A DNA stretch of 64,000 nt from contig NZ_FOIS01000003.1 of NCBI RefSeq assembly GCF_900110455.1, forward strand, positions 513,491-577,490, in the 5' to 3' direction. The stretch comes from Natrinema salifodinae. Its GTDB lineage: Archaea > Halobacteriota > Halobacteria > Halobacteriales > Natrialbaceae. The notes under the pieces were generated by a model. The model was not told where the DNA came from and made no database searches. It saw only the letters and a program-made list of their open reading frames with translations. A program made the position numbers and the translations under genes. Positions 1 to 64,000 of this stretch are shown here, piece after piece (position 1 is the first letter of the stretch; each line of letters begins with the position of its first letter).

Positions 1-339
1 GTGGTCCGTTCGGAGCCGGACGAGTTGTTCGCCGAGGTTGCCGTAGCCGACGAGCAACACCGTCCCGACGAAGACGGTGACCGGCATCGCGGCCGCGGTC
101 GCCATGAGTCCGAGCGCAACCCCCGCGAGGACGAACGTGATGAGGCCGTAGAGCCGAGCGTCCTCGTAGTCGCCCGGATAGGCGAGCAGTTCGAAGAGCG
201 GGCCGTCGGTGATGCCGTAGGCTCCGAGTAGGACGACGCCGGCGATCGCGGCTCCCGCCCGCGGACCGAAGAGCGGAACGACGAGCGAGAGCGTACAGAG
301 AACCGCGAACACGCCGGCTCGTCGAACGGGTGCTGTCAC
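1..339 (-). CDS. DUF92-like integral membrane protein, N-terminal part
   Basis: This is the first 113 codons of a gene that runs off the left edge, starting at a GTG. The visible part is almost entirely hydrophobic: about four membrane segments rich in Ala, Val, Gly and Leu, separated by short loops with an acidic PGDYEDARLYG stretch. The pattern fits the N-terminus of the DUF92/TIGR00297 membrane family, some of whose plant members phosphorylate prenyl phosphates. It diverges from the cis-prenyltransferase-like gene at 496, so a role in polyprenyl lipid metabolism is an inference from context. Family assignment is tentative because the diagnostic C-terminal part is missing. Confidence 0.5.
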   Translation of the reverse strand, partial: MTAPVRRAGVFAVLCTLSLVVPLFGPRAGAAIAGVVLLGAYGITDGPLFELLAYPGDYEDARLYGLITFVLAGVALGLMATAAAMPVTVFVGTVLLVGYGNLGEQLVRLRTDH

Positions 340-495
340 GATATCGGTCCCTTTCTGTGGCGTTCACTTGAAGCTTCGTGAACCCGGCTCGGTCGGTTTT
401 CACTGGCCTCAACGGGCTGGTGCGGGCGGTCCGAATTCTCGGGTGATTGATCGGTCCGCGCCCCGTTCGAACCCGTAACCCGTATAGCACCGGCG

Positions 496-1116
496 ATGAA
501 TGTCATTGCCGTGGGCTTGTACGAACGGTATCTCACGCTCCGGATCCGCCGCCACGACGGCGACCCGCCCGACCACGTCGCGCTCGTGATCACAGAGCGG
601 GACCTGTTAGAGCGGGGCGCTTACGAGACGCTCACCGACTTCTTCGAGTGGGCCGACGAGTACGCCTCGCAGGTGACCGTCTACGTGAGCGTCCTCGACG
701 CGGCGGCGGTCCCCGCCCTGCGGCGCGAGCTCGAGACGATCGACGCACCGCGCCCGATCGCCGTTCGTGGTCCGGAAGACAAGGCGCGCGCCGACGCCCC
801 GATCCGGATCGGGATCGGCCTCGGCGGGAAACACGAGTTCACCAGCGCGGTCCGAACCCTCGCCGGGCGCGTCGACGCGGGCGAACTCGACCCCGACGAG
901 ATCGACGACGAACACGTCGAGGACCACCTGGTCTTTCCCTCGGAGCCGGATCTGGTGATCAAGACCGGTGCGGAACGGCTCTCGGATTTCATGATCTGGC
1001 AGTCGGTCTATTCGGAGCTGTACTTCACGGACGTGAACTGGCGGGACTTCCGCAAGCGGGACTTCCTGCGGGCGGTTCGGGAGTACTGTAATCGGTCGCG
1101 GCGGTTCGGCCAATAA
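496..1116 (+). CDS. Diverged cis-prenyltransferase (UppS-family) paralog
   Basis: 206-residue member of the cis-prenyl diphosphate synthase family, shorter than UppS enzymes (about 250-300). The C-terminal half matches the family: GIGLGGKHE, then a LDPDEID linker, then SEPDLVIKTGAERLSDFMIW and SELYF, equivalent to the substrate-binding RTGGE...SNF..WQ..YSELYF block. The N-terminal half lacks the catalytic Asp-Gly-Asn motif; the strand that should carry it reads HVALVITERDLLERG. It resembles the non-catalytic subunit of heteromeric cis-prenyltransferases (NgBR type) more than an active enzyme. A full UppS lies at 1816-2763 and shares the LDPDEID linker. The ATG at 496 is the natural start. Confidence 0.75.
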   Translation: MNVIAVGLYERYLTLRIRRHDGDPPDHVALVITERDLLERGAYETLTDFFEWADEYASQVTVYVSVLDAAAVPALRRELETIDAPRPIAVRGPEDKARADAPIRIGIGLGGKHEFTSAVRTLAGRVDAGELDPDEIDDEHVEDHLVFPSEPDLVIKTGAERLSDFMIWQSVYSELYFTDVNWRDFRKRDFLRAVREYCNRSRRFGQ

Positions 1117-1170
1117 GGGGAGCAGCGGCGGTCGATCGGTATCGGACCGTATGCTATTGTTTTCGCCGTT

Positions 1171-1554
1171 CTAACTGTTTGCACCCGCTGATTCGGGCTC
1201 GGATTCGGGTGTGCCCGCCAGGTCCGCGATCGGATCGGCGGCGGCGACGACCGGCCCGTCGAGCCGAACCGCGTCGGCGTCGCGGTCGTACTCGACGAGT
1301 TCGTACGCGTCGAGTTTCGGCAAGACGGTGTGGACGAGCGATGCGCGGACGGCGTCGACGTCGAGTTCGTCCCGGCGGGCGACGGCGTCGGTCAGCGTCG
1401 CGACCGAGAGCCGCGAGTCACACGTCGACAGGACGTGAAGGGTGAGCCGCGTTCGCGGATTCGCGAGGAGCGCGTACGCGTCGTCGAGCGAAACGTCCGT
1501 GAGCCGAACGAATCGCTCGACGTCGACGGCGGGAGCACGGGTGGGTGACGACAT
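1171..1554 (-). CDS. DUF7344-type haloarchaeal winged-helix protein
   Basis: 127-residue protein of the small haloarchaeal HTH type (DUF7344). Residues about 15-100 form the compact domain, with LTDVSLDDAYALLANPRTRLTLHVL, a valine/leucine-rich middle, and LVHTVLPKLDAYELVEYDRDADAVRL, the usual winged-helix ending. The tail is acidic and Ala/Pro-rich. I chose the ATG at 1554 over an in-frame TTG at 1572 because a TATA-like AATATT element lies about 22 bases upstream, as expected for a leaderless transcript. It probably regulates transcription; no target is evident. A second family member lies at 11441. Confidence 0.75.
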   Translation of the reverse strand: MSSPTRAPAVDVERFVRLTDVSLDDAYALLANPRTRLTLHVLSTCDSRLSVATLTDAVARRDELDVDAVRASLVHTVLPKLDAYELVEYDRDADAVRLDGPVVAAADPIADLAGTPESEPESAGANS

Positions 1555-1567
1555 CGTACGTAATGTT

Positions 1568-1585
1568 GTCAATATTATAGATAAA
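1568..1585 (-). promoter_or_regulatory. TATA-box region of the DUF7344 gene
   Basis: An A/T-only core (CTATAATATT on the minus strand) inside GC-rich DNA, centred about 22 bases before the ATG at 1554. The spacing suits an archaeal TATA box for a leaderless or nearly leaderless mRNA. Confidence 0.5.
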
Positions 1586-1684
1586 GATTTTGTGGTGGGT
1601 GGGGTCCGTTCGGCGACCGAAGCGGCGTGTGGGAGCGAGGAGACCGGTCACCGTCCGGTCGCGGAGACTCCTGACCTCACCCTT

Positions 1685-1724
1685 CGGCCGTTCACCATCG
1701 GCCGTTCACCATCGGCCGTTCACC
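1685..1724. repeat. 14-bp tandem repeat, almost three copies
   Basis: The unit CGGCCGTTCACCAT is present twice exactly (1685-1698 and 1699-1712), followed by 12 bases of a third copy that ends in CT. It lies between the 3' end of uppS (1816) and the start of the DUF7344 gene (1554), outside coding sequence. The unit contains the palindrome CGGCCG. No function is evident. Confidence 0.85.
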
Positions 1725-1815
1725 TTTAGCCGTCGGCACGTCGGAGCATTCGGTACTCGAACCGCCCTTCGGTCGTGGGGGCGCTGGTATGCCGTCGGCG
1801 CCCACGGTCGCGGTC

Positions 1816-2763
1816 TTAGTCGGCGGCCTGGCTGCCCGAGTCCCCGGTTTCCAGTTCGCTGGCGTCGATTTCGTCGACCTCGGGTCGTTCGGCGGAGGGG
1901 AGCGAGTCGCGGAACCGGTCGACGATCGAGCGGGCCTCGGCGAGTTCGGGCTCGCTGACGGCGCCCAGCAGGGCCAGCGCGCGCCTGGCGCGGGTCCGCC
2001 GCCAGGACTCCTCGCGGTGTTCGTAGGTGCGGATTCCTCGGAGAAAGTCGGTTTTGGAAAACTCCGGCCAGTAGGGCGTACAGAAGAAGACGGCCGCCTC
2101 GTTACCGTTTGCGTGCCACGGCAGGAAGTTCGACGTCCGCTCTTCGCCGCCGGGTCGAATGATGAGATCGACGTCTCGAACCGGCTGATCGTACAGACGA
2201 TCTTCGATGTCTTCGACGTCGATCTCGTCGGGATCGAGGTCGCCGTCGGCGACGCCCTCGGCGACGCCGCGAGCGGCGTCGAGCAGCCGCGATCGGCCGC
2301 CGTACGCGAGCGCGATATTGAGAACGAACCGATCGTAGCCGCGAGTGCGTCGTTCGGCGTAGGCGACCGCGTCTTGGACTCGTTCGGGGAGCATCTCGGT
2401 TTCGCCGATGGCACGGATACAGACTTCGTTCTCGTGAACGCGCTCGGCGTCGCCGAACTCCCGGAGTTTATCGCAAAGGAGGTCGAACAGCGCCTCGTTT
2501 TCCTCTTCGGGGCGATCGAAGTTCTCCGTCGAGAACGTATACAGCGTCAGTTCCTCGACGCCGATGTCCTGACACCACTCGAGGATATGTTCGGCCGTCT
2601 GGGCGCCCGCACGGTGGCCCTCGTGGGCGTCGCCGCCTCGTTGGCGGGCGTACCGTCGGTTACCGTCCTGAATCACTGCAACGTGGGTCGGCGCGCCCGT
2701 GATTTCGCGGGAGAGCAGCCGCTCGTAGGCCGCGTCGGCGCACTGACGGAGCCACCGCTTCAT
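1816..2763 (-). CDS. uppS: cis-polyprenyl diphosphate synthase (UppS)
   Basis: 315-residue cis-prenyltransferase that condenses isopentenyl diphosphate units to make the long polyprenyl diphosphate from which the dolichol-type sugar carrier for glycosylation is derived. The catalytic motif HVAVIQDGNRRYAR is at residues 27-40, with Asp33 as the catalytic magnesium ligand. LYTFSTENF, LNIALAYGGR and DLIIRPGGEERTSNF follow. The block that usually ends LLWQ..Y.ELYF here reads LPWHANGNEAAVFF, a clear divergence. About 60 residues after the core form an acidic tail. The nearby shorter paralog (496-1116) keeps the ELYF block but lacks the DGN motif, so the two may form one heteromeric enzyme. Confidence 0.92.
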   Translation of the reverse strand: MKRWLRQCADAAYERLLSREITGAPTHVAVIQDGNRRYARQRGGDAHEGHRAGAQTAEHILEWCQDIGVEELTLYTFSTENFDRPEEENEALFDLLCDKLREFGDAERVHENEVCIRAIGETEMLPERVQDAVAYAERRTRGYDRFVLNIALAYGGRSRLLDAARGVAEGVADGDLDPDEIDVEDIEDRLYDQPVRDVDLIIRPGGEERTSNFLPWHANGNEAAVFFCTPYWPEFSKTDFLRGIRTYEHREESWRRTRARRALALLGAVSEPELAEARSIVDRFRDSLPSAERPEVDEIDASELETGDSGSQAAD

Positions 2764-2939
2764 TGCCCAAGGAAAGGTCAGCGATACCTATGTGTCTTGT
2801 GTGTTACGCACCATCATTGAGAAAGAACGGCACGCATCCGCGTTCGGCGGCCAGCGGGAGGATCGATACCCGTCAAACGACGCGTCTCCGCTCATCGGAA
2901 CCGTGACGGCTATGGGTCCGGGCGCTCTCGGTCCCGACA

Positions 2940-3353
2940 ATGGCAGACGCGAATTCGAACGCGCTCGACGAGGACCTCTACCAGCGGACCAAGGCGCTGC
3001 TCGAGCCGGGCGAGATCGATCTCAACGGGGCGATCGTCCACACCGATTACGACGGGCAGGAAGACGTCAAAATGATGCAGGCGACGATCGACGTCGGCGA
3101 CATTATCGCCGACCGCTCCGGATACGACCCGAGCGAGTGCTACGTCTACTCCGGTAACGACGACACCGATTTCTCCTCGAATCAACACCAGGGGCTGACC
3201 CTGGACGACGAGGAGTTCGTCTGGGAGTGTCAGCAACTGCTTCGCGAGGGGAGTTTCGACATCGTCATCTACTACCGAGCGAGCGCGGACCACCAGGCGA
3301 TCCTCGATGACGTCCGCGAGCTGGGGTACGACGTCACCGGCGTCGAAGGGTAG
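2940..3353 (+). CDS. DUF5778-like haloarchaeal protein of unknown function
   Basis: 137 residues, acidic and soluble, with no signal peptide or membrane segment. It looks like the haloarchaeal DUF5778 family: a LDEDLYQRTKALLEPGEI helix near the N-terminus, a central strand-rich part (VKMMQATIDVGDIIA), and a C-terminal FDIVIYYRASADHQAILDDV part ending in a GYDVTGVEG strand. No catalytic motif is obvious. It stands alone, divergent from uppS, with about 175 bases between the two starts. Confidence 0.65.
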   Translation: MADANSNALDEDLYQRTKALLEPGEIDLNGAIVHTDYDGQEDVKMMQATIDVGDIIADRSGYDPSECYVYSGNDDTDFSSNQHQGLTLDDEEFVWECQQLLREGSFDIVIYYRASADHQAILDDVRELGYDVTGVEG

Positions 3354-3624
3354 TCGGTCGCAGCCGACCGTCTCTTATCGGTCCGCGAGCCGAACGATCG
3401 GAGAGGACTGTTCCTGACGTCTCTGAAGGCACAACCGTTCGGAAGCGACGGCGACGACGCGCTCGAAGCCGGCAGCGGCACCGACCCGCGCCCATTCTGG
3501 GACCGAATCGGAACCACTCCCGTTCGGTTCGGTTTCGCCGCTCGTGCGCTAATACCAACCGGCGACGGTACGCGATGTTCGCCTTCCGGTGAGATTATAG
3601 CACCGTGGCACATACTGGCGATGA

Positions 3625-5115
3625 ATGTCTTCGGATCTTTCCGTTACGGCGGACTGGAATGCACTGTATCTCAACGGGGAGTGGGTGCCGTCGGAAAGCG
3701 GCGACGAGATCGCCGTCGAGGACCCCTCGACGCGGGAGGTCGTCGCCGAGGTGCCGGCGGGCGTCGAGTCCGACGTCGATGCCGCGTACGAAGCCGCCGC
3801 GGATGCCCAGACGGAGTGGGCCCAGCGACCGCCCAGCGAGCGCAGCCAGGTCGTTCAGGGCGTCGTTCAGGAGCTTCAGGAACGCAGCGACGAGATCATC
3901 GACATCCTGGCCCATGAGGCCGGCGGCTCCCGAATCATGGGAGAGACCTCGATCCAACTGGCGACCGACCAGGCGGCCGAGGCGGCGACGATCCCGCGCC
4001 GAATGAAAGGCGAGCACGCCGAGTCCAACATCCCCGGCAAGGAGAACATCGTTCAGCGCGAGCCCAAGGGCGTGGTCACGGTGATCTCGCCGTGGAACTT
4101 CCCGCTGAACCTCTCGATGCGGGCGGTCGCGCCGGCGATCGCCGCCGGGAACGCGGTCGTGCTCAAACCCGCGACGAACACGCCGATCGCGGGCGGACTG
4201 CTGCTCGCGAAGCTGTTCGAGGAGGCGGGCGTTCCGGACGGCGTGCTGAACGTCGTTACTGGGACCGGCTCCGAGATCGGTGACCGGGTCGCCGGCCACC
4301 CCGAGAGCGACGTCGTCGCCTTCACCGGCTCGACGCCGGTCGGCCGCCGCGTCGCTTCCATCGCCGGCGAGAACCTCGCGGTCGCGGCCATGGAACTGGG
4401 CGGCAACAACGGCCACATCGTCACCGCCGACGCGGACGTGGAGGCGGCGGTCGACTCGGGGACCTTCGGCTCGTTCGTCCACCAGGGCCAGGTCTGCATC
4501 TCGATCAACCGTCACATCGTCCACGAGGACGTCTACGACGAGTACGTCGAACGCCTGGCCGAGCGTGCCGAGTCGCTGCCGGCGGGCAGCGCCCACGACC
4601 CAGACACGGTCGTCGGGCCGATCATCGACGGGTCCCAGCGCGACGAGATGCTCGGCTACGTCGAGGAGACAGTCAACGCGGGCGCGACGCTGGAAACCGG
4701 CGGCGAGACGGTCGAAATCGAGGGTGTCGACGACTCCCTGGTCGTCGCGCCGACGGTGCTCTCGGACGTGACCAACGACATGGCCGCCGCGTGCAACGAG
4801 CACTTCGGCCCCATCGCGCCGGTCATCCCGTTCTCGGATATCGACGAGGCCGTCGAGATCCACAACGCCACGGAGTACGGTCTCTCGGGGTCGGTCCACG
4901 CCGGCGACGTCGGCACCGGCAAGCGGATCGCCGAGCGGCTGGACACCGGGATGGTCCACATCAACGACCAGCCGATCAACGACGAGGCCCACGTCCCGTT
5001 CGGCGGCACCGGCGCCTCGGGCATGGGCGGGTACAACAGCGAGTCCTTCCTGGCGGAGATCACCGAGCAGAAGTGGCTCTCGCTGCAAAACGAGCGCCGA
5101 GAGTACCCGTTCTAA
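3625..5115 (+). CDS. NAD(P)-dependent aldehyde dehydrogenase
   Basis: 496-residue ALDH-superfamily enzyme that oxidises an aldehyde to the acid. The coenzyme-binding motif VISPWNFPLNLS is near residue 155. FTGSTPVGR follows. The general base is Glu257 in MELGGNNG and the catalytic nucleophile is Cys291 in HQGQVCISINR. The C-terminal FGPIAPVIPF and PFGGTGASGMGGY motifs are present, so the enzyme looks complete. Asn-Asn in ELGGNNG (usually K/S-N/D) is more like the aromatic-aldehyde (benzaldehyde/vanillin) branch, but the substrate cannot be read from sequence. It is monocistronic, ending about 160 bases before the heme operon. Confidence 0.93.
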   Translation: MSSDLSVTADWNALYLNGEWVPSESGDEIAVEDPSTREVVAEVPAGVESDVDAAYEAAADAQTEWAQRPPSERSQVVQGVVQELQERSDEIIDILAHEAGGSRIMGETSIQLATDQAAEAATIPRRMKGEHAESNIPGKENIVQREPKGVVTVISPWNFPLNLSMRAVAPAIAAGNAVVLKPATNTPIAGGLLLAKLFEEAGVPDGVLNVVTGTGSEIGDRVAGHPESDVVAFTGSTPVGRRVASIAGENLAVAAMELGGNNGHIVTADADVEAAVDSGTFGSFVHQGQVCISINRHIVHEDVYDEYVERLAERAESLPAGSAHDPDTVVGPIIDGSQRDEMLGYVEETVNAGATLETGGETVEIEGVDDSLVVAPTVLSDVTNDMAAACNEHFGPIAPVIPFSDIDEAVEIHNATEYGLSGSVHAGDVGTGKRIAERLDTGMVHINDQPINDEAHVPFGGTGASGMGGYNSESFLAEITEQKWLSLQNERREYPF

Positions 5116-5275
5116 CCGGTAACGACTCGGCGACGCGGCCCGCCGGCCGATCGGCGGGCGACGCCGCTCCGCCTCCGCAGTGAGCATCGATTCGCAGTCG
5201 CTATTTCGCGATTGTCAGTACCGGCGACCGATACCGTCCGGTTCGCTTATGCCCGGGGCGTCCTGACCGTCCCGT

Positions 5276-6358
5276 ATGACTACGGACGTCGACCTCACGG
5301 AACGCGAGCGAGCGGTCGTCAACGCCTTCCAGGGCGGGTTTCCCGTCGTGGAACGGCCCTTCGAGGCGGCCGCGAGCGCGATGCGCGAGCGCGGGGTCGA
5401 CATCGACGCGACGGAACTGCTCGAGACGATCCGAGACTTGGACGAGCGGGGCGTCCTCTCGCGGTTCGGCCCGCTCGTCAACGCCCAGGAGATCGGCGGC
5501 GCAGCGACCCTGGTCGCCATGCACGCCCCTGAGGACCGATTCGACGAGATCGTCGAGCAGGTTAACGCCCACCGCGAGGTGGCGCACAACTACGAGCGCG
5601 AACACCCCCACCTGAACGTCTGGTTCGTCGTGAGCGTCGCGGACGAGGACCGCGTCGACGAGGTGCTGGCCGCGATCGAGGACGAGACCGGGCAGGAAAC
5701 GTACAACCTCCCCAAACAACAGGAGTTCCGCGTCGAAGCGAAGTTCTACGTCGACGGGCCGCTCGACGGCGGCGGCGACGTCGAGGCGGCCGGGATCGAC
5801 CTGTCCGACCGCGGGCCCGACGTGACGCCGACCGACCAGGCGACCCTCTCGCCGGCCGACCGCGACCTGATCCTCGACGTCCAGGACGGCGTTCCGCTGA
5901 CCGAGACGCCGTACGCGGACGTGGCCGACGCGATCAGTCGGGAGACGGAGTGGGTGCTCGAGACGCTCAAGCGGTTCGAGCGCGAGGGCAAGATCCGACG
6001 GATCGGCGTCGTGCCCAATCACTACGCGCTCGGCTACACGGAGAACGGGATGACCGTCTGGAACGTGCCGGACGACCTGGTCGCCGAAGTCGGCCCCGAA
6101 GTCGCCGCCCTGCCGTTCGTGACCCACTGCTATCAGCGGCCGCGCCACGAGAGCGTCTGGCCGTACAACTTCTTCGCGATGACTCACGGCCGCAGCGAGG
6201 ACGAGAGCCAGCGGCGCATCGAGCAGGTTCGCGAGACCATGGCCGAGTACTGGGACGTCACCGACGACGACTGGGACTCCCTGTTCTCGACGCAGATCCT
6301 GAAGAAGACCGGCATCCGCCTGGACGAGCGCGCCGACGCGAACACCGAGGAGCGATAA
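5276..6358 (+). CDS. Siroheme decarboxylase, fused AhbA-AhbB
   Basis: 360-residue fusion of two Lrp/AsnC-like halves. It decarboxylates siroheme to 12,18-didecarboxysiroheme in the alternative heme pathway of archaea and sulfate reducers. The first half (about 1-155) begins with an HTH-like segment and carries YEREHPHLNVWFVVS. The second half (about 190-350) repeats the layout (SPADRDLILDVQDGVPL) and carries YQRPRHESVWPYNFFAMTHG, the aromatic/His-rich active-site block. A Gly/Asp-rich linker joins them. In many organisms AhbA and AhbB are separate proteins; here they are one. It is the first gene of a three-gene heme operon, 29 bases before the next start. Confidence 0.85.
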   Translation: MTTDVDLTERERAVVNAFQGGFPVVERPFEAAASAMRERGVDIDATELLETIRDLDERGVLSRFGPLVNAQEIGGAATLVAMHAPEDRFDEIVEQVNAHREVAHNYEREHPHLNVWFVVSVADEDRVDEVLAAIEDETGQETYNLPKQQEFRVEAKFYVDGPLDGGGDVEAAGIDLSDRGPDVTPTDQATLSPADRDLILDVQDGVPLTETPYADVADAISRETEWVLETLKRFEREGKIRRIGVVPNHYALGYTENGMTVWNVPDDLVAEVGPEVAALPFVTHCYQRPRHESVWPYNFFAMTHGRSEDESQRRIEQVRETMAEYWDVTDDDWDSLFSTQILKKTGIRLDERADANTEER

Positions 6359-6387
6359 CCCCGGATGCCCGGATCCGATTTCTCACG

Positions 6388-7044
6388 ATGATTCCGCTCC
6401 TGCACGATTTCACGGACGCGACGGTGCTCGTCTTCGGCGGCGGCCCCGTCGGCGCGCGGAAGGCCAGGCGGTTCGCCCGCGAGGCGCGGGTGCTCGTCGT
6501 CAGCCCTGCCTTCGCCGACCGGGACTTCGACGGCGCCGAACTGATCCGGGCCGCGCCCGAGCCCGACGACGTGGCCGGGTGGCTCGAGCGAGCCACGCCG
6601 GCGCTGGTCGTCGCCGCGACGGACGACGCGGCGCTCAACGAGGCCGTCGCCGAGGCGGCCCGCGATCGGGGGATCCTCGTCAACCGCGCGGACCGGTCGG
6701 GCGAGCGCGAACCGGGCAGCGTCGTCGTGCCCGCGACCGTCCGCGACGAGCCCGTCGTCGTCGCGGTCGCGACGGGCGGGACGGCGCCGGCGCTGAGCAA
6801 GTACCTCCGACGGGAACTCGAGGAGACGGTCGACGGTGCCGGCGAGGTGGCGCGGGCCTGCGGGGCGCTGCGCGAGGAGCTCAAATCCCGGGACGTGCCG
6901 GCCGATCGGCGGCGCGAGCTCGTCACCGACGTCGTCAATTCTCCGGATGTTTGGACAGCTTTACGTACTGGAGCTTCTAACTATTCGCAAGTGATCGAGG
7001 ACGTGCTCGGCGAGGAACTGGCTACTGGGGGTGATCGACCGTGA
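6388..7044 (+). CDS. Precorrin-2 dehydrogenase (siroheme synthase N-terminal type)
   Basis: 218 residues. It starts MIPLLHDFTDATVLVFGGGPVGARKARRF, the NAD-binding Rossmann motif of the CysG N-terminal/Met8p family that oxidises precorrin-2 to sirohydrochlorin. VVAATDDAALNEAV and ILVNRADR follow, then VVAVATGGTAPALSKYLRRELE. I chose the ATG at 6388 because it begins directly at this fold; the reading frame is open much further upstream inside the previous gene. The stop overlaps the start of hemA. With AhbA/B before it and HemA after it, it supplies the siroheme branch of heme synthesis. No separate chelatase is visible here. Confidence 0.9.
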   Translation: MIPLLHDFTDATVLVFGGGPVGARKARRFAREARVLVVSPAFADRDFDGAELIRAAPEPDDVAGWLERATPALVVAATDDAALNEAVAEAARDRGILVNRADRSGEREPGSVVVPATVRDEPVVVAVATGGTAPALSKYLRRELEETVDGAGEVARACGALREELKSRDVPADRRRELVTDVVNSPDVWTALRTGASNYSQVIEDVLGEELATGGDRP

Positions 7045-8405
7045 TGTCAACGGGGGTTGTGACCGCGGCGCGGGTAACTCACGAGAGCGGGGACGTCGAT
7101 CAGCTGGCGGCCGCCAGTCCCGAGAGCCAGGCTGGTGCCGTGCAAGAACTGCTGACCGTTCCCGACATCGAGGAGGCGTACGTCCTCTCGACGTGTAACC
7201 GGGTCGAGGCGTACGTCGTCGGTCCGGACCACGCCGTCGGCCGGGCCGCGCTAGAGGAATTTTTCGCCGGGATCGACGACGAAGCGGTCGTCACGACCGA
7301 CCACGACGAGAGCCTGCGCCACCTCCTGCGGGTGGCCGCCGGGCTCGACTCGGTCATCCTCGGCGAGGATCAGATCATCGGGCAGGTCCGGACCGCCTAC
7401 GAGGACGCCCGCGACGCCGACGGCATCGACTCGATGCTCGAGGCCGCGGTCACGAAGGCGATCCACGTCGGCGAACGGGCCCGCACCGAGACCGCGATCA
7501 ACGAGGGGGTCGTCTCGCTGGGCTCGGCCGCGGCGCGACGGGCCGAACGCGAGATTCCGCTGGATGGGGCGACCGCGCTGGTCGTCGGGGCCGGCGAGAT
7601 GGGCCAACTCGCCGCCCGCAGCCTGGCGGCCGCCGGCGTCGACGAACTCGTCGTCGCCAACCGGACCGTCGCTCACGCCGAACACCTGGCCGCCGACTTC
7701 GAAGACGAGGCTGACGTCAGGGCTGCGCCGCTCGACGCGCTCGAGACGGTCGCGACCCGAGCCGACGTCGTCGTCACGGCCACCGGCAGCGACGAGCCGG
7801 TGCTCGAACCGACCCATCTCGAGGGGGCGGACGACGGCGCCGACGACGTCGGCGCAATCGAGCAGGTGATCGTCGACCTCGGCCAGCCGCGGGACGTCGC
7901 GCCCGAGACCGACGCGGTCTCCGCGGTGCGGGTCTTCGATCTGGACGACCTAGAGACGATCACCGAGGAGACCCGCGAGCAGCGGGCCGACGCCGCCCGC
8001 GAGGTCGAGGCCATGATCGACCGCGAGTTCGAACTGCTCGCGGAGCAGTACAAGCGGGCCCGCGCCGACGAGGCCATCGCCGCGATGTACGAATCCGCCG
8101 AGCGGATCAAGGAACGGGAGGTCGAGACGGCCCTCTCGCAACTCGGCGGCGAGGCCGCCGAGGAGCACCGCGAAATCGTCGAGGCGATGGCCGACTCGCT
8201 GGTCAACCAGTTGCTCGCGCCGCCGACCAAGAGCCTGCGGGAGGCCGCCGCGGAGGACGACTGGAGCACCGTCCACACCGCGCTCCAACTGTTCGATCCG
8301 GAGTTCGGCGAGAACGATCCGATCGCGCCCCTTCAGGCCGCCGCCGCGACCCACGGCGAGCCGTCGAGCGGGGACGCGAGCATCGGCGCGACCGACGACG
8401 ACTGA
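7041..8405 (+). CDS. hemA: Glutamyl-tRNA reductase
   Basis: 454 residues counted from the GTG at 7041; the ATG at 7044 is equally possible, and either overlaps the previous stop by one to four bases. The enzyme reduces glutamyl-tRNA to glutamate-1-semialdehyde, the first committed step of tetrapyrrole synthesis. The catalytic Cys is residue 52 in LSTCNRVEAY. SVILGEDQIIGQVR follows at about 114-127, then the NADPH Rossmann segment ALVVGAGEMGQLAARSL and VVANRT. The C-terminal dimerisation helix is rich in Glu and Arg. The tail (PLQAAAATHGEPSS...) is acidic and probably disordered. Last gene of the heme operon. Confidence 0.96.
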   Translation: MMSTGVVTAARVTHESGDVDQLAAASPESQAGAVQELLTVPDIEEAYVLSTCNRVEAYVVGPDHAVGRAALEEFFAGIDDEAVVTTDHDESLRHLLRVAAGLDSVILGEDQIIGQVRTAYEDARDADGIDSMLEAAVTKAIHVGERARTETAINEGVVSLGSAAARRAEREIPLDGATALVVGAGEMGQLAARSLAAAGVDELVVANRTVAHAEHLAADFEDEADVRAAPLDALETVATRADVVVTATGSDEPVLEPTHLEGADDGADDVGAIEQVIVDLGQPRDVAPETDAVSAVRVFDLDDLETITEETREQRADAAREVEAMIDREFELLAEQYKRARADEAIAAMYESAERIKEREVETALSQLGGEAAEEHREIVEAMADSLVNQLLAPPTKSLREAAAEDDWSTVHTALQLFDPEFGENDPIAPLQAAAATHGEPSSGDASIGATDDD

Positions 8406-8590
8406 GCGCCCGAGAACACGGGCGCCGGAACGGACACGGAAACGCAAATACGACGGTTCGGGATCGATTCTACCCACACTACTCTACACGAGAACGGATA
8501 GCTGCGCGGCAGGCGCCGCTGAACGACTGCTGAATACGACGACCGGAAACCCCTACCCGGTCGCCTCGAAGAGAGACGTGACTCGGTCCG

Positions 8591-8923
8591 TTACCGCTCC
8601 GGAGCGCCGTACTCGACGTGGACCGTGGGGACGCTCGCGGAGTTAGCCGCGTCGTTGCCGTTCCAGTCGACGAGTCGGACGTTGGCCATCTGGCCGGAGA
8701 AGCGGAAGCGCTGGACGCCGACGTCGATCGCGCCCTCGGCGACGCTGCCCGAGACGACGGTTCCCTCGGCTACGGGATCGTCCGCCAGCATCTCGATGTC
8801 GCCGTCGACGGCGATTTCGAAGTTCGAGGGGACGCCTCGTCCGACGATCGTAACAAGATTCGGTAACGTCGTGTCGTTTGCAGCCGCGTCAGTTTGGTTT
8901 CGTACCGGCGTATCGCGTGCCAT
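8591..8923 (-). CDS. Conserved-looking haloarchaeal hypothetical protein
   Basis: 110 residues; I do not recognise the family. After a short polar N-terminus (MARDTPVRNQTDAAAND) comes a beta-rich stretch, LVTIVGRGVPSNFEIAVDGDIEML, then VSGSVAEGAIDVGVQRFRFSGQMANVRLVDWNG and a final VHVEYGAPER. The alternating hydrophobic pattern suggests a small beta-barrel or sandwich. No signal peptide or metal motif is seen. I used the ATG at 8923 because the longer reading frame upstream has non-biased codons. It is convergent with hemA. Confidence 0.6.
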   Translation of the reverse strand: MARDTPVRNQTDAAANDTTLPNLVTIVGRGVPSNFEIAVDGDIEMLADDPVAEGTVVSGSVAEGAIDVGVQRFRFSGQMANVRLVDWNGNDAANSASVPTVHVEYGAPER

Positions 8924-9066
8924 GCTCCGATAACCCGGGCATTCCGGTATAAGCTTTCCTGTCGAGATAATGGTAAGAAAGCGTGAATACGGCCCCGTCG
9001 GCACGACCGGCCACCGGTAACTGCGCAGCCAACGTTTACGGTTACCGGTGTGGTCGGAGTCATGAG

Positions 9067-9330
9067 ATGCTCGAACTCTACCAGGCGGAACAGTGTCCGC
9101 ACAGCACCGAGGTCCGCGAGAAACTCACGGAGTTGGGCGTCTCGTACGTAATTCACAACCCCCGGCTCCCGGGCGACGAGGGGGGCGACGTGTTGAACGA
9201 GTGGGCTCACCAGGCGATGACGGACCTCGGTGGCGAGGATTCGATTCCGTTCCTCGTGGACACGGACCGAGGAGAACAACGGTACGAGAGCGACGAGATC
9301 GTCAACTACCTCGAAGAACACTACGGCTGA
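9067..9330 (+). CDS. Glutaredoxin / GST N-terminal domain protein
   Basis: 87-residue thioredoxin-fold protein. It opens MLELYQAEQCPHSTEVREKLTELGVSY; the CPHS motif at residues 10-13 corresponds to a monothiol glutaredoxin active site (CxxS). The later DSIPFLVD segment carries the cis-proline, and ESDEIVNYLEEHYG matches the final helix. It probably handles thiol redox chemistry or serves as a GST-like N-terminal domain; haloarchaea use gamma-glutamylcysteine rather than glutathione. I chose the ATG at 9067 because it begins directly at the fold. Confidence 0.85.
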   Translation: MLELYQAEQCPHSTEVREKLTELGVSYVIHNPRLPGDEGGDVLNEWAHQAMTDLGGEDSIPFLVDTDRGEQRYESDEIVNYLEEHYG

Positions 9331-9342
9331 GCGCGAGCGGTC

Positions 9343-9540
9343 TCAGTCGCTCGAGGGGACCAGATCGCGGACGAACACGTCGCCGGCGACGTCGGGCGTC
9401 ATCGGCGGGAGTTCCGACTCGCTGGAGTCGATCGCGTGACCCGTTTCGACGTGGTGTTCGATGGCCGCTCGGGAGCGGGTCCGCTGGGAGGATTCGTCGG
9501 CGGCGCTGACGTACCAGTCGCAGTCGAGACAGTGCTTCAT
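9343..9540 (-). CDS. Small Cys-pair (zinc-finger-like) protein
   Basis: 65 residues starting MKHCLDCDWYVSAAD. The N-terminal CLDC pair, followed about 20-30 residues later by AIEHHVETGH, gives a C-x2-C...H-H/H pattern typical of a small zinc finger. The rest (MTPDVAGDVFVRDLVPSSD) is acidic. Its ATG overlaps the stop of the upstream gene by four bases (ATGA), so the two are translationally coupled. No function is known to me. Confidence 0.65.
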   Translation of the reverse strand: MKHCLDCDWYVSAADESSQRTRSRAAIEHHVETGHAIDSSESELPPMTPDVAGDVFVRDLVPSSD

Positions 9541-9863
9541 CGTGACTCCGTCTCCGGCTGAACTCCTGAATTCCTTTTGGTCTCCGGTCCGGGATCGGAT
9601 TCGGATTCCGAGACGAGTGTCACCCGGCCGTCGCTCTCGACGCGCACCCAGTGGCCGCGGTAGGCGAACGTGACGGTGCCGCCTGGCCGATGGCCGGCTT
9701 GCGTCGGTTCGAAGAGGGCGTCCAGCGCGGACGGATCGATGACGTCGTGGAGTGGCGGCGAGACGTCGAGCGGGTCGATACCGTCCGCGGCCGCGACCGT
9801 CTCGACGACGCGGATCGAAACCCGATCGTGGGACGAAGACCGGTTGGATGGCTGGGTATCCAT
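9537..9863 (-). CDS. HalOD1-type haloarchaeal output-domain protein
   Basis: 108 residues. The core reads VSIRVVETVAAADGIDPLDVSPPLHDVIDPSALDALF, then GTVTFAYRGHWVRVESDGRVTL, which is the pattern of the haloarchaeal HalOD1 output domain. Both ends are polar and probably disordered. Such domains are found alone or fused to signal-transduction proteins, and their action is not established. The start at 9863 precedes the domain by about 15 residues. It shares a message with the small Cys-pair protein (4-base overlap). Confidence 0.75.
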   Translation of the reverse strand: MDTQPSNRSSSHDRVSIRVVETVAAADGIDPLDVSPPLHDVIDPSALDALFEPTQAGHRPGGTVTFAYRGHWVRVESDGRVTLVSESESDPGPETKRNSGVQPETESR

Positions 9864-10017
9864 TATCCGTGGAAGGGCACCGCGATGTATAAGTATCGTG
9901 GTAAGTCTCGTTGCGGCTCGCCAGCAGCAAAGATGTGTTCTGTGCCCTGAACATGAAAGAAAGTCGAACAGCGATCCGCGTCCGAAAACGAACACTGTGA
10001 AAAGATAGTAGGCAAAG

Positions 10018-10494
10018 CTACTCCGATTCGTCGACCGCTTCGGCGCCGAAGTGGTCGAACGGCTGGCTGTACTCCGACCTGAGCATCTCCGACCGTTCAA
10101 TCTCGAGCCCGAGGGCGTCTAATTCTTCCGTGACCGCTTCGACGTCTGCGGCGTCCATGCCGACGACTTCGACGTGGAGGTTCTGGGTGCCGGTCAGCAG
10201 TTCGCGGGTGTTGACGACGTTCTCGACCTCGATCACGCGCTCGCAGAGGCTCTTTCGCTCGGAGATCGGCGCCGTACAGACGAACAGGAGGTGGTGGGGT
10301 GCACCCGCCGCCTCGTAGTTGATCACCGGATCGAACTTCTCGAGGACGCCCCCCTCTCTGAGCCGCTGAAGGCGGTTGCTGACGGTGCTCGAGGAGACAT
10401 CGATCCGTTCGGCGATCTCGTCGTGCGTAAAGTCCGCTCGACTCTCCGCCTGTAAGAGGTACAGAATCGCGTGATCCGTACTATCGATATCCAC
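10018..10494 (-). CDS. Lrp/AsnC-family transcriptional regulator
   Basis: 158 residues from a GTG start. The N-terminal HTH (about 1-60) reads DSTDHAILYLLQAESRADFTHDEIAERIDVSSSTVSNRLQRLREGGVLEKFDP, the standard Lrp layout. The C-terminal RAM-like domain (about 65-140) includes HHLLFVCTAPISERKSLCERVIEVENVVNTRELLTGTQNLHVEVVG. The end is acidic. It is likely a ligand-sensing DNA-binding protein. No linked metabolic gene reveals the effector; the HAD phosphatase gene upstream is separated by about 100 bases. Confidence 0.88.
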   Translation of the reverse strand: MDIDSTDHAILYLLQAESRADFTHDEIAERIDVSSSTVSNRLQRLREGGVLEKFDPVINYEAAGAPHHLLFVCTAPISERKSLCERVIEVENVVNTRELLTGTQNLHVEVVGMDAADVEAVTEELDALGLEIERSEMLRSEYSQPFDHFGAEAVDESE

Positions 10495-10598
10495 GATCTA
10501 TCTTCTCGGTCCACGAAAAAGGTCGCTTCCCTTGAATTGCCGGCCGTTCACGGATCGATCGAAACCGCATTCCGACCGCCGCTGTCGCCGGGTGGACG

Positions 10599-11234
10599 TC
10601 AGTAGAGTTCGTCGAACGACCGGACGCGGTAATCGCCGAGGACGCATCGGCCCCGCTGCTCGTGACCGACGCGTTCGACGTGGACTGCGTCGAGCCCGGC
10701 GTTCCAGGCCGCACCGACGTCGCAGGCACCGTCGCCCGCGAGCACGCCTCGATGGCCGTTGTGTCCGACGCCGAGTTCGTTCATGACGGACTGGACGGGT
10801 TCGGGGTCCGGCTTCCAGCCCGTCTCCTCGGTACAGCACAGTCGCGCGTCGAACCAGTCGCGGATCCCGACGTGATCCAGAACGGGCTCGGCGAGGAACT
10901 CCTGGCAGTGGGTGACCAGGCCGACCGGGACATCGAGATCTGCGACGAATTCCGCGTCCTCGTGGAGGAAGGTCTGTTCGGCCCGCACCGTTGGATCCTC
11001 CTCCTCGTGGAAGGCCGCCCAGAACTCTCGGGGATCGACACCCCACTCCTCCAGTTGGCGATCCCGGGAGCCGGTCAGGCCGTTCCAGATGATCTCGGCT
11101 TCCCGGTCGGTGAACTCGCGGCCGAGCCGGTTGCCGACGTGGTCGAAGATCTCCCGCGTGTAGGACCACTCGACGTCGACGAGGGTGCCGTCGAGGTCGA
11201 GCAACCAGAAATCGTAGTCGCGCTCGAGGACCAT
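10599..11234 (-). CDS. HAD-superfamily phosphatase
   Basis: 211-residue haloacid dehalogenase-type hydrolase. Motif I is DLDGTLVD at about 13-20, where the first Asp is the nucleophile. Motif II is in VGLVTHCQEFL, and the conserved lysine with motif IV is in GWKPDPEPVQSVMNELG...GVLAGDGACDVGAAWNAGLDAVHV. An alpha-helical cap lies between motifs I and II. This is the phosphoglycolate-phosphatase-like branch (subfamily IA), but the substrate is unknown. Confidence 0.88.
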   Translation of the reverse strand: MVLERDYDFWLLDLDGTLVDVEWSYTREIFDHVGNRLGREFTDREAEIIWNGLTGSRDRQLEEWGVDPREFWAAFHEEEDPTVRAEQTFLHEDAEFVADLDVPVGLVTHCQEFLAEPVLDHVGIRDWFDARLCCTEETGWKPDPEPVQSVMNELGVGHNGHRGVLAGDGACDVGAAWNAGLDAVHVERVGHEQRGRCVLGDYRVRSFDELY

Positions 11235-11407
11235 TCGGACGCACGACTACGGGGTTCGCGAGTAAATGCTTATCGCCGCGAGCGATGCGCGGGCGCGATG
11301 CTACGAACCGCGTCTCCAAAATTCCGTCGTGACGGGCGAGCGGCTCACGCAAAATTCACCACCGTTCTCGTAAGATCATAGTGTGATGGTGTCCCGTACC
11401 ATCCCGA

Positions 11408-11415
11408 ATATATAA
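11408..11415 (+). promoter_or_regulatory. TATA box of the gene at 11441
   Basis: ATATATAA, about 30 bases upstream of the ATG at 11441. It lies only about 9 bases before the other in-frame ATG (11420), which argues for the downstream start. Confidence 0.6.
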
Positions 11416-11440
11416 CTGGATGGTAGTTCCCGGTAATACC

Positions 11441-11914
11441 ATGGCCGAGAGGGACGGCGACTCCGAGAGGGGCGAACGCGACACGGGTATCGAGGGTGGA
11501 CCGGCTTTCCCGACGGTGACCGATGGCGGGGTTCCCGCTCTTGACGAGTTCGTACGGGTGCTAAGCGAGCGGCGCCGGCGGTGTCTCCTGTACTGTCTAT
11601 GGGAGGACGACGTCCGCGACGTCGACGACCTCGCGGGGCGCGTTGCCACCCGATTGGATCGGCTGTCGCCGGACGAAGCAGCCGAGAGTCGCCGCGAGGC
11701 CGTCGAGATCTCGCTCGTCCACGTCGATCTCCCAATGTTGGAAGACGTCGGCATCATCTCGTACGACCGGCGGACTCGCACCCTCAGTCTCGACCACCCT
11801 CCGATGCCGATCGAGACGTTGGTCGACGCGTGCGAGACGCTCGACGAGTGCGCTCACGTCGACGAGCGACGCGAAAGCGGCGAGTCGACTGACGCGTCGT
11901 CTCGGGATCGGTGA
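11441..11914 (+). CDS. DUF7344-type haloarchaeal winged-helix protein
   Basis: 157 residues. After an acidic leader comes the domain: VPALDEFVRVLSERRRRCLLYCLW, then VDDLAGRVATRLD, and the wing VHVDLPMLEDVGIISYDRRTRTLSLDHP. This is the DUF7344-type regulator architecture also seen at 1171-1554. The ATG at 11441 fits the TATA spacing better than the one at 11420. It is preceded by an AT-rich stretch and is probably autonomous. The target is unknown. Confidence 0.75.
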   Translation: MAERDGDSERGERDTGIEGGPAFPTVTDGGVPALDEFVRVLSERRRRCLLYCLWEDDVRDVDDLAGRVATRLDRLSPDEAAESRREAVEISLVHVDLPMLEDVGIISYDRRTRTLSLDHPPMPIETLVDACETLDECAHVDERRESGESTDASSRDR

Positions 11915-11959
11915 CGGCGTGGACCGTCGCGGACGGAAACGCACCGATCGCTGCCGCGA

Positions 11960-12949
11960 TCACTCCGCCGTCGGATGCACCCGGTCGGCGTACTCCGCGA
12001 CGAGCGGGTCGTCTGTGGGGCGGAACTCGTCGGTCCACACCGCGTCCGGATCGATCTCGCCGTCGAGCAGCGCCGTCTCGGAGAGGGTCTCCCCGAGTCG
12101 CCGCCACCGGTCCGGATCCTGCGCGCCCCAGCCGTGCTCCCGGACGAACGGCGTGAACTGTAACTGGTGGGCGGCGGTTTCGAACTTCAACTGTTCGATC
12201 CCGCGGTTACGTTCGAGCGTGGCGTTGCGATCGACGAGCGCGTCGACCGCCCGGTCCGGATCGCGGGTCGCGGCGGCCCACCCGCGGGCGGTCGCCCGGA
12301 GGAACGATCGGAGCGTCTCCGGGCGCTCGCGCGCGAACTCGGGGCCGGTGACGAGCGTCATCCCGTAGATGTCCAGATACTCGCCGATCGGGAGTTCGTC
12401 GGGCGTCCGGTCGCGCTCCCGGCCGATCTCGATCCCGTTGGTGACGACGCCGACCGCCGCGTCGACGGTGCCGTCGATCACCTTGTGCTGGACGCGGTGG
12501 TGCGTGTGCGGGTCGACGTCCAGCAGTTCGACCTCGTCGCGGATCCCGACGTTCTCGAGCAGTTGCGCGGTGAGAATCCGCGTCTTCGTCGCGGAGGGCG
12601 CCACGGTCCGGCCCGCGAGCTGTTCGGGGTCGGTGAGCCGTTCGCCGAAGACGTCCCGCAGCGTGTAGACCGCCGCCGGCGTCTTCTGAGTCACTGCGGC
12701 GACCGCGAGCGGGTCGAACCCCTCGCTCTGTTTCGCGAGTACGGCGCTTGCGCCGGCCAGGCCGACGTCGGCGTCGCCGCGGGCCGCGCGTTCGGCCGCG
12801 TACGGCGAGCCGTGGCCCTCGACGAACTCGACTTCGATGCCCTCCTCCCGGTAGAAGCCCGCCTCGCGGGCGAGGAAGTACGGCGACTGGAAGCCGTTGG
12901 GCTCCCAGTTGAGTTGGAAAGTGACGGTTTCGGTCTCCGGCTCCGTCAT
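11960..12949 (-). CDS. NMT1/THI5-like binding-protein-fold protein, no signal peptide
   Basis: 329 residues of the NMT1/THI5-like periplasmic-binding fold. It begins FQLNWEPNGFQSPYFLAREAGFYREEGIEVEFVEG, the classic family opening, then DADVGLAGASAVLAKQSEGFDPLAVAAV, and a second lobe with LDVDPHTHHRVQHKVIDGTVDAAVG. There is no hydrophobic leader, no twin-Arg motif and no lipobox, so it is probably cytoplasmic. No ABC permease or ATPase adjoins it. It is the third gene of an operon of three related proteins; its ATG overlaps the previous stop by four bases. It may be a Thi5-like enzyme or a sensor rather than a transport protein. Confidence 0.8.
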   Translation of the reverse strand: MTEPETETVTFQLNWEPNGFQSPYFLAREAGFYREEGIEVEFVEGHGSPYAAERAARGDADVGLAGASAVLAKQSEGFDPLAVAAVTQKTPAAVYTLRDVFGERLTDPEQLAGRTVAPSATKTRILTAQLLENVGIRDEVELLDVDPHTHHRVQHKVIDGTVDAAVGVVTNGIEIGRERDRTPDELPIGEYLDIYGMTLVTGPEFARERPETLRSFLRATARGWAAATRDPDRAVDALVDRNATLERNRGIEQLKFETAAHQLQFTPFVREHGWGAQDPDRWRRLGETLSETALLDGEIDPDAVWTDEFRPTDDPLVAEYADRVHPTAE

Positions 12950-13956
12950 GCCTCCACCTCCAGGTCGGGACGGAAGAGACCGTCCGGGAGTTCCGCGACG
13001 CCGAGCGCGTCCGCGCCGGCGACGGCTTTCAGCCGATCGAACAGCCGTTCCATTCCCTCGACGGTGGCCTCGTCCCAGTCGGGGACGACCATCGCGCGCC
13101 ACCGATCGCGCACAGCGCGGACGACCGCGGGGTCGTCCTCGTACATGAGCTGCTCGCCGATCTCCTCCCAGAGTTCGTCGTCGCGCTGCAGCCGCTCGAC
13201 GGCGTCTCGGTACGCGCCCCGGAACCCGCGGACTGCGTCGGGGTGGTCCGCCAGGTACGCCTCGCTCGTCAGGAACGTCGAGACGGGGACCGGCCGCTCG
13301 TCGTCGGCGTCGGCCAGGCGGTCGACCAGGCGCGACATCGGGAGCGCTTCGCGGTAGGGGCCGGTCTCGACGATCTCCGGAATGATCTGCCAGAACTGGA
13401 GAACAGCGTCGACCTCGCCGTCCCGGAGCATGCGGGTGAGTTCGACCTTCGAGCCGGATTCGACCGGCGTAGCCGTCTCGTCGGGATCGAAGCCGTGGGC
13501 ATCCCGGCAGGCCGCCCGGACGAGGATCCAGTTCTTGTCGCGGCGCCGGACGACGCCGATCCGGTGGCCCGAGAGGTCGTCGAGCCCCTCGATCGGCGAG
13601 TCTTCGGGGACGACCAGGCCGCCGACGGTCTGGCCGTAGGGGTGAAAGGCGACGATGGGCGCGCCCGCGGCGCGCTCGCGGGCCGTCGAGATGTAGTCGA
13701 TGTCGATCAGGTCGGCGTCGCCCTCCTGCAGTTTCGCCTCGACGGTTTCGCGGCCCTCGTCTAGCTCGTCGGAGACCAACTGCAGGTCGAGGTGGAAGTC
13801 GTGATCGTGATCGTAGCCGAACCGCTTGATCGTGTAGAGCATGTACCGCGGGCTGCCGTTGTGCTCGAACCGGGCGCGCATCACCGGTCGGTCGCCTGGC
13901 TCGCCCTGGAACTCATCGATCGCGGCCTGTTGGGAGCTGATGTCGATATTTGTCAT
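12946..13956 (-). CDS. Second signal-less binding-protein-fold protein
   Basis: 336 residues from the ATG at 13956; an in-frame GTG at 13989, overlapping the previous stop, is the alternative. The layout is that of a type-II periplasmic-binding fold: VMRARFEHNGSPRYMLYTIKRFGY, LQEGDADLIDIDYISTARERAAGAPIVAFHPYGQTVGGLVVPED, GLDDLSGHRIGVVRR, and LRDGEVDAVLQFWQIIPEIVETGPYREALPM. It has no export signal or lipobox. It is diverged from its two neighbours but clearly the same fold. It is the middle gene of a tightly overlapping trio, so the three proteins are probably made together and may act together. Confidence 0.75.
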   Translation of the reverse strand: MTNIDISSQQAAIDEFQGEPGDRPVMRARFEHNGSPRYMLYTIKRFGYDHDHDFHLDLQLVSDELDEGRETVEAKLQEGDADLIDIDYISTARERAAGAPIVAFHPYGQTVGGLVVPEDSPIEGLDDLSGHRIGVVRRRDKNWILVRAACRDAHGFDPDETATPVESGSKVELTRMLRDGEVDAVLQFWQIIPEIVETGPYREALPMSRLVDRLADADDERPVPVSTFLTSEAYLADHPDAVRGFRGAYRDAVERLQRDDELWEEIGEQLMYEDDPAVVRAVRDRWRAMVVPDWDEATVEGMERLFDRLKAVAGADALGVAELPDGLFRPDLEVEA

Positions 13957-13985
13957 GGGTGGTGAGTGAATCGTCTCGCGGGCTG

Positions 13986-14879
13986 TCACAGCGGCGCGAC
14001 GATGTCGTCGATCGCCGCGTCCTCGTCGATCAGGCCGCGGGCCTGCATCCAGGCCAGGTGCTCGTCGAGTTCGTCGCGGTCGACGGGGTCGGGCACCTCG
14101 TAGCGCGGCACGGTGATCTCCTCGCGGACGGCCTCGACGTCGACGTCGTCGAACAGCTCTGGCGCGACCGCCGCGTCGGCCTCGAGCATCTCGAGGTACG
14201 TGTCGCGGAAGGCGTCGGGGTCGGCGTTGATGTCGTCGACCGCGCGGCCGTAGGCCCGCAGGAACGCCTCGAGCAGGTCGCGGTCGACGTCGTCGTTCCC
14301 GACGATCCCCATGTGGTTGTCGTACTCGAGGAGCCGCCGGAAGCCGAGGTGGTCGGCGAGGGTGCTGTGGGGGTCGATGAGCGTCACGGCGTCGACGCGA
14401 CCCTCGTGGAGGGCCCGCAACCGATCGGTCGGCATTCCGCAGCCGACCAGGTCGACCCGATCGGCGGGGACGTGCTCCTCGATGGCCTTCCGGGCGGTGT
14501 ACTCCTGGCCGGTCCGTAAGTTGACGCCGACCGGGACGTCCGCGAGATCGGCCGGCGTCTCGATGTCGGAGTCAGGTCGTGTGAATACCGTGTACGGGAG
14601 GTTCGCGAAGGTCCCGTTCGCGACGATGCGGCCGTCACCCATATCCCACGTCCGACGGATGCTCTCCCACTTGCAGATGGGGTAGAGGTCCACGTCGTAG
14701 TCCTCGGTCAGCGTCTCCTCGGCGGGGATGTACTTGACCTCGACGTCGCGGCGGTCGCGCTCGACCAAGTCGACCGTAAGCCCCTCCTCGCGGAAGTAGC
14801 CTCGTTCGGCCGCCACCTTCTGGGGCAGCATGAACGAGAACGGGAGGTGGAACAACCGTATCGGTTGCTGTGCTAACAT
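13986..14879 (-). CDS. First signal-less binding-protein-fold protein of the trio
   Basis: 297 residues from the ATG at 14879. The opening LFHLPFSFMLPQKVAAERGYFREEGLTVDLVERD matches the binding-protein fold. A sensor-like YDVDLYPICKWESIRRTWDMGDG segment follows, then ANGTFANLPYTVFTRPDSDIETPADLADVPVGVNLRTGQEYTA, and the second lobe GRVDAVTLIDPHSTLADHLGF. No signal peptide, twin-Arg motif or lipobox is present. It is the promoter-proximal gene of the trio and diverges from the cupin gene at 14964. The longer reading frame to 14927 crosses the shared promoter and is rejected as a start. Confidence 0.78.
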   Translation of the reverse strand: MLAQQPIRLFHLPFSFMLPQKVAAERGYFREEGLTVDLVERDRRDVEVKYIPAEETLTEDYDVDLYPICKWESIRRTWDMGDGRIVANGTFANLPYTVFTRPDSDIETPADLADVPVGVNLRTGQEYTARKAIEEHVPADRVDLVGCGMPTDRLRALHEGRVDAVTLIDPHSTLADHLGFRRLLEYDNHMGIVGNDDVDRDLLEAFLRAYGRAVDDINADPDAFRDTYLEMLEADAAVAPELFDDVDVEAVREEITVPRYEVPDPVDRDELDEHLAWMQARGLIDEDAAIDDIVAPL

Positions 14880-14926
14880 ACACCACCACCCACCACGAAA
14901 GGGGGTAAAAGGTTTTCCAGGATACA

Positions 14927-14934
14927 TTTATAAG
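14927..14934 (+). promoter_or_regulatory. TATA box of the cupin gene
   Basis: TTTATAAG, about 33 bases before the cupin ATG, in the 84-base region between it and the divergent binding-protein operon. This region must hold both promoters. Confidence 0.5.
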
Positions 14935-14963
14935 CGAAGGTGTGGCAGCTGTTGGCTGTCACC

Positions 14964-15332
14964 ATGGAGAAGCTATCGACGACCCGCGCGGCGTTCGAGG
15001 AAGTCGCCGACGGCGTGCATCTGGCGAACCTGGCCACCGGCGAGCGGGCTGGAATGGTCTACTGGCGGATCGAATCCGGCGCGACCCTGCCGTCGCACAC
15101 TCACGCGAACGAACAGATCGGATACGTTATCGACGGTGAACTTACCGCGATCGTCGAGGGCGAGGAACACGAACTCGCGCCTGGCGACGCGTACATGTTT
15201 CGCAGCGGCGAGCGCCACGGCGCGGAGAACAGGAGCGACGCGGACGCGCTCGGCATCGGCGTGCTCGCGCCGCCGCGAGAGGAGCCCGATTGGCGTCAAA
15301 CGCCCGCTCGCTCGCGGGCCGGCGACGACTAA
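14964..15332 (+). CDS. Single-domain cupin protein
   Basis: 122 residues. The core is the double-stranded beta-helix of the cupin family: the metal-site motif is GATLPSHTHANEQIGYVIDGEL, with two His and a Glu/Gln, and the second motif is LAPGDAYMFRSGERHGAENRSD, with the final His. It probably binds a metal and a small carboxylate or sugar-like ligand. The function is unknown. It diverges from the signal-less binding-protein trio and converges on the aldehyde ferredoxin oxidoreductase gene. The ATG at 14964 directly precedes the domain. Confidence 0.88.
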   Translation: MEKLSTTRAAFEEVADGVHLANLATGERAGMVYWRIESGATLPSHTHANEQIGYVIDGELTAIVEGEEHELAPGDAYMFRSGERHGAENRSDADALGIGVLAPPREEPDWRQTPARSRAGDD

Positions 15333-15400
15333 GGCTCACCGTCGCCGCGCCGACGCGCGACGAACCCGAACGGCGGGGTTCCGTCCCAGCGTCAGCGCGG

Positions 15401-17080
15401 TCACGCCTCGATTTCGAGCTCGTCGAGCGTGGCCGCCGGCACGGTGCCGTCCCGGTTCCACCCCCGACGACGGTAGTACTCGTCCAGCGCGTCCGCGAGC
15501 CCCTCGATCTCGTAGGGCAGATCGTCGTCGTCCGCGCGGTCGAACCCGCGCCTGGCGTTGAAGTCGCGCTCGAGGGTGACGATCCGCTCGCCCAGCCGTT
15601 GGAGCGCCTCGTCCGTCGTCTCGAGTAGCTCGGGGAGCCGGTCGTCTGCGGCCGTCGTCCGCGAGAACTTACAGAGGATCGCGCTGTCGAGGGCCGCCTT
15701 CGTATTCTCGGTCCGGACCAGGCGATCGATCTTGCCGTCGACGCCGTCCGGCGGCAGGGCCTTTTCCTGGTCGACCATCGGGTACTCGTAGACGTAGAGG
15801 CTCCCGTAGAGGTGGTCGGCGCCGCGGTTGGACGTCGCGTAGGCGAGCGCCTGGCCGTTGAGCCGCCGGCCGTCGTGGGCCGGGAACGCGACGTCCTTCA
15901 TCGACCAGTCGGGGACGCCGAGGTCGTCGTGACAGCGGGCGACGCCCTCCGCGAGCAGGTCGCCGACGCCCTCGCGGTGGGCGATCTTCTCGATCAGATC
16001 GCGGACCAGGGCCGCGTCGCCGAAGGCGTCCTCGCTGGCGAGGTAGGCGGCGACGGCCGCGCCGCAGGAGATCGTGTCGAGTCCGAGCGCGTCGCAGCGG
16101 TCGTTCGCGCTCATCACGTCGACGATGTCGTCGACGCCGACGTTCGAGCCGAAGGCCATCACGGTCTCGAACTCCGGTCCCTCGGTCTCGAGACCGGACG
16201 CCTCGTCCCGCGTCGGCAGTTTACAGGCGAACGCGCAGCTCGAGCAGGTCCCTTTCTTGTACTTCTTCTCGGCTACGCGCTCGCCGGCGATGCCGTCGAC
16301 CCCTTCGAACGACCGCTCGCCGTAGTACCTTGTCGGCAAGGCCTCGATCTCGTCGGCGAACGCGGTCAGCGCCGCGGTCCCCTGCTCTTTCATCACGTGA
16401 TCGGCCTCAGCGGCCGCCGCGCGGATCTCGTCGCCGATATCCGGACCGTCGACCTCCGGGGCGGCGTCGCCCGCGAAGGTGAGCAGCTTGACGTTCTTTG
16501 CGCCCAGCACCGCGCCCAGGCCGCCGCGACCGAAGACCCGACTCCCCGAGGTGACGATCGCGGCGAACCGCACCTCGTTCTCGCCTGCGGGGCCGATGCA
16601 AGCGACGTGGGACGCGTCCAGCCCGTGTTCGTCCTCGACGTGCGCCGTCACGTCGGGGACGGTCGCTCCGGCGAGTTCCGGGACCGCCTCGAATTCGACG
16701 CCGTCGTCGGTGACGTGGACGGCGAGGAGGCGGTCGCTCGCGCCCGTAACCTCGATCGCGCCGTAGCCGGTGTTCAGGAACGGCCGCGAGAGGAAGCCGC
16801 CAGCGTTCGACGAGACGAGGCCGTCCGATAGCGGCGAGACGCCCGTGCAGTTCAGACGGCCGGTGTAGCTCGTCCGCGACGCCTGAAGCGGGCCGGCGCT
16901 AAACACGACGGCGTTGTCCGACCCCAGCGGGTCGACGTCGAACGGCACTCGGTCGTAGACGAGTTTCGTTCCGACGCCCCGACCGCCGAGGTACCGCGAG
17001 CGAACCCCCTCGATGGGTTCCGTCTCGGCCGTCCGCGCGCCGACGTCGATCGAGAGCAGCGGGCCTGGTCCGGTCAGCAT
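15401..17080 (-). CDS. Tungsten-dependent aldehyde ferredoxin oxidoreductase
   Basis: 559-residue AOR-family enzyme that oxidises an aldehyde to the acid with ferredoxin as acceptor, using a tungsten or molybdenum bis-pyranopterin. Family blocks: RYLGGRGVGTKLVYDRVP near the N-terminus, then FSAGPLQASRTSYTGRLN, GYGAIEVTGASD, FGRGGLGAVLGAKNVK, and GTCSSCAFACKLPTRD, where CxxCxxxC gives three ligands of the 4Fe-4S cluster. GLDTISCGAAVA and the fourth Cys in AILCKFS follow. The length is normal (about 600), slightly short at the C-terminus. It could also be a homolog with another aldehyde preference. Its promoter faces the VOC gene. Confidence 0.92.
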   Translation of the reverse strand: MLTGPGPLLSIDVGARTAETEPIEGVRSRYLGGRGVGTKLVYDRVPFDVDPLGSDNAVVFSAGPLQASRTSYTGRLNCTGVSPLSDGLVSSNAGGFLSRPFLNTGYGAIEVTGASDRLLAVHVTDDGVEFEAVPELAGATVPDVTAHVEDEHGLDASHVACIGPAGENEVRFAAIVTSGSRVFGRGGLGAVLGAKNVKLLTFAGDAAPEVDGPDIGDEIRAAAAEADHVMKEQGTAALTAFADEIEALPTRYYGERSFEGVDGIAGERVAEKKYKKGTCSSCAFACKLPTRDEASGLETEGPEFETVMAFGSNVGVDDIVDVMSANDRCDALGLDTISCGAAVAAYLASEDAFGDAALVRDLIEKIAHREGVGDLLAEGVARCHDDLGVPDWSMKDVAFPAHDGRRLNGQALAYATSNRGADHLYGSLYVYEYPMVDQEKALPPDGVDGKIDRLVRTENTKAALDSAILCKFSRTTAADDRLPELLETTDEALQRLGERIVTLERDFNARRGFDRADDDDLPYEIEGLADALDEYYRRRGWNRDGTVPAATLDELEIEA

Positions 17081-17214
17081 GCGGTCGGGGGACGACGGCC
17101 ACCGACATAAATGTGGGACACCATCGCACGGATTTCGGCCCGTCGACGGATCGGCGGTCGTCCCACATCGCCGCGACGGGTACTCTCTTAGGAGCGTTCG
17201 TGATACTGAACCGC

Positions 17215-17643
17215 ATGGACGCCGTCGATCACATCAACGTCGACGTCGACGCACTGGCCCCCTGTTACGAGTTCTACCGCGAGACCCTCGACCTCGAGTT
17301 GGTCAGGCCGCCCGAGGACTTTCAGGGGGACCACGCCATGTTCCGGGCCGGCGAGACGGTCGTCACGCTCGCCGAGACCGGCCGCGCGGAGAACTGGGAC
17401 GAGCGGGGGCTCGACCATCCCCTCGATAAGGCCCACCTGGCCTTCGAGACCGACCGCGAGACCTACGCAGCCCTAATGGACGAGTTAGACGGCCAGTTCC
17501 CGAAGCAGGGGCCGTACGACTGGGGCGAGTTCGAGGGGTTCTACTTCCTCGATCCGGACGGCAATCTCCTCGAAGTCGTCACGTACGACTCCCCGGACGG
17601 CGAGCGCGCGCGTCCGTTGCTCACCCACGACGACGTGGAGTGA
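17215..17643 (+). CDS. VOC-fold (glyoxalase/bleomycin-resistance-like) protein
   Basis: 142 residues with the paired beta-alpha-beta units of the vicinal-oxygen-chelate fold: MDAVDHINVDVDALAPCYEFYRETLDLELVRPP, then HAMFRAGETVVTLAETG, HLAFETDRETYAALMDELDG, and FEGFYFLDPDGNLLEVVTYDSP. The His in DHINV, the His in HLAF and the Glu in LLEVV match the usual metal ligands. Substrate unknown. It is divergent from the aldehyde ferredoxin oxidoreductase gene, with about 134 bases between starts, so co-regulation is possible. Confidence 0.87.
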   Translation: MDAVDHINVDVDALAPCYEFYRETLDLELVRPPEDFQGDHAMFRAGETVVTLAETGRAENWDERGLDHPLDKAHLAFETDRETYAALMDELDGQFPKQGPYDWGEFEGFYFLDPDGNLLEVVTYDSPDGERARPLLTHDDVE

Positions 17644-17698
17644 CGAGTGGAATCGATTCCGACCGAAAAACGGAGACGGGCCGTCGGCTATCGGCCGC

Positions 17699-18499
17699 TC
17701 AGAGATCGAGGCCGCCGTTGACGTCGATGACCTCGCCGGTGATGTAGCCGGCCTCCTCGGTGGCGAGGTAGCGGACGAGTCCGGCGATGTCGGTCACGCT
17801 GGCGAACCGGTCGAGCGGAATGTCGTCTCGGAGGTCCTCGCGGACGTCGTCGGGAATGGTCTCGACCATCTCGGTGCGGGTGAAGCCTGGCGCGATACAG
17901 TTGGCGGTCGAGCCCGACGACGCCAACTCCAGTGCGAGCGAGCGGGTAAAGCCAAAGAGACCGCTCTTCGCCGCCGCGTAGTTCGCCTGGCCGACGTTGC
18001 CCTGTTTCCCGATGATACTCGAGATGGCGATGAGCCGGCCGTGGTCGGCGCGCTCTATGTCGTCGTAGAACGCCCGCGTGCAGTTGAACGTCCCGTTGAG
18101 CGAGACGTCGATCGCGCGGTGCCAGTCCTCGGCGGTCATCTCCGCGAAGAGCCGGTCCTGCGTGATCCCGGCGTTGTTGACGAGTACGTCGATCGGTCCG
18201 AGCGCGTCGTGGACCGCATCCCGCATCTCGGCGACCGCCTCGCGATCGGTGACGTCGGCCCGGATCGGATAACCCATTCCCTCGCCGTCGGCCTCGGTGA
18301 TCGACTCGGCGACCTCGTGGGCGGCCGCCTCCGAGGACCGGTAGTTGACGATGACCGTCGCGCCGTACCGACCCAGTTCGCGGGCGATGCTGCGACCGAT
18401 GCCCCGCGAGGCGCCGGTCACCACACACGTCCGGTCGGCGAGCGGCTGTCGAGACGGGAGTTCCAACTCGTCCGCGTATCCGGCGGACTCCGCCGTCAT
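17699..18499 (-). CDS. Acetoacetyl-CoA / 3-oxoacyl reductase (SDR, PhaB-like)
   Basis: 266-residue short-chain dehydrogenase. The NADP-binding motif is VVTGASRGIGRSIARELGRYGATVIVNYRSS, followed by DVLVNNAGITQDRLF, the catalytic Ser in AISSIIGKQGNVGQ, and the YAAAKSG Tyr-Lys pair. IAPGFTRTEMVETIP and ITGEVIDVNGGLDL close it. This is the PhaB/FabG subgroup that reduces 3-oxoacyl-CoA; haloarchaea use such an enzyme for polyhydroxyalkanoate synthesis. No phaC/phaE is in the window, so the substrate remains open. Its ATG overlaps the stop of the gene at 18496 by four bases. Confidence 0.85.
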   Translation of the reverse strand: MTAESAGYADELELPSRQPLADRTCVVTGASRGIGRSIARELGRYGATVIVNYRSSEAAAHEVAESITEADGEGMGYPIRADVTDREAVAEMRDAVHDALGPIDVLVNNAGITQDRLFAEMTAEDWHRAIDVSLNGTFNCTRAFYDDIERADHGRLIAISSIIGKQGNVGQANYAAAKSGLFGFTRSLALELASSGSTANCIAPGFTRTEMVETIPDDVREDLRDDIPLDRFASVTDIAGLVRYLATEEAGYITGEVIDVNGGLDL

Positions 18500-19113
18500 C
18501 GCTGCCCCTCCAGCGGCATTGGCTGGTCGGCCAGGGAATTGCGCGCGGACGCCCCGATCGACTGCGTCTCGACCGCAGTGAGCCACCGGTCGACGGTGTG
18601 GGTTCGCTCCTCGTCCGTGCGTTCCGTACACGGAACGACCCCCCTGAGCGACTCCGCGTCGAGCGGCTTCGCGCCGACGGCAGTATCGGTTTCCGCCTCG
18701 GTCTCGGCCGCGGTCTCGGTCTCGGAGATCGCGAGCGCCACCAGCGGAACCCGCACCTGCTCGCGAGCGTCCGCCTCGACGCCGAGCGGCGACGCCGGGA
18801 TCGTCCGGCGACGGAACGCCGGTTCGAGCGAGTACCCGCGCCGCTCGGCCCACCGTTCGAACGTCTCGACGAGGTCGTCCCGCGTCGGACGGTCCGCGTC
18901 CGCGATGGCGTGTTGCGACGGCCACCGACTGACTCGCACGTCGTCGACGGCGTTTCGCTCGTCGAGCGTCCGCAGGCGGTCGACGAGTGCGTCGACCTGA
19001 TCGGTAACGGCACTGGGAACGGCCGATCGAACGTAGCAGTCGACGCAGACGTCGTCGCCGAATTCGGGCTCGACGAACGGGAACGCCGCGGGTGTGTGAT
19101 TATTGGCAGACAT
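18496..19113 (-). CDS. Unknown protein between a TrmB-like regulator and PhaB
   Basis: 205 residues; I do not recognise the family. N-terminal PFVEPEFGDDVCVDCYVRSAVP has a CVDC pair. The middle is helical and charged (VDALVDRLRTLDERNAVDDVRVSRWPSQHA...LVETFERWAERRGYSLEPAFRRR). A loop rich in Glu, Thr and Ala (SETETAAETEAETDTAVGAK) precedes a C-terminal part with VVPCTERTDEERTHTVDRWLTAVE. It sits in a coupled three-gene operon: the preceding HTH gene overlaps it by 14 bases, and the PhaB-like reductase overlaps its stop by four. Confidence 0.65.
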   Translation of the reverse strand: MSANNHTPAAFPFVEPEFGDDVCVDCYVRSAVPSAVTDQVDALVDRLRTLDERNAVDDVRVSRWPSQHAIADADRPTRDDLVETFERWAERRGYSLEPAFRRRTIPASPLGVEADAREQVRVPLVALAISETETAAETEAETDTAVGAKPLDAESLRGVVPCTERTDEERTHTVDRWLTAVETQSIGASARNSLADQPMPLEGQR

Positions 19114-19318
19114 AGCCATCCTCCGTGCGCCGGACAAGTCCCTTCTCGGCGAGCGAATTGAGAATCGCAAAGAGCGTAAGCTTGGACAGCCCCAGCATCC
19201 GCTGGAGTTCGGTTGCCCCCGCCTGATCGGTGACGCGGAGAGACAGGTACACGAGTTTCGCCTGTGCCGACGTGAGTTCGTCCGGAACCGCAAGTTGGTG
19301 TTCGCTCGTAGACATCAT
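19100..19318 (-). CDS. TrmB/MarR-like helix-turn-helix protein
   Basis: 72 residues: a single winged-helix domain, LTSAQAKLVYLSLRVTDQAGATELQRMLGLSKLTLFAILNSLAEKGLVRRTEDGYVCQ. The helix 2-3 region (ATELQRMLGLSKLTLFAILNSL) is the DNA-binding part. There is no ligand domain, so it may dimerise with another protein or act as a small repressor. First gene of a three-gene operon with the unknown protein and the PhaB-like reductase. Two adjacent ATGs (19318, 19315) are equivalent. Perfect palindromes at 19358-19383 lie directly upstream and may be its own operators. Confidence 0.82.
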   Translation of the reverse strand: MMSTSEHQLAVPDELTSAQAKLVYLSLRVTDQAGATELQRMLGLSKLTLFAILNSLAEKGLVRRTEDGYVCQ

Positions 19319-19726
19319 CAAAGCGGGCCACAAGCGTGCATATAAAATTGGATAGAGATGTGCGCACATGTAACATATATGTTCTCAAATGATCTTTATT
19401 GCCCTATAATATAACCGAGTGAACTACGGGCGGACGATGCGTCGCCGAGAGGATGATGTCCACGAGTGGCCGTCGCGTGACGGCCAACCGTGCGCGGTTC
19501 CGGAACGGCGTCGGTACCTCCGGATCGACCGCACCGGAACGGTTGGATTCGAAGGGGAAAGTTGTAGGGCCAATACACTTTGGTATATGTGCCGTGAGTC
19601 CGCGCACCGATGTCGGACACGGTCGCAGACTCGGCGTTGCACCGGACCGTGGCGCGCTCACACGCTGACCCGAAAGACGAGGCTATCCTCGGCCGAATAC
19701 CGCTGCTACGGACGTGACCGGTGTGT
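19319..19726. other. Intergenic region, no gene recognised
   Basis: About 400 bases between the TrmB-like operon and the end of the LWR-salt gene. The left part is AT-rich and contains the two palindromes and a second TATA-like element near 19405-19415 (CCTATAATATAACC). The rest is GC-rich. Open frames cross it, but their codon use and amino-acid content do not support genes. Confidence 0.6.
19358..19383. promoter_or_regulatory. Two perfect 12-bp palindromes upstream of the TrmB-like operon
   Basis: ATGTGCGCACAT (19358-19369) and AACATATATGTT (19372-19383) are each perfectly self-complementary. Their centres are 14 bases apart, and they lie just upstream of an A/T-rich TATA-like region (19340-19350) that precedes the ATG at 19318. 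Position and symmetry suggest operators for a dimeric regulator, plausibly the HTH protein itself. Confidence 0.5.
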
Positions 19727-20125
19727 CTATCCGCCGTCGCTATCGGTCACTCGGATGCTCGAACCCAAATACTTCGAGAGCACCTCCGAGACGTTCTCGG
19801 CATTGAACGCCGCGAGATCGTCCGCGATCTCGGCCTTCAGGGCGTCGAAGTACGCCTGGTCGACCTGCAGCTCGCGGAAGTCGACCGCCTCGACGGCGTC
19901 TTCGGGAACGCCGAGCCACTCCGCGGCGAGCCGACGGGCGTGGTCCCGATCGGAGACGTCGCCGCGCCAGAGCGTGTTTCGGAAGAACAGCCAGCCCTCG
20001 GTGCCGGGCTCCGGCGCGTCGCGAAAGAGCGTGACCGTCGTCTCTGCGCTGCTCGCCTCGAGGGAGACGGCCTCGTGGTCGGGTTCGAGCCGGAGCCGGA
20101 CGCGGAAGACGTAGCGTGCGTTCAT
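19727..20125 (-). CDS. LWR-salt protein (haloarchaeal)
   Basis: 132 residues. The signature is FFRNTLWRGDVSDRDHARRLAAEWLGV, containing the LWR triplet that names this haloarchaeal family. The N-terminus is beta-rich (NARYVFRVRLRLEPDHEAVSLEASSAETTVTLFRDAPEPGTEGWLF). The C-terminal half is helical and acidic. The molecular function is not established. It follows the pterin-4a-carbinolamine dehydratase gene on the same strand, about 30 bases downstream. Confidence 0.88.
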   Translation of the reverse strand: MNARYVFRVRLRLEPDHEAVSLEASSAETTVTLFRDAPEPGTEGWLFFRNTLWRGDVSDRDHARRLAAEWLGVPEDAVEAVDFRELQVDQAYFDALKAEIADDLAAFNAENVSEVLSKYLGSSIRVTDSDGG

Positions 20126-20157
20126 GTCGGAGCCGTCGTCGGACGTGACGAGACGGG

Positions 20158-20439
20158 TTACTCCCCGCGCTCGGATTCGATCAGTTCCGCCATCTCGATA
20201 TCGTCTTCGGTGATGCCGCCCGCCTCGTGGGAGGTCAGACGGATCTCGACTTCCTCGTATCGGATGACGATCTCAGGGTGGTGGAACTGCGATTCGGCGA
20301 TCTCGCCGACCATCTGGGCGAAGTTGACGCCCCGGAGATAGTCGTCGAACTCGTAGGTGCGGACGATCTCGTCGCCGTCGCGCGACCAGTCGTCGGGACA
20401 TTGCGCCTCGATCTCCTCGTCGGACAGGAGGTCAGCCAT
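20158..20439 (-). CDS. Pterin-4a-carbinolamine dehydratase-like protein
   Basis: 93 residues. The family signature is present: DWSRDGDEIVRTYEFDDYLRGVNFAQMVGEIAESQFHHPEIVIRYEEVEIRLTSHEAGGITEDDIEMA. The catalytic block is ...QFHHPEI...L.SHEAGGIT, with the His-His-Pro and final His. It either recycles oxidised pterin cofactors or, in organisms without pterin hydroxylases, may act in pterin chemistry tied to molybdopterin. I chose the ATG at 20439, which begins directly at MADLLSDEEIEA. Confidence 0.92.
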   Translation of the reverse strand: MADLLSDEEIEAQCPDDWSRDGDEIVRTYEFDDYLRGVNFAQMVGEIAESQFHHPEIVIRYEEVEIRLTSHEAGGITEDDIEMAELIESERGE

Positions 20440-20550
20440 GTGGAGTCGAACGCAAGCCAATCAAATAACGATTGTGCCGCGTACCCACCCGACGGCGGCC
20501 GGACGGCCCCGGTCGACGGGCAATTCGACTGTCGCTCGATCCGGCACCCG

Positions 20551-21216
20551 TTACCGTCGCTCGAGCCGCGAGCGCTCGCCCGCGGGCTGAAGTTCGGCGT
20601 CGACCAGCGTCTCGTAGGCCCGCCGGAACCGCTCGGAGAGCGCCTGGTGGGAGATGCCGAGTTCGTCGGCCAGTTCCTCCATCGAGATGTCCCGGGGAAT
20701 CTCGAAGTAGCCGTACTCGAGGGCGGCCTCGAGGGCCTCCTCCTGCTCGGGCGTCAACCGCGTCTCGCGGTCCCCCGCTTCGCTCACGTCGGTCACGCGC
20801 CGGAGGTCGGCGTTGATACCGCGGTCGACCAGGCGGTCGTAGGCGTCACAGAGGGTATCGCGATCGCGGTACCGGACCGTCACCTGCCACCAGCCGTCGC
20901 TTGCCCGCGCCTCGAGCAGCGAGCCGCCGTCGACGAGCAGGTCGTCCCAGAGCCTGGTCGTGTCCGTCTCCTCGACGAAGGTGACGTCGTACAGTAGTCG
21001 GGAATCCGTTTCGACGAGGAGTTCGGCGGCCGCAACCGTGGGGTCGGCCGCGAAGGCGCGCTCGACCGTCTCGCGGTCGACGCCGGCCACCCACAGGGAG
21101 GGACGCGTCTTCGACACCGAGGACTCGAGTTCGAACGTGGCCTCGGGCGCGCGTTCGAAGGCGATCGCCAACGCCGCGTCCGCCGCCGGAAGCCGGAGGT
21201 CGGCTATCGTCGACAT
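20551..21216 (-). CDS. HTH_10 (bacterio-opsin activator-like) transcriptional regulator
   Basis: 221 residues. The C-terminal HTH_10 domain (about 160-215) reads LTPEQEEALEAALEYGYFEIPRDISMEELADELGISHQALSERFRRAYETLV, the hallmark of the Bat-like haloarchaeal regulators. The N-terminal 150 residues form the accompanying sensor-like domain (FERAPEATFELESSVSKTRPSLWVAG, LLYDVTFVEETDTTRLWDDLLVDGGSLLEARASDGWWQVTVRYRDRDTLCDAYDRL). The ligand is unknown. It stands beside moeA on the same strand but about 75 bases apart. Confidence 0.9.
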   Translation of the reverse strand: MSTIADLRLPAADAALAIAFERAPEATFELESSVSKTRPSLWVAGVDRETVERAFAADPTVAAAELLVETDSRLLYDVTFVEETDTTRLWDDLLVDGGSLLEARASDGWWQVTVRYRDRDTLCDAYDRLVDRGINADLRRVTDVSEAGDRETRLTPEQEEALEAALEYGYFEIPRDISMEELADELGISHQALSERFRRAYETLVDAELQPAGERSRLERR

Positions 21217-21291
21217 CGGGCGTTCTACACCGCCGCGGCGTAAAAACGGCTGTTACGACGTGGCTGACTGTCGGGTTCGGTGATATCCGCA

Positions 21292-22623
21292 CTACGGGTT
21301 GCTCTCCCAGTTCTCGACGCGCACCGTCTCGCCGGCCGGGATCCCCTCGCGGTCGTCGTCGACGACGACCCAGCCGTCGGCCAGGGCGACGCTCGAGAGG
21401 ACGCCCGAGCCGCTGGCCCGCGTCGGCGTCGCCGTATAGCCGGGCTCGTCGGGGTCGCGGGCCGACTCCTCGAGGTCGCGGTCCTCGAGTTGAACCCGGG
21501 CGAACGTCCGCGTCCCGGGCTCGCTCGGGATCTTGCGCTCGAGTTTCGCCCGCGCGGTCGGATGGGAGTCGGGCGTCGTCCCCTCGAGCCAGCGCAGTGT
21601 GGGCCGGAGGAACTGGACCGCATTGACGATACAGGCGACGGGATACCCGGGCAGCGCGAGCACGGGCGTGTCCTCGACGATCCCCAGACAGACCGGATGG
21701 CCCGGTTTGAGCCCGACGCCGTGGACGAGCACCTCGCCCAAGTCGTCGATCACTTCCGGCAGGAGGTCGCGCTCGCCGACGGAGGAGCCGCCGGTCGTTA
21801 CGACTACGTCCTTCGTGAGATCGCGCTGGATGGCCACCCGCAGCGACTCGGGGTCGTCGGTGACCACGTCGCGGTAGGTCGCGCGAGCGCCCCACCGCTC
21901 GGCTAGGCGCGACACCGTGAGCCCGTTGGTCTCGATCACCTCGCCTGGTCCGGGCTCGCCCTCGACGAGTTCCTCGCCGGTCGGGATCACGCCGACGGAG
22001 GGGCGCTGAGCGACTGCGACCCGGCCGTAGCCCGCCGAACGGAGGAGTCCGAGGTCGGACGGGCGGAGCCGGTGACCGGCGTCGTAGAGGTGCTGGCCCT
22101 CCGCGACGTCCTCGCCGACGGGGGCGACGTTTTCGCCCTCCGCGACGGCGTCCTCAACCTCGAGTTCGCCGGCGGACTCGAGTTCGGTGACGTGTTCGAT
22201 CATCACGACGGCGTCGGCGCCCTCGGGGAGGGCGCTGCCGGTGTGGACCCGCGCGGCCGCGTCGGGGTATATTTCGTCGGCGGTGGCGTGCCCGTTGTCG
22301 CTCCCATCGGCGGGATCGGGCTCGGCGACCCGCAGCACTTCCGGCGAGCGCTCGCTGGCCCCGAACGTGTCCGCGGCCCGGACGGCGTAGCCGTCCATCG
22401 CCGCCCGCCGGTAGTGGGGAACGTCGCGGGCGGCCGTCACGGGTGCGGCGAGGACGCGCCCGTCTGCGCGGTCGACGTCGACGGTCTCGGTCCCGCAGGG
22501 CACGTTCGCGTCGGCATCGTCCCCCCGCTCCTCGATCGCCTCCCTGAGAATTCGGCGCGCCTCGTCGACCGGCGTTCGGACCTTGAAGCCGGCCTCCGTG
22601 CGCTCGCGGTCGGCACCTTCCAT
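21292..22623 (-). CDS. moeA: Molybdopterin molybdenumtransferase MoeA
   Basis: 443 residues. The enzyme inserts molybdenum (or tungsten) into the pterin cofactor; the product is needed by enzymes such as the AOR at 15401. Family blocks: VPHYRRAAMDGYAVRA at about 90, then VHTGSALPEGADAVVMIEHV, RPSDLGLLRSAGYGRVAV, the MPT-binding domain with VGVIPTGEELV, DVVVTTGGSSVGERD, KPGHPVCLGIV and LALPGYPVACIVNAVQF. The small C-terminal domain includes TPTRASGSGVLSSVALADGWVVV. I start it at 22623; the frame is open to 22797, but the extra residues are Pro/Ala-rich without family similarity. Confidence 0.94.
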   Translation of the reverse strand: MEGADRERTEAGFKVRTPVDEARRILREAIEERGDDADANVPCGTETVDVDRADGRVLAAPVTAARDVPHYRRAAMDGYAVRAADTFGASERSPEVLRVAEPDPADGSDNGHATADEIYPDAAARVHTGSALPEGADAVVMIEHVTELESAGELEVEDAVAEGENVAPVGEDVAEGQHLYDAGHRLRPSDLGLLRSAGYGRVAVAQRPSVGVIPTGEELVEGEPGPGEVIETNGLTVSRLAERWGARATYRDVVTDDPESLRVAIQRDLTKDVVVTTGGSSVGERDLLPEVIDDLGEVLVHGVGLKPGHPVCLGIVEDTPVLALPGYPVACIVNAVQFLRPTLRWLEGTTPDSHPTARAKLERKIPSEPGTRTFARVQLEDRDLEESARDPDEPGYTATPTRASGSGVLSSVALADGWVVVDDDREGIPAGETVRVENWESNP

Positions 22624-22795
22624 ACCGGAACTCGGGTCGTCGGACGCCAAAAGCGTGGGGGAACCGCCGACCGGCCGACCGGCCGACGCCGGCGACGGCG
22701 CAGGCGGCCGCCGGTCCAAGCCCGTCGCCGCCGGGAGCCGCCGAGAATCGGCCGCGACCGCGGGCTTTTTCGTATCGGCGTTCGAACCTGTAGCC

Positions 22796-23158
22796 ATGTC
22801 AGCGCTCCGCGACGCGTTGCGGGACCTCTCCGAGGACGTCTTCTTCGATCTGCTCGAGAGCGAGGAAGCCTACCTGCTCGTGCTCGACGTGCCCGGGGTC
22901 ACCGCCGAGTCGCTCGATATCGCGATCGACGACGGTCGCATCTCCATCGACGCCCACCGGGAGAAAGAGCCGGTCGACGACTTCCGGTACCTCGAGGAGA
23001 ACCGGTCGCTGTTTCTCGACGTCGACCTCCCGCTTCCCGACGATGCCTCCGACGCCGGCGTCGAGGCGACGGTCGATCGGGGCGTCCTCGAACTGACTCT
23101 CCCGAAACGCGGTTCCGGCGGCGAGACGACGATCGACATCGTCGACGAGGACACCTAA
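22796..23158 (+). CDS. Small heat-shock protein (Hsp20/alpha-crystallin)
   Basis: 120 residues, all within the alpha-crystallin domain: YLLVLDVPGVTAESLDIAIDDGRISIDAHRE, then RSLFLDVDLPLPDDASDAGVEATVDRGVLELTLPKRG and IDIVDEDT. It has an N-terminal helix (LRDALRDLSEDVFFDLLESEEAY) but lacks the long flexible arm of typical Hsp20. It is an ATP-independent chaperone that holds unfolding proteins. It is divergent from moeA with about 170 bases between, and is followed closely by the UbiB-type gene. Confidence 0.88.
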   Translation: MSALRDALRDLSEDVFFDLLESEEAYLLVLDVPGVTAESLDIAIDDGRISIDAHREKEPVDDFRYLEENRSLFLDVDLPLPDDASDAGVEATVDRGVLELTLPKRGSGGETTIDIVDEDT

Positions 23159-23174
23159 CGCGGGGTGACCGAGG

Positions 23175-24878
23175 CTGGCCTCACTCCGCGCGTACAAGCG
23201 GTTCGTCGTCGTCGCGTGGCAGTTCCTCCCGCTGTTGCTCGCCTACGCCCGCGACCGTCGGCGCTTCCTCCTGTTCGGCCCCCGACGCCAGGTCGGCACC
23301 GAGGTCCACCGCCAGCGGGCCGAGCGATTGCTCGAGTCGCTGCTGACGCTTGGACCGACGTTCATCAAACTCGGCCAGTTGCTCTCGACCAGGCCCGACG
23401 TGCTCCCGCCGGCGTACATCGACGTGCTCTCGGCGCTGCAAGACGAGGTCCCGCCGGCACCCTGGCCCGAAGCCAAGGACGTGCTCGAGGACGAGCTCGG
23501 CCCCGTCGACGAGCGCTTCGCGGCGTTCGACAGCGACCCGATCAGCGGTGCCAGCCTGGGCCAGGTCTACCGGGCGCGCGTCGACCCCGGTGCAGTCGAG
23601 ACGAACCCCGTCACCGACGTCGACGGGCGCGAGGTCGCGGTGAAGGTCCGCCGGCCGAACATCGAGGCTCTGGTCCGGGCCGACCTGCGGGTCATCAAGT
23701 GGTCGCTGCCGATCCTGCTGTACTTCGTCGACGACTCGCGGGCGTTCTCGCTGGAGAACCTGGCCGACGAGTTCGCGAAGACGATCCGCGAGGAGATGGA
23801 CTACGAGCGCGAGGCCGAGATGTTGGCCGAGATCCGGTCGAACTTCGCGGACGACGATCGGTTTCTCATCCCCGAAGTGATCGAGAGCCACTCGGGGCCG
23901 CGGGTGCTCACGATGGATTACATCGAGGGGACGAAGATCAACGACCTCGAGGAACTCGAGCGCAAGGGACTCGACCGGACGGAAGTTGCGGAGAACCTAG
24001 AGCGGGCGTACCTGCAGATGATCATGGACGACGGGGTCTTCCACGCCGACCCGCACCCGGGCAACCTCGCGGTGACCGACGAGGGGCGGATCGTCTTCTA
24101 CGACTTCGGCATGTCGGGCCGGGTCGATCCGTTCGTCCAGGAGAAGATCATCGACTTCTACGTCGCCGTCGCTAACCAGGACATCGACGCGATCCTCGAC
24201 GCCCTGATCGAGATCGGGACGCTCTCCCCCGACGCCGACCGCGGCGTGATGGCCGAGGTGATGGAACTGGCCATCCAGGACGCCCGCGGCGAGGACGTCG
24301 AACAGTACCGGGTCAATCAGATCGTCGGCCAGATCGAGGATTCGATCTACGTCTTCCCGTTCCGGCTGCCGAAGAACCTCGCGCTCGTCCTCCGGGTCGC
24401 GACCGTCGTCGAAGGGGTCTGCGTCACGCTCGATCCGGACTTCGACTTCATCTCGGTCGCGACCGCCTACCTGACCGAGCAGGGCTACCGCGAGGAGTCC
24501 ATCCGCCGCTACCTCGAGGAGACCGGCCGCCAGCTCCGCGAGACGAGCGAGTCGCTGACCAGGCTCGCACCGAAAGCCGAGCGGACGCTCGACCGGCTCG
24601 AGCGCGACGACCTCTACGTCCGCATTGGCCTCGAGGACGACGAGAACGTCTTCGACAAGCTCGCCAAGCGCCTGGTCTACGGCATGTTGCTCACGATGTC
24701 GCTGTTCTCGATGGGCGTGCTGTACGCACTCGAAGCGCCCCGGGCGTCGATCGTCGCCGCGGTCTTCTCGGTGGTCGTGACGGTCCAGCTCTACCGCTCG
24801 TTCCGCAAACCGGAGTCGATCCACGCGCGCCCGCAGTTCACCCGGCACAACCTGCGGCAGCGACGCGGCGAGGAGTGA
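23175..24878 (+). CDS. ABC1/AarF/UbiB-family atypical protein kinase
   Basis: About 567 residues. Kinase-like ATPase of the ABC1/UbiB family, involved in quinone lipid metabolism. Motifs: LGPTFIKLGQLLSTRPDVLPPAYI (KxGQ), SGASLGQVYRA (Ala-rich loop), EVAVKVRRPNIE (ATP-binding Lys), EEMDYEREAEM, HADPHPGNLAV (catalytic Asp) and VFYDFGMSGR (DFG). The C-terminus has two hydrophobic segments (GMLLTMSLFSMGVLYAL and SIVAAVFSVVVTVQLY), a membrane anchor. The family-like N-terminus LRAYKRFVVVAWQFLPLLLAYARDRRRF has no ATG or GTG in frame; the start given is a CTG placed at that block, and TTG 23235 is the next candidate. A GTG at 23165 becomes in-frame if one G near 23171 is removed, suggesting a frameshift or sequencing error. 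Confidence 0.85.
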   Translation: MASLRAYKRFVVVAWQFLPLLLAYARDRRRFLLFGPRRQVGTEVHRQRAERLLESLLTLGPTFIKLGQLLSTRPDVLPPAYIDVLSALQDEVPPAPWPEAKDVLEDELGPVDERFAAFDSDPISGASLGQVYRARVDPGAVETNPVTDVDGREVAVKVRRPNIEALVRADLRVIKWSLPILLYFVDDSRAFSLENLADEFAKTIREEMDYEREAEMLAEIRSNFADDDRFLIPEVIESHSGPRVLTMDYIEGTKINDLEELERKGLDRTEVAENLERAYLQMIMDDGVFHADPHPGNLAVTDEGRIVFYDFGMSGRVDPFVQEKIIDFYVAVANQDIDAILDALIEIGTLSPDADRGVMAEVMELAIQDARGEDVEQYRVNQIVGQIEDSIYVFPFRLPKNLALVLRVATVVEGVCVTLDPDFDFISVATAYLTEQGYREESIRRYLEETGRQLRETSESLTRLAPKAERTLDRLERDDLYVRIGLEDDENVFDKLAKRLVYGMLLTMSLFSMGVLYALEAPRASIVAAVFSVVVTVQLYRSFRKPESIHARPQFTRHNLRQRRGEE

Positions 24879-24939
24879 CCGCGTTCGGCCCGCCACACGG
24901 GCACCGAGCCTCTTTCCGCACCGGCCTCGAACGGACGGT

Positions 24940-26034
24940 ATGGACTACGATCGGATCGCCGATCTGTCGCTGACGATCGACCGGATCGGGACCGAGCGGC
25001 TGGAACGCGAGACTTCGAGCGATTTCACCCGCGTGACGACCGAGTTCGCGCTTTCGGGGCCGGCACCGAACGGCGACGGGGACAGAGACGACGACGGCAC
25101 GGTCACGGGCCGCGGCGAGGACGTCACCTACGAGACCGCGGATCACGACCGCCTGGCGGAGACCGGCCTCCCGGACCTGACCGGCGACTACACCGTCGAC
25201 TCGTTCTCCGAGCGCCTGGCCGACGTCGACCTCTTTCCGGGCGGCGCGCCCGACCGCGAGGTCTTCCGCAACTACCGGCGGTGGGGGCTCGAGAGCGCGG
25301 CGCTGGACCTGGCTCTCCGCCAGGCGGAGACGGACCTGGCGAGCGCGCTGGATCGATCGCCCGATCCCGTCCGGTTCGTCGCGAGCACCCGCCTCGGCGA
25401 GCCGCCGACGACCGACCGGCTCGAGCGGTTGCGCGAGCGGGTCCCCGACCTCGAGTTCAAACTCGATCCGATCTCGGCGTGGGACGCGGGCCTGGTCGCG
25501 GCCATCGACGAGACGGTCGGGACGGACGCGGTCCGCATCCTGGATCTCAAGGGTCGGTACGAGGGAACCGAGGTCGACGCGCCGGCGGACTCCGACCTGT
25601 ACGAACTCGTGCTCGACGCGTTCCCGAACGTCGTCGTCGAGGATCCCGCGTTGACCGACGCGACGCGGCCGCTGTTCGAGGACCCCGATATTCGCTCGCG
25701 GGTCTCCTGGGACGCGCCGATCCACGGTCTAGCGGACATCGAGGACCTCCCCTGGGAGCCCGACTGGCTCAACGTCAAGCCCTCCCGGTTCGGCTCGCTC
25801 GAATCTCTCTTCGAGACGATCGATTACTGCGAGCGACGCGGAATTCGAATGTACGGCGGCGGGCAGTTCGAACTCGGCGTCGGCCGCGGGCAACTTCAGG
25901 CGCTCGCGTCGCTGTGCTATCCCGACTCGCCGAACGACGTCGCGCCGGGTGCGTACAACGATCCCGAGGTCGGAGACGGCCTCCCGGCGAGTCCGCTCGA
26001 CCCGCCCGCGACGTCGGGTGGGTTCCGGTGGTGA
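24940..26034 (+). CDS. Enolase-superfamily-like protein
   Basis: 364 residues. The C-terminal barrel carries the enolase-superfamily metal-site pattern: LEFKLDPISAWD, VRILDLKGRYEG, VVVEDPALTD, VSWDAPIHGLADI, LNVKPSRFGSLESLFETIDYCERRGIRMYGGGQFELGVGRGQLQALA. The N-terminal capping part contains DDDGTVTGRGEDVTYE and NYRRWGLESAALDLALRQAE. It resembles the haloarchaeal enolase-like group rather than a classic o-succinylbenzoate synthase. The reaction is not known. It stands alone between the UbiB-like gene and aIF5A. Confidence 0.82.
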   Translation: MDYDRIADLSLTIDRIGTERLERETSSDFTRVTTEFALSGPAPNGDGDRDDDGTVTGRGEDVTYETADHDRLAETGLPDLTGDYTVDSFSERLADVDLFPGGAPDREVFRNYRRWGLESAALDLALRQAETDLASALDRSPDPVRFVASTRLGEPPTTDRLERLRERVPDLEFKLDPISAWDAGLVAAIDETVGTDAVRILDLKGRYEGTEVDAPADSDLYELVLDAFPNVVVEDPALTDATRPLFEDPDIRSRVSWDAPIHGLADIEDLPWEPDWLNVKPSRFGSLESLFETIDYCERRGIRMYGGGQFELGVGRGQLQALASLCYPDSPNDVAPGAYNDPEVGDGLPASPLDPPATSGGFRW

Positions 26035-26324
26035 CCCGCGTCGGGACACGCCGCAGGTCGAATCGGCGGCCTGGCGCCGTCGGAAGGTTAAGGGTCGCGA
26101 ACGCGCTTGTCGAACGGGATCTCGTCACTGCCGTAGAGCCAACCGAAACGCGCCTGTTCGGGCCGCTGGCAGGCGGATTCGGGACCTGCGCCGTCGACTC
26201 CCGCTGAACCACGGTCGGTCCCCACTCGTTGCAGCGAGGTGGCCAGTGAGACGTGTTGGCGGACAGAACTCGCTGTAGCGGCCATTCCAAACGGTTTATG
26301 CACGTCGGTTGATTACGCCGGAAT
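26035..26324. other. Intergenic region with the aIF5A promoter
   Basis: About 290 bases with no recognised gene. A TATA-like TTTATG near 26294, about 30 bases before the aIF5A ATG, is the likely promoter of the aIF5A-agmatinase unit. The left part is GC-rich without clear structure. Confidence 0.5.
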
Positions 26325-26699
26325 ATGGCGAAACAGCAGACCGAAGTTCGCGACCTCCAGGAAGGGAGCTACGTAATGATCGAGGACACGCCGTGTAAGA
26401 TCAACTCCTACTCGACGGCCAAGCCGGGCAAACACGGCAGCGCCAAGGCCCGTATCGAGGCCGAGGGCGTTTTCGACGGGAAGAAGCGCTCGCTGTCCCA
26501 GCCCGTCGACGCGAAGATCTGGGTCCCGATCATCGAGCGCAAACAGGGCCAGATCGTCTCCGTCGACGGGGCGGACATGCAGGTGATGGACCTCGAGACC
26601 TACGAGACCATCACGATGCGCGTCCCCGAGGACGCGGACGTCTCCCCCGACGAGAACATCGAGTACCTCGAGATGGAAGACCAGCGAAAGATCGTCTAA
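26325..26699 (+). CDS. Translation factor aIF5A (hypusinated)
   Basis: 124 residues. aIF5A binds ribosomes and relieves stalled peptide-bond formation. The modification loop [14 protein letters not shown] carries the hypusine site Lys36 (in GKHG). The rest matches the two-domain layout: [28 protein letters not shown], then [42 protein letters not shown]. Its stop shares one base with the ATG of the agmatinase gene, so the factor and an enzyme of polyamine metabolism are co-expressed. In Haloferax volcanii the same pair is adjacent and the agmatinase is needed for the modification pathway. Confidence 0.97.
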
Positions 26700-27547
26700 T
26701 GTTTCCCGGGGCGGCTGACGAACGCGAGGGGACCGACGCGGTGGCACAGGCCGACCGTGGAGGCGCGAACTTCGTGGTCGTCGGTGCGCCCCTGGACGCC
26801 ACGACGACCTTTCAACCGGGGACCCGATTCGGGCCCCGACGGATCCGTTCTTTTGCCGAGCCGTTCGACGATTACGACCACCGGACGGACCAGCACTTCT
26901 CGGACCTCGGCGTCATCGACCGCGGCGACGTCCGCGCGTGGGACGACGTCGAAGACTATCTCGAGTACCTGACGAGCACGCTCCGCGAGGCCGTCTGGAA
27001 CGACGCCGTCCCCCTGACGCTCGGGGGCGAGCACACCGTCTCGCTGGCGGGCGTCCGCGCCGTCGAACCCGAGGTGTTCGTCTGCTGCGACGCCCACCTC
27101 GACCTCTACGACGCCTACGACGGCAACCCGCTGTCCCACGCCGCCGTGACCAGGCGAATCCTCGAGGACGTCGACTCGGTCGAGGAGGCGATCGTCCTCG
27201 GCGCCCGCACCGGCAGCGAAGCGGAGTGGGAGCGCGCGGCCGCGGACGACGTGACCGTCGTCCCGCCTGAAGACGTGGCGGCGTGGGACCCCGACGACCG
27301 CCTCGCCGACCGCGAGGTCTACCTGAGCGTCGACATCGACGCCGCGGACCCAGGCTACGCGCCGGGAACCGGCACGACGGAGCCGTTCGGCCTCGAACCG
27401 CGCGAGTTGCGCGACGTCGTACGCGCGGTCGCACCGCGGGCCGGCGGGTTCGACGTAGTCGAGGTCAACGACCGCGACGACGGCCAGGCGGCCGCGCTCG
27501 CGGGGAAACTCGTCCGGGAGTTCGTCTTTTCGCATGCCGACGAATGA
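26699..27547 (+). CDS. speB: Agmatinase / ureohydrolase family
   Basis: 282 residues. Manganese ureohydrolase that splits agmatine to putrescine and urea. Metal-site motifs: GGEHTVSLAGV with the first His, CCDAHLDLYDAYDG (DAHxD) and LSVDIDAADPGYAPGTGTTEPFG (SxDxD...PG). The N-terminus has PLDATTTFQPGTRFGPRRIRS, as in the family. The Asp-Ala-His-Leu-Asp block is intact, so it should be active. In haloarchaea the agmatine route feeds deoxyhypusine formation on aIF5A; the one-base overlap with that gene supports this role here. It could also have a somewhat different guanidino substrate. Confidence 0.92.
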   Translation: MFPGAADEREGTDAVAQADRGGANFVVVGAPLDATTTFQPGTRFGPRRIRSFAEPFDDYDHRTDQHFSDLGVIDRGDVRAWDDVEDYLEYLTSTLREAVWNDAVPLTLGGEHTVSLAGVRAVEPEVFVCCDAHLDLYDAYDGNPLSHAAVTRRILEDVDSVEEAIVLGARTGSEAEWERAAADDVTVVPPEDVAAWDPDDRLADREVYLSVDIDAADPGYAPGTGTTEPFGLEPRELRDVVRAVAPRAGGFDVVEVNDRDDGQAAALAGKLVREFVFSHADE

Positions 27548-27694
27548 GTCATCGCTCCCGTCGGCCTCGTCGGGATCCTGCGTTACTCCGGGCCCACACC
27601 GGCCGGCGGTTCGCCGCCGATTCCGCGCTCGCGGGTCCGCCGATTCGGTCGGACGACGCGCACATCGCGGCTCGCTGCGCGAGTAGGGATCCGC

Positions 27695-27826
27695 TCAGAC
27701 CACTACGTCCCAGGTGTGGCCGCAGTTTTTGCATTCCAACATTCTTCTCACTTCTGGACCGAGCAGTTCCCCCTCGATTTCCGTTCCCGCCCGTTTCTTA
27801 CAGTCCGGACACCTCACCCCTTTCAT
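27695..27826 (-). CDS. 43-residue zinc-ribbon protein
   Basis: A short gene, MKGVRCPDCKKRAG...LECKNCGHTWDVVV. Two CxxC pairs (CPDC and CKNC), 27 residues apart between first cysteines, form a complete zinc ribbon, and GHTW is the common end of such ribbons. The ATG at 27826 follows a TATA-like TATTCATA stretch. It reads antisense to the space between agmatinase and NUDIX genes and overlaps neither. It may be a nucleic-acid or RNA-polymerase accessory ribbon; the target is unknown. Such micro-proteins are often missed. Confidence 0.72.
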   Translation of the reverse strand: MKGVRCPDCKKRAGTEIEGELLGPEVRRMLECKNCGHTWDVVV

Positions 27827-27947
27827 CCCGTATGAATATGAGATCTGGCTCGCATAAACTGTGTCGGCGACTGGACAGCCGTTCGAAGCGTTCCGATGGA
27901 CTCGAGCGAGAACGCACGTTTTTCACGGTCCGAACGAACGGGCGGGT

Positions 27948-28463
27948 ATGATCGAGGCGACGCTTTGTTTCCCGCTTCGGACCATCAGTCGCGGCGACGA
28001 TCCGACCGCCGACGGCGACGACGGCCGCGAAGTACTCCTGATCGAGAAGCGACGCGGCCTGGGCGAGGGGTGGTACAACGGCCCCGGCGGCAAGTGCGAA
28101 CCGGGTGAGACACCGCAGGAGTGTGCGGTCCGCGAAACGCGCGAGGAGGTCGGCCTCGACGTCCGCGACCTCGAAAAGGCAGGTGAACTCCGATTCCTGC
28201 TCGACGGCGAGGTCCACACCTTCTGTCACGTCTTCCGCACTCGCTCTTTTACCGGCGAGCCGACGCCCTCCGAGGAGGCCAGGCCGGAGTGGGTTCCGAT
28301 CGGGGACGTGCCCTACGACCAGATGTGGGAGGACGACCGACTCTGGCTGCCTGGCGTGCTCGAGGGGAAGACGGTGCGCGGCGAGTTCCGGTTCGAGGGC
28401 GGCGAGCCCCTCGACGAAGCGGCGTTCGTCGACCACGACCTCGAGTGGGACGTCTCGTTCTGA
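27948..28463 (+). CDS. NUDIX hydrolase, MTH1-like
   Basis: 171 residues. The NUDIX box is complete: GPGGKCEPGETPQECAVRETREEVGLDV fits Gx5Ex7REUxEEUG. The preceding REVLLIEKRRGLGEGWYNG is the start of the fold. The later FCHVFRTRSFTGEP...EARPEWVPIGDVPYDQMWEDDRLWLPGVLEGKTVRGEFRF is characteristic of the 8-oxo-dGTP diphosphatase (MTH1) branch, which cleans the nucleotide pool. The start at 27948 begins directly with MIEATLCF. It has a TATA-poor upstream region. Confidence 0.92.
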   Translation: MIEATLCFPLRTISRGDDPTADGDDGREVLLIEKRRGLGEGWYNGPGGKCEPGETPQECAVRETREEVGLDVRDLEKAGELRFLLDGEVHTFCHVFRTRSFTGEPTPSEEARPEWVPIGDVPYDQMWEDDRLWLPGVLEGKTVRGEFRFEGGEPLDEAAFVDHDLEWDVSF

Positions 28464-28534
28464 GCCGTCAGTTCCGCTGATCGCTGCGGGTGCGATTCCG
28501 CGCGGTCGCCGATTCCGGCGACTCGCTCGTCCGG

Positions 28535-29515
28535 TTACGGCTTCAGCACGACTTTCCCGGAGCTCTTGCGGTCCTCGATGTACTGGTGGGCTTCGGCCGC
28601 GTCCGCGAGCGCGAACGACTCGCCCAGGACGACCTCGAGGTCGCCGCTCGCGAGGCCCTCTGTGAGATCGGGGACCGCCTGCATCACCCTGCTCGGGTCG
28701 TGGGCGGCCGCCTGGCCCAGGTGGAATCCCTTGACGGTCTTGTTCTCGAAGAGCAGGCGCTGGTTCTCAGCCGCGGCGGGGACGCCGCTGGCGACGCCGT
28801 AGGTGACCATCCGGCCGAAGTGAGCCATCGCGTCGAGACTGCGCTCGAAGACGTCGTCGCCGACGCTCTCCAGGACGAGGTCGACGCCCTCGCCGTCGGT
28901 CTCCGCGTCGACGACCTCGCGGAAGTCCGTCTCGGTGTAGTTGATCGGGTGGTCACAGCCCAGGTCGGCCGCCAGGTCGAGTTTCTCCCGCGTGCTCGCG
29001 GTGCCGAAGACCTCGGCGCCGGCGTTGGACGCGAGCTGGACGGCGGCCGTGCCGACCCCGCCCGCGGCGGCCTGGATCAGGACGGACTCGCCGTCCTCGA
29101 GCCCGCCCCACTCGAAGAGGCAGGCGTGGGCGGTGAGGAACTGGACGGGAAAGCCGGCGGCCGCCTCGAAGCTCATCCCTTCGGGAACGGGAAAGAGCAG
29201 CCCGGCGTCGGCGACGGCGTACTCCGCGTAACCGCCGGTGTCGAGCATCGCGACGACGCGGTCGCCCTCGGAGACGTCTTCGACGCCCTCGCCGACGGCA
29301 TCGACCGTGCCCGCGGCTTCCATCCCAGGGACGTAGGACGGCTCGGGACCGCCCGGGTAATGGCCGCGACGTTGCATGACGTCCGCGAAGTTGATCCCTG
29401 CGGCTTCGACGTCGATCCGGACCTGGCCGGCCGCCGGCTCCGGGGTCGGAACGTCGACGACCGAGAGTTCGTCGCTCTCGCCGTACGCGTCGACTTCGAT
29501 CGCTTTCATATCCAT
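28535..29515 (-). CDS. NADPH:quinone oxidoreductase-like (MDR, zinc-free)
   Basis: 326 residues of the medium-chain dehydrogenase/reductase fold, quinone-oxidoreductase branch. Motifs: MKAIEVDAYGESDELSV, AAGINFADVMQRRGHYP, YVPGMEAAGTVDAVGEGV, then the NADPH Rossmann part VLIQAAAGGVGTAAVQLASNAGAEVFGTAST, and VVLKP at the end. The zinc-binding cysteines of alcohol dehydrogenases are absent, as usual for this branch. Adjacent ATGs at 29515 and 29509 are both plausible starts. The gene is divergent from proS. Confidence 0.9.
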   Translation of the reverse strand: MDMKAIEVDAYGESDELSVVDVPTPEPAAGQVRIDVEAAGINFADVMQRRGHYPGGPEPSYVPGMEAAGTVDAVGEGVEDVSEGDRVVAMLDTGGYAEYAVADAGLLFPVPEGMSFEAAAGFPVQFLTAHACLFEWGGLEDGESVLIQAAAGGVGTAAVQLASNAGAEVFGTASTREKLDLAADLGCDHPINYTETDFREVVDAETDGEGVDLVLESVGDDVFERSLDAMAHFGRMVTYGVASGVPAAAENQRLLFENKTVKGFHLGQAAAHDPSRVMQAVPDLTEGLASGDLEVVLGESFALADAAEAHQYIEDRKSSGKVVLKP

Positions 29516-29700
29516 CGTTCCTACCAGCCTCGCGTGCATAAAACCGAGAGAACCGGAGGAAACGAACCAACGGTTTGCAGTTTGATCGACGTTTCACTGC
29601 GAGAACCGACGTTCGCCCGCTCGGCGACCCGTCGTCGGCGACGTCCCGGCGCGTCCGCCCTTCGTATGGTTTAAGCCTGCGCTGACTGCATGTCGTAGCA

Positions 29701-31182
29701 ATGAGCGACGAGAGTCAAGAACTCGGGATCACCGAGTCAAAATCGCACAAGCCCGGCGAGTGGTACGCCGAAGTCGTCCAGAAGGCCGGCCTGGCGGACT
29801 ACGCGCCCATGGGCGGGTTCATCGTCACGAAGCCCCGCGGCTACGCGCTCTGGGAGGCCATTCAGGACGCGCTCGACGGCTGGTTCAAAGAGACCGGCGT
29901 CGACAACGTCTACTTCCCGATGTTCATCCCCGAGAGCTTCCTCGAACGGGAAAAGGACATCGTCGAAGGGTTCGACCCCGAGGTCGCGTGGGTCACCCAG
30001 GGCGGCCACGACGAACTCGAGGAGCGCCTGGCGGTGCGCCCGACCAGCGAATCCATCATCGCGCCGTTCATGGCCGACTGGGTCCGCAGTCACCGCGACC
30101 TTCCGCTGCGCCTGAACCAGTGGTGTTCGGTCGTCCGCTGGGAGGCCACGGAGACGAAGCCGTTCTTCCGGACGAAGGAGTTCATGTGGCAGGAGGGCCA
30201 CACCGCCCACGCGACCGACGAAGACGCCTGGGAGGAGGTCTGGACCCGACTCGACCAATATGAGCGCGTCTACGAGGACGTGCTGGCGATTCCGGTGCTG
30301 CGCGGGAAGAAGCCCGAACACGACAAGTTCCCCGGCGCGGACACCACGACGACCGTCGAGGCGCTGATGCCCGACGGCAAGTCCGTTCAGGGTGCGACCA
30401 GCCATAACCTCGGGCAGAGCTTCGCCGAGGCGTTCGACATCACCTTCGCCGACGAGGACGAGGATGAGCGGACCGCTTACACCACCTCGTGGGGGCTCTC
30501 CTGGCGCGCGCTCGGGGCACTCATCATGACCCACGCCGACGATCAGGGGCTCGTGCTCCCGCCGACGATCGCACCCACCCAGGTCGTGATCGTCCCGATC
30601 TGGCAGGAGGACACGAAAGACGACGTCCTCGAGTACTCCGAGGAAATCGCCGACGATCTCGAGGAAGCCGGCTTCCGCGTCGAACTCGACGACCGCGACG
30701 AGCGCAATCCTGGCTTCAAGTTCAACGAGCACGAACTCAACGGCGTTCCCCTCCGGCTGGAGATCGGCCCCTACGAAGTCGAGGACGAGGAAGTCACGCT
30801 CGTCCACCGCCCGGACAGCGAAGAGACCGTCGAGGACCGCGACGGGATCGTCGATGCCGTCGACGAGCACCTCGAGGAAATCTACGACAAACTCTACGAG
30901 ACGGCCGCGGAGAACCTCGAAGCGAACGTCCGCGAGGCCCACAGCCCGGAGGAGATCCTCGGGACGATCGGCCAGCACGGCGGCTACGTGAAGACGCCGT
31001 GGTGCGGCGACGAGGCCTGCGAAGAGGTAATCAAGGAGAAGATCGCCGCCGAAATCGTCATGCAACCGCTGGACGACGAGGGCGGTCGGACGGCCGGCGA
31101 GGTCCCCGAACCCGACCACGACGAGTGCGGCGTCTGCGGCGATCCCGCCGACGAGGTCGCGTACTTCGCGAAGTCGTACTGA
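29701..31182 (+). CDS. proS: Prolyl-tRNA synthetase
   Basis: 493 residues, the archaeal/eukaryote-like type without an editing insert. Class II motif 2 is in RLNQWCSVVRWEATETKPFFRTKEFMWQEGHTAHA. The ATP and proline pocket includes VQGATSHNLGQSFAEAFDITF. Motif 3 is SWGLSWRALGALIMTHADDQGLVLPP. The anticodon-binding domain begins at IAPTQVVIVPIWQ. The C-terminal domain carries TPWCGDEACEEVIKEKIAAEIVMQPL and CGVCGDPADEVAYFAKSY, giving four cysteines that likely bind zinc, as in archaeal ProS. Leaderless-type promoter with TTTAAG about 30 bases upstream. Confidence 0.97.
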   Translation: MSDESQELGITESKSHKPGEWYAEVVQKAGLADYAPMGGFIVTKPRGYALWEAIQDALDGWFKETGVDNVYFPMFIPESFLEREKDIVEGFDPEVAWVTQGGHDELEERLAVRPTSESIIAPFMADWVRSHRDLPLRLNQWCSVVRWEATETKPFFRTKEFMWQEGHTAHATDEDAWEEVWTRLDQYERVYEDVLAIPVLRGKKPEHDKFPGADTTTTVEALMPDGKSVQGATSHNLGQSFAEAFDITFADEDEDERTAYTTSWGLSWRALGALIMTHADDQGLVLPPTIAPTQVVIVPIWQEDTKDDVLEYSEEIADDLEEAGFRVELDDRDERNPGFKFNEHELNGVPLRLEIGPYEVEDEEVTLVHRPDSEETVEDRDGIVDAVDEHLEEIYDKLYETAAENLEANVREAHSPEEILGTIGQHGGYVKTPWCGDEACEEVIKEKIAAEIVMQPLDDEGGRTAGEVPEPDHDECGVCGDPADEVAYFAKSY

Positions 31183-31336
31183 TCGACCGCGACCCGATCG
31201 GGCGGTTCGACGAGCGCTCGACCAGGCGGCCGCGCGCCGACGCGAACGTCGACAACTGGTGAATTGCGGGAGACAATCCCTCACACGCCTAAAGAGTTAG
31301 CCCGATATTGCTTACCGGGGGAAACGGTCTAGAAAA

Positions 31337-31370
31337 ACGTGGTGTTCACTCTGGTGGGTGAACACTACGT
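31337..31370. repeat. 13-bp inverted repeat, strong hairpin
   Basis: ACGTGGTGTTCAC (31337-31349) and GTGAACACTACGT (31358-31370) pair over 13 bases with a single G-U wobble, around an 8-base loop (TCTGGTGG). It is not coding. The stem is longer than expected for a simple terminator. Confidence 0.85.
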
Positions 31371-31382
31371 GCCTCTGACATG

Positions 31383-31406
31383 ACTCCCTCCGCCGGGGGA
31401 GTTTTC
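31383..31406 (+). terminator. Terminator-like hairpin after proS
   Basis: ACTCCC (31383-31388) and GGGAGT (31397-31402) form a six-base stem around an eight-base loop, immediately followed by TTTT. It lies about 200 bases after the proS stop. Archaeal termination mainly needs the T-run, so the assignment is tentative. Confidence 0.4.
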
Positions 31407-31501
31407 CTGATCAAATCCGTCAGCGCTGCGGCTCGCGCTCCGAAGACAGTCGTGATAAATCATGTTATATTGCTGTCCATATGCCTTATATCTGTATATA
31501 T

Positions 31502-31516
31502 GTGTTTAAAAAACAC
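31502..31516. promoter_or_regulatory. Inverted repeat upstream of gltB
   Basis: GTGTTT-AAA-AAACAC: perfect six-base arms with a three-base spacer, centred about 57 bases before the gltB ATG and about 30 bases above its TATA box. The position fits an operator. Confidence 0.4.
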
Positions 31517-31538
31517 TTAGCCATAATGGGTTAGCCTC

Positions 31539-31547
31539 TTATATTGG
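31539..31547 (+). promoter_or_regulatory. TATA box of gltB
   Basis: TTATATTGG, 19-27 bases before the ATG at 31566, so the gltB mRNA is probably leaderless. Confidence 0.5.
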
Positions 31548-31565
31548 TTTCCGCTATGGCGTGGT

Positions 31566-34500
31566 ATGCCACAGCCACATATAGCGTCATCCACCGAGCG
31601 TTCGCAGGGGCTCGCCGACCCCGAGGACGCGCGGTCGAACTGCGGCGTCGGCGTCGTCATGGACCTCGATGGGGACGGGGGCCACGACGTCGTCGCCGAC
31701 GGGCTCGAACTACTCCACAATCTCGAACACCGCGGAACGACCGGCGCGGAGAAAGACACCGGTGACGGGGCCGGTATTATGCTTCAGACGCCGGATTCGT
31801 TCCTCCGGGACGTTCTCGACGCCGACCTCCCGGGCACCTATGCCGTCGGTTCGCTCTTTCTGCCCCAAGACGAGACGGCCCGCGAAGCGCTCGTCTCGCT
31901 GGTCGAAGAGACCGTCGCGACCTACGACCTCGACGTCCTCGAGTGGCGGGACGTCCCGACGAACAACGACGACCTCGGGAAGACGGCCGTCGACTCCGAA
32001 CCCGACGTCTGGCAGGTCGTCGTCGTGCCCGAGGACGACATCTCCGGCGACGACTTCGACCGCCGGCTCTACGTCGCCCGACGCGCGCTCGAAAACGCCG
32101 TCGAAGCCGCCGATATTGAGAACAAGGAACGCTTCTACGTCGTCTCCCTCGACTCGAAGACCGTCGTCTACAAGGGGCTGCTGAAGGGCGAGCAGGTACC
32201 CGCCTACTACCCCGACCTGACCGACGAGCGACTGGAATCGACGTTCGTGATGGTCCACGAGCGGTTCTCGACCAACACGCTCGGCGCCTGGCACCTCGCG
32301 CACCCCTACCGGAACATCATCCACAACGGCGAGTTCAACACCATTCAGGGCAACATCAACTGGATGCGCGCCCGCGAGACAGACATCGAGAGCGACGTCC
32401 TCGACGATCTCGAGGCGGTCAAGCCGATCATCGACGATCCCGACCAATCGGACACCGCGAGCGTCGACAACGCACTCGAACTGCTCATGCAGGACGGGCG
32501 TGACCTCGAACACGCCCTCCGGATGCTCGTTCCTGAGGCCTGGCGGGGCGACGACGAGATGGATGAGGACCGCAAGGACTGGTACGACTTTCACGCCTCG
32601 CTGGTCGAGCCGTGGGACGGGCCCGCGCTGGTCGCGGCGACCGACGGCGAGCGCGTCGGCGCCGTCCTCGACCGTAACGGGCTCCGTCCCTGCCGGTACG
32701 ACGTGACGACGGACAACCGGCTGATCATGGCCAGCGAGGCCGGCGCGTTAGAGACCGAACCCGCTGAGATCGAGGAACGCGGCCGCCTCCAGCCCGGCCA
32801 GCTATTCCTCGCCGATCCCGACGAGGGCCGGGTCATCCCTGACGAGGAGGTCTTCGAGGACCTCACCGACGACCGCTACGGCGAGTGGGTCGAACAGGAG
32901 CAGGTCCACCTCGACGACATCCGAACCACGAACGACCGGACGCCCCAGCAGGAAGTCGCGGGGCTGCGCGACTACCAGGCGGCCTTCGGCTACACCCACG
33001 ACGAGCTCGAGAACCTGATCGAGCCGATGACCCAGAAGGGGAAGGATCCGGTCGGCTCGATGGGCGACGACACGCCGCTGTCGGTCCTCACCGAGTTCAA
33101 CCGGCCGCTGTTTTCCTACTTCAAGCAGCTGTTCGCACAGGTTACCAACCCACCGCTGGACTACATCCGCGAGGAGCTCGTGACGTCGATGGAGTCCCGG
33201 CTGGGCTACCAGCGCAACCTGCTCGACGAGTCCCCCGAGCACGCCCGCCAGCTCGTGCTCGACTCGCCGATTCTCACCGACGTCGAACTCGAGTCGATCC
33301 GCGACTGCGAGGCCAACGGCATCACGGCCGCGACGATCGACATCACCTACGAGCCCGCGAGCGACGAGCCCGGCGACGACCTCGAAGCGGCGATCGAGCG
33401 CGTCCGCGAGGACGCCGTCGAAGCCATCGAGGACGGCCACGACGTCATCGTCCTCTCGGACCGCGGCATCGACGAGGACCGGGTCGCGATCCCGAGCCTG
33501 CTGGCGACCGGCGGCGTCCACCACCACCTCGTTCGCAACGGCCTTCGCAACCACGTCGGCCTGGTCGTCGAGTCGGCCGACCCGCGCACCGTCCACCACT
33601 TCGCGACGCTGGTCGGCTACGGCGCGGGCGCGATCAACCCCTACCTGGCCTACCAGACGATCGAGGACATCACCGCCGGCCCCGACGGCGCCGACGCCGA
33701 GGTCGCGATCGACGCCTACGTCGGCGCGGTCGAGGACGGCCTCCTGAAGATCATGGCCAAGATGGGCATCTCGACGGTCGAGAGCTACCAGGGCGCCCAG
33801 ATCTTCGAGGCCGTCGGCCTCGACTCGGACCTCGTCGCGGACTACTTCGAGGGGACCGAGAACCGAACCGAGGGGATCGGCCTGGCCGAGATCGAGGCGG
33901 ACCTCCGCGAACGCCACGTGGCCGCCTTCGGCGGCGAAGAGGAGCCAAACCTCGACCGCCACGGCGAGTTCGAACACCGCTCGGGCGGGATCCACCACCA
34001 GTGGAACCCCGACACCGTCGGCGCACTCCAGCAGGCGGTCCGCTCGAACGACTACGAGCGCTATCAGGAGTTCGCCGCGAAGATCAACGACCAGCAGCAG
34101 AACCTCCAGACCCTGCGCGGGCTCCTCGAGTTCGAGTCCGACCGCGACCCGGTCCCGGTCGAGGAGGTCGAGCCGATCAAAGACATCGTCGAGCGATTCT
34201 CGACGGCGGCGATGTCGCTGGGTTCGCTCTCGCCGGAGGCCCACGAGAACAACTCGATCGCCATGAACCGGTTGGGCGGCAAGTCCAACTCCGGCGAGGG
34301 CGGCGAACCGCCCGAACGGTTCGGCACCGAACGCGAGTGTAACGTCAAGCAGGTGGCCTCCGGGCGCTTCGGCGTCACCTCGACGTACCTCTCGAACGCC
34401 GACGAGCTGCAGATCAAGATGGCCCAGGGCTCCAAGCCAGGCGAGGGCGGCCACCTCCCCGGCTCGAAGGTCAACGAGATGATCGCCCACGTCCGCAAGT

Positions 34501-36119
34501 CCACGCCTGGCGTCGGGCTGATCTCGCCGCCGCCGCTGCACGACATCTACTCGATCGAGGACTTGAAGCAGCTGATCTTCGACCTGAAAGCCGCCAACGA
34601 GGAGGCGGACATCAACGTCAAGCTCGTCTCCGAGGCCGGCATCGGCACGGTCGCCGCCGGCGTCGCGAAGGCCAACGCCGACGTGGTCCACATCTCGGGC
34701 CACTCCGGCGGCACGGGCGCGTCGCCGCGCACCTCGATCAAGAACGCCGGTCTGCCCTGGGAGCTCGGCCTCGCGGAGGCCAACCAGATGCTGTGTGCAA
34801 CCGGCCTGCGCGACCGCATCCGCGTCTCGACCGACGGCGGCATGAAGACCGGCCGCGACGTGGCCGTCGCCGCCCTGCTAGGCGCCGAGGAGTACGTCTT
34901 CGGGACGGCTTCCCTCGTGACCTCGGGCTGTGTCATGGCCCGGCAGTGTCACAAGAACACCTGCCCCGTCGGCGTTGCCACCCAGCGCGAAGACCTGCGC
35001 AAGCGGTTTCCCGGCGAGCCCGAGCACGTCATCAACTACATGACCTTCATCGCGCAGGAACTGCGCGAACTCATGGCCGAACTCGGCTTCCGCACGATCG
35101 ACGAGATGATCGGCCAGGTCGACGTCTTAGAACAACGCGACGACGTCGACCATCCGAAGGCCCGCAACGTCGACCTCTCGGAGGTGCTAGCGGACCCCGG
35201 CAGCGAGGTCCGCCACAAGATCCGCGAGCAGGACCACGAGCTCGAGGACCAGCTCGACCACGATCTCATCGAGGCCGCGGCCGACGCCATCGAGGACCAG
35301 GAACCGGTCAGCCTCGAGACCGAGGTCACCAACGTCGACCGCACCGTCGGCGCGATGCTCTCGAACCGCATCACCAGCCGCTACGGCGAGCCCGGCCTCC
35401 CCGAGGACACGATCACCGTCGACCTCGAGGGGACCGCCGGCCAGAGCTTCGGCGCGTTCCTCGCCAGCGGCGTCTCGATGCACTTGGACGGCAGCGCTAA
35501 CGACTACGTCGGCAAGGGTCTCTCGGGCGGCAAGATCGCGGTCCGAACCCCCGAGACGGCAGCCTACGATCCGACCGAGAACGTCGCGATCGGCAACGTC
35601 GCGCTCTACGGCGCGACCGACGGCCAGCTGTACGTCAACGGCGTCGCCGGCGAGCGCTTCGCCGTTCGAAACTCCGGCGCTAAGGCCGTCGTTGAGGGCG
35701 TCGGCGACCACGGCTGCGAGTACATGACCGGCGGCGTCGTCGCCGTCCTCGGCGAGACCGGCAAGAACTTCGCGGCCGGCATGTCCGGCGGCGTCGCCTA
35801 TGTCTACGACCCCGACGACGAGTTCGCGGCGAAGGCCAACACCGGTATGGTCTCGCTGCACGACGAACTCGAGGACAAAGACGAGCAGATGCTTCGCCGG
35901 CTCGTCGAGAACCACGTCGCCTACACCGGCTCCGAGCGGGGCGAACTCCTGCTCGCAAACTGGGAGCGCGCGCTCGACGCCTTCGTGAAGGTCATGCCCG
36001 AGGCCTACCACGAGGCGATCACCGAGCAGGGTTCGGACGACGTCCGCAACGAACTACCCGGTACGCCCGAGGCAGAGGCCGCGACCGAGTCGGCCAGCTT
36101 CGCGGCGAGCGACGACTAA
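31566..36119 (+). CDS. gltB: Glutamate synthase large subunit (GOGAT)
   Basis: 1517-residue full-length glutamate synthase alpha-type protein, which makes two glutamates from glutamine and 2-oxoglutarate. The glutaminase domain (about 26-420) starts with the nucleophile Cys26 in SNCGVGVVMD after a short leader that must be removed. The FMN barrel and 3Fe-4S site follow: VMARQCHKNTCPVGVATQREDLR carries the cluster cysteines. The C-terminal beta-helix GXGXG domain begins around TNVDRTVGAMLSNRI. The size fits ferredoxin-type or NADPH-type alpha subunits. No small subunit (GltD) is adjacent, so ferredoxin is the likely donor. Upstream sequence shows a leaderless promoter. Confidence 0.97.
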   Translation: MPQPHIASSTERSQGLADPEDARSNCGVGVVMDLDGDGGHDVVADGLELLHNLEHRGTTGAEKDTGDGAGIMLQTPDSFLRDVLDADLPGTYAVGSLFLPQDETAREALVSLVEETVATYDLDVLEWRDVPTNNDDLGKTAVDSEPDVWQVVVVPEDDISGDDFDRRLYVARRALENAVEAADIENKERFYVVSLDSKTVVYKGLLKGEQVPAYYPDLTDERLESTFVMVHERFSTNTLGAWHLAHPYRNIIHNGEFNTIQGNINWMRARETDIESDVLDDLEAVKPIIDDPDQSDTASVDNALELLMQDGRDLEHALRMLVPEAWRGDDEMDEDRKDWYDFHASLVEPWDGPALVAATDGERVGAVLDRNGLRPCRYDVTTDNRLIMASEAGALETEPAEIEERGRLQPGQLFLADPDEGRVIPDEEVFEDLTDDRYGEWVEQEQVHLDDIRTTNDRTPQQEVAGLRDYQAAFGYTHDELENLIEPMTQKGKDPVGSMGDDTPLSVLTEFNRPLFSYFKQLFAQVTNPPLDYIREELVTSMESRLGYQRNLLDESPEHARQLVLDSPILTDVELESIRDCEANGITAATIDITYEPASDEPGDDLEAAIERVREDAVEAIEDGHDVIVLSDRGIDEDRVAIPSLLATGGVHHHLVRNGLRNHVGLVVESADPRTVHHFATLVGYGAGAINPYLAYQTIEDITAGPDGADAEVAIDAYVGAVEDGLLKIMAKMGISTVESYQGAQIFEAVGLDSDLVADYFEGTENRTEGIGLAEIEADLRERHVAAFGGEEEPNLDRHGEFEHRSGGIHHQWNPDTVGALQQAVRSNDYERYQEFAAKINDQQQNLQTLRGLLEFESDRDPVPVEEVEPIKDIVERFSTAAMSLGSLSPEAHENNSIAMNRLGGKSNSGEGGEPPERFGTERECNVKQVASGRFGVTSTYLSNADELQIKMAQGSKPGEGGHLPGSKVNEMIAHVRKSTPGVGLISPPPLHDIYSIEDLKQLIFDLKAANEEADINVKLVSEAGIGTVAAGVAKANADVVHISGHSGGTGASPRTSIKNAGLPWELGLAEANQMLCATGLRDRIRVSTDGGMKTGRDVAVAALLGAEEYVFGTASLVTSGCVMARQCHKNTCPVGVATQREDLRKRFPGEPEHVINYMTFIAQELRELMAELGFRTIDEMIGQVDVLEQRDDVDHPKARNVDLSEVLADPGSEVRHKIREQDHELEDQLDHDLIEAAADAIEDQEPVSLETEVTNVDRTVGAMLSNRITSRYGEPGLPEDTITVDLEGTAGQSFGAFLASGVSMHLDGSANDYVGKGLSGGKIAVRTPETAAYDPTENVAIGNVALYGATDGQLYVNGVAGERFAVRNSGAKAVVEGVGDHGCEYMTGGVVAVLGETGKNFAAGMSGGVAYVYDPDDEFAAKANTGMVSLHDELEDKDEQMLRRLVENHVAYTGSERGELLLANWERALDAFVKVMPEAYHEAITEQGSDDVRNELPGTPEAEAATESASFAASDD

Positions 36120-36174
36120 CGACCCGCGCGTACCGCTCTCTCGTTCTCGATTTCCGGCTCGCTTTCGGTGCTGA

Positions 36175-36837
36175 CTACGCCGCCAGCCGCGCGTGAAAGT
36201 ACGGAAATCGAACGTCGTCATCCTCGGCTAACTCGTCCTGAAACGTCCCGTCCGCGACGATCTCGAACCCGGCCGACTCGAGGTGGTTGCGGGTGGCCGC
36301 CGCGCCGGCCATGCTCCACTGCATTTCGGTGCCGGTCGCGAGCCAGTCCGGATTCGCGCCGGTCCACTCGGTGTGTCCCTCCGTGAGGAGCAGACGGCCG
36401 CCTGGCCGGAGCACGCGCGCGAACTCGTCGATCACCGTCGGATGGTCGTCCGCCGGGACGTGAATTACCGAGTAGAGCGCGGTGACGGCGTCGAAGCTAT
36501 TCGCGACGAACGGAAGCGTCGTCAACTCGCCCTGACACAGCGCCGCATCGGGAACGAACTCGGCGGCCGTCTCGAGTTGGGACCGCGAAAAGTCGAGGCC
36601 GACGGCCAGGCCTGGTTTCTGCTCGCTCTCGTCCTCGTCCCCGATCGACGGATCGAGCGCGCGCTCGAGGACCGGACCGCCGTGTCCGCAGCCGGCGTCG
36701 AGGAGCCGAAACCCCGGCGCCAGCGCGTCGAACACCGACTCGAGGGCGACGGCCTCTTCGTCCGTCGCAACTCGCTCGCCGGCGTAGGTCGACGAGAGTT
36801 CGTCGTACGCACGGCGAACGTGGTTTCGATCCGTCAT
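36175..36837 (-). CDS. SAM-dependent class I methyltransferase
   Basis: 220 residues. The cofactor motif I is FRLLDAGCGHGGPVLERAL at about 40-60, followed by GLAVGLDFSRSQLETAAEF, LCQGELTTLPFVANSFDAVTALYSVIHVP, and LRPGGRLLLTEGH. This is the UbiE/Methyltransf_11 type. The substrate cannot be inferred. I start it at 36837 (MTDRNHVRRAYDELSSTYAGE), the usual opening of this group; longer starts have a weak N-terminus. Its end converges on gltB. Confidence 0.9.
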   Translation of the reverse strand: MTDRNHVRRAYDELSSTYAGERVATDEEAVALESVFDALAPGFRLLDAGCGHGGPVLERALDPSIGDEDESEQKPGLAVGLDFSRSQLETAAEFVPDAALCQGELTTLPFVANSFDAVTALYSVIHVPADDHPTVIDEFARVLRPGGRLLLTEGHTEWTGANPDWLATGTEMQWSMAGAAATRNHLESAGFEIVADGTFQDELAEDDDVRFPYFHARLAA

Positions 36838-37047
36838 GCCCGATAAATACATTATGAGTGATAAGTGTCTTCTGCAGATACGTGTCCCGGTCACTCGTCC
36901 GTCGCGGTCGACGGCGTCGGCGATTGGGCCAGGTCGATCACGAGGACGGAGGTGCCGGTGTTGGGACTGCTCGTATCGGCGGTCGGGACGACGGCGGCAA
37001 AAACGAGGGTGATTTCGGTCGCGACGGCGCTCGGCGGGCGGGCCGCG

Positions 37048-38655
37048 TTAGCCGGAGCGGTAATCCTCGTCGTCGGTCGGATCGCGCTCGTGGACGTGGC
37101 GACGGTTGCTCATGTCGTCGTTCTCGTTCCGGCGCTGCCGGTGGCGCTCGTCACTCGAACCCTGCTCCGTCTCGCGGTCTTCTGTCCAGCTACCCTGCTC
37201 GGAACGCGGCCCCCGTTGCTGGTACTGCAGGCCGCCGCCGGACTGCTCGCGGTTCGTGCGGTGGCCCTGCCCGTGATCGGAGTAGCCGGTGTCACCGCGG
37301 TCGCGGTCGAACCGCTGGCTGTCGCCGTAGTCTCGATCCTGCTGCCCGTACTGATCGCCGCCCCGCTGGCGGCCGGCCTGGTTGCCCTCGCTTCGCTGAT
37401 GGCGGCCGGCTTCGGACTGGCCCTGCCGGTACTGGCTGCCGTGTTGCTCGCCGCCCTGCCGATAGTTGGTGCCGCTCTGCTGCTGGCGGCGTTCGCCCTG
37501 CTGGTGTCGGCTCTCGCCACCCTGCTGGCGCCACTGCTCGCTCTCGTCGCCACGGCCGGCCTGGCCGGCGCGGCCCTGGTTGCGGTCCATGCCGCCGCCG
37601 GCCTGGGTGTCGCGGTTCTCGTGCCAGCGCTGCTGGGCGCCCTCCTGCTCTCGGCCGCGCTGGGTGCCCTGCTGGCCCTGCTGCTCGCTCCGATAGCGGT
37701 CGCCGCCCTGCTGCTGGCGGCCCTGGTTCTCCGTTCGATCGCGACTCTGCTGGCCGCGCTGGCCCTGCATCCGCTGTTGCTGCATCCGATCCTGGCCGCG
37801 CTGGTTCTCCGTTCGATCGCGACTCTGCTGGCCGCGCTGGCCCTGCATCCGCTGTTGCTGCATCCGATCCTGGCCGCGCTGGTTCTGCATCCCGCCCTGC
37901 TGGAAGGCCTGCTCCGACTGATCAGTTCCACGGGCACTCTGCTGGCCGCCCTGGCGCTGTCCGCCGGACTGTTGACTCCGTCGGCCCTGTTGGCCCTGTT
38001 GCTGTCGACCCTGCTGACCGAACTGCTGCTGGTTTCGCTGCCCGCTGCGGTGTCCCTCCCGCCGGGCTTCGCCACCGTACTCGAGGTTCGCCTGGTCGGT
38101 CGCGTTGGTCTCGAAGCCACTCTGCTGGCCGCCCTGGTGCTGGCCCTGCTGACCGGATCGCTGTCGGCCCTGGCCTCGTTGCTGTCGGCCCTGCTGACTC
38201 TGCCGACGGTTCATCCGCTCTTGCTGGCCGCCCTGGCGCTGACTCTGCTGGCCGGACTGTTGCCAGTCCTGCTGGTCGCCGCGCTGTGACCGTCCGCGCT
38301 GGGGGTAGTCACCCTGACGTGGCTGATCGGACTGTCCGCCGCGCTGACGGTCGCTACCGAACGACGTTCCGGAGCCGCGTCCCCAGCCGGCGTCGTCGGA
38401 GGACGCGCCCTGCTGGCCCTCGGTTCGTCGTCGTTCTCGGTCTCGGTGCTCGGGCCCCTGTGCGCCGCGGTCGTCGCTCTCGCCGCGGCTGAACAGGCCG
38501 TGGAGCCAGCCGCGGTCGCTACCGCCCTGGCCCCGGTTCTGATCGCCCCGATCGCGTTGGTCTCGACCGCGATCCTGCGTGCGATAGCCGGTGTCGTTCG
38601 ACCGTTCGGTGCGCCCTTCGTCCCGGTTTCGGTCGGTGTCGTATCGGTCGTTCAT
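37048..38655 (-). CDS. Gln/Gly/Arg-rich low-complexity protein
   Basis: 535 residues dominated by Gln, Gly, Arg, Ser, Asp and Glu, with almost no hydrophobic residues, so it is predicted to be disordered throughout. The N-terminus is RD/RG-rich (RYDTDRNRDEGRTERSND), with one hydrophobic patch, GWLHGLFSRG at about 50. The middle is made of QQ/QG/RGQ clusters such as QQRMQGQRGQQSRDRTENQ; the C-terminal part is Tyr-dotted (QYGQQDRDYGDSQRF) and ends in DDEDYRSG. An exact 26-residue unit is tandemly doubled. The opposite strand is also open, but it would encode an implausible Leu/Ala-rich chain; third-position G/C bias and composition favour this strand. The composition resembles RGG/prion-like proteins that condense with RNA. 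No family is recognised. Confidence 0.72.
   Translation of the reverse strand: MNDRYDTDRNRDEGRTERSNDTGYRTQDRGRDQRDRGDQNRGQGGSDRGWLHGLFSRGESDDRGAQGPEHRDRERRRTEGQQGASSDDAGWGRGSGTSFGSDRQRGGQSDQPRQGDYPQRGRSQRGDQQDWQQSGQQSQRQGGQQERMNRRQSQQGRQQRGQGRQRSGQQGQHQGGQQSGFETNATDQANLEYGGEARREGHRSGQRNQQQFGQQGRQQQGQQGRRSQQSGGQRQGGQQSARGTDQSEQAFQQGGMQNQRGQDRMQQQRMQGQRGQQSRDRTENQRGQDRMQQQRMQGQRGQQSRDRTENQGRQQQGGDRYRSEQQGQQGTQRGREQEGAQQRWHENRDTQAGGGMDRNQGRAGQAGRGDESEQWRQQGGESRHQQGERRQQQSGTNYRQGGEQHGSQYRQGQSEAGRHQRSEGNQAGRQRGGDQYGQQDRDYGDSQRFDRDRGDTGYSDHGQGHRTNREQSGGGLQYQQRGPRSEQGSWTEDRETEQGSSDERHRQRRNENDDMSNRRHVHERDPTDDEDYRSG
37723..37878. repeat. Exact 78-bp tandem duplication inside the low-complexity gene
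   Basis: Bases 37723-37800 and 37801-37878 are identical over all 78 positions. They encode two identical 26-residue units in frame on the minus strand, and a third copy begins for 8 bases. Exact identity implies a recent or actively homogenised duplication. Confidence 0.95.
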
Positions 38656-38850
38656 AGTTGTGGCCGTCTCGTGGACCGTCGGTGTGGTTCGATCGCCGAT
38701 CACTGACTCGCCCCGATCGGCGCGCTAGTCGCTGGTGACTGTGAGACTGCGAGTGATGCTAGGCCGAACGCGCGGATAAATCCTGAGCGTGAGTTCGCGT
38801 GCAAGGCCGAAACCGGCCGTTAGACGCCACACATTCGCCACATGCAGCAC

Positions 38851-39855
38851 TCACCGGTGCCGCATCGACTGTCGGTGTCCGTCGCCGATTTCGTAGACCT
38901 GGCGGGCGTCCGTGTTCGGCCCGAACGCGAACAGGCCGCGGGCGGGCTCGTGTTCGTAGGTTACCCACTGGGGGAGGAACTGAGCCCCGATGAGCTTGCG
39001 GACGGCGAGCTGTTTGAGCCGGGCGTCCGGCACGAGCTGATCCGTCAGCCGGAGATCGACGATGCCGTCGAAGACGTACTCCGCCTCCGGGGGGCCGCCC
39101 TCGCCCGCCGTCGATGCCGCGGCGACGACTGGAACGAACCGCGCCTTACAGACGGTCGCCCGGACGTCCGTGACGAACTCGTGGACCAGCCGGTCCTGGA
39201 GGATCGACTCGAGTTCGTCCAGCGAGTCGAGCGTGACCAGGCCGGTCTCGGTCATCTCGAGGTCGTCGAGCGCGCCCCGGAGGCTGTTGATCAACTCGCG
39301 GCGGTCGCCGGGATCGCGAACTTCGACGATCGCGTCCTCGGCGGCCTCGCCAACGAACGTCGACCAGTCGTTGCGCTGCTCGAGGAACTCCTCGCGGTCG
39401 TCGAGCCGGTGGGTGAAACAGTCGATGATCCGCAGGCGATCGGTTTCGAGGGCCGGCAGAACGTTCCAGCCGTTCTGGTAGAACCGCTCGAGGGTCGCCG
39501 TCGGCGGGTTAGCGAAGGACATGACGACCGCGGGTTCGCCGCGTTCGAGGGCGCGCCAGGCGAGTTCGATGCCGAGTTCGGCCCGTCGGGTACCCTCGTC
39601 GCCCGAGAGGAGGAGAAAAGAGTCGGCGGGGATGCCGTTCGGGACGAGCGAGTCCAGCGGTTCGACCCCGGTGACGACGCGCTTGTATGCGACGGGGTCG
39701 ACCATCGTCGAGTCGTCGGCGGCGGCCTCGCGGCAGGCGGTCGAGCAGTACATGCCGTCGTCGGTCTCCTCGGGGTCGCCCGGGATCGGATAGTGACAGT
39801 GGCCACATTCGAGTGGATACTCGCCCGCAGGATCCGTCCAGAGCTGTTGTGACAT
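38851..39855 (-). CDS. KaiC/RecA-like protein with N-terminal zinc finger, degenerate P-loop
   Basis: 334 residues. Residues about 17-41 form a zinc finger, CGHCHYPIPG...MYCSTACREA, with four Cys. The rest is a RecA/KaiC-type core: YKRVVTGVEPLDSLVPNGIPADSFLLLSGDEGTRRAELGIELAWRAL, PAVVMSFANPPTATLERFYQNGWNV, LRIIDCFTHRL, ETGLVTLDSLDELESILQDRLVHEFVT (Walker-B-like), and RKLIGAQFLPQWVTYEHEPARGLFAF. The Walker A loop reads GDEGTRRAE instead of GxxxxGK[ST], so ATP binding is doubtful. It is likely a regulatory or scaffold homolog. The start at 39855 precedes the finger; the frame continues upstream without family support. Confidence 0.8.
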   Translation of the reverse strand: MSQQLWTDPAGEYPLECGHCHYPIPGDPEETDDGMYCSTACREAAADDSTMVDPVAYKRVVTGVEPLDSLVPNGIPADSFLLLSGDEGTRRAELGIELAWRALERGEPAVVMSFANPPTATLERFYQNGWNVLPALETDRLRIIDCFTHRLDDREEFLEQRNDWSTFVGEAAEDAIVEVRDPGDRRELINSLRGALDDLEMTETGLVTLDSLDELESILQDRLVHEFVTDVRATVCKARFVPVVAAASTAGEGGPPEAEYVFDGIVDLRLTDQLVPDARLKQLAVRKLIGAQFLPQWVTYEHEPARGLFAFGPNTDARQVYEIGDGHRQSMRHR

Positions 39856-40026
39856 ATCGGACCGCCCTACCACGAACGGGTCAATAGAACCCTCTCCACG
39901 ACAATCGTGACTCTCACGCGAGAGAACGAATCTCAGTGCGAGCGCGAGCGACATCAGACGACCGGTGCCGACCGTTCCGACCCCGTCGTTCGCCATCGTT
40001 TTCACCCGCAGCCGCGAGATTCGGAT

Positions 40027-41016
40027 ATGGACAGCGCACTCGTCATCGGCGGCACGCGCTTTATCGGCCGCCATCTCGTCGAGGAACTGCTATCACACGA
40101 CTACGACGTGACGCTGCTCACCCGCGGGAACCGCGAGAACCCGTTCGAGGGCGACGACCGCGTCGATCACGTCGAGGGCGACCGCACGAACGAGACGTCG
40201 CTCGAAGCCGCCGCGACCACCGGCGAGTACGATGCCGTCTTCGACTGCGTCGCCTACCACCCGAGCGACGTCCGCGCCGCCACTCGCGTCTTCGACGACT
40301 GCGAGGCCTACGTCTACGTCTCCAGCGGCGCGGCCTACGGCCGCGAGGAGATCCCCAAGCGAGAGGACGAGACGCCGCTGCACTCCTGTACGCCCGACCA
40401 GGCGACCGACGACTCGTTCGAGACCTACGGGAACCGGAAGGCGGAGGGCGACCGGGCTGTCTTCGCGGCGGCCGAGGAGGGCGTCCGCGCGATGGCCGTC
40501 CGCCCGCCGATCGTCTACGGGCCCCACGATTACACCGAGCGCTTAGACTGGTGGATCGACCGGGTAAACCGGTTCGATCGGGTCGTGGTCCCCGGCGACG
40601 GAACGAACCTCTGGCACCGCGTCTACGTCGAGGACGTCGCCAGCGCCCTGCGGATCGTCGCCGAAGACGGCCAGGCGGGCGAGGCGTACAACGTCGGTGA
40701 TCGGCGGCTCGTGACGGTAGAAGAAATGGTCGAACTGATCGCCGACAGCTTAGACACGTCTGTCGACATCGTCAACGCTGGCCCCCGCGAACTCGCGGCC
40801 GGCGACATCGCGCTCGACGACTACCCGCTCTACCGAGAGTACCCCCACGTCCTCTCGACGGCGAAACTCGCCGCGCTGGGCTGGGAGTCGACGCCGCTCG
40901 AGGAGGCGATGGACCGGGCCGTCACGGACCACCTCGAGAGCGATCGGGACGGCGACGAGAACGGCCCGGACCGCGAGGACGAGGAACGCGTTCTTGGGGT
41001 TCTGGATACGCTCTGA
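40027..41016 (+). CDS. NAD-dependent epimerase/dehydratase (extended SDR)
   Basis: 329 residues. It opens MDSALVIGGTRFIGRHLVEELLSHDYDVTLLTRG, the GxxxxIG Rossmann motif. DAVFDCVAYHPSDV, YVYVSSGAAYG, then ETYGNRKAEGDRAVF (a YxxxK-like catalytic Tyr-Lys region), AVRPPIVYGPHDYTERLDWWIDRV and VYVEDVASALRIVAEDGQAGEAYNVGD follow. It resembles sugar-nucleotide epimerases and reductases of the extended SDR family. The substrate is unknown. The ATG at 40027 begins directly at the fold. Confidence 0.9.
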   Translation: MDSALVIGGTRFIGRHLVEELLSHDYDVTLLTRGNRENPFEGDDRVDHVEGDRTNETSLEAAATTGEYDAVFDCVAYHPSDVRAATRVFDDCEAYVYVSSGAAYGREEIPKREDETPLHSCTPDQATDDSFETYGNRKAEGDRAVFAAAEEGVRAMAVRPPIVYGPHDYTERLDWWIDRVNRFDRVVVPGDGTNLWHRVYVEDVASALRIVAEDGQAGEAYNVGDRRLVTVEEMVELIADSLDTSVDIVNAGPRELAAGDIALDDYPLYREYPHVLSTAKLAALGWESTPLEEAMDRAVTDHLESDRDGDENGPDREDEERVLGVLDTL

Positions 41017-41029
41017 CGCGTCGCTTCGG

Positions 41030-41314
41030 TCAGGCCGGTCGCTCTACTCGCGCAGCCGTTCGAGCCGTCGCGCCGTCGACGGCGTCGGCGAGAGCCAGGT
41101 GAACGGACGATAGCGCTCGTTCGGTCGCATCGACCAGGCCGGCGAACGCGAGGACGAACCCGCTTCCGAACCCGACGACGGCGAGGAGACGGTACGTGCC
41201 GCGTGAGTCGCGGTCGGCCTCGTTTCCGTACCGAAGCGTATAGCGACCGTAGAGCCGTCCGCCGAGGTAACCGGCGGCGAGAGTACTGAGCCAAAGCGCG
41301 ATCACACCAGCCAT
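41030..41314 (-). CDS. Small membrane protein
   Basis: 94 residues with two hydrophobic segments: MAGVIALWLSTLAAGYLGGRLYG and TYRLLAVVGFGSGFVLAFAGLVDA. A short basic/acidic loop joins them, and a helical tail (ERALSSVHLALADAVDGATARTAARVERPA) follows. No family or function is recognised. The ATG at 41314 follows an AT-rich upstream stretch. It converges on the epimerase gene. Confidence 0.6.
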   Translation of the reverse strand: MAGVIALWLSTLAAGYLGGRLYGRYTLRYGNEADRDSRGTYRLLAVVGFGSGFVLAFAGLVDATERALSSVHLALADAVDGATARTAARVERPA

Positions 41315-42047
41315 ATTCCACAATTCAGACAGATGTTTTATAAATAGTGTTAAATTAACATAGGTCTGATCTAGAATAGAAATGGGTCTCGACGGAATTG
41401 ACGCTCCCATACGATAGCAGACGCTGGACCGACGAATCCGCGGCATCGTTCGTAGTCAACCGATCGTCCGTCGGCGGATCCGACCGCTGATTCCCGCGAT
41501 GACGCGCCTGGGAGCCGGGATTCGGTCCCAGATCAGAATACGGTGTACGAACGAACCCCGATGAGAGGAGCGACCCCTGATAATATTCACTAAGTGGTAG
41601 ATGTGTGATTATGACTGTATTATTATACATTCGGTGACGGAATCGTCTTTTTGAAACGAGAACCAACACTCAGCATCAACTCACAATAAAAATCGTAGGC
41701 TGGAAATTATACTCGAATATTATGGATATATGTGTTGCGGGGGCGGAGAATTTGTAAGTATAATTCCCACGTCGTTCTCCGATTCAGCCCTGATCCGGAG
41801 GAATCCGATACCGGCCCTGTAGCAGGGCTTGACCGGACGAAATTTGGGGAGAGCGGTTGAGATACTATTTACGCTTCGGTCATAACTCGCCCTATATATC
41901 TGAATTTGGGGATGAATACTAAGCAGATACTTCTATCGGTCGGCGATCGCCGCTCGATCGAGGATCGATGGATCCGCACCGAGCGGTTCCAACGGACCGA
42001 AGCCAGGCGGGCGTCGACGCGACGCGATCGGTTCCCGCACCGTTCGG
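41315..42047. other. AT-rich gap before the arabinose locus
   Basis: About 730 bases with much lower GC than the surroundings, especially 41315-41370 and 41575-41770. It contains a small hairpin (GCCCTG-TAG...CAGGGC at 41814-41828) and several TATA-like strings. Open frames cross it, but none has haloarchaeal codon bias, so I call no gene. It may be a decayed insertion or regulatory DNA at the edge of the sugar cluster. Confidence 0.5.
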
Positions 42048-42821
42048 CTACTCGGGGAATCGGGCGTCGACCGCGGCCATCGCGGCGTCCGGATCGCCGG
42101 TCGGCACGAACTCGCAGCCCACGTAGCCGTCGTAGCCGGCCGCGGCGAGCGCCTCGAGGACGGTCGCGTAGTCGAGTTCGCCGGTCCCGGGTTCGTGGCG
42201 CCCGGGTACGTCGGCGACGTGAACGTGCCCGATGCGATCGACGTTCTCCGTGAGCGTGCAAACGATGTTCCCCTCGGTGATCTGCTGGTGATACACGTCG
42301 TACAGCAGCGCTACCGCCGGGGAGTCGACCGCGTCGACGATCTCGAATCCCTCCCGCGAAGACGAGAGGAAGGAGTCGGGATGGTCAACCGCCGTATTCA
42401 GCGGTTCGAGGACGATCGTTACGCCCGCTCGCTCGGCGGCCGGCGCGACCCGCGAGAGGATATCGATGATAGTCCGGCGTTGCGATTCCCGATCGCGGTT
42501 CGCCTGGTCGGGCCCGCTCGTCGCGATGAGTGTCTCGATGCCGTAGTCGGCCGCCGTCTCGATTGACTCGCGGATCGTCTCGACCGCGGCGGCCGACTGC
42601 GCGGGTTCGGTGAGCGTCCCGCCCGCGGTACAGCCGGCGATCGCCAGGTCGTGCGCGTCGGCCGCGGCCGCGATCGCGTCGAGGTTCTTGTCGCGCCAGT
42701 CCCAGAATTCGACGGCGTCGGCGCCCGCATCGGCGGCGCGGGCGACTCGTTCACGAAACGGCTCATCGTCGTAGACCATCTCGAGACAGACGGAGAGGGG
42801 GAGCGTCGCCACGTTACGCAC
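42048..42821 (-). CDS. TIM-barrel sugar isomerase (hydroxypyruvate-isomerase-like)
   Basis: 257 residues from a GTG start, of the xylose-isomerase-like TIM-barrel superfamily, hydroxypyruvate isomerase/Hyi branch. Metal and catalytic positions: GADAVEFWDWRDKNLDAIAAAA, VTIVLEPLNT with the Glu, VALLYDVYHQQITEG with Asp, His and Gln, IGHVHVADVPGRHEPGTGELDYATV, and YVGCEFVPTGD with the last Glu. It probably interconverts an aldose/ketose or hydroxypyruvate/tartronate semialdehyde. It overlaps the Gfo/Idh/MocA gene by 8 bases, so the two are coupled; this pair closes the arabinose locus. Confidence 0.88.
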   Translation of the reverse strand: MRNVATLPLSVCLEMVYDDEPFRERVARAADAGADAVEFWDWRDKNLDAIAAAADAHDLAIAGCTAGGTLTEPAQSAAAVETIRESIETAADYGIETLIATSGPDQANRDRESQRRTIIDILSRVAPAAERAGVTIVLEPLNTAVDHPDSFLSSSREGFEIVDAVDSPAVALLYDVYHQQITEGNIVCTLTENVDRIGHVHVADVPGRHEPGTGELDYATVLEALAAAGYDGYVGCEFVPTGDPDAAMAAVDARFPE

Positions 42822-43974
42822 CCTTCGTTTCCGCCTCCCCCGCTTTCGCGTCGCCGTCGTCGCTATCGTCTTCGCCGGGGTCGGGCGCCAGGGCGCCGCT
42901 CTCGACCATCGCTGCGAGCGGGTTGTCGTCGATTTCGAGGGGCAGGTCGACGCGGCCGCGCCGGCGCGAGGACTCCCAGGCGGCGAAGATGAGTTCGGTC
43001 GCGGTCAGCGCGTTTTGCGCGCCGAGCTCGGGCTCCTCGCCCGTTTCGAGGCAGTCGACGACGTCGGCGATCGCGCGGCCGACGAGGGTCCAGTCGTGGA
43101 GGTCGTCGGCGACGTCGACGGCCGTCCACGATGCGTCGCCGGTGCGGCGGATTCGCAGCGCCGGGGGTTCGTCCGCCCCGTCGCCGGACGGCGCGATTTC
43201 GATCGTCCCTTCGGTGCCGATCAGCCGATTGTGACAGTCGACCATCCCCGTCGGACCGCCCTCGCTTTCGCCGCCGCTGTCGCTCGTTCCGAAGCCGGTA
43301 ACGCCGTTCTCGTACTCCCAGCAGACGACGGCCTGGTTCTCGTTGTGCGAGCCGAACTGGACGTTCTCCTCGCGGTAGTCGACCTGCGCCAGAACCCATT
43401 CGCCGACGGTCTCGTCGACGAAGTAGTTACAGAGGTCGAAGGAGTGGGAGCCGTAGTCGAAGATGCCGACCGGCGCCGCGAACTCGACGCGCTCGAGGCT
43501 GCCGATCTCGCCGTCGTCGAGCAGTTCCTTCGCCGTCCGGACCGCATCGCTGAAGCGTCGCTGATGGTTGAACGTCAGCTGGACGTTGTGACGGGCGGCC
43601 TCCTGCACCATCAGGCGAGCGTCGCCGTACGTCTCGGCCATCGGCTTCTCGCAGTGCACGGCGTCGACGAGCCCCGAGCGGACGCAGTCGATCACGATCG
43701 GGGCGTGGACCGCGGGCGGGACGCAGACGGAGACGACGTCGGGCTCGACGGCCGCGAGCATCGCCTCGTAGTCCTCGAAGACGCGGTCGTCGCGGAGCCC
43801 GAACTCGTCGGCGAACGCCTCGGCGTTCGCACGAACGACGTCCGCGCAGGCGACGAGGTCGCAGCCGTCGACCGCCTCGTATCCAGTTGCGTGATGATAC
43901 GCCATCGCGTAGCCGTCTCGGCCCGGATTCTCCGGCTCGGCACCGGTGCCGATCACGGCAGCCGTACGAGTCAT
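42814..43974 (-). CDS. Gfo/Idh/MocA-family oxidoreductase
   Basis: 386 residues. The N-terminal NAD(P) fold opens TRTAAVIGTGAEPENPGRDG, then DLVACADVVRANAEAFADEFGL. VDAVHCEKPMAETYGDARLM is the EKP motif with the catalytic Lys. The C-terminal GFO domain contains LTFNHQRRFSDAVRTAKELLDDGEIG, DYGSHSFDLCNYF, with His, and LIGTEGTIEIAPSG. An acidic C-terminal tail (APDPGEDDSDDGDAKAGEAETKGA) follows. The enzyme probably oxidises a sugar or sugar acid. Its position behind the two arabinofuranosidase genes supports pentose metabolism; the true substrate is unknown. Confidence 0.9.
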   Translation of the reverse strand: MTRTAAVIGTGAEPENPGRDGYAMAYHHATGYEAVDGCDLVACADVVRANAEAFADEFGLRDDRVFEDYEAMLAAVEPDVVSVCVPPAVHAPIVIDCVRSGLVDAVHCEKPMAETYGDARLMVQEAARHNVQLTFNHQRRFSDAVRTAKELLDDGEIGSLERVEFAAPVGIFDYGSHSFDLCNYFVDETVGEWVLAQVDYREENVQFGSHNENQAVVCWEYENGVTGFGTSDSGGESEGGPTGMVDCHNRLIGTEGTIEIAPSGDGADEPPALRIRRTGDASWTAVDVADDLHDWTLVGRAIADVVDCLETGEEPELGAQNALTATELIFAAWESSRRRGRVDLPLEIDDNPLAAMVESGALAPDPGEDDSDDGDAKAGEAETKGA

Positions 43975-44175
43975 AGACTACCCGTCAACGAGCACGAATT
44001 TACGCGTTTCGCTCACGACGGGCGGTGACGGCCCGCGACGAACGCGGGGAGGGACGCGTCGGTCGTGTCGAGGCAGTCGTCGACGAGAGCGTCGCGGAGA
44101 AGTTCCCTCGGCGCAAGGCGTGTCCGCGTGCCAGCGAGCCGGCGAACTCGGAGCCGCCTCGGAGCTGCCGCGCGA

Positions 44176-46191
44176 TCACTCCTCGCGGAGCCAGACGCGC
44201 ATCTCGCCGGGGGCGCGGTTGTCCCACGCGTAGTACGGGACGGCGGTGACCGACGTCGAGTGCCGCGCCGACTCCGCGGCCGGCCGGTAGAGCTCGCCGT
44301 CCCACTCCTCGAGTTCGGGAACCGTCGCGCCGGCCTCGATAGTGACGACGCCGCCGAGGAGGTCGTCCCGATAGCCGGCGTCGAACGCCGACGCCGTCTC
44401 GACCCGATACTGGTGGAGCGGGCGCTCGTGATCGACGCCCTCGAGACAGTAGACCAGCGGCCCGCAGGTCAGCGCGATCCGGCCAGCATCGGCCGCGACG
44501 GCCGGGTGGGCTCGGACCGGGACGACGGACCGCTCGAACGTAACTTCGACCCGATCGTTGATCCACTCGCGTTCGATAACGAGGTAGCCGTTGTCCACAC
44601 CGCCACCGTCGCCACCGCTACCGCTACCACTATCGCGATCGACCGCAATCGAGACCGGCTCGCCGTTGACGCGAACCGACGCGTCCTCGCACCACGACGG
44701 AATCCGGAGTCGAAGGGAGAACTCGGTCGGCGTCTCCGGGTCGACGTCGAGCGTCACTTCGCCGTTCCAGGGGAGTCCGCTGGCCTGGTCGAGTTCGACG
44801 TCGGTCCCGTCGATCGGCACCGTCGCCGAACTCCCGACGTACTGATTCACGTAGAGGAGCCGCTCGTCCGATCCCGTGCCGGTATCGGTGCCGGTGCCGG
44901 TTCCGGTCGCGTACAGGTGCCGCCCGAGCGCGGCGAGCAGCCGCGCGACGTTGGGCGGACAGCACGCGCACTCGAACCACTCCCGGCGGTGGTGGTCGCC
45001 GTCGCTCGCCAGGCGGTTGTCGTAGAAGAACGCGGTCCCGTCGAGGGAGAGACCGACGAGGACGGCGTTGTACAGCGTCCGCTCGATCAGGTCGGCGTAC
45101 CGCGCCCGGCCGGTAAGCTCGAACAGCCGCCGGTTCCAGAAGACGCTCCCGATCGCCGCGCAGGTCTCCGCATAGGCGGTGTCGTTGGGGAGGTCGTAGT
45201 CCTCGGTGAACCGCTCGCCGCGGGCGCTCGAGCCGATCCCGCCGGTGACGTACGTGCGCCGTTCGGTCATGTGCTCCCAGAGGCGCTCGAGGCGGGCGAG
45301 CAGGTCCTCGTCGCCGGTTTCGGCGGCGACGTCGGCCGCGCCGGCGAGGAAGTACATCGCGCGGACCGCGTGGCCCTCGACGGCCTCCTGGTCGCGAAGC
45401 GGCGCGTGATCCTGGGCGTAGCGCCCGTCGTAGTCGCCGTCCTCGTAGAAGGCCTCGCGGGCGTCCGCAGCGACGCCGCCGTCGTCGGGATCGTAGCCGG
45501 CAATCTCCTCGATCCGTTCTAGTTCTCGCGCCAGGCGGTCGTCGCGACCCCGGCGCTCGACGAAGTACTGCGCGCGCTCGACGTAGCGCTCCTCGCCGGT
45601 CGCCCGCGAGAGTTTCACCAGGGCGAGTTCGATCTCCTGATGGCCCAGAACGCCGTCGATCGCATCGCCAAAGCGGTCGTCGATGTGGTCGGCGAACGCC
45701 GTTGCGACGGAAAGCAGGGACGTCTCGTCGGTCGCGCGGTGGTGGGCAACGGCGGCTTCGATGAGGTGGCCCGCGCAGTACAGTTCGTGCATCATGTTGA
45801 GGTTCGTCCACCGCTTCTCGGGTTCCTCGAGCGCGAAGTAGGTGTTCAGGTAGCCGTCCTCGCCCTGTGCGGCCGCGACCAGGTCGATCACGTCGTCGAC
45901 CCGCCGGCGGAGGTCGGAATCGGGGCCGGGATCGTCGCGCGTAGCGAGGACGTAACTCGCCGCCTCGAGCCACTTGTACGCGTCCGAATCGGCGAACCAC
46001 ATCCCCTGAAAGCCGCCGTCGGCGCCGTCGGCCGTCCGGCGGAAGTTCTCGAGACAGCCGCTCGCCTCGAGTTGCTCGTACTGGTACTCGAGCAGGTCCT
46101 CGCGGGTCGTCTCGAGCCAGCGGTTCCAGAACTCGTCGTCGATGGTCACGTCGGCTGGATCGACCGACGCGGCGCGTCGAATCGGTGCCAT
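44176..46191 (-). CDS. GH127 beta-L-arabinofuranosidase, probably cytosolic
   Basis: 671 residues. The alpha/alpha-toroid domain opens VTIDDEFWNRWLETTREDLLEYQYEQLE. GEDGYLNTYF and NLNMMHELYCAGHLIEAAVAHHRAT are typical of GH127/DUF1680. The catalytic cysteine and zinc ligands lie in YAETCAAIGSVFWNRRLF and REWFECACCPPNVARLL. No signal peptide or twin-Arg motif is visible, so it is likely cytoplasmic. In this family the enzyme removes beta-L-arabinofuranose from oligosaccharides. An internal Gly/Thr-rich loop (GTGTGTDTGTGSD) is encoded by a short microsatellite. It follows the secreted GH51 gene by 63 bases. Confidence 0.92.
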   Translation of the reverse strand: MAPIRRAASVDPADVTIDDEFWNRWLETTREDLLEYQYEQLEASGCLENFRRTADGADGGFQGMWFADSDAYKWLEAASYVLATRDDPGPDSDLRRRVDDVIDLVAAAQGEDGYLNTYFALEEPEKRWTNLNMMHELYCAGHLIEAAVAHHRATDETSLLSVATAFADHIDDRFGDAIDGVLGHQEIELALVKLSRATGEERYVERAQYFVERRGRDDRLARELERIEEIAGYDPDDGGVAADAREAFYEDGDYDGRYAQDHAPLRDQEAVEGHAVRAMYFLAGAADVAAETGDEDLLARLERLWEHMTERRTYVTGGIGSSARGERFTEDYDLPNDTAYAETCAAIGSVFWNRRLFELTGRARYADLIERTLYNAVLVGLSLDGTAFFYDNRLASDGDHHRREWFECACCPPNVARLLAALGRHLYATGTGTGTDTGTGSDERLLYVNQYVGSSATVPIDGTDVELDQASGLPWNGEVTLDVDPETPTEFSLRLRIPSWCEDASVRVNGEPVSIAVDRDSGSGSGGDGGGVDNGYLVIEREWINDRVEVTFERSVVPVRAHPAVAADAGRIALTCGPLVYCLEGVDHERPLHQYRVETASAFDAGYRDDLLGGVVTIEAGATVPELEEWDGELYRPAAESARHSTSVTAVPYYAWDNRAPGEMRVWLREE

Positions 46192-46254
46192 CGAGTGACA
46201 CCGACCAGTGCGACAGCCGTAACTCTTCGCCTCCGTGACCTGTCTGCGGAACTG

Positions 46255-48798
46255 CTACTCGTTGCACTCCGCTGCGTCGGTCGATCGCGCGTGCTCCGGC
46301 GGTCCGCGGCCCGGGTTCTCGTCCGCGTGATTCCGCGGCCCGCGGCCGGACCCGTCGCCGCGCTCCGGCGGCCCCCGCCTGGCGCCGGCCTCGATCTCGA
46401 TCCGGGCGACGGCCGACGGCGGGAGCCGAAGGTCGAGCGTTCCGTTCTCGCGAACCGGAACCGTCTCGGTCGCGACCTCGTAGACGGCCGCGTCCCAGTC
46501 GTACCATGAGTCGGGGTAGTCACCGAGTCCGTCCTGCTCGTCGTGGGGGTCGCCGGTCGGTCGCTGGACGGTCACGGTCGCCTCGGCAGGGGTGACCGCG
46601 TCGGGAACCTCGATCGCGACGGACGCGTCCGTCCGGAGGTTCCGGTTGGTGAGGAACGTACAGAGGGCGTCCCCGTCCGGCGTCGCCATCGACACCGCGT
46701 CGACGTACGGGACGTCCTCCATCGCCCGGATCCGGACCCCTGTTTCGGGGATATCACGCGTCTCGCCGTCGACGGCCGCGTCGATCACGTTCCACGTCCG
46801 ATCGCCGTCGAAGACGGACGCGTACAGCCCCAGCGTGAACCCGACCGGGAGCAGCGGGTTCGGATCCGCCGGGTGATCGACGTGCTCCGGCGGGAACATC
46901 CGAACGGGGAGGTGCGTGTGACTCGCCCGCCGCACGTGGTCGCTCTGTCGGATGAACGCGTTGAACATCCCCGCGACGTACGAGGCGCCCGCCATCGTCG
47001 GCATCCCCGGCCACGGATCGCCGTCGGCGACGGTCGGGTACAGTCCCCACTCGCCGATGAAGAACTCCGGCTCCTCGAGGCCGTGCGACGCCGCCAGATC
47101 GGCGGTCTCGCCCATGAGCTCTCCGAACTGCGTCGGAAACATGAGCAACACCTCGTTGTAATCGAGTGCGTCGGCGTCGTGTTCGGCCTTCCACTCCTCG
47201 ACGCTGCCGGGGTCCTCGTCGCGGATGCCCCAGTTGTACCGGTGCATGCCGATCCCGTCGAGATCGCTGCCGATCACGTCGAACAGGGTGTCGTTCCAGC
47301 GCTCCGGATCCGGGAGGTTCTCGTCCCCGTACATGGGGTCCATTCCGTCGGGGATCACCGTGATCGAATCATCGACGGCCGTCATCGCCTCGATGAACTC
47401 GGTCGTGCGCTCGGCGAACTGCTCCGGGTCGTGGGTGCCGCCGGCCTGCCAGCCGCCCCAGACCTCGTTACCGATCTCCCACACCTGCACGTCGAACGGC
47501 TCCTCGTAGCCGTGTTCGGCCCGAAGCGCGCCGTACTCGGTATCGGTCGACCCGTTGCAGTACTCGACCCAGTTTGCGGCGTCTTCGGGCGTAATCGGCT
47601 CCGGCGGCTGGAACTCGCGGTCGGTGTCCTCGACGGTCACGCCGACCGTGATCGTCGCTTCGACGTCGGTGACCTCGCAGAATTCGACGTACTCCGCGGT
47701 CCCCATGAGGTTCGGATCGAGGCCGTTCCACACCACGTTCGGCCTGATCGGCCGCTCCTCGACGGGGCCGATCCCGTCTTCCCACTTGTAGGTGCTGGTG
47801 ACGTTCCCGCCAGGCCACTTCAGCAGCGAGACGTTCCGGTCGTCCATCAACTCGATGGTCGTCGGGTTGAACTTTCCGTTGACCGCGTCCGCGGGGAGCA
47901 AGGAGAGCCAGTCCAGATCGACGTGGCCCGTCCCCTCGGCGACGATTTCGAGGACGTACTCGCCGTAAGGGGACGCGACGTCGTCTAGGGCACCGCCCTC
48001 GAGCGTACTGCCGCTGCGCTCCGCGAGTTCCAGGTCGATCCCGTCGTAGCGCTCCCACTCGTCGGTGAGGCCCTCGATCGCCGCGCTTGCGAGCACGTCG
48101 CCGTCGGGAGCGGTCAGTCGAATGTCGAGGGCGTCGATCCCGTCTGCGCGGACCGAGAGCCCGAACTCGTAGGCGAGCGTCCGCCAGTCGGGGAGTGGCA
48201 GTCGCTGTTTGACCCCGCCGACCGCGTCGTCGAGGACGACCCGCTGGTGTTCGTTTCGGGGCTCCCGATCGACGGCCGGCCAGCCGCCGTCGGACTCCCA
48301 CGTACCGAGGCCGCGAACGCCGCCTTCCTCGGGTCGCTCGAACGCAGCCTCGTCGCCGACCGGCTCCCAGGGGAACGGGAGTCCGTCGTACCGACCGACC
48401 TCGTCGAACCCGTAGACGTGGGAGACGTGGTCCGGTTGGACCTGGCCCCAGGCGACGAACGCCGTGTTCGTGACGTGTTCCGCGTAGATCCCGGGGTAGA
48501 TCTCGTGGGCCCCGTAATGTTCGGCGAACCGGCCGAACAGCGTCTCCGGCACGTCACGCTCGCCGCGCTCGTCGGCGTCCATCGTCACCATCGCGTCGAA
48601 CGACTCGGCCGCTTCGTCGTCCGCTCGGTCTTCGTCGCCGTCTCCCTGCTCGGTGCCGTCCACGGCATCGTCACTGGCGCCGGCGACCAGGCCCGCACCG
48701 CCGACGACCAGGCCGGCCGTGGCTGCGGCCTGAACGCCGAGGTACTGTCGTCGTCTCATCGACCGATTCGAATCGGGGTGGTCGGTATGCTCACCCAT
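46255..48798 (-). CDS. Tat-exported GH51-type alpha-L-arabinofuranosidase
   Basis: 847 residues. The twin-arginine signal MRRRQYLGVQAAATAGLVVGGAGLVAGA follows a short N-terminal extension. Residues about 60-290 form a beta-rich carbohydrate-binding-like module (SAAIEGLTDEWERYDGIDLEL and similar). The catalytic barrel (about 300-650) has LLKWPGGNVTSTYKWEDGIGP, the acid/base Glu in VWEIGNEVWGGWQAG and the nucleophile Glu in FFIGEWGLYPTV. A C-terminal beta domain and a low-complexity Arg/Gly/Pro tail close it. It probably cleaves arabinose side chains outside the cell. The ATG at 48798 includes the whole Tat signal. Confidence 0.9.
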   Translation of the reverse strand: MGEHTDHPDSNRSMRRRQYLGVQAAATAGLVVGGAGLVAGASDDAVDGTEQGDGDEDRADDEAAESFDAMVTMDADERGERDVPETLFGRFAEHYGAHEIYPGIYAEHVTNTAFVAWGQVQPDHVSHVYGFDEVGRYDGLPFPWEPVGDEAAFERPEEGGVRGLGTWESDGGWPAVDREPRNEHQRVVLDDAVGGVKQRLPLPDWRTLAYEFGLSVRADGIDALDIRLTAPDGDVLASAAIEGLTDEWERYDGIDLELAERSGSTLEGGALDDVASPYGEYVLEIVAEGTGHVDLDWLSLLPADAVNGKFNPTTIELMDDRNVSLLKWPGGNVTSTYKWEDGIGPVEERPIRPNVVWNGLDPNLMGTAEYVEFCEVTDVEATITVGVTVEDTDREFQPPEPITPEDAANWVEYCNGSTDTEYGALRAEHGYEEPFDVQVWEIGNEVWGGWQAGGTHDPEQFAERTTEFIEAMTAVDDSITVIPDGMDPMYGDENLPDPERWNDTLFDVIGSDLDGIGMHRYNWGIRDEDPGSVEEWKAEHDADALDYNEVLLMFPTQFGELMGETADLAASHGLEEPEFFIGEWGLYPTVADGDPWPGMPTMAGASYVAGMFNAFIRQSDHVRRASHTHLPVRMFPPEHVDHPADPNPLLPVGFTLGLYASVFDGDRTWNVIDAAVDGETRDIPETGVRIRAMEDVPYVDAVSMATPDGDALCTFLTNRNLRTDASVAIEVPDAVTPAEATVTVQRPTGDPHDEQDGLGDYPDSWYDWDAAVYEVATETVPVRENGTLDLRLPPSAVARIEIEAGARRGPPERGDGSGRGPRNHADENPGRGPPEHARSTDAAECNE

Positions 48799-48997
48799 AA
48801 GACTCTAGTAACGCTCTCAGTTAATAATAGTTAGTGATGGAAATAATTCGAAAATATAGTCGCGAGCGGCTCGCCGACGAATCTTCGTGACACGCCGGTA
48901 GGAGACGCCCGCCTGCAGCGACGGCCGCGATGGGAATCGCGACCGATTCCGTCACCGTCCACGGAACCAAATCGCCGGCAACGGCTTCGTCGACGCC

Positions 48998-50179
48998 TCA
49001 AGCGGGCTCCTCGGCCTCGGTTTCGGTCTCCGACGCAGCGGACCGATCGGCGTCGCGGGGCTCGGTCGTGCGGAGGTCGGCCAGCAGGTTCTCGCCGGTC
49101 TGACCGTCGAAGAGGTGGATGTCGACGGGATCGAACGCGAGGTCGACTTGTTCGCCGACGTCTGGCTTTACGTCGCCTGGCACCCGCACGCGACACTCGT
49201 CGCCCTCGATGTCCAGGTAGACGAAGTTGTCGCTGCCCGCGACTTCGACCACCTCGACGGTCGCGGGAATCGTGTTCGCGCCGGTCGCGTCGTAGGTGAT
49301 GTCCTCGGGGCGGATACCCAGTTCGTGCTCGTCGGCGGCGGTGCCGTCGATCTCGTCGGTAATTCGGGACGGGATCTGGTACTCGAATCCGTCGCCGACG
49401 AGCGTCGAACCGCTCGCCACGACATCGAAGAAGTTCATCGCGGGGCTCCCGATGAAGTCCGCGACGAATCGGTTCGCGGGGTTGTTGTACACCTCGTCCG
49501 GGGACGCGAACTGCTGTAGTTCGCCCTCGTTGAGGACGATGATCCGATCGCTCATCGTCAGTGCCTCGTGTTGGTCGTGCGTGACGTAGATAGTCGTCGT
49601 CCCGAGTTCCTCCTGCAGACGCTGGAGTTCGGTCCGCATGTGGACCTTGAGCTTCGCGTCGAGGTTCGACAGCGGTTCGTCCATCAGGAAGATCTTCGGA
49701 TCACGGACGATCGCCCGGCCCGTCGCAACGCGTTGTTGCTGGCCGCCCGAGAGCTCGCTGGGCTTGCTGTCGAGTTCGTCCTCGATACCCATCATTTCGG
49801 CCGTCTCGTGGACCCGTTGTTCGATCTCGTCGTCCGCCAGGTCCGTCGTCAGCCGGAGCCCGTAGCCCATGTTCTTCTCGACGGACATGTGGGGGTACAG
49901 TGCGTAGTTCTGGAACACCATCGCGATGCCCCGGTCCTGCGGTTCGACGCCCTTGATGCTCTCGTCGCCGATCCTGATGTCTCCCTCGGTGATCGTCTCG
50001 AGGCCGGCGATCATCCGGAGCAGCGTCGACTTCCCCGACCCCGACGGGCCGACGATAGTGATGAACTCGCCGTCCTCGATGCGCGCGTTGAACGCCTCGA
50101 TGGCGACGAAGTAGTCGTTGTACACTTTCCGAACGTCGTCGAACGTTACCGGTGCGGTCGTGTCCTCCGTATTACTCAT
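48998..50179 (-). CDS. Carbohydrate ABC transporter ATPase (UgpC/MsmK/MalK type)
   Basis: 393 residues. Walker A GPSGSGKSTLLRMIAG, Q-loop FQNYALYPHM, signature LSGGQQQRVATGRAIVRDP, Walker B IFLMDEPLSNLD and switch His VTHDQHEAL are all intact. The C-terminal TOBE-like domain (about 240-370) ends in an acidic tail (TETEAEEPA). It energises the two permeases just upstream in the transcript. It is the last gene of the five-gene transporter operon, and probably the ATPase for arabino-oligosaccharide uptake. Confidence 0.95.
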   Translation of the reverse strand: MSNTEDTTAPVTFDDVRKVYNDYFVAIEAFNARIEDGEFITIVGPSGSGKSTLLRMIAGLETITEGDIRIGDESIKGVEPQDRGIAMVFQNYALYPHMSVEKNMGYGLRLTTDLADDEIEQRVHETAEMMGIEDELDSKPSELSGGQQQRVATGRAIVRDPKIFLMDEPLSNLDAKLKVHMRTELQRLQEELGTTTIYVTHDQHEALTMSDRIIVLNEGELQQFASPDEVYNNPANRFVADFIGSPAMNFFDVVASGSTLVGDGFEYQIPSRITDEIDGTAADEHELGIRPEDITYDATGANTIPATVEVVEVAGSDNFVYLDIEGDECRVRVPGDVKPDVGEQVDLAFDPVDIHLFDGQTGENLLADLRTTEPRDADRSAASETETEAEEPA

Positions 50180-50273
50180 GGTGAACTCCGTTCTGCTGCG
50201 GAAACTGCCTGGCGCGTCGATTCGCCCGTCGCCGGGGTGGCGGTGCGTGAACGGTCGGTGGATGTGCTGTGGA

Positions 50274-50984
50274 TCATGGTGTGAGTGTCAGGGGTCCGTC
50301 GCCGACGCCGGCGACGAACTCGACGTGAAACGCGAACGCGACGCCGGCGAACAGCAGGGCCACGGCGACGGTCAGCAGCGTCGTGACGGCGAACAACGCG
50401 ACCGTCACGACGCCGAGCGCGACCGCGCCGACGGGGTGGGCGGCCGTCCAGCGGTAGCCCGTCGCCAGCGCGGCGGTCGGGGACTCGCCCGCGGCCACCC
50501 CGAGCAGCGCCGGGATCGACACGAGCCAGGCGTACAGGCCCGCGTACGTACAACAGAGCGCGAGCAGCCCCGCCGCGACCGTCCCGGTGGCGAGATAGGC
50601 GAGCGCGTAGTTCGCCGCGATGGCGACCAGCGCCACCGGGACGAGCGCGAGCAGCGTCGCGTGGACGAACTGGCGGCGGACGGTCGCGAGGACCGCCTCG
50701 CGGTCGACGCGGTCGGCGCCGTCCTCGCGCAGCGACAGCACCGCGCGATAGGCGCCGACCGTCGCGGGCCCGATCGTCACGATCGGCAGCGCCGTCAGGA
50801 ACCAGGCGAGGCTGATCCCGATCACCGAGACGAGGTGGGTCCAGACGAATCGGGTCGTCCGCCGGGCCGCGGCGTACACCGGGTCCACGTCCGGATCCCG
50901 CGGCGTCGCTTGCGTCCGTTCGGAGGGCTGCGTCTGCGGTTGCGGTCGTGCCTGCGGTCGCGATTGCGGTTGCGTCCCGGACAT
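50274..50984 (-). CDS. DUF624 family membrane protein
   Basis: 236 residues. A short Gln/Pro-rich N-terminus (QPQSRPQARPQPQTQPSERTQ) precedes about six membrane segments: WTHLVSVIGISLAWFLTALPIVTIGPATVGAYRAVLSL, LLALVPVALVAIAANYALAYLATGTVAAGLLALCCTYAGLYAWLVSIPALLGVA, and VGAVALGVVTVALFAVTTLLTVAVALLFAGVAF. This matches the DUF624/YesL family, often encoded beside carbohydrate ABC transporters. Its role is unknown. It sits between the second permease (3-base gap) and the ATPase, so it is part of the same operon. Confidence 0.8.
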   Translation of the reverse strand: MSGTQPQSRPQARPQPQTQPSERTQATPRDPDVDPVYAAARRTTRFVWTHLVSVIGISLAWFLTALPIVTIGPATVGAYRAVLSLREDGADRVDREAVLATVRRQFVHATLLALVPVALVAIAANYALAYLATGTVAAGLLALCCTYAGLYAWLVSIPALLGVAAGESPTAALATGYRWTAAHPVGAVALGVVTVALFAVTTLLTVAVALLFAGVAFAFHVEFVAGVGDGPLTLTP

Positions 50985-50986
50985 GG

Positions 50987-51853
50987 TCACTTCGTCGTCC
51001 CCTGCATTTCGACGGCTCGCACGAGGTGTTTCTGCATCACCAGGAAGACCAGCAACAGCGGTACCGAGGCGACCACTGCCGAGGTCATGATCACGCCAGG
51101 CTCGGTCACGCCCAGATTGTCCTGTAGCGTCACCAGGCCGATCGGCAGCGTGTACATCGCGTCGTCCTGGAAGATGAGCAGCGGCCAGACGAAGGCGTTC
51201 CACGTCCAGATGAAGATGAACAGTCCCAGCGCGGCGAGCGCCGACCGCATCAGCGGCAAGACGATGTGCGAGAAAACGCGCAGCCGCGAGAACCCGTCGA
51301 GGCGGGCCGCCTCCTCTAACTCCTCGGGGATATCCTTGAAGAACTGGACGAGCATGAACACGCCCAACGGGTTGGCGGCGCTCGGGAGCACGACGCCCCA
51401 GACGGAGTTGACGAGCCCGAGTTCGCTCACGATGATGTACACCGGGACGAGGTTGACGATGCCCGGCACCATGAAACTGGCCACGATGACCGCGAAGATG
51501 GCGCGGCGACCCGGCCAGTCGAGCCTGGTCAGCGAGTAGGCGATCATCGCGTCGATCAGCATTACGACGATCGTCGTGACCCCGGCCAGGATGACCGTGT
51601 TGACCGTCCACTGGACGATCAGCGAGTTGGTGAGCAGGTACTCGTACCAGTAGAGCGTGAGGTCCCACGGGATCAGGTGGGGCACTTCGGAGTAGACCAG
51701 GTCCCGGGTCATGAACGACGTCGCGAACATGTACCAGTACGGGAGCAGGAACAGCAACGCCGTTCCGTACAGCCCGGCGTACAGGCCGATCGTTCGGAGC
51801 CGATCGCTGGTCAGCGAGACGCCGTCGAACAAGCGCTGTGAGTCCGTACTCAT
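50987..51853 (-). CDS. Carbohydrate ABC transporter permease (MalG-like)
   Basis: 288 residues with six membrane segments. The family EAA loop is EELEEAARLDGFSRLRVFSHIVLPLMRSALAALGLFIFIWTWNAFVWPLLI. The N-terminus (TDSQRLFDGVSLTSDRLR) is cytoplasmic. It forms the channel with the MalF-like permease at 51850. Its start overlaps the upstream stop by four bases. Confidence 0.94.
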   Translation of the reverse strand: MSTDSQRLFDGVSLTSDRLRTIGLYAGLYGTALLFLLPYWYMFATSFMTRDLVYSEVPHLIPWDLTLYWYEYLLTNSLIVQWTVNTVILAGVTTIVVMLIDAMIAYSLTRLDWPGRRAIFAVIVASFMVPGIVNLVPVYIIVSELGLVNSVWGVVLPSAANPLGVFMLVQFFKDIPEELEEAARLDGFSRLRVFSHIVLPLMRSALAALGLFIFIWTWNAFVWPLLIFQDDAMYTLPIGLVTLQDNLGVTEPGVIMTSAVVASVPLLLVFLVMQKHLVRAVEMQGTTK

Positions 51854-52761
51854 TGGGTATCACGTCCGAGGAAGTAGTAGCTAGTCGCGGAGACCGCGAT
51901 CAGGAGCATGAACAGTACGTAGCCGACCGCGGCGGCGTAGCCGAACTGGCGGCCGGTAAACGCCGTCTCGTACAGGTACAACACGATCGTCGTCGTCGAG
52001 AACGACGGGCCGCCGTCGGTCATGATGTACGGCTGGCCGAACACCTGGAAGGAGTTGACGAACGTTACGATAACGATGAAGACGAGCGGATTCTTCATCT
52101 GCGGAACCGTGATGTCGCGCATCATCCGCCAACTGCTCGCCCCGTCTAGTTTCGCCGCCTCGTAGAGGCGATCCGGAACGTTCTGGCGCGCGGCCAGCAG
52201 GATGATGAAGTTAAACGCCAGCTGCCACCAGACCGTCGCGATGGCGATCGCGGGCATCGCGAGCTCGTGGGAGGTCAACCAGTTGCCGCCGCCGAGGTAG
52301 TAGGGAATGAGCCCCGAGGCGCTGAAGATCTCCGACCACAGCAGCCCGACCACGGCGACGGTCAGCACGTACGGACTGAAGAAGACCGTCCGTAACAGCC
52401 ACTTGCCTCTCACGTCGCGGTTGACGCCGAGTGCCAACAGCAACGAGCCGACGATGATCGGCGGCACCGAGAGCGCGACGAAGTAGACGGTGTTCCACAG
52501 CGCGTTCCAGAAGTCCGGATCCGAGAGCAGGATCCGGTAGTTCTCGAGGCCGATGAACTGCGACTGGGCCGGCTCGAGCGCGTTCCAGTCGTGGAAGCTC
52601 ATGTACAGCGCGAGCGCCAGCGGACCGAAGAGGAACGTGCCGGCGATCAGGAGATACGGGATCGCAAACGTCGCCCCCGCGATCCACTCGCGCGTCGACG
52701 ACTTCGAGAGGTCGACGAGTCCCGAGTCGCTCGCGTCGGATTGTTGGTTCGCTTGTGCCAT
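51850..52761 (-). CDS. Carbohydrate ABC transporter permease (MalF-like)
   Basis: 303 residues with six membrane segments. The EAA loop is LYEAAKLDGASSWRMMRDITVPQMKNPLVFIVIVTFVNSFQVFGQPYIMT. The N-terminal cytoplasmic part is polar (SDASDSGLVDLSKSSTREW). First permease of the operon, two bases after the binding-protein stop. It pairs with the MalG-like protein. Confidence 0.94.
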   Translation of the reverse strand: MAQANQQSDASDSGLVDLSKSSTREWIAGATFAIPYLLIAGTFLFGPLALALYMSFHDWNALEPAQSQFIGLENYRILLSDPDFWNALWNTVYFVALSVPPIIVGSLLLALGVNRDVRGKWLLRTVFFSPYVLTVAVVGLLWSEIFSASGLIPYYLGGGNWLTSHELAMPAIAIATVWWQLAFNFIILLAARQNVPDRLYEAAKLDGASSWRMMRDITVPQMKNPLVFIVIVTFVNSFQVFGQPYIMTDGGPSFSTTTIVLYLYETAFTGRQFGYAAAVGYVLFMLLIAVSATSYYFLGRDTQ

Positions 52762-52762
52762 A

Positions 52763-54082
52763 TTATCGCCTGTTAAACGTTTGTCTGACGCCCTCCGCGG
52801 CGGTCTCGAGTACCGCTTCCGGAGTCATGTTCCCGGCGCGCATATCGTCGAGCGGCTGGTAGATCTGTTCGATGTACTCTTCGACGTTCGGCGTCGCGGG
52901 CGGGCGGACGAGCTGGTCGTTCTCCACCATCCCGTAGAACGTCTCCAGCGTCTGGGACCAGGTCTCCGAGTCCCGGAGCGCGTCGCTCTCGAGCGCCGCC
53001 TCGCTGGCGGGGAGGTGCCCGGCCTCGTACCCCCACCGGTCGTTGAACTCCTGTGAGAGCAAGCGGACGGTTTCGATCGTCTCCTCGAGGCGCTCTCGGT
53101 TGCGCTCCTCGCTCTCGGGGATGATCAGCATGTGGCTGTCCCCGACCGTCACGGGATCGTCCGAGTCCGGCATGACGAACGGCTCCGTCATGCCGAATTC
53201 GAAGCCCGCCTCGCGGACGACGGTGACGTGCCAGGTCCCTTCGATCTTCATGCCGACTTCGCCGCGGTTCCACGCGTCCCACCCGGCGGTCGGATCGACG
53301 GGCGCCCACTCGTGTTCGTGGACCCAGTCGTGCATCTCCTGAACGACCGCCAGGCCGTCGTCCGTCTCGAAGGCGGGTTCGTAGTCGTCGGTCAGGAGCC
53401 GTCCGCCCCGACTCTGTAGGAGCATCCGCATCGTCTCGGCCGCGTATTCTCCTTCGTGGAAGTCCAGCGCCCAGTAATCCGTGTTCTCGACGATCGCGTT
53501 GGCCGCCTCGTAGAACTGGTCGGGCGTGTTCGGCGGATCCTCCGGATCGAGACCGGCTTCCGCGAAGATTTCCTTGTTGTAGTAGAGCCCGAACGGGTGG
53601 GTGTCGATCGGCACGGCGAGTTGCTCGCCGTCGACGAGGCCACCATCGACCACTTCGTCGAGATACGGGTCGGCCCCGATCTCGTCGGTGACCGAGACGA
53701 GACTGTCCTGATAGTCCCGCATCATCCGGGAGTGCATCACCGCGATGTCCGGCGGGTTGCCCCCGACCATCGACGTGTACAGGCGTCCGTAGTGTTCGTC
53801 CCAGGGAACCCGTTGGCGGTTGATCCGCAATCCCCCGTAGTCGTCGCTCTCGTTGATCCCGTCGACCATCTCCTTCATGACGGCGCCGTCACCGCCGCCG
53901 AAGAGCGTCCAGTACTCGACACCGTCGCGTGACGTCCCGATATAGCCCGTACAGCCGGCGGCGCCGGTCAGGGCCGCGATGCCCGTCGTTTGCAAGAAGC
54001 GCCGCCGGCCGAGGGAACTCGAGCGCGGCGGATCGCCCGAGTCACCGCTCGACGACGGCGGTCTATCGTCATGTGTTGGCAT
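52763..54082 (-). CDS. Tat lipoprotein substrate-binding protein (carbohydrate)
   Basis: 439 residues. The Tat signal GRRRFLQTTGIAALTGAAGCTGY has the twin-Arg at 26-28 and the lipobox Cys at residue 44, so it is exported folded and lipid-anchored. The mature part is an extracellular solute-binding protein type 1, with GGDGAVMKEMVDGINESDDYGGLRI, GNPPDIAVMHSRMM, DTHPFGLYYNKEIFAEAGLDPEDPPNTPDQFYEAANAI, WNRGEVGMKIEGTWHV and similar blocks. It should capture the sugar for the permeases downstream. Given the neighbours, arabinose or arabino-oligosaccharides are likely. First gene of the operon. Confidence 0.95.
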   Translation of the reverse strand: MPTHDDRPPSSSGDSGDPPRSSSLGRRRFLQTTGIAALTGAAGCTGYIGTSRDGVEYWTLFGGGDGAVMKEMVDGINESDDYGGLRINRQRVPWDEHYGRLYTSMVGGNPPDIAVMHSRMMRDYQDSLVSVTDEIGADPYLDEVVDGGLVDGEQLAVPIDTHPFGLYYNKEIFAEAGLDPEDPPNTPDQFYEAANAIVENTDYWALDFHEGEYAAETMRMLLQSRGGRLLTDDYEPAFETDDGLAVVQEMHDWVHEHEWAPVDPTAGWDAWNRGEVGMKIEGTWHVTVVREAGFEFGMTEPFVMPDSDDPVTVGDSHMLIIPESEERNRERLEETIETVRLLSQEFNDRWGYEAGHLPASEAALESDALRDSETWSQTLETFYGMVENDQLVRPPATPNVEEYIEQIYQPLDDMRAGNMTPEAVLETAAEGVRQTFNRR

Positions 54083-54118
54083 ACGTCGTCAAAAACTAAA
54101 TACTAATATATACACATT

Positions 54119-54133
54119 TCGGAAATATTCCGA
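54119..54133. promoter_or_regulatory. Inverted repeat upstream of the transporter operon
   Basis: TCGGAA-ATA-TTCCGA: perfect six-base arms with a three-base spacer, 37-51 bases before the binding-protein ATG and just upstream of its AT-rich TATA region (about 54100-54113). It may be an operator for the linked IclR regulator, or simple symmetry. Confidence 0.4.
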
Positions 54134-54317
54134 TCTCCGCCCCCTTAATGTATCGTTGCCTCTCGTAGATATCGCCGAAACCCGTCGAATCACGACGAAT
54201 GCCGGCGGTAGAACTCGGTTTATACGGTTCAGGTCGAATCGCCGGACCGACGCGACTGTAAGAGGTGTCGATAACCGTATCATTTATGGTCCAGTCGGGA
54301 ACACACAACACTCGTGC

Positions 54318-55823
54318 ATGACAGACGCACACATAACAGTGCATACTGAGGCGGCTATCGATCGAATCGCCCCCGAAGTGCACGGTCACTTCGCCGAGCA
54401 CCTCGGTCGCTGCATCTACGACGGTATCTGGCACAGCGAGCGCGCCGACGAGAGCGGGTTCCGCGAGGACACCGTTTCCCTACTGGCCGATCTCGACCTC
54501 CCCGTGCTCCGGTGGCCAGGCGGCTGTTTCGCCGACGACTACCACTGGGAGGACGGCGTCGGCCCGCGGGAGGAGCGCCCGCGGCGTCGCAACCTCTTCT
54601 GGGCGCAGGGCCCCGAAGAGAGCCCCGAGGAGTCTAACGCCTTCGGCACCGACGAGTTCCTCGAACTGTGCGAGCGAATCGGGACCGAACCGTACCTCGC
54701 GGCCAACGTCGGTTCGGGCGACCCCCAGGAGGCCGCCGACTGGGTCGAGTACTGCAACTACGACGGTGACACCGAACTGGCCGACCGCCGCCGGGAGAAC
54801 GGACACGAGGATCCCTACGGCGTGAAATACTGGGGGCTCGGTAACGAGAACTGGGGCTGTGGCGGCCAGATGTCGCCCGAACAGTACGCCCGCGAGTACC
54901 GCCGGTTCGCGACGTACGTCGGCACGATGGACAACCTGATGCTCGACCACGACCTCGAGCTCATCGCCTGCGGCTTCGAGGGCCACGAGTGGAACCGCCG
55001 CTTCCTGGAGGAGATCAACGAGTCCCCGTGGGGCGCGGAGTTCCCGCTCGACCACCTCACGCTGCACCACTACTACGGGCGGGGGATGACCGTCGCCGAG
55101 GCCGACGAGGACAAGTACGATCGATTCCTCGCGGACGCGCTCGAGATGGAACGCCACATCGAGCGCATGGCCGGGGCGATCAACGCCGTCGCGACCACTC
55201 GCGATATCGGCGTCATCATCGACGAGTGGGGCGCCTGGCACCCCGAAGCGACCGCGGACAACGGCCTCGAGCAGCCGGGGACCGTCCTCGACGCGCTCTC
55301 CGCGGCGGCCGTCCTCGACGTCTTCAACGACAACAGCGACGTCGTCACGATGACGAACATCGCCCAGACCGTCAACGTCCTCCAGTGTCTCGTCGAGACC
55401 GACGAAGACGACGCCTGGGCTCGGCCGACCTACCGCGTCTTCGACCTCTACGCGTCCCACAAAGGCAACGACGCCGTCCGCACCACCGTATCGACGCCGA
55501 CGCGCGAACTCGCCGACGACGACCGCGAACTGCCGCTGGTCGGCGCTTCCGCCTCGGTCGGCGACGACGGGACATATGTCACCGTCACGAACCTCGACTG
55601 CCGCGGTACACACAGCGTCGACGTCTCCCTCGAAGGCGCGAGCCTCGACGAGGGCGACGTCCGCGCCGAGATCCTGTTCGCCGATCAGGAGCCCGCACAC
55701 GAGGTGACTCCCGACAACGCCGACGAGTTCGTCGCCGAAGATCTCGCGGTCTCGGTCGCCGGCGACGGTACCCTCACCGCGGAGCTGCCGCCGTCGACGG
55801 TCGCCGCCGTCTCCATCCGGTAA
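54318..55823 (+). CDS. Cytosolic GH51 alpha-L-arabinofuranosidase
   Basis: 501 residues, no signal peptide. The GH51 catalytic barrel opens VHTEAAIDRIAPEVHGHFAEHLGRCIYDGIWH, then LPVLRWPGGCFADDYHWEDGVGPREERP. The acid/base is Glu177 in KYWGLGNENWGCGGQ, and the nucleophile is Glu303 in IIDEWGAWHPE. The C-terminal beta domain (about 390-500) matches the family length (about 500). It removes arabinofuranose from imported oligosaccharides. It is divergent from the transporter operon over a 235-base intergenic region with TATA-like CATTTATGG about 30 bases before its ATG. Confidence 0.95.
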   Translation: MTDAHITVHTEAAIDRIAPEVHGHFAEHLGRCIYDGIWHSERADESGFREDTVSLLADLDLPVLRWPGGCFADDYHWEDGVGPREERPRRRNLFWAQGPEESPEESNAFGTDEFLELCERIGTEPYLAANVGSGDPQEAADWVEYCNYDGDTELADRRRENGHEDPYGVKYWGLGNENWGCGGQMSPEQYAREYRRFATYVGTMDNLMLDHDLELIACGFEGHEWNRRFLEEINESPWGAEFPLDHLTLHHYYGRGMTVAEADEDKYDRFLADALEMERHIERMAGAINAVATTRDIGVIIDEWGAWHPEATADNGLEQPGTVLDALSAAAVLDVFNDNSDVVTMTNIAQTVNVLQCLVETDEDDAWARPTYRVFDLYASHKGNDAVRTTVSTPTRELADDDRELPLVGASASVGDDGTYVTVTNLDCRGTHSVDVSLEGASLDEGDVRAEILFADQEPAHEVTPDNADEFVAEDLAVSVAGDGTLTAELPPSTVAAVSIR

Positions 55824-55935
55824 GCGAACCGCCGAGACGGACCTCAGACGAACGCTTTTCGCGATCAGTTGCGCCCGACTCGCTCTCATCACCGAACGCC
55901 GACGGCCGACCGGCCGACCGGCCAGGCGGTGGCGC

Positions 55936-56697
55936 TCAGGAGTAGTTGTGCTCGAGTTCGATGACGTTCGCGGTCCCCAGCACCGCCTCGGTGAGTGCTT
56001 CGTGAAACCGCTCGTCGTCGACCCGGTGGACGGGACAGGAGACGCTCACCGCCGCAATGCTCCGGTCGGCGTCGTCGGTGATCGGCGCCGCGAGACACCG
56101 CAGTCCGTTAAGCCGCTCCTCCCGATCGACGGCGTATCGCTGCTCGCGGATCGCCTCGAGTTCCGCGTAGAGGTCCTCCCGATCGGTGATCGTTCGGGGC
56201 GTCAGTCTCGGCAGACCGTGTTCGGAGAGCATTCCCTCGACCTCCTCGCGGGGCCGAAAGGCGAGAATCGCTTTTCCGAGGCCGGTACAGTGAAGCCGAA
56301 CGCGCTTGCCCTCGTGGGTGTCGAGTTCGACCGCGTTCTCGCCCTGGGCCTGGTAGAGGTAGATCCCGCGGCCGTTCTTCTCGACGAGGAGATTGACGAG
56401 TTCGCCGGTTTCGTCGGCGAGTTCGTCGACCTGAGATTTGGCGACGTCGTAGATCGGAGTCCGATTCCGCGCGTACGCGCCTAATCCGAGAAACGAGAGG
56501 CCGATGTGATACTCGTCGCCGTCCTTGTCGACGTACTCGCGGTTCGCCAGCGTCGTCAGGTGGTTGTGGACCGCGCTCTTCCCGATGTCGACGTGATCCG
56601 TTACTTCCGAGACGCCGGCGCCGTCGAGTTCCTGAAGCACTTCGAGAATTTCGAAGGTCCGGCTGACGGTCCGAACGGGATGATTCGGTTTCGACAT
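55936..56697 (-). CDS. IclR-family transcriptional regulator
   Basis: 253 residues. The N-terminal HTH (about 1-70) reads VRTVSRTFEILEVLQELDGAGVSEVTDHVDIGKSAVHNHLTTLANREYV. The C-terminal effector domain (about 80-250) has GRGIYLYQAQGENAVELDTHEGKRVRLHCTGLGKAILAF and CLAAPITDDADRSIAAVSVSCPVHRV. In Haloferax volcanii an IclR regulator (XacR) controls pentose genes; position beside the arabinofuranosidase and ABC transporter suggests the same role here. It converges on the GH51 gene. Its promoter region has repeated GTGTTTA strings. Confidence 0.92.
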   Translation of the reverse strand: MSKPNHPVRTVSRTFEILEVLQELDGAGVSEVTDHVDIGKSAVHNHLTTLANREYVDKDGDEYHIGLSFLGLGAYARNRTPIYDVAKSQVDELADETGELVNLLVEKNGRGIYLYQAQGENAVELDTHEGKRVRLHCTGLGKAILAFRPREEVEGMLSEHGLPRLTPRTITDREDLYAELEAIREQRYAVDREERLNGLRCLAAPITDDADRSIAAVSVSCPVHRVDDERFHEALTEAVLGTANVIELEHNYS

Positions 56698-56741
56698 ACA
56701 CTGTCTGCCGCCGGAAAGGCTATTAAATTAGTGTGCTTGAA

Positions 56742-56815
56742 TAAACACCGTTCGTTCTTGATGTAATCACGTTAATAATTATAGAACATTATAAAATGTG
56801 TTTAACCAGTGTTTA
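56742..56815. promoter_or_regulatory. Three GTGTTTA strings near the IclR promoter
   Basis: GTGTTTA occurs at 56798-56804 and 56809-56815 (11 bases apart, one helical turn), and inverted at 56742-56748. All are within the AT-rich promoter zone of the IclR gene. Possible regulator half-sites. Confidence 0.35.
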
Positions 56816-57141
56816 TCGACCGGAAACGAATCGTGCCGGGAATCGCCCGAGGGATCCGTTCGTCGCGCGCCGATCGCTATACGGGGCCGAATCGGCCTCT
56901 CTGACCCAGACAGAACTACGTTTTGTCGCACAGAACTCGTTTCTGTGCATCCGAACGGACAGCCGGAAAGCCACCCGGATCGACGCCGCGCACTCACCGC
57001 TCGCCGCGAGCGGCGGCTGCGAGTCGGCGATCCATCGATGCCCTCGGTCGACTGTACGGTCAGTCGAGTACTGACCGGTCGCCCGCCATCCACACGAGGG
57101 GCACGCACAGTATCGCGAGCCGCTCTGGCGGGCGTCCGCAT

Positions 57142-57171
57142 TTGGATTACATTCCTACGATTGTAATCCAA
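57142..57171. repeat. Perfect 10-bp inverted repeat with 10-base spacer
   Basis: TTGGATTACA (57142-57151) and TGTAATCCAA (57162-57171) are exact reverse complements around ten bases. It lies about 160 bases before the M24-like gene. It could be an operator or a remnant. Confidence 0.8.
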
Positions 57172-57331
57172 GAGGCAAGGAGGAGCCGAATAGCGGCCGT
57201 GAATGATCGGACTACTGTTCTTCATTACAGAACGTTCCAGTCGTTTCCGAACCGACGACATCGTCCGATCGCCGGCGCGAACGGCCGTCTCGGCGGAACG
57301 CTTATGCGCGAGACCGTCGCTCCGCGTAGAT

Positions 57332-58453
57332 ATGGAGCGACCAGTGACTGTCAAGCGAAGCCGAATTCGAGAGACGCTCGCGGACCGATCGCTCGCGGAA
57401 CTGTGGCTGCTTCGGCCGGAGAACGTCGCCTGGCTCGCGGGCGGCGACGTCGTCATCGACGCGGCGAGCGATGTCGGCGCGGCCGCACTCGGGGTGCCGG
57501 CAGAGGGCGACGTCGTGCGGCTGCTCGCACCGAACAACGAGATCGATCGCGTTCGCGACGAGGAGCTGCCGGCGCTCGAGGCGGCTGGTGTCGAGCTCGA
57601 GATCGAGCGGTACGAGTGGCACGAGTCGTCCCTCCCGGCTGCCGTCGCCGACCGAAGCGACGCGCCGGCGGGTGCGGACGTCCCGATCGACGGCCTGGCG
57701 AGGGTCGATCCGTCGCCGCTCCGGACGTCGCTTCCGGCGGCCGAACGCGATCGGTACCGGACGGCGTGTCGAGCGGCCACTCGGGCCGTCGAGGCCGTGG
57801 GGGCCGACCTCGACTCGGCGACGACCGAGCGCGAGGCGGCGGCGCGACTGCGGCGCGAACTCGCCCGTCGCGGGTTCGCCGCGCCGGTGGTCCTCGTGGG
57901 CGGTGCGGACCGAGCCGTCGCGCAGCGACACTTCACGCCGACGGACGCGCCGCTGGGCGAGTTCGGCCACCTGACGGTCGTCGCCGAGCGCGGCGGCCAC
58001 AACGTCGCCGTTACTCGGACGGTCGCGTTCGACCTGCCCGCCTGGCTTCGCGACCGCCACCGGGCGGCGTGTCGCGTCGCCGCGACGGCAGCGGCGGCGA
58101 CCGCGGCGGCGGCGCGATCCGGCGGGACCGCGGGCGAGGTGTTCGACGCGATTCGGACCGCCTACGCGGAGGTCGACTACCCCGACGAGTGGCGACGCCA
58201 CCACCAGGGCGGTGCGATCGGCTACGAGAGCCGCGAGTGGACCGCGACGCCGGACTCGGAGACGCCGATCAGCGAGCCGTTGCCGTACGCGTGGAATCCG
58301 ACGGTTCGGGGAGCGAAGTGCGAGGACACGGTTCTGGTCGCCGACGGGATCGAGGTGCTGACGGCGACCGGCGAGTGGCCGACGGCGAGCTACGAGGCGG
58401 TCGGCTTCGACGCCAGCGTGACGTTTCACGAGCCGCTCGAGCGGGACCGATAG
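57332..58453 (+). CDS. M24-fold peptidase-like protein, metal ligands not conserved
   Basis: 373 residues. It has the two-domain M24 layout: an N-terminal creatinase-type lobe (LWLLRPENVAWLAGGDVVID) and a C-terminal pita-bread fold (about 150-360). The expected metal-ligand pair D...DxTRT reads VVAERGGHNVAVTRTVAFD, without either Asp. The His site is kept in WRRHHQGGAIGYESREW, and the last Glu in KCEDTVLV. So it is probably not an active Xaa-Pro aminopeptidase; creatinase is a metal-free relative. The ATG at 57332 directly precedes the fold. The substrate is unknown. Confidence 0.75.
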   Translation: MERPVTVKRSRIRETLADRSLAELWLLRPENVAWLAGGDVVIDAASDVGAAALGVPAEGDVVRLLAPNNEIDRVRDEELPALEAAGVELEIERYEWHESSLPAAVADRSDAPAGADVPIDGLARVDPSPLRTSLPAAERDRYRTACRAATRAVEAVGADLDSATTEREAAARLRRELARRGFAAPVVLVGGADRAVAQRHFTPTDAPLGEFGHLTVVAERGGHNVAVTRTVAFDLPAWLRDRHRAACRVAATAAAATAAAARSGGTAGEVFDAIRTAYAEVDYPDEWRRHHQGGAIGYESREWTATPDSETPISEPLPYAWNPTVRGAKCEDTVLVADGIEVLTATGEWPTASYEAVGFDASVTFHEPLERDR

Positions 58454-58560
58454 ACGCCTGTGGGGAGGCGGGGTCCGTCGCGGCGGGCGACCGAGCCGGA
58501 AGGGCTTGCCGGGGAACCAACAGCCTTTGACGACCCGCCGGAACGGAGAGCCGTCCCCTC

Positions 58561-60006
58561 GTGCCATCGGTCCCCAATCCGCTGCGGCTCGCGATCCGCG
58601 CCGTCGGACTCGCGCTCGCCCGCCTCGGCGCTATCGATCGCGACCGCGCCGTCCGAACGACCGAACTCGCCTGGCCCCGCATCGTCACCGGTCTCGCCCG
58701 GATGTCGAAGAACGCGGTCGACGTCGCGATGGTGGGCGTCGCTGTCGGCACCGCCGCGGTCGCGGGCGTCGGGTTCGCCGGCCCGTTCTGGGGGCTCGCG
58801 TTCGCCATCGGCGGCGGCGTCGCCGGCGGGACGATCGCCCTCGTCTCCCAGCGCTACGGCGCCGATGCCCGCGACGAACTGGGCCTGGCGGTCCGCTCGA
58901 GCACGGCGCTGGTCGTAGCGATGAGCCTGCCGGTGACGCTGGTCTTCTGGCTCGTCCCCCACGAACTCGTCGGGCTGCTCAGCAGCAACGACCGGGCCGT
59001 CGCCTACGGGGCGCGATACCTCCAGGTGGTCGGGCTCGGTATCCCCTTCGCGGGGCTCAACCTCGTCGGCAGTCGGACCCTCGTCGGCGCCGACGACGCC
59101 TACACCGCGATGCAGGTGCGCGGGGGCGGGGCTGTGGCCAACATCGGATTGAACTGGCTGTTCGTCTTCGCGCTCGACTGGGGCGTCGCCGGCGCGGCGC
59201 TCGGGACCGTCCTCTCGAACGTCGCCGCCACGTCGGCGTTCGCGATCGGACTCGTTTACGGCCGCGCGCCCGCGATCGGCGCCTTCCCCGTTCGCGTGGA
59301 CCCGACCGGACGGTACGTCGATCCCGAGACGATCCGCGATCTGGGGCGGATCGGCCTCCCCATTGGCGCCCGAAACCTCGTTTGGACGGTCGCGGAGTTT
59401 CCGATGCTCGCCATCCTCGATCACTTCGGCGAACCGACCGTCGCCGCGTTCGTCATCGCCCGCCGCATCTGGGGGCTGATGAACACGCCGGGCTGGGGCT
59501 TTGGCCTGGCCGCCTCGAGCCTGGTCGGCCAGGCGCTCGGGCAGAACGACGAGGCGACGGCGGAGGCCTACGGCCGCGAGATCGTCCGCTTTTCGGTCGC
59601 GACCTACGCCGTCTTCGCGGGGTGTATCGCGACGGTCGCTGAGCGGCTCGTCGTCCTGTTCGCCGACGGAGCGACGAGTCCGGAGGTGCCGATCGCCGTG
59701 TCCCTCGTGTACGCCGCCTGCGTGGCCGTCGTCTTTCAGGGCGTGACGGCCGCCGCGTCCGGCCCGCTCGACGCCAGCGGCGATACGAGGGTGCCCTTCG
59801 CGAGTCAGTTCCTCGGTATCTTCGGGGGGTCGATTCCGCTCGCGTACCTCGGAGCGACGACCACGCTCGGGTATTGGGGGCTGTACCTGGCCTTCCTCGC
59901 GGAGACGACCGTTCCCGCCGCCATCAATTACTGGCGGTTCCGCACGAACAAGTGGAAGGCGATCAGCGAGAGTTACCGACCCGACGTGGCGGCCGGCGAC
60001 GATTGA
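58561..60006 (+). CDS. MATE-family efflux protein
   Basis: 481 residues from a GTG start, with about twelve membrane segments. MATE features: MSKNAVDVAMVGVAVGTAAVAGVGFAGPFWGLAFAIGGGVAGGTIALVSQRYGA in the first half, GIPFAGLNLVGSRTLVGADD, and the second-half repeat ARNLVWTVAEFPMLAILDHFGEPTVAAFVIARRIWGLMNTPGWGFGLAASSLVGQALGQN. It would export drugs or metabolites in exchange for Na+ or H+. Its transported compound is unknown. It stands alone after the M24-like gene. Confidence 0.92.
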   Translation: MPSVPNPLRLAIRAVGLALARLGAIDRDRAVRTTELAWPRIVTGLARMSKNAVDVAMVGVAVGTAAVAGVGFAGPFWGLAFAIGGGVAGGTIALVSQRYGADARDELGLAVRSSTALVVAMSLPVTLVFWLVPHELVGLLSSNDRAVAYGARYLQVVGLGIPFAGLNLVGSRTLVGADDAYTAMQVRGGGAVANIGLNWLFVFALDWGVAGAALGTVLSNVAATSAFAIGLVYGRAPAIGAFPVRVDPTGRYVDPETIRDLGRIGLPIGARNLVWTVAEFPMLAILDHFGEPTVAAFVIARRIWGLMNTPGWGFGLAASSLVGQALGQNDEATAEAYGREIVRFSVATYAVFAGCIATVAERLVVLFADGATSPEVPIAVSLVYAACVAVVFQGVTAAASGPLDASGDTRVPFASQFLGIFGGSIPLAYLGATTTLGYWGLYLAFLAETTVPAAINYWRFRTNKWKAISESYRPDVAAGDD

Positions 60007-60112
60007 GTTCGATACGCGACGTCGATGCGGTCGAACGCCGCCTGGCCGCGTCGATCGATGTTCGTCAATTGTCGTAGCAACCTTTTAGTGATCAGCGATA
60101 GAGGACGAGCGT

Positions 60113-60214
60113 ATGCGATACGAGTGTTCGCGCTGCGATGGGACGGTCGACCACCAGCAGTACGCCGCAAGTTGTCCGCACTGTGGCCATCCGCCGAAAC
60201 AGGGTGCCGATTGA
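60113..60214 (+). CDS. 33-residue zinc-ribbon (rubrerythrin-like) protein
   Basis: A very short gene: MRYECSRCDGTVDHQQYAASCPHCGHPPKQGAD. CSRC and CPHC form a complete zinc ribbon, and the GHPP end is typical of rubrerythrin-like ribbons. The ATG lies in a purine-rich context (GAGGACGAGCGTATG) about 105 bases after the MATE stop. Such ribbons are common in haloarchaea. Function unknown. Confidence 0.65.
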   Translation: MRYECSRCDGTVDHQQYAASCPHCGHPPKQGAD

Positions 60215-60344
60215 GCGTCGCGTCGAAAACCGATCGATGGCGAACCGACACCCGATAGCGACGGCTCATCGGGCGTCACAAACGTGCTATTCGATCTACT
60301 ACCAGGATAGCAAAGCGCCGGCGCGTCGATACCGCCGCGACGCG

Positions 60345-61178
60345 CTAGAGGATCTGATACCCTCCGTCGACGTACAGGAGGTGACCGGTGATGTACGATG
60401 CGTCGTCGGTCGCCAGGAACAGGTACGGGCTGGCGACGTCCTCGGGCGTCCCCAACCGGCCGATCGGGATGTCCGTCTCGATCGCCTGGTCGTCCGGATC
60501 CGGCAGCGCGGCGTCGCCGGCGATGAATCGGTCGTCGACGGTGCGATCGAACTCGAGGTCGGGCGTTTCCTCGCCGAACGTGGTCTCGATGATACCGGGT
60601 GCGACGGCGTTGACCCGGATGCCAAAGCGCGCGAGTTCGAGCGCGGCGACGCGGGTGAGCATCATAACTGCACCCTTCGAGGCGTCGTACATGGTGTGGC
60701 CGAGTTGGGCGTACTCGGAGCTGATCGAGGCTGTGTTGATGATACAGCCGGGGTCGTCCGCGGCGAGCATCTCTCGGGCGGCGGCGCGACAGCCGGCGAA
60801 GACGCCGCGGACGTTGACCGCCAGCACCTGGTCGAACTCATCGACGGGCGTCTCGAGCAGCGATCCGTGGCGGTAGATGCCGGCGTTGTTGACCATCACG
60901 TCGACACCGCCGAACTCCCGGGCGGCCTCGACGACCGACGCGACGTCGTCGGGATCCGAGACGTCCGTTTCGACGAACGTCGCGCGGCCGCCCGCGTCCT
61001 CGATTCGTTCGTGGGTCGGTATCGATTCGTCGGCGTCTTTCGGTTCCTCGAGCACGTCGGCGACGACGACCGTGGCACCGGCCGCGCCGAATCGGCGCGC
61101 GATTTCGCGACCGATTCCGGACGAGCCGCCGGTGACGATAACCGTCTCATCGGAGAAGTCGTACGTCAGCGAACCCAT
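60345..61178 (-). CDS. Short-chain dehydrogenase/reductase
   Basis: 277 residues. Cofactor motif ETVIVTGGSSGIGREIARRFGAAGATVVVADV, with the Asp that favours NAD; then DVMVNNAGIYRHG, the catalytic Ser in NTASISSEY, and the Tyr-Lys pair MYDASKGAVMM. VNAVAPGIIETTFGEETP and YITGHLLYVDGGYQIL close it. The glucose-1-dehydrogenase-like group includes haloarchaeal pentose dehydrogenases, so a role in sugar oxidation near the arabinose locus is possible but unproven. Confidence 0.88.
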   Translation of the reverse strand: MGSLTYDFSDETVIVTGGSSGIGREIARRFGAAGATVVVADVLEEPKDADESIPTHERIEDAGGRATFVETDVSDPDDVASVVEAAREFGGVDVMVNNAGIYRHGSLLETPVDEFDQVLAVNVRGVFAGCRAAAREMLAADDPGCIINTASISSEYAQLGHTMYDASKGAVMMLTRVAALELARFGIRVNAVAPGIIETTFGEETPDLEFDRTVDDRFIAGDAALPDPDDQAIETDIPIGRLGTPEDVASPYLFLATDDASYITGHLLYVDGGYQIL

Positions 61179-61868
61179 ACGATAATTGGCGCATCTAGTT
61201 ACTTAATTATTACTTCGCCGGAGACGACCGGTTTTGTGCTGCCGGTCGACGATTGGGCCGCCGCTCTAAGAAGAAACATTACTTACATTGATAGTAATTA
61301 CTATAATGACCGAGGAATAGACACAACACGAATATGAATGCATAGTTGACTTTTGGTTCCGACTGGAGTGCGCATTCGAGAGACCACCGATTCAGATGTA
61401 GCCTATCGGCGCACAAATCCCATCAGAGGGATTCTTGCAAGAGACAGGATGGAGGGGGGCCTGGTTCAATAATCTCGCGGTGTTTCCGCACAATATGTGC
61501 CCATTCTCGCCAATTGCACCCCAGATTGTGTCTAATACATCGGATTATACAGTGAAATACGCACGTCCATCAGTTCGAGATGAAATGGAATGTTTCCGTT
61601 ACAACCTATGATATAGCACATTCCGTATGGGTAAATAGTCCTATAGAGAAATCGGGTACGAGTTTAACATACTGACTCCTGTTCCCGGTCGGACACGTCT
61701 CGAGAGTCCGACTTGCCGGATAAACGCAGTGATCCGACCGACTGTAACCTGAACGGCAACGGAGCGCAGCGGAGGGCAACGACTCACCGCTTCGGTTCGA
61801 CCGCCGGCGCTATCCGCAGCGGACCGCGAGGAAAAACACGTATATCCCGTCGGTGAGTGGGATCTGGT
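61179..61868. other. Low-GC region before egsA, no gene called
   Basis: About 690 bases of markedly lower GC, with A/T-rich blocks near 61195-61215, 61275-61325 and 61590-61670. I found no open frame with haloarchaeal codon bias; the short frames present have no recognisable products. It may be an old insertion scar or regulatory DNA. Confidence 0.5.
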
Positions 61869-62930
61869 ATGTTCGAAAAGTCGACGTGGATCCGCCTCCC
61901 GCGAAACGTCGTCGTCGGCCACGGCGTTCGCAGCGAGGTCGTCGACGTGATCGACGATCTCCACCTTCAGGGGCGGCCGCTGTTCGTCACAAGCCCGACC
62001 CCCCGCGAGGTCGCGGCGGCGCCCATCGCCGCCGACTTCGAGGCCGCCGGGATCGAGCCCGCGATCGTCACGATCGAGGAAGCGACCTTCGACGCCGTCG
62101 AACGGGTGATCGAGACCGCCGAGGCCGAGGAGGCCGCCTATCTCGTCGGCATCGGCGGCGGCAAGGCCATCGACATCGCGAAGATGGCCAGCCACCACCT
62201 GGAGATGGGCTTTCTGTCCGTTCCGACGGCCGCCAGCCACGACGGAATCCTCAGCAACCGCGGCTCCGTCCCGAACGGGGACTCCCGCCACAGCGTCGCC
62301 GCCGAGCCGCCGCTCGCGGTCGTCGCCGACACCGGTATCCTCGCCGACGCACCCTGGGAGCTGACGACCGCCGGCTGCGCCGACATTATCTCCAACTACA
62401 CCGCCGTCATGGACTGGCGGCTTGCCAAGCGACTGAAAGACGTCGAGTACTCCGAGTACGCCGCCGCGCTCTCGGAGATGACCGCCGAGATCCTCGTGGA
62501 CAACGCCGACCTCATCCGGCCCGGCCTCGAGGAATCGGCCTGGGTCGTCACCAAGGCGCTCATGTCCTCCGGCGTCGCGATGAGTATCGCCGGCTCCTCG
62601 CGGCCCGCCAGCGGCGCCGAACACCTCTTCTCGCATCAGCTCGATCGCCTGGCGCCCGGCGCAGCCTTGCACGGCCACCAGGTCGGCGTCGGCTCGATCA
62701 TGTCCGCCTACCTCCACGGCGGCGATCGGGGGATCTGGCGGGACATCCGCGACGCTCTCGCGAGCATCGACGCGCCGACGACCGCCGCAGAGCTCGGCAT
62801 CGACGACGAGACGGTGATCGAGGCGCTGACGACCTGCCACGAGATCCGCGACCGCTACACGATCCTCGGCGACGGGATGAACGAGCGGGCGGCCCGCGAG
62901 GTCGCGACGAAAACGGGCGTCATCAGCTGA
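61869..62930 (+). CDS. egsA: sn-Glycerol-1-phosphate dehydrogenase
   Basis: 353 residues. It reduces dihydroxyacetone phosphate to sn-glycerol-1-phosphate, the backbone of archaeal ether lipids. Family blocks: IRLPRNVVVGHGVRSEVVDV, AAYLVGIGGGKAIDIAKMASH (NAD(P) site), VPTAASHDGILSNRGSVPNG, then the zinc ligands in SGAEHLFSHQLDRLAPG and ALHGHQVGVGSIMSAYLHGGD. The start at 61869 is the ATG; a GTG four codons earlier is possible. Together with UppS it covers lipid-linked essential pathways. Confidence 0.96.
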   Translation: MFEKSTWIRLPRNVVVGHGVRSEVVDVIDDLHLQGRPLFVTSPTPREVAAAPIAADFEAAGIEPAIVTIEEATFDAVERVIETAEAEEAAYLVGIGGGKAIDIAKMASHHLEMGFLSVPTAASHDGILSNRGSVPNGDSRHSVAAEPPLAVVADTGILADAPWELTTAGCADIISNYTAVMDWRLAKRLKDVEYSEYAAALSEMTAEILVDNADLIRPGLEESAWVVTKALMSSGVAMSIAGSSRPASGAEHLFSHQLDRLAPGAALHGHQVGVGSIMSAYLHGGDRGIWRDIRDALASIDAPTTAAELGIDDETVIEALTTCHEIRDRYTILGDGMNERAAREVATKTGVIS

Positions 62931-63021
62931 CTGTGCACCGATAGAGGCGCATCGGCCGATCAAATAGCGGTTCCGCGGCCCATCGGCCTCTCGGTCGGTA
63001 GACCGTCTGCTCCTCGATCCC

Positions 63022-63837
63022 TCACCCCAGATCGGCGCGCTCGAACCGCCAACACCCCAGCGCGATCGGCACGACGAGCCAGGCGAGCATGACGGCGACC
63101 ATCACTTCGGGCTGGAGAAACCACGGATAAATATCCGACACGGAATCCGCGGAGTACGCGAGCGGCGTCGAACGAACGTACGCGGCCGTCGGACTGAGGA
63201 GCACCTGGACGAACATGACCTGCATATTGGAGATACCGAGTCCAGCGAGGTCGTTGAAAAGGTACTCGATGGCGAAGCGGAACGGCCCGAACAGGTTCAA
63301 CACGTTCGTCACGAAGAAGAAGCCGATCGCCCCGCCCATCGCACGCGATCGAGAGGCCGTCGTCGCGGAGATACCGATCGCGACGGCGACGTACGTCAGC
63401 GCATAGAGCACGGTCAGGGACGCGATGCCGACGAAGACGTCGGCCTCGAGCGACGGATACCAGACCAGAGTGAGGACGGCACCCACCAGAAACGCGACGA
63501 CGATCGCCGCGGCGACGATCGCCGTCCGGGAGAGGAACTTGCCGAGAACGACGTCTCGACGGCTGTTCGGGATCGACAGGAGGTACTTGATGCCGCCGGA
63601 CTCGCGTTCGCCCGCGATCGCGAGGTACGCCGCGACGAGGGCGATAAGGGGGATAAACACCGCGCCGATACCGGTCAGGCCCCCGAGCGCGTTCCGCACG
63701 TTCGGGTTCGAAACGCCGGTTTGTCCGAAGTAGAGGAACAACGCCATGATGGCGGCGTAGAGCCCACCGATGAGCCAGATGACCTTGGCTCGGCGGACGT
63801 CGAGGAAGTCCTTCCGCGCGACGTCGAGCGTGCTCAT
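63022..63837 (-). CDS. ABC-2 type transporter permease
   Basis: 271 residues with six membrane segments: KVIWLIGGLYAAIMALFLYFG, VFIPLIALVAAYLAIAGERESGGIKYLLSIPNSRRDVVLGKFLSR, AIVVAFLVGAVLTLVWYPS, ADVFVGIASLTVLYALTYVAVAIG, AIGFFFVTNVLNLFGPF and VMVAVMLAWLVVPIALGCW. ERESGGIKYLLS...R is characteristic of ABC-2 (NosY/CcmB-like) membrane proteins. It works with the ATPase encoded just upstream (4-base overlap). Substrate unknown. Confidence 0.9.
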   Translation of the reverse strand: MSTLDVARKDFLDVRRAKVIWLIGGLYAAIMALFLYFGQTGVSNPNVRNALGGLTGIGAVFIPLIALVAAYLAIAGERESGGIKYLLSIPNSRRDVVLGKFLSRTAIVAAAIVVAFLVGAVLTLVWYPSLEADVFVGIASLTVLYALTYVAVAIGISATTASRSRAMGGAIGFFFVTNVLNLFGPFRFAIEYLFNDLAGLGISNMQVMFVQVLLSPTAAYVRSTPLAYSADSVSDIYPWFLQPEVMVAVMLAWLVVPIALGCWRFERADLG

Positions 63838-64000
63838 GCCGTCACCTCCGGGGCCGTCGGCTCCTCGTCGATTCGGTCGTCGCTCGTGTACGTGTTGAAC
63901 AACTGTTCGATCGAGGCGTCTTCGGAGACGATGTCCTCGACGGTCGTCGCCTCAGCGACGCGTCGAACGACGTCGACCTTGACCGACGGATCGGTGCACG
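63834..64000 (-). CDS. ABC-2 transporter ATPase, C-terminal end only
   Basis: The last 54 codons of a gene entering from the right edge. The visible part, VKVDVVRRVAEATTVEDIVSEDASIEQLFNTYT, is the regulatory C-terminal tail of an ABC-2 ATP-binding protein; the Walker motifs are outside the window. Its stop overlaps the permease start by four bases. Confidence 0.8.
   Translation of the reverse strand, partial: CTDPSVKVDVVRRVAEATTVEDIVSEDASIEQLFNTYTSDDRIDEEPTAPEVTA

Follow-up and report, generated by a model that had tools for sequence, protein, structure and literature searches.

A predicted disordered, lysine-poor Gln/Gly/Arg-rich protein family of Natrialbaceae: a candidate for self-assembly at molar KCl

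Introduction

Most condensate proteins have been studied at about 0.15 M salt; haloarchaeal cells hold molar KCl. Some low-complexity proteins, FUS among them, phase-separate again once KCl exceeds about 1.5 M, relying on hydrophobic and non-ionic contacts (PMC7889641), and such high-salt re-entrant phase separation is seen for Arg-rich chains and not for Lys-rich ones (PMC9705477). This regime is far from that of these proteins' own cells, whereas it is normal inside haloarchaea, 2.1 M K+ being cited, e.g., for Haloferax volcanii (PMC10906006). Among other low-complexity proteins, hydrophilins are defined by Gly content above 6%, GRAVY below -1, and mean hydrophilicity above 1 (PMC4190154). 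Halobacterial low-complexity regions contain on average 34% acidic residues, and the longest archaeal low-complexity region in a stringent survey, 390 aa, comes from a methanogen (PMC6821194).

Here, we describe a Gln/Gly/Arg-rich (Q/G/R) protein encoded in a 64,000-nucleotide stretch of the Natrinema salifodinae genome (the window; all coordinates refer to it). Judging by sequence comparison, this protein and its orthologues form a new, unnamed family of disordered proteins that is Natrialbaceae-specific in the genomes sampled. No literature on the gene was found, and the main text of a paper on the salinity transcriptome of Natrinema sp. J7-2 contains no identifiable entry for it.

Results

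Composition and coding potential

A sequence-only reading of the window had described a Gln/Gly/Arg-rich protein of 535 residues, and the open reading frame and residue counts agree with it in strand, coordinates, and length (Table 1). The protein contains 120 Q, 96 G, 92 R, 46 D, 39 S, 34 E, a single V, and no K, C, or I, which corresponds to ~22% Q, 17.9% G, and 17% R, with 4.5% of aromatic residues. The pI computes to 10.4, the net charge per residue to +0.02, and GRAVY to -2.35; for eight neighboring genes of the window, the pI is 4.1–4.5, the Q content 1.4–3.3%, and GRAVY -0.2 to -0.65. The remark of the same reading that this composition is odd for a haloarchaeon is borne out by 15% of acidic residues, as against the mean of 34% in halobacterial low-complexity regions (PMC6821194). 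A GTG start 16 codons upstream, which would yield 551 aa, was rejected, as it is not conserved and family conservation begins at MNDR.

The Q/G/R gene encodes a genuine protein and evolves under purifying selection. In DNA-only alignments of 12 orthologue pairs, 91 of 93 indels are divisible by three, the two exceptions (sizes 1 and 2) both occurring in the most diverged pair, and substitutions peak at third positions of the Q/G/R frame in every pair. We regard this test as decisive, since it is independent of the protein alignment. In protein-guided alignments, dN/dS is 0.25–0.48 in the Q/G/R frame and exceeds 1 in four of the five other frames; the value of 0.5–0.7 in one antisense frame is the same third-position excess read in a shifted register. 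Two frames of the plus strand are open across the same DNA, both as long ORFs, and they could be taken to mean that the stretch does not encode this protein at all, either because the opposite strand is coding or because repeat DNA is open by accident. However, these ORFs are by-products of CAG, GGC, and CGC codons in the reverse reading, and the opposite, Leu/Ala-rich strand, named in advance as the coding strand that would overturn the prediction, fails on both indel periodicity and third-position substitutions. With the motifs, start, and promoter also kept across genera, we consider a non-coding origin of the frame vanishingly improbable.

As the sequence-only reading had proposed, the protein is predicted to be almost wholly disordered: the AlphaFold2 model, built on an alignment of 15 sequences, has a mean pLDDT of 45.1, 441 of the 535 residues falling below 50, and the FoldIndex value is -0.51. 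The sole helix of the model (residues 260–311) lies on a tandem repeat that has no counterpart in orthologues and hence is treated as unreliable. The expected lack of recognizable domains was upheld in Pfam, NCBIfam, and PDB. In Pfam, no domain and no LEA match was found for any of 25 family members, with one weak collagen repeat match in one member (E 0.006); no relative was found in NCBIfam or in PDB, where one weak profile match, to SWI1, was obtained (E 0.24). Both weak matches are compositional.

Table 1. Position of the Q/G/R gene, its conserved islands, and flanking features in the window
Feature	Position	Strand	Description and basis
Gene of the Q/G/R-rich, predicted disordered protein	37048..38655	(-)	535 aa + stop; ATG 38655, TAA 37048; ORF, composition, selection, orthologues
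Conserved start MNDRYDTDRN	38626..38655	(-)	Residues 1-10; orthologue alignments
Island 2 SDRGWLHGLFSRGESDDRGAQGPEH	38446..38520	(-)	Residues 46-70; aromatic/hydrophobic patch; present in 29/37 orthologues
Island 3 module FETNATDQANLEYGGEARR	38059..38124	(-)	Residues 178-199; 1-3 copies in most family members
Tandem repeat, period 78 bp, 2.8 copies	37669..37886	(-)	Within CDS; length-variable linker; not seen in orthologues
Island 4 QRWHENRDTQ...	37588..37632	(-)	Residues 342-356; alignment; family form QQRWHENRD
Island 5 GEQHGSQYRQGQSEAGRHQRSEG	37384..37452	(-)	Residues 402-424; orthologue alignment
Island 6 ...QSGGGLQYQQRGPRSEQGSWTEDRE...	37156..37266	(-)	Residues 464-500; orthologue alignments
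Island 7, C-terminal tail ENDDMSNRRHVHERDPT	37075..37125	(-)	Residues 511-527; alignments; motif unique in genome
Five-T run, possible transcript end	36999..37003	(-)	~45 nt past stop codon; read from sequence
Conserved putative promoter TGCACGCGAACTCACGCTCAGGATTTATC	38775..38803	(-)	Between KaiC-like gene and ORF; conserved across genera
TATA-like TTTATC	38775-38780	(-)	Part of conserved promoter
Two CACGC half-sites, 10 bp apart	38797-38801 and 38787-38791	(-)	Part of conserved promoter
KaiC-like RecA-fold ATPase, N-terminal Cys cluster	38851..39807	(-)	Conserved upstream neighbor, possible partner

Conserved islands and variable linkers

Alignments of 15 Natrinema proteins and of 25 proteins across genera reveal one design, in which about seven short conserved islands are joined by Q/G/R-rich linkers changing in length by whole codons. 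The orthologue length ranges from 256 to 759 aa (n = 37), a threefold linker variation at which the composition is retained. The start has the family form MNDRYDSDRR and is followed in the list of family islands by DRGWLHGLFSRGESDDRG; further motifs are DRGWLHGLFSRGES, GRHQRSxG, and SGGGLEYRQxGRRSEQGDWTE. The 19-residue module FETNAxxEANLEYGGEARR occurs once in Natrinema and often two or three times in other genera, and it is missing from three short or divergent members. The C-terminal island reads DMSNRRHVHE in the window protein and (E/D)DMSNRRHVH(E/D) in the family. The presence of this tail in all 37 orthologues is built in, as the set was partly collected by requiring RRH(V/I/S)H; among 15 Natrinema members not so selected, RRHVH is found in 13, and RRHIH and RRHVN in one each. 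No other protein of the genome carries the tail motif or the module motif.

The sequence-only reading had singled out one hydrophobic patch, GWLHGLFSRG, as a possible anchor. The patch is indeed there, but it is merely one of about seven islands, and DMSNRRHVHE is better conserved. Absent from 8 of 37 orthologues, in one of which (L034) it is cleanly deleted, while the C-terminal motif persists, the patch is weakened as an essential anchor. Thus, of the two traits suggested for a search among relatives, the odd composition is kept, whereas the patch is found in 29 of 37 and not in all.

The bulk properties of the chain vary little. Net charge per residue is between -0.02 and +0.125 in the 37 orthologues, and Lys does not exceed 0.5% in the 25 tabulated ones. 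Against shuffled sequences, all 37 show better mixing of charges (median z about -2.2) and less clustering of aromatic residues (median z about -1.0), these 37 tests not being independent because the sequences are related. Concentration of aromatic residues in the islands is not significant (P 0.2). Constant bulk properties combined with free linker length are the pattern expected if physical behavior is under selection.

Promoter and leader

Given the position between the KaiC-like gene and the ORF, the TATA-like box, and the conservation, the Q/G/R gene probably has its own promoter. The upstream element TGCACGCGAACTCACGCTCnGGnTTTATC is shared across genera and lies about 70–170 nt before the ATG; it is found even in Natrialba, where the upstream neighbor differs. 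Two members gave no match to it, and in a few the match is weak. The pair of CACGC half-sites suggests a dedicated regulator. With up to 3 mismatches allowed, the genome contains no further copy of the promoter, no chance matches being expected in the window, and a regulon sharing it was rejected for lack of a second site. A structured leader was not detected: the fold is no better than that of shuffles (z +0.68), and a comparison with Rfam gave no match.

Distribution and loss

Whole-genome and profile searches, together with searches of regions downstream of the KaiC-like gene, put the number of Natrialbaceae genomes with an orthologue at about 44 out of 125, spread over 13 genera, a count that takes in two C-terminal remnants without the promoter (G018 and G023) and leaves out weak matches in G116 and G120, where no family motifs were found. 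Within the genus (Natrinema/Haloterrigena), whole-genome searches yielded orthologues in 17 other genomes, while several Natrinema genomes have neither the gene nor its promoter. Outside Natrialbaceae, no relatives were found in 391 genomes of the class when the top three candidates per genome were scored, a procedure that very diverged members could escape. The distribution points to an accessory gene that was passed on mostly at the same locus, with repeated losses; given these losses and the restriction to a single archaeal family, its role is dispensable. The gene position between the epimerase gene and gltB is fixed across genera. An origin from a mobile element or virus was rejected, as no relative was found on plasmids or viral contigs and the genomic place is stable.

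Several damaged copies were observed. In G016 (L124), the promoter and both gene ends are kept and the middle is deleted; the KaiC-like gene is also broken. In G023 (L044) and G018 (L045), the C-terminal part alone remains, and the promoter is lost. The gene of G014 (L047) is split in frame at an N near position 8661, which is probably an assembly fault in a repetitive stretch and not a pseudogene.

The KaiC-like neighbor

The conserved gene order is the divergent epimerase gene, the KaiC-like ATPase gene, the Q/G/R gene, a variable stretch, and the glutamate synthase gene gltB. The ATPase matches general KaiC models alone, well below their cut-offs, and hence belongs to an unnamed KaiC subfamily; its Cys cluster has the form LECGHCHYPIPG...FCSTACRE. 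Of 60 genomes that carry the KaiC-like gene, 39 also have the Q/G/R gene, against 5 of the 65 without a KaiC-like gene, a figure confounded by kinship and linkage.

In G066 and G067, two genomes without the Q/G/R gene, the Cys cluster of the KaiC-like orthologues (L112 and L114, respectively) is preceded by a long N-terminal extension of low complexity, rich in His, Gln, and Arg (RYRRHQRQHQHHHQHQRGRR...), possibly a trace of fusion or a simple repeat expansion. Elsewhere in the window, two segments (41001-42000 and 61001-62000) have a G+C content of 0.54, clearly below that of the rest (0.60–0.73).

Discussion

The likeliest mechanism, to which we give a tentative preference somewhat short of calling it probable, is that of a multivalent chain with Arg/aromatic stickers and Gln/Gly spacers that self-assembles in molar KCl. 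Arg together with Tyr, Trp, and Phe would form many weak non-ionic contacts, partly in the F..LEYGGEAR, GGGLEYRQ, and GWLHGLF islands, Gln/Gly/Ser linkers would hold the chain fluid, and specific partners would dock through the SNRRHVHE tail at the C-terminus and through the patch in the N-terminal part. As molar KCl would screen charge attraction and strengthen Arg/aromatic association, the chain would self-assemble or condense, serving as an accessory, regulated scaffold in a salt-in haloarchaeon. By analogy with the proteins studied in vitro at high salt, a Lys-free Arg/aromatic chain in such a cell should fall within the high-salt phase-separation regime; condensate formation, and RNA as a partner, are plausible, and the protein is probably cytoplasmic. 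Consistent with self-assembly are the coding status and selection, the islands and repeat modules, the conserved, apparently dedicated promoter, and the predicted disorder, as well as the Lys-poor, near-neutral composition with well-mixed charges and dispersed aromatic residues, kept despite the threefold length range. On the other hand, aromatic residues are modest in number and show no significant concentration in islands, the Gln/Gly/Arg bias could partly result from slippage of CAG/GGC/CGC repeats in a GC-rich genome, and the repeated losses and the restriction to a single archaeal family make the role dispensable. In a bolder version, a composition free of Lys, rich in Arg, and close to neutral has been selected because Arg/aromatic non-ionic contacts are the only stickers that work at molar KCl; the protein would then be a lineage-specific archaeal condensate scaffold whose assembly follows the internal salt, and it would act as a sensor of salt or water activity. 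This version strikes us as rather improbable.

The same composition also suits a soluble protectant, the main rival explanation: a hydrophilin- or LEA-like, Gly-rich disordered chain that is induced by osmotic change or drying and, while staying uncondensed, retains water and protects proteins or membranes. Gly content and GRAVY of the window protein lie within two of the three hydrophilin thresholds, 16 of 37 orthologues lie within all three, charges are well mixed, and the gene's own promoter suggests regulated expression. However, the window protein has a mean hydrophilicity of 0.84, under the cut-off of 1, and on this ground it was rejected as a strict hydrophilin; moreover, a pure protectant would need neither seven conserved islands nor a copy-numbered module nor the RRHVH tail, and Pfam contains no LEA match. 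We therefore consider this explanation unlikely, if a serious competitor. In a second rival explanation, the disordered chain serves the neighboring KaiC-like ATPase as an adaptor or partner, its motifs recruiting or regulating the enzyme and its clients; the same-strand adjacency conserved across genera, the co-occurrence of the two genes, and the KaiC-like extensions in genomes without the Q/G/R gene all fit such a role. Yet Natrialba and Halobiforma keep the Q/G/R gene with no detectable KaiC-like neighbor, several Natrinema retain KaiC without it, the promoter is separate, and the co-occurrence count is corrected for neither kinship nor physical linkage, which makes the adaptor role decidedly unlikely. 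An Arg-rich RNA or DNA chaperone acting without condensation could be read from the Arg content, the RG/QRG clusters, the high pI amid an acidic proteome, and the tail with RRHVH; with net charge close to zero, charge-driven binding screened by molar KCl, and no RNA- or DNA-binding domain found, we rate it as highly doubtful.

Comparison with known systems

With the FUS-family prion-like and RGG proteins, the window protein shares Q/G/S-rich spacers, RG clusters, scattered Tyr, Arg in place of Lys, and predicted disorder; its composition and disorder prediction are those of a low-complexity chain whose stickers are Arg and aromatic residues. Unlike these proteins, the window protein lacks both a folded RNA-binding domain and homology to the FUS family in Pfam or PDB, contains more Asp/Glu, and is archaeal, residing in molar KCl. 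The Q/G/R family is a natural candidate for condensation at such salt, and about 40 orthologues differing in length, motif number, and natural deletions offer ready-made comparisons. Hydrophilins and group 1 LEA proteins are similarly very hydrophilic, Gly-rich, and disordered, whereas the window protein has Arg replacing Lys, conserved islands, no LEA motif, and the lower hydrophilicity given above. Finally, the acidic low-complexity regions of halobacteria resemble it in low complexity and in occurring in haloarchaea (PMC6821194), but here acidic residues are outnumbered by Arg, and the low-complexity chain is a whole protein, not part of one. Even without condensation, the Q/G/R family is a clear exception to the acidic rule for proteins of salt-in archaea, disordered regions above all.
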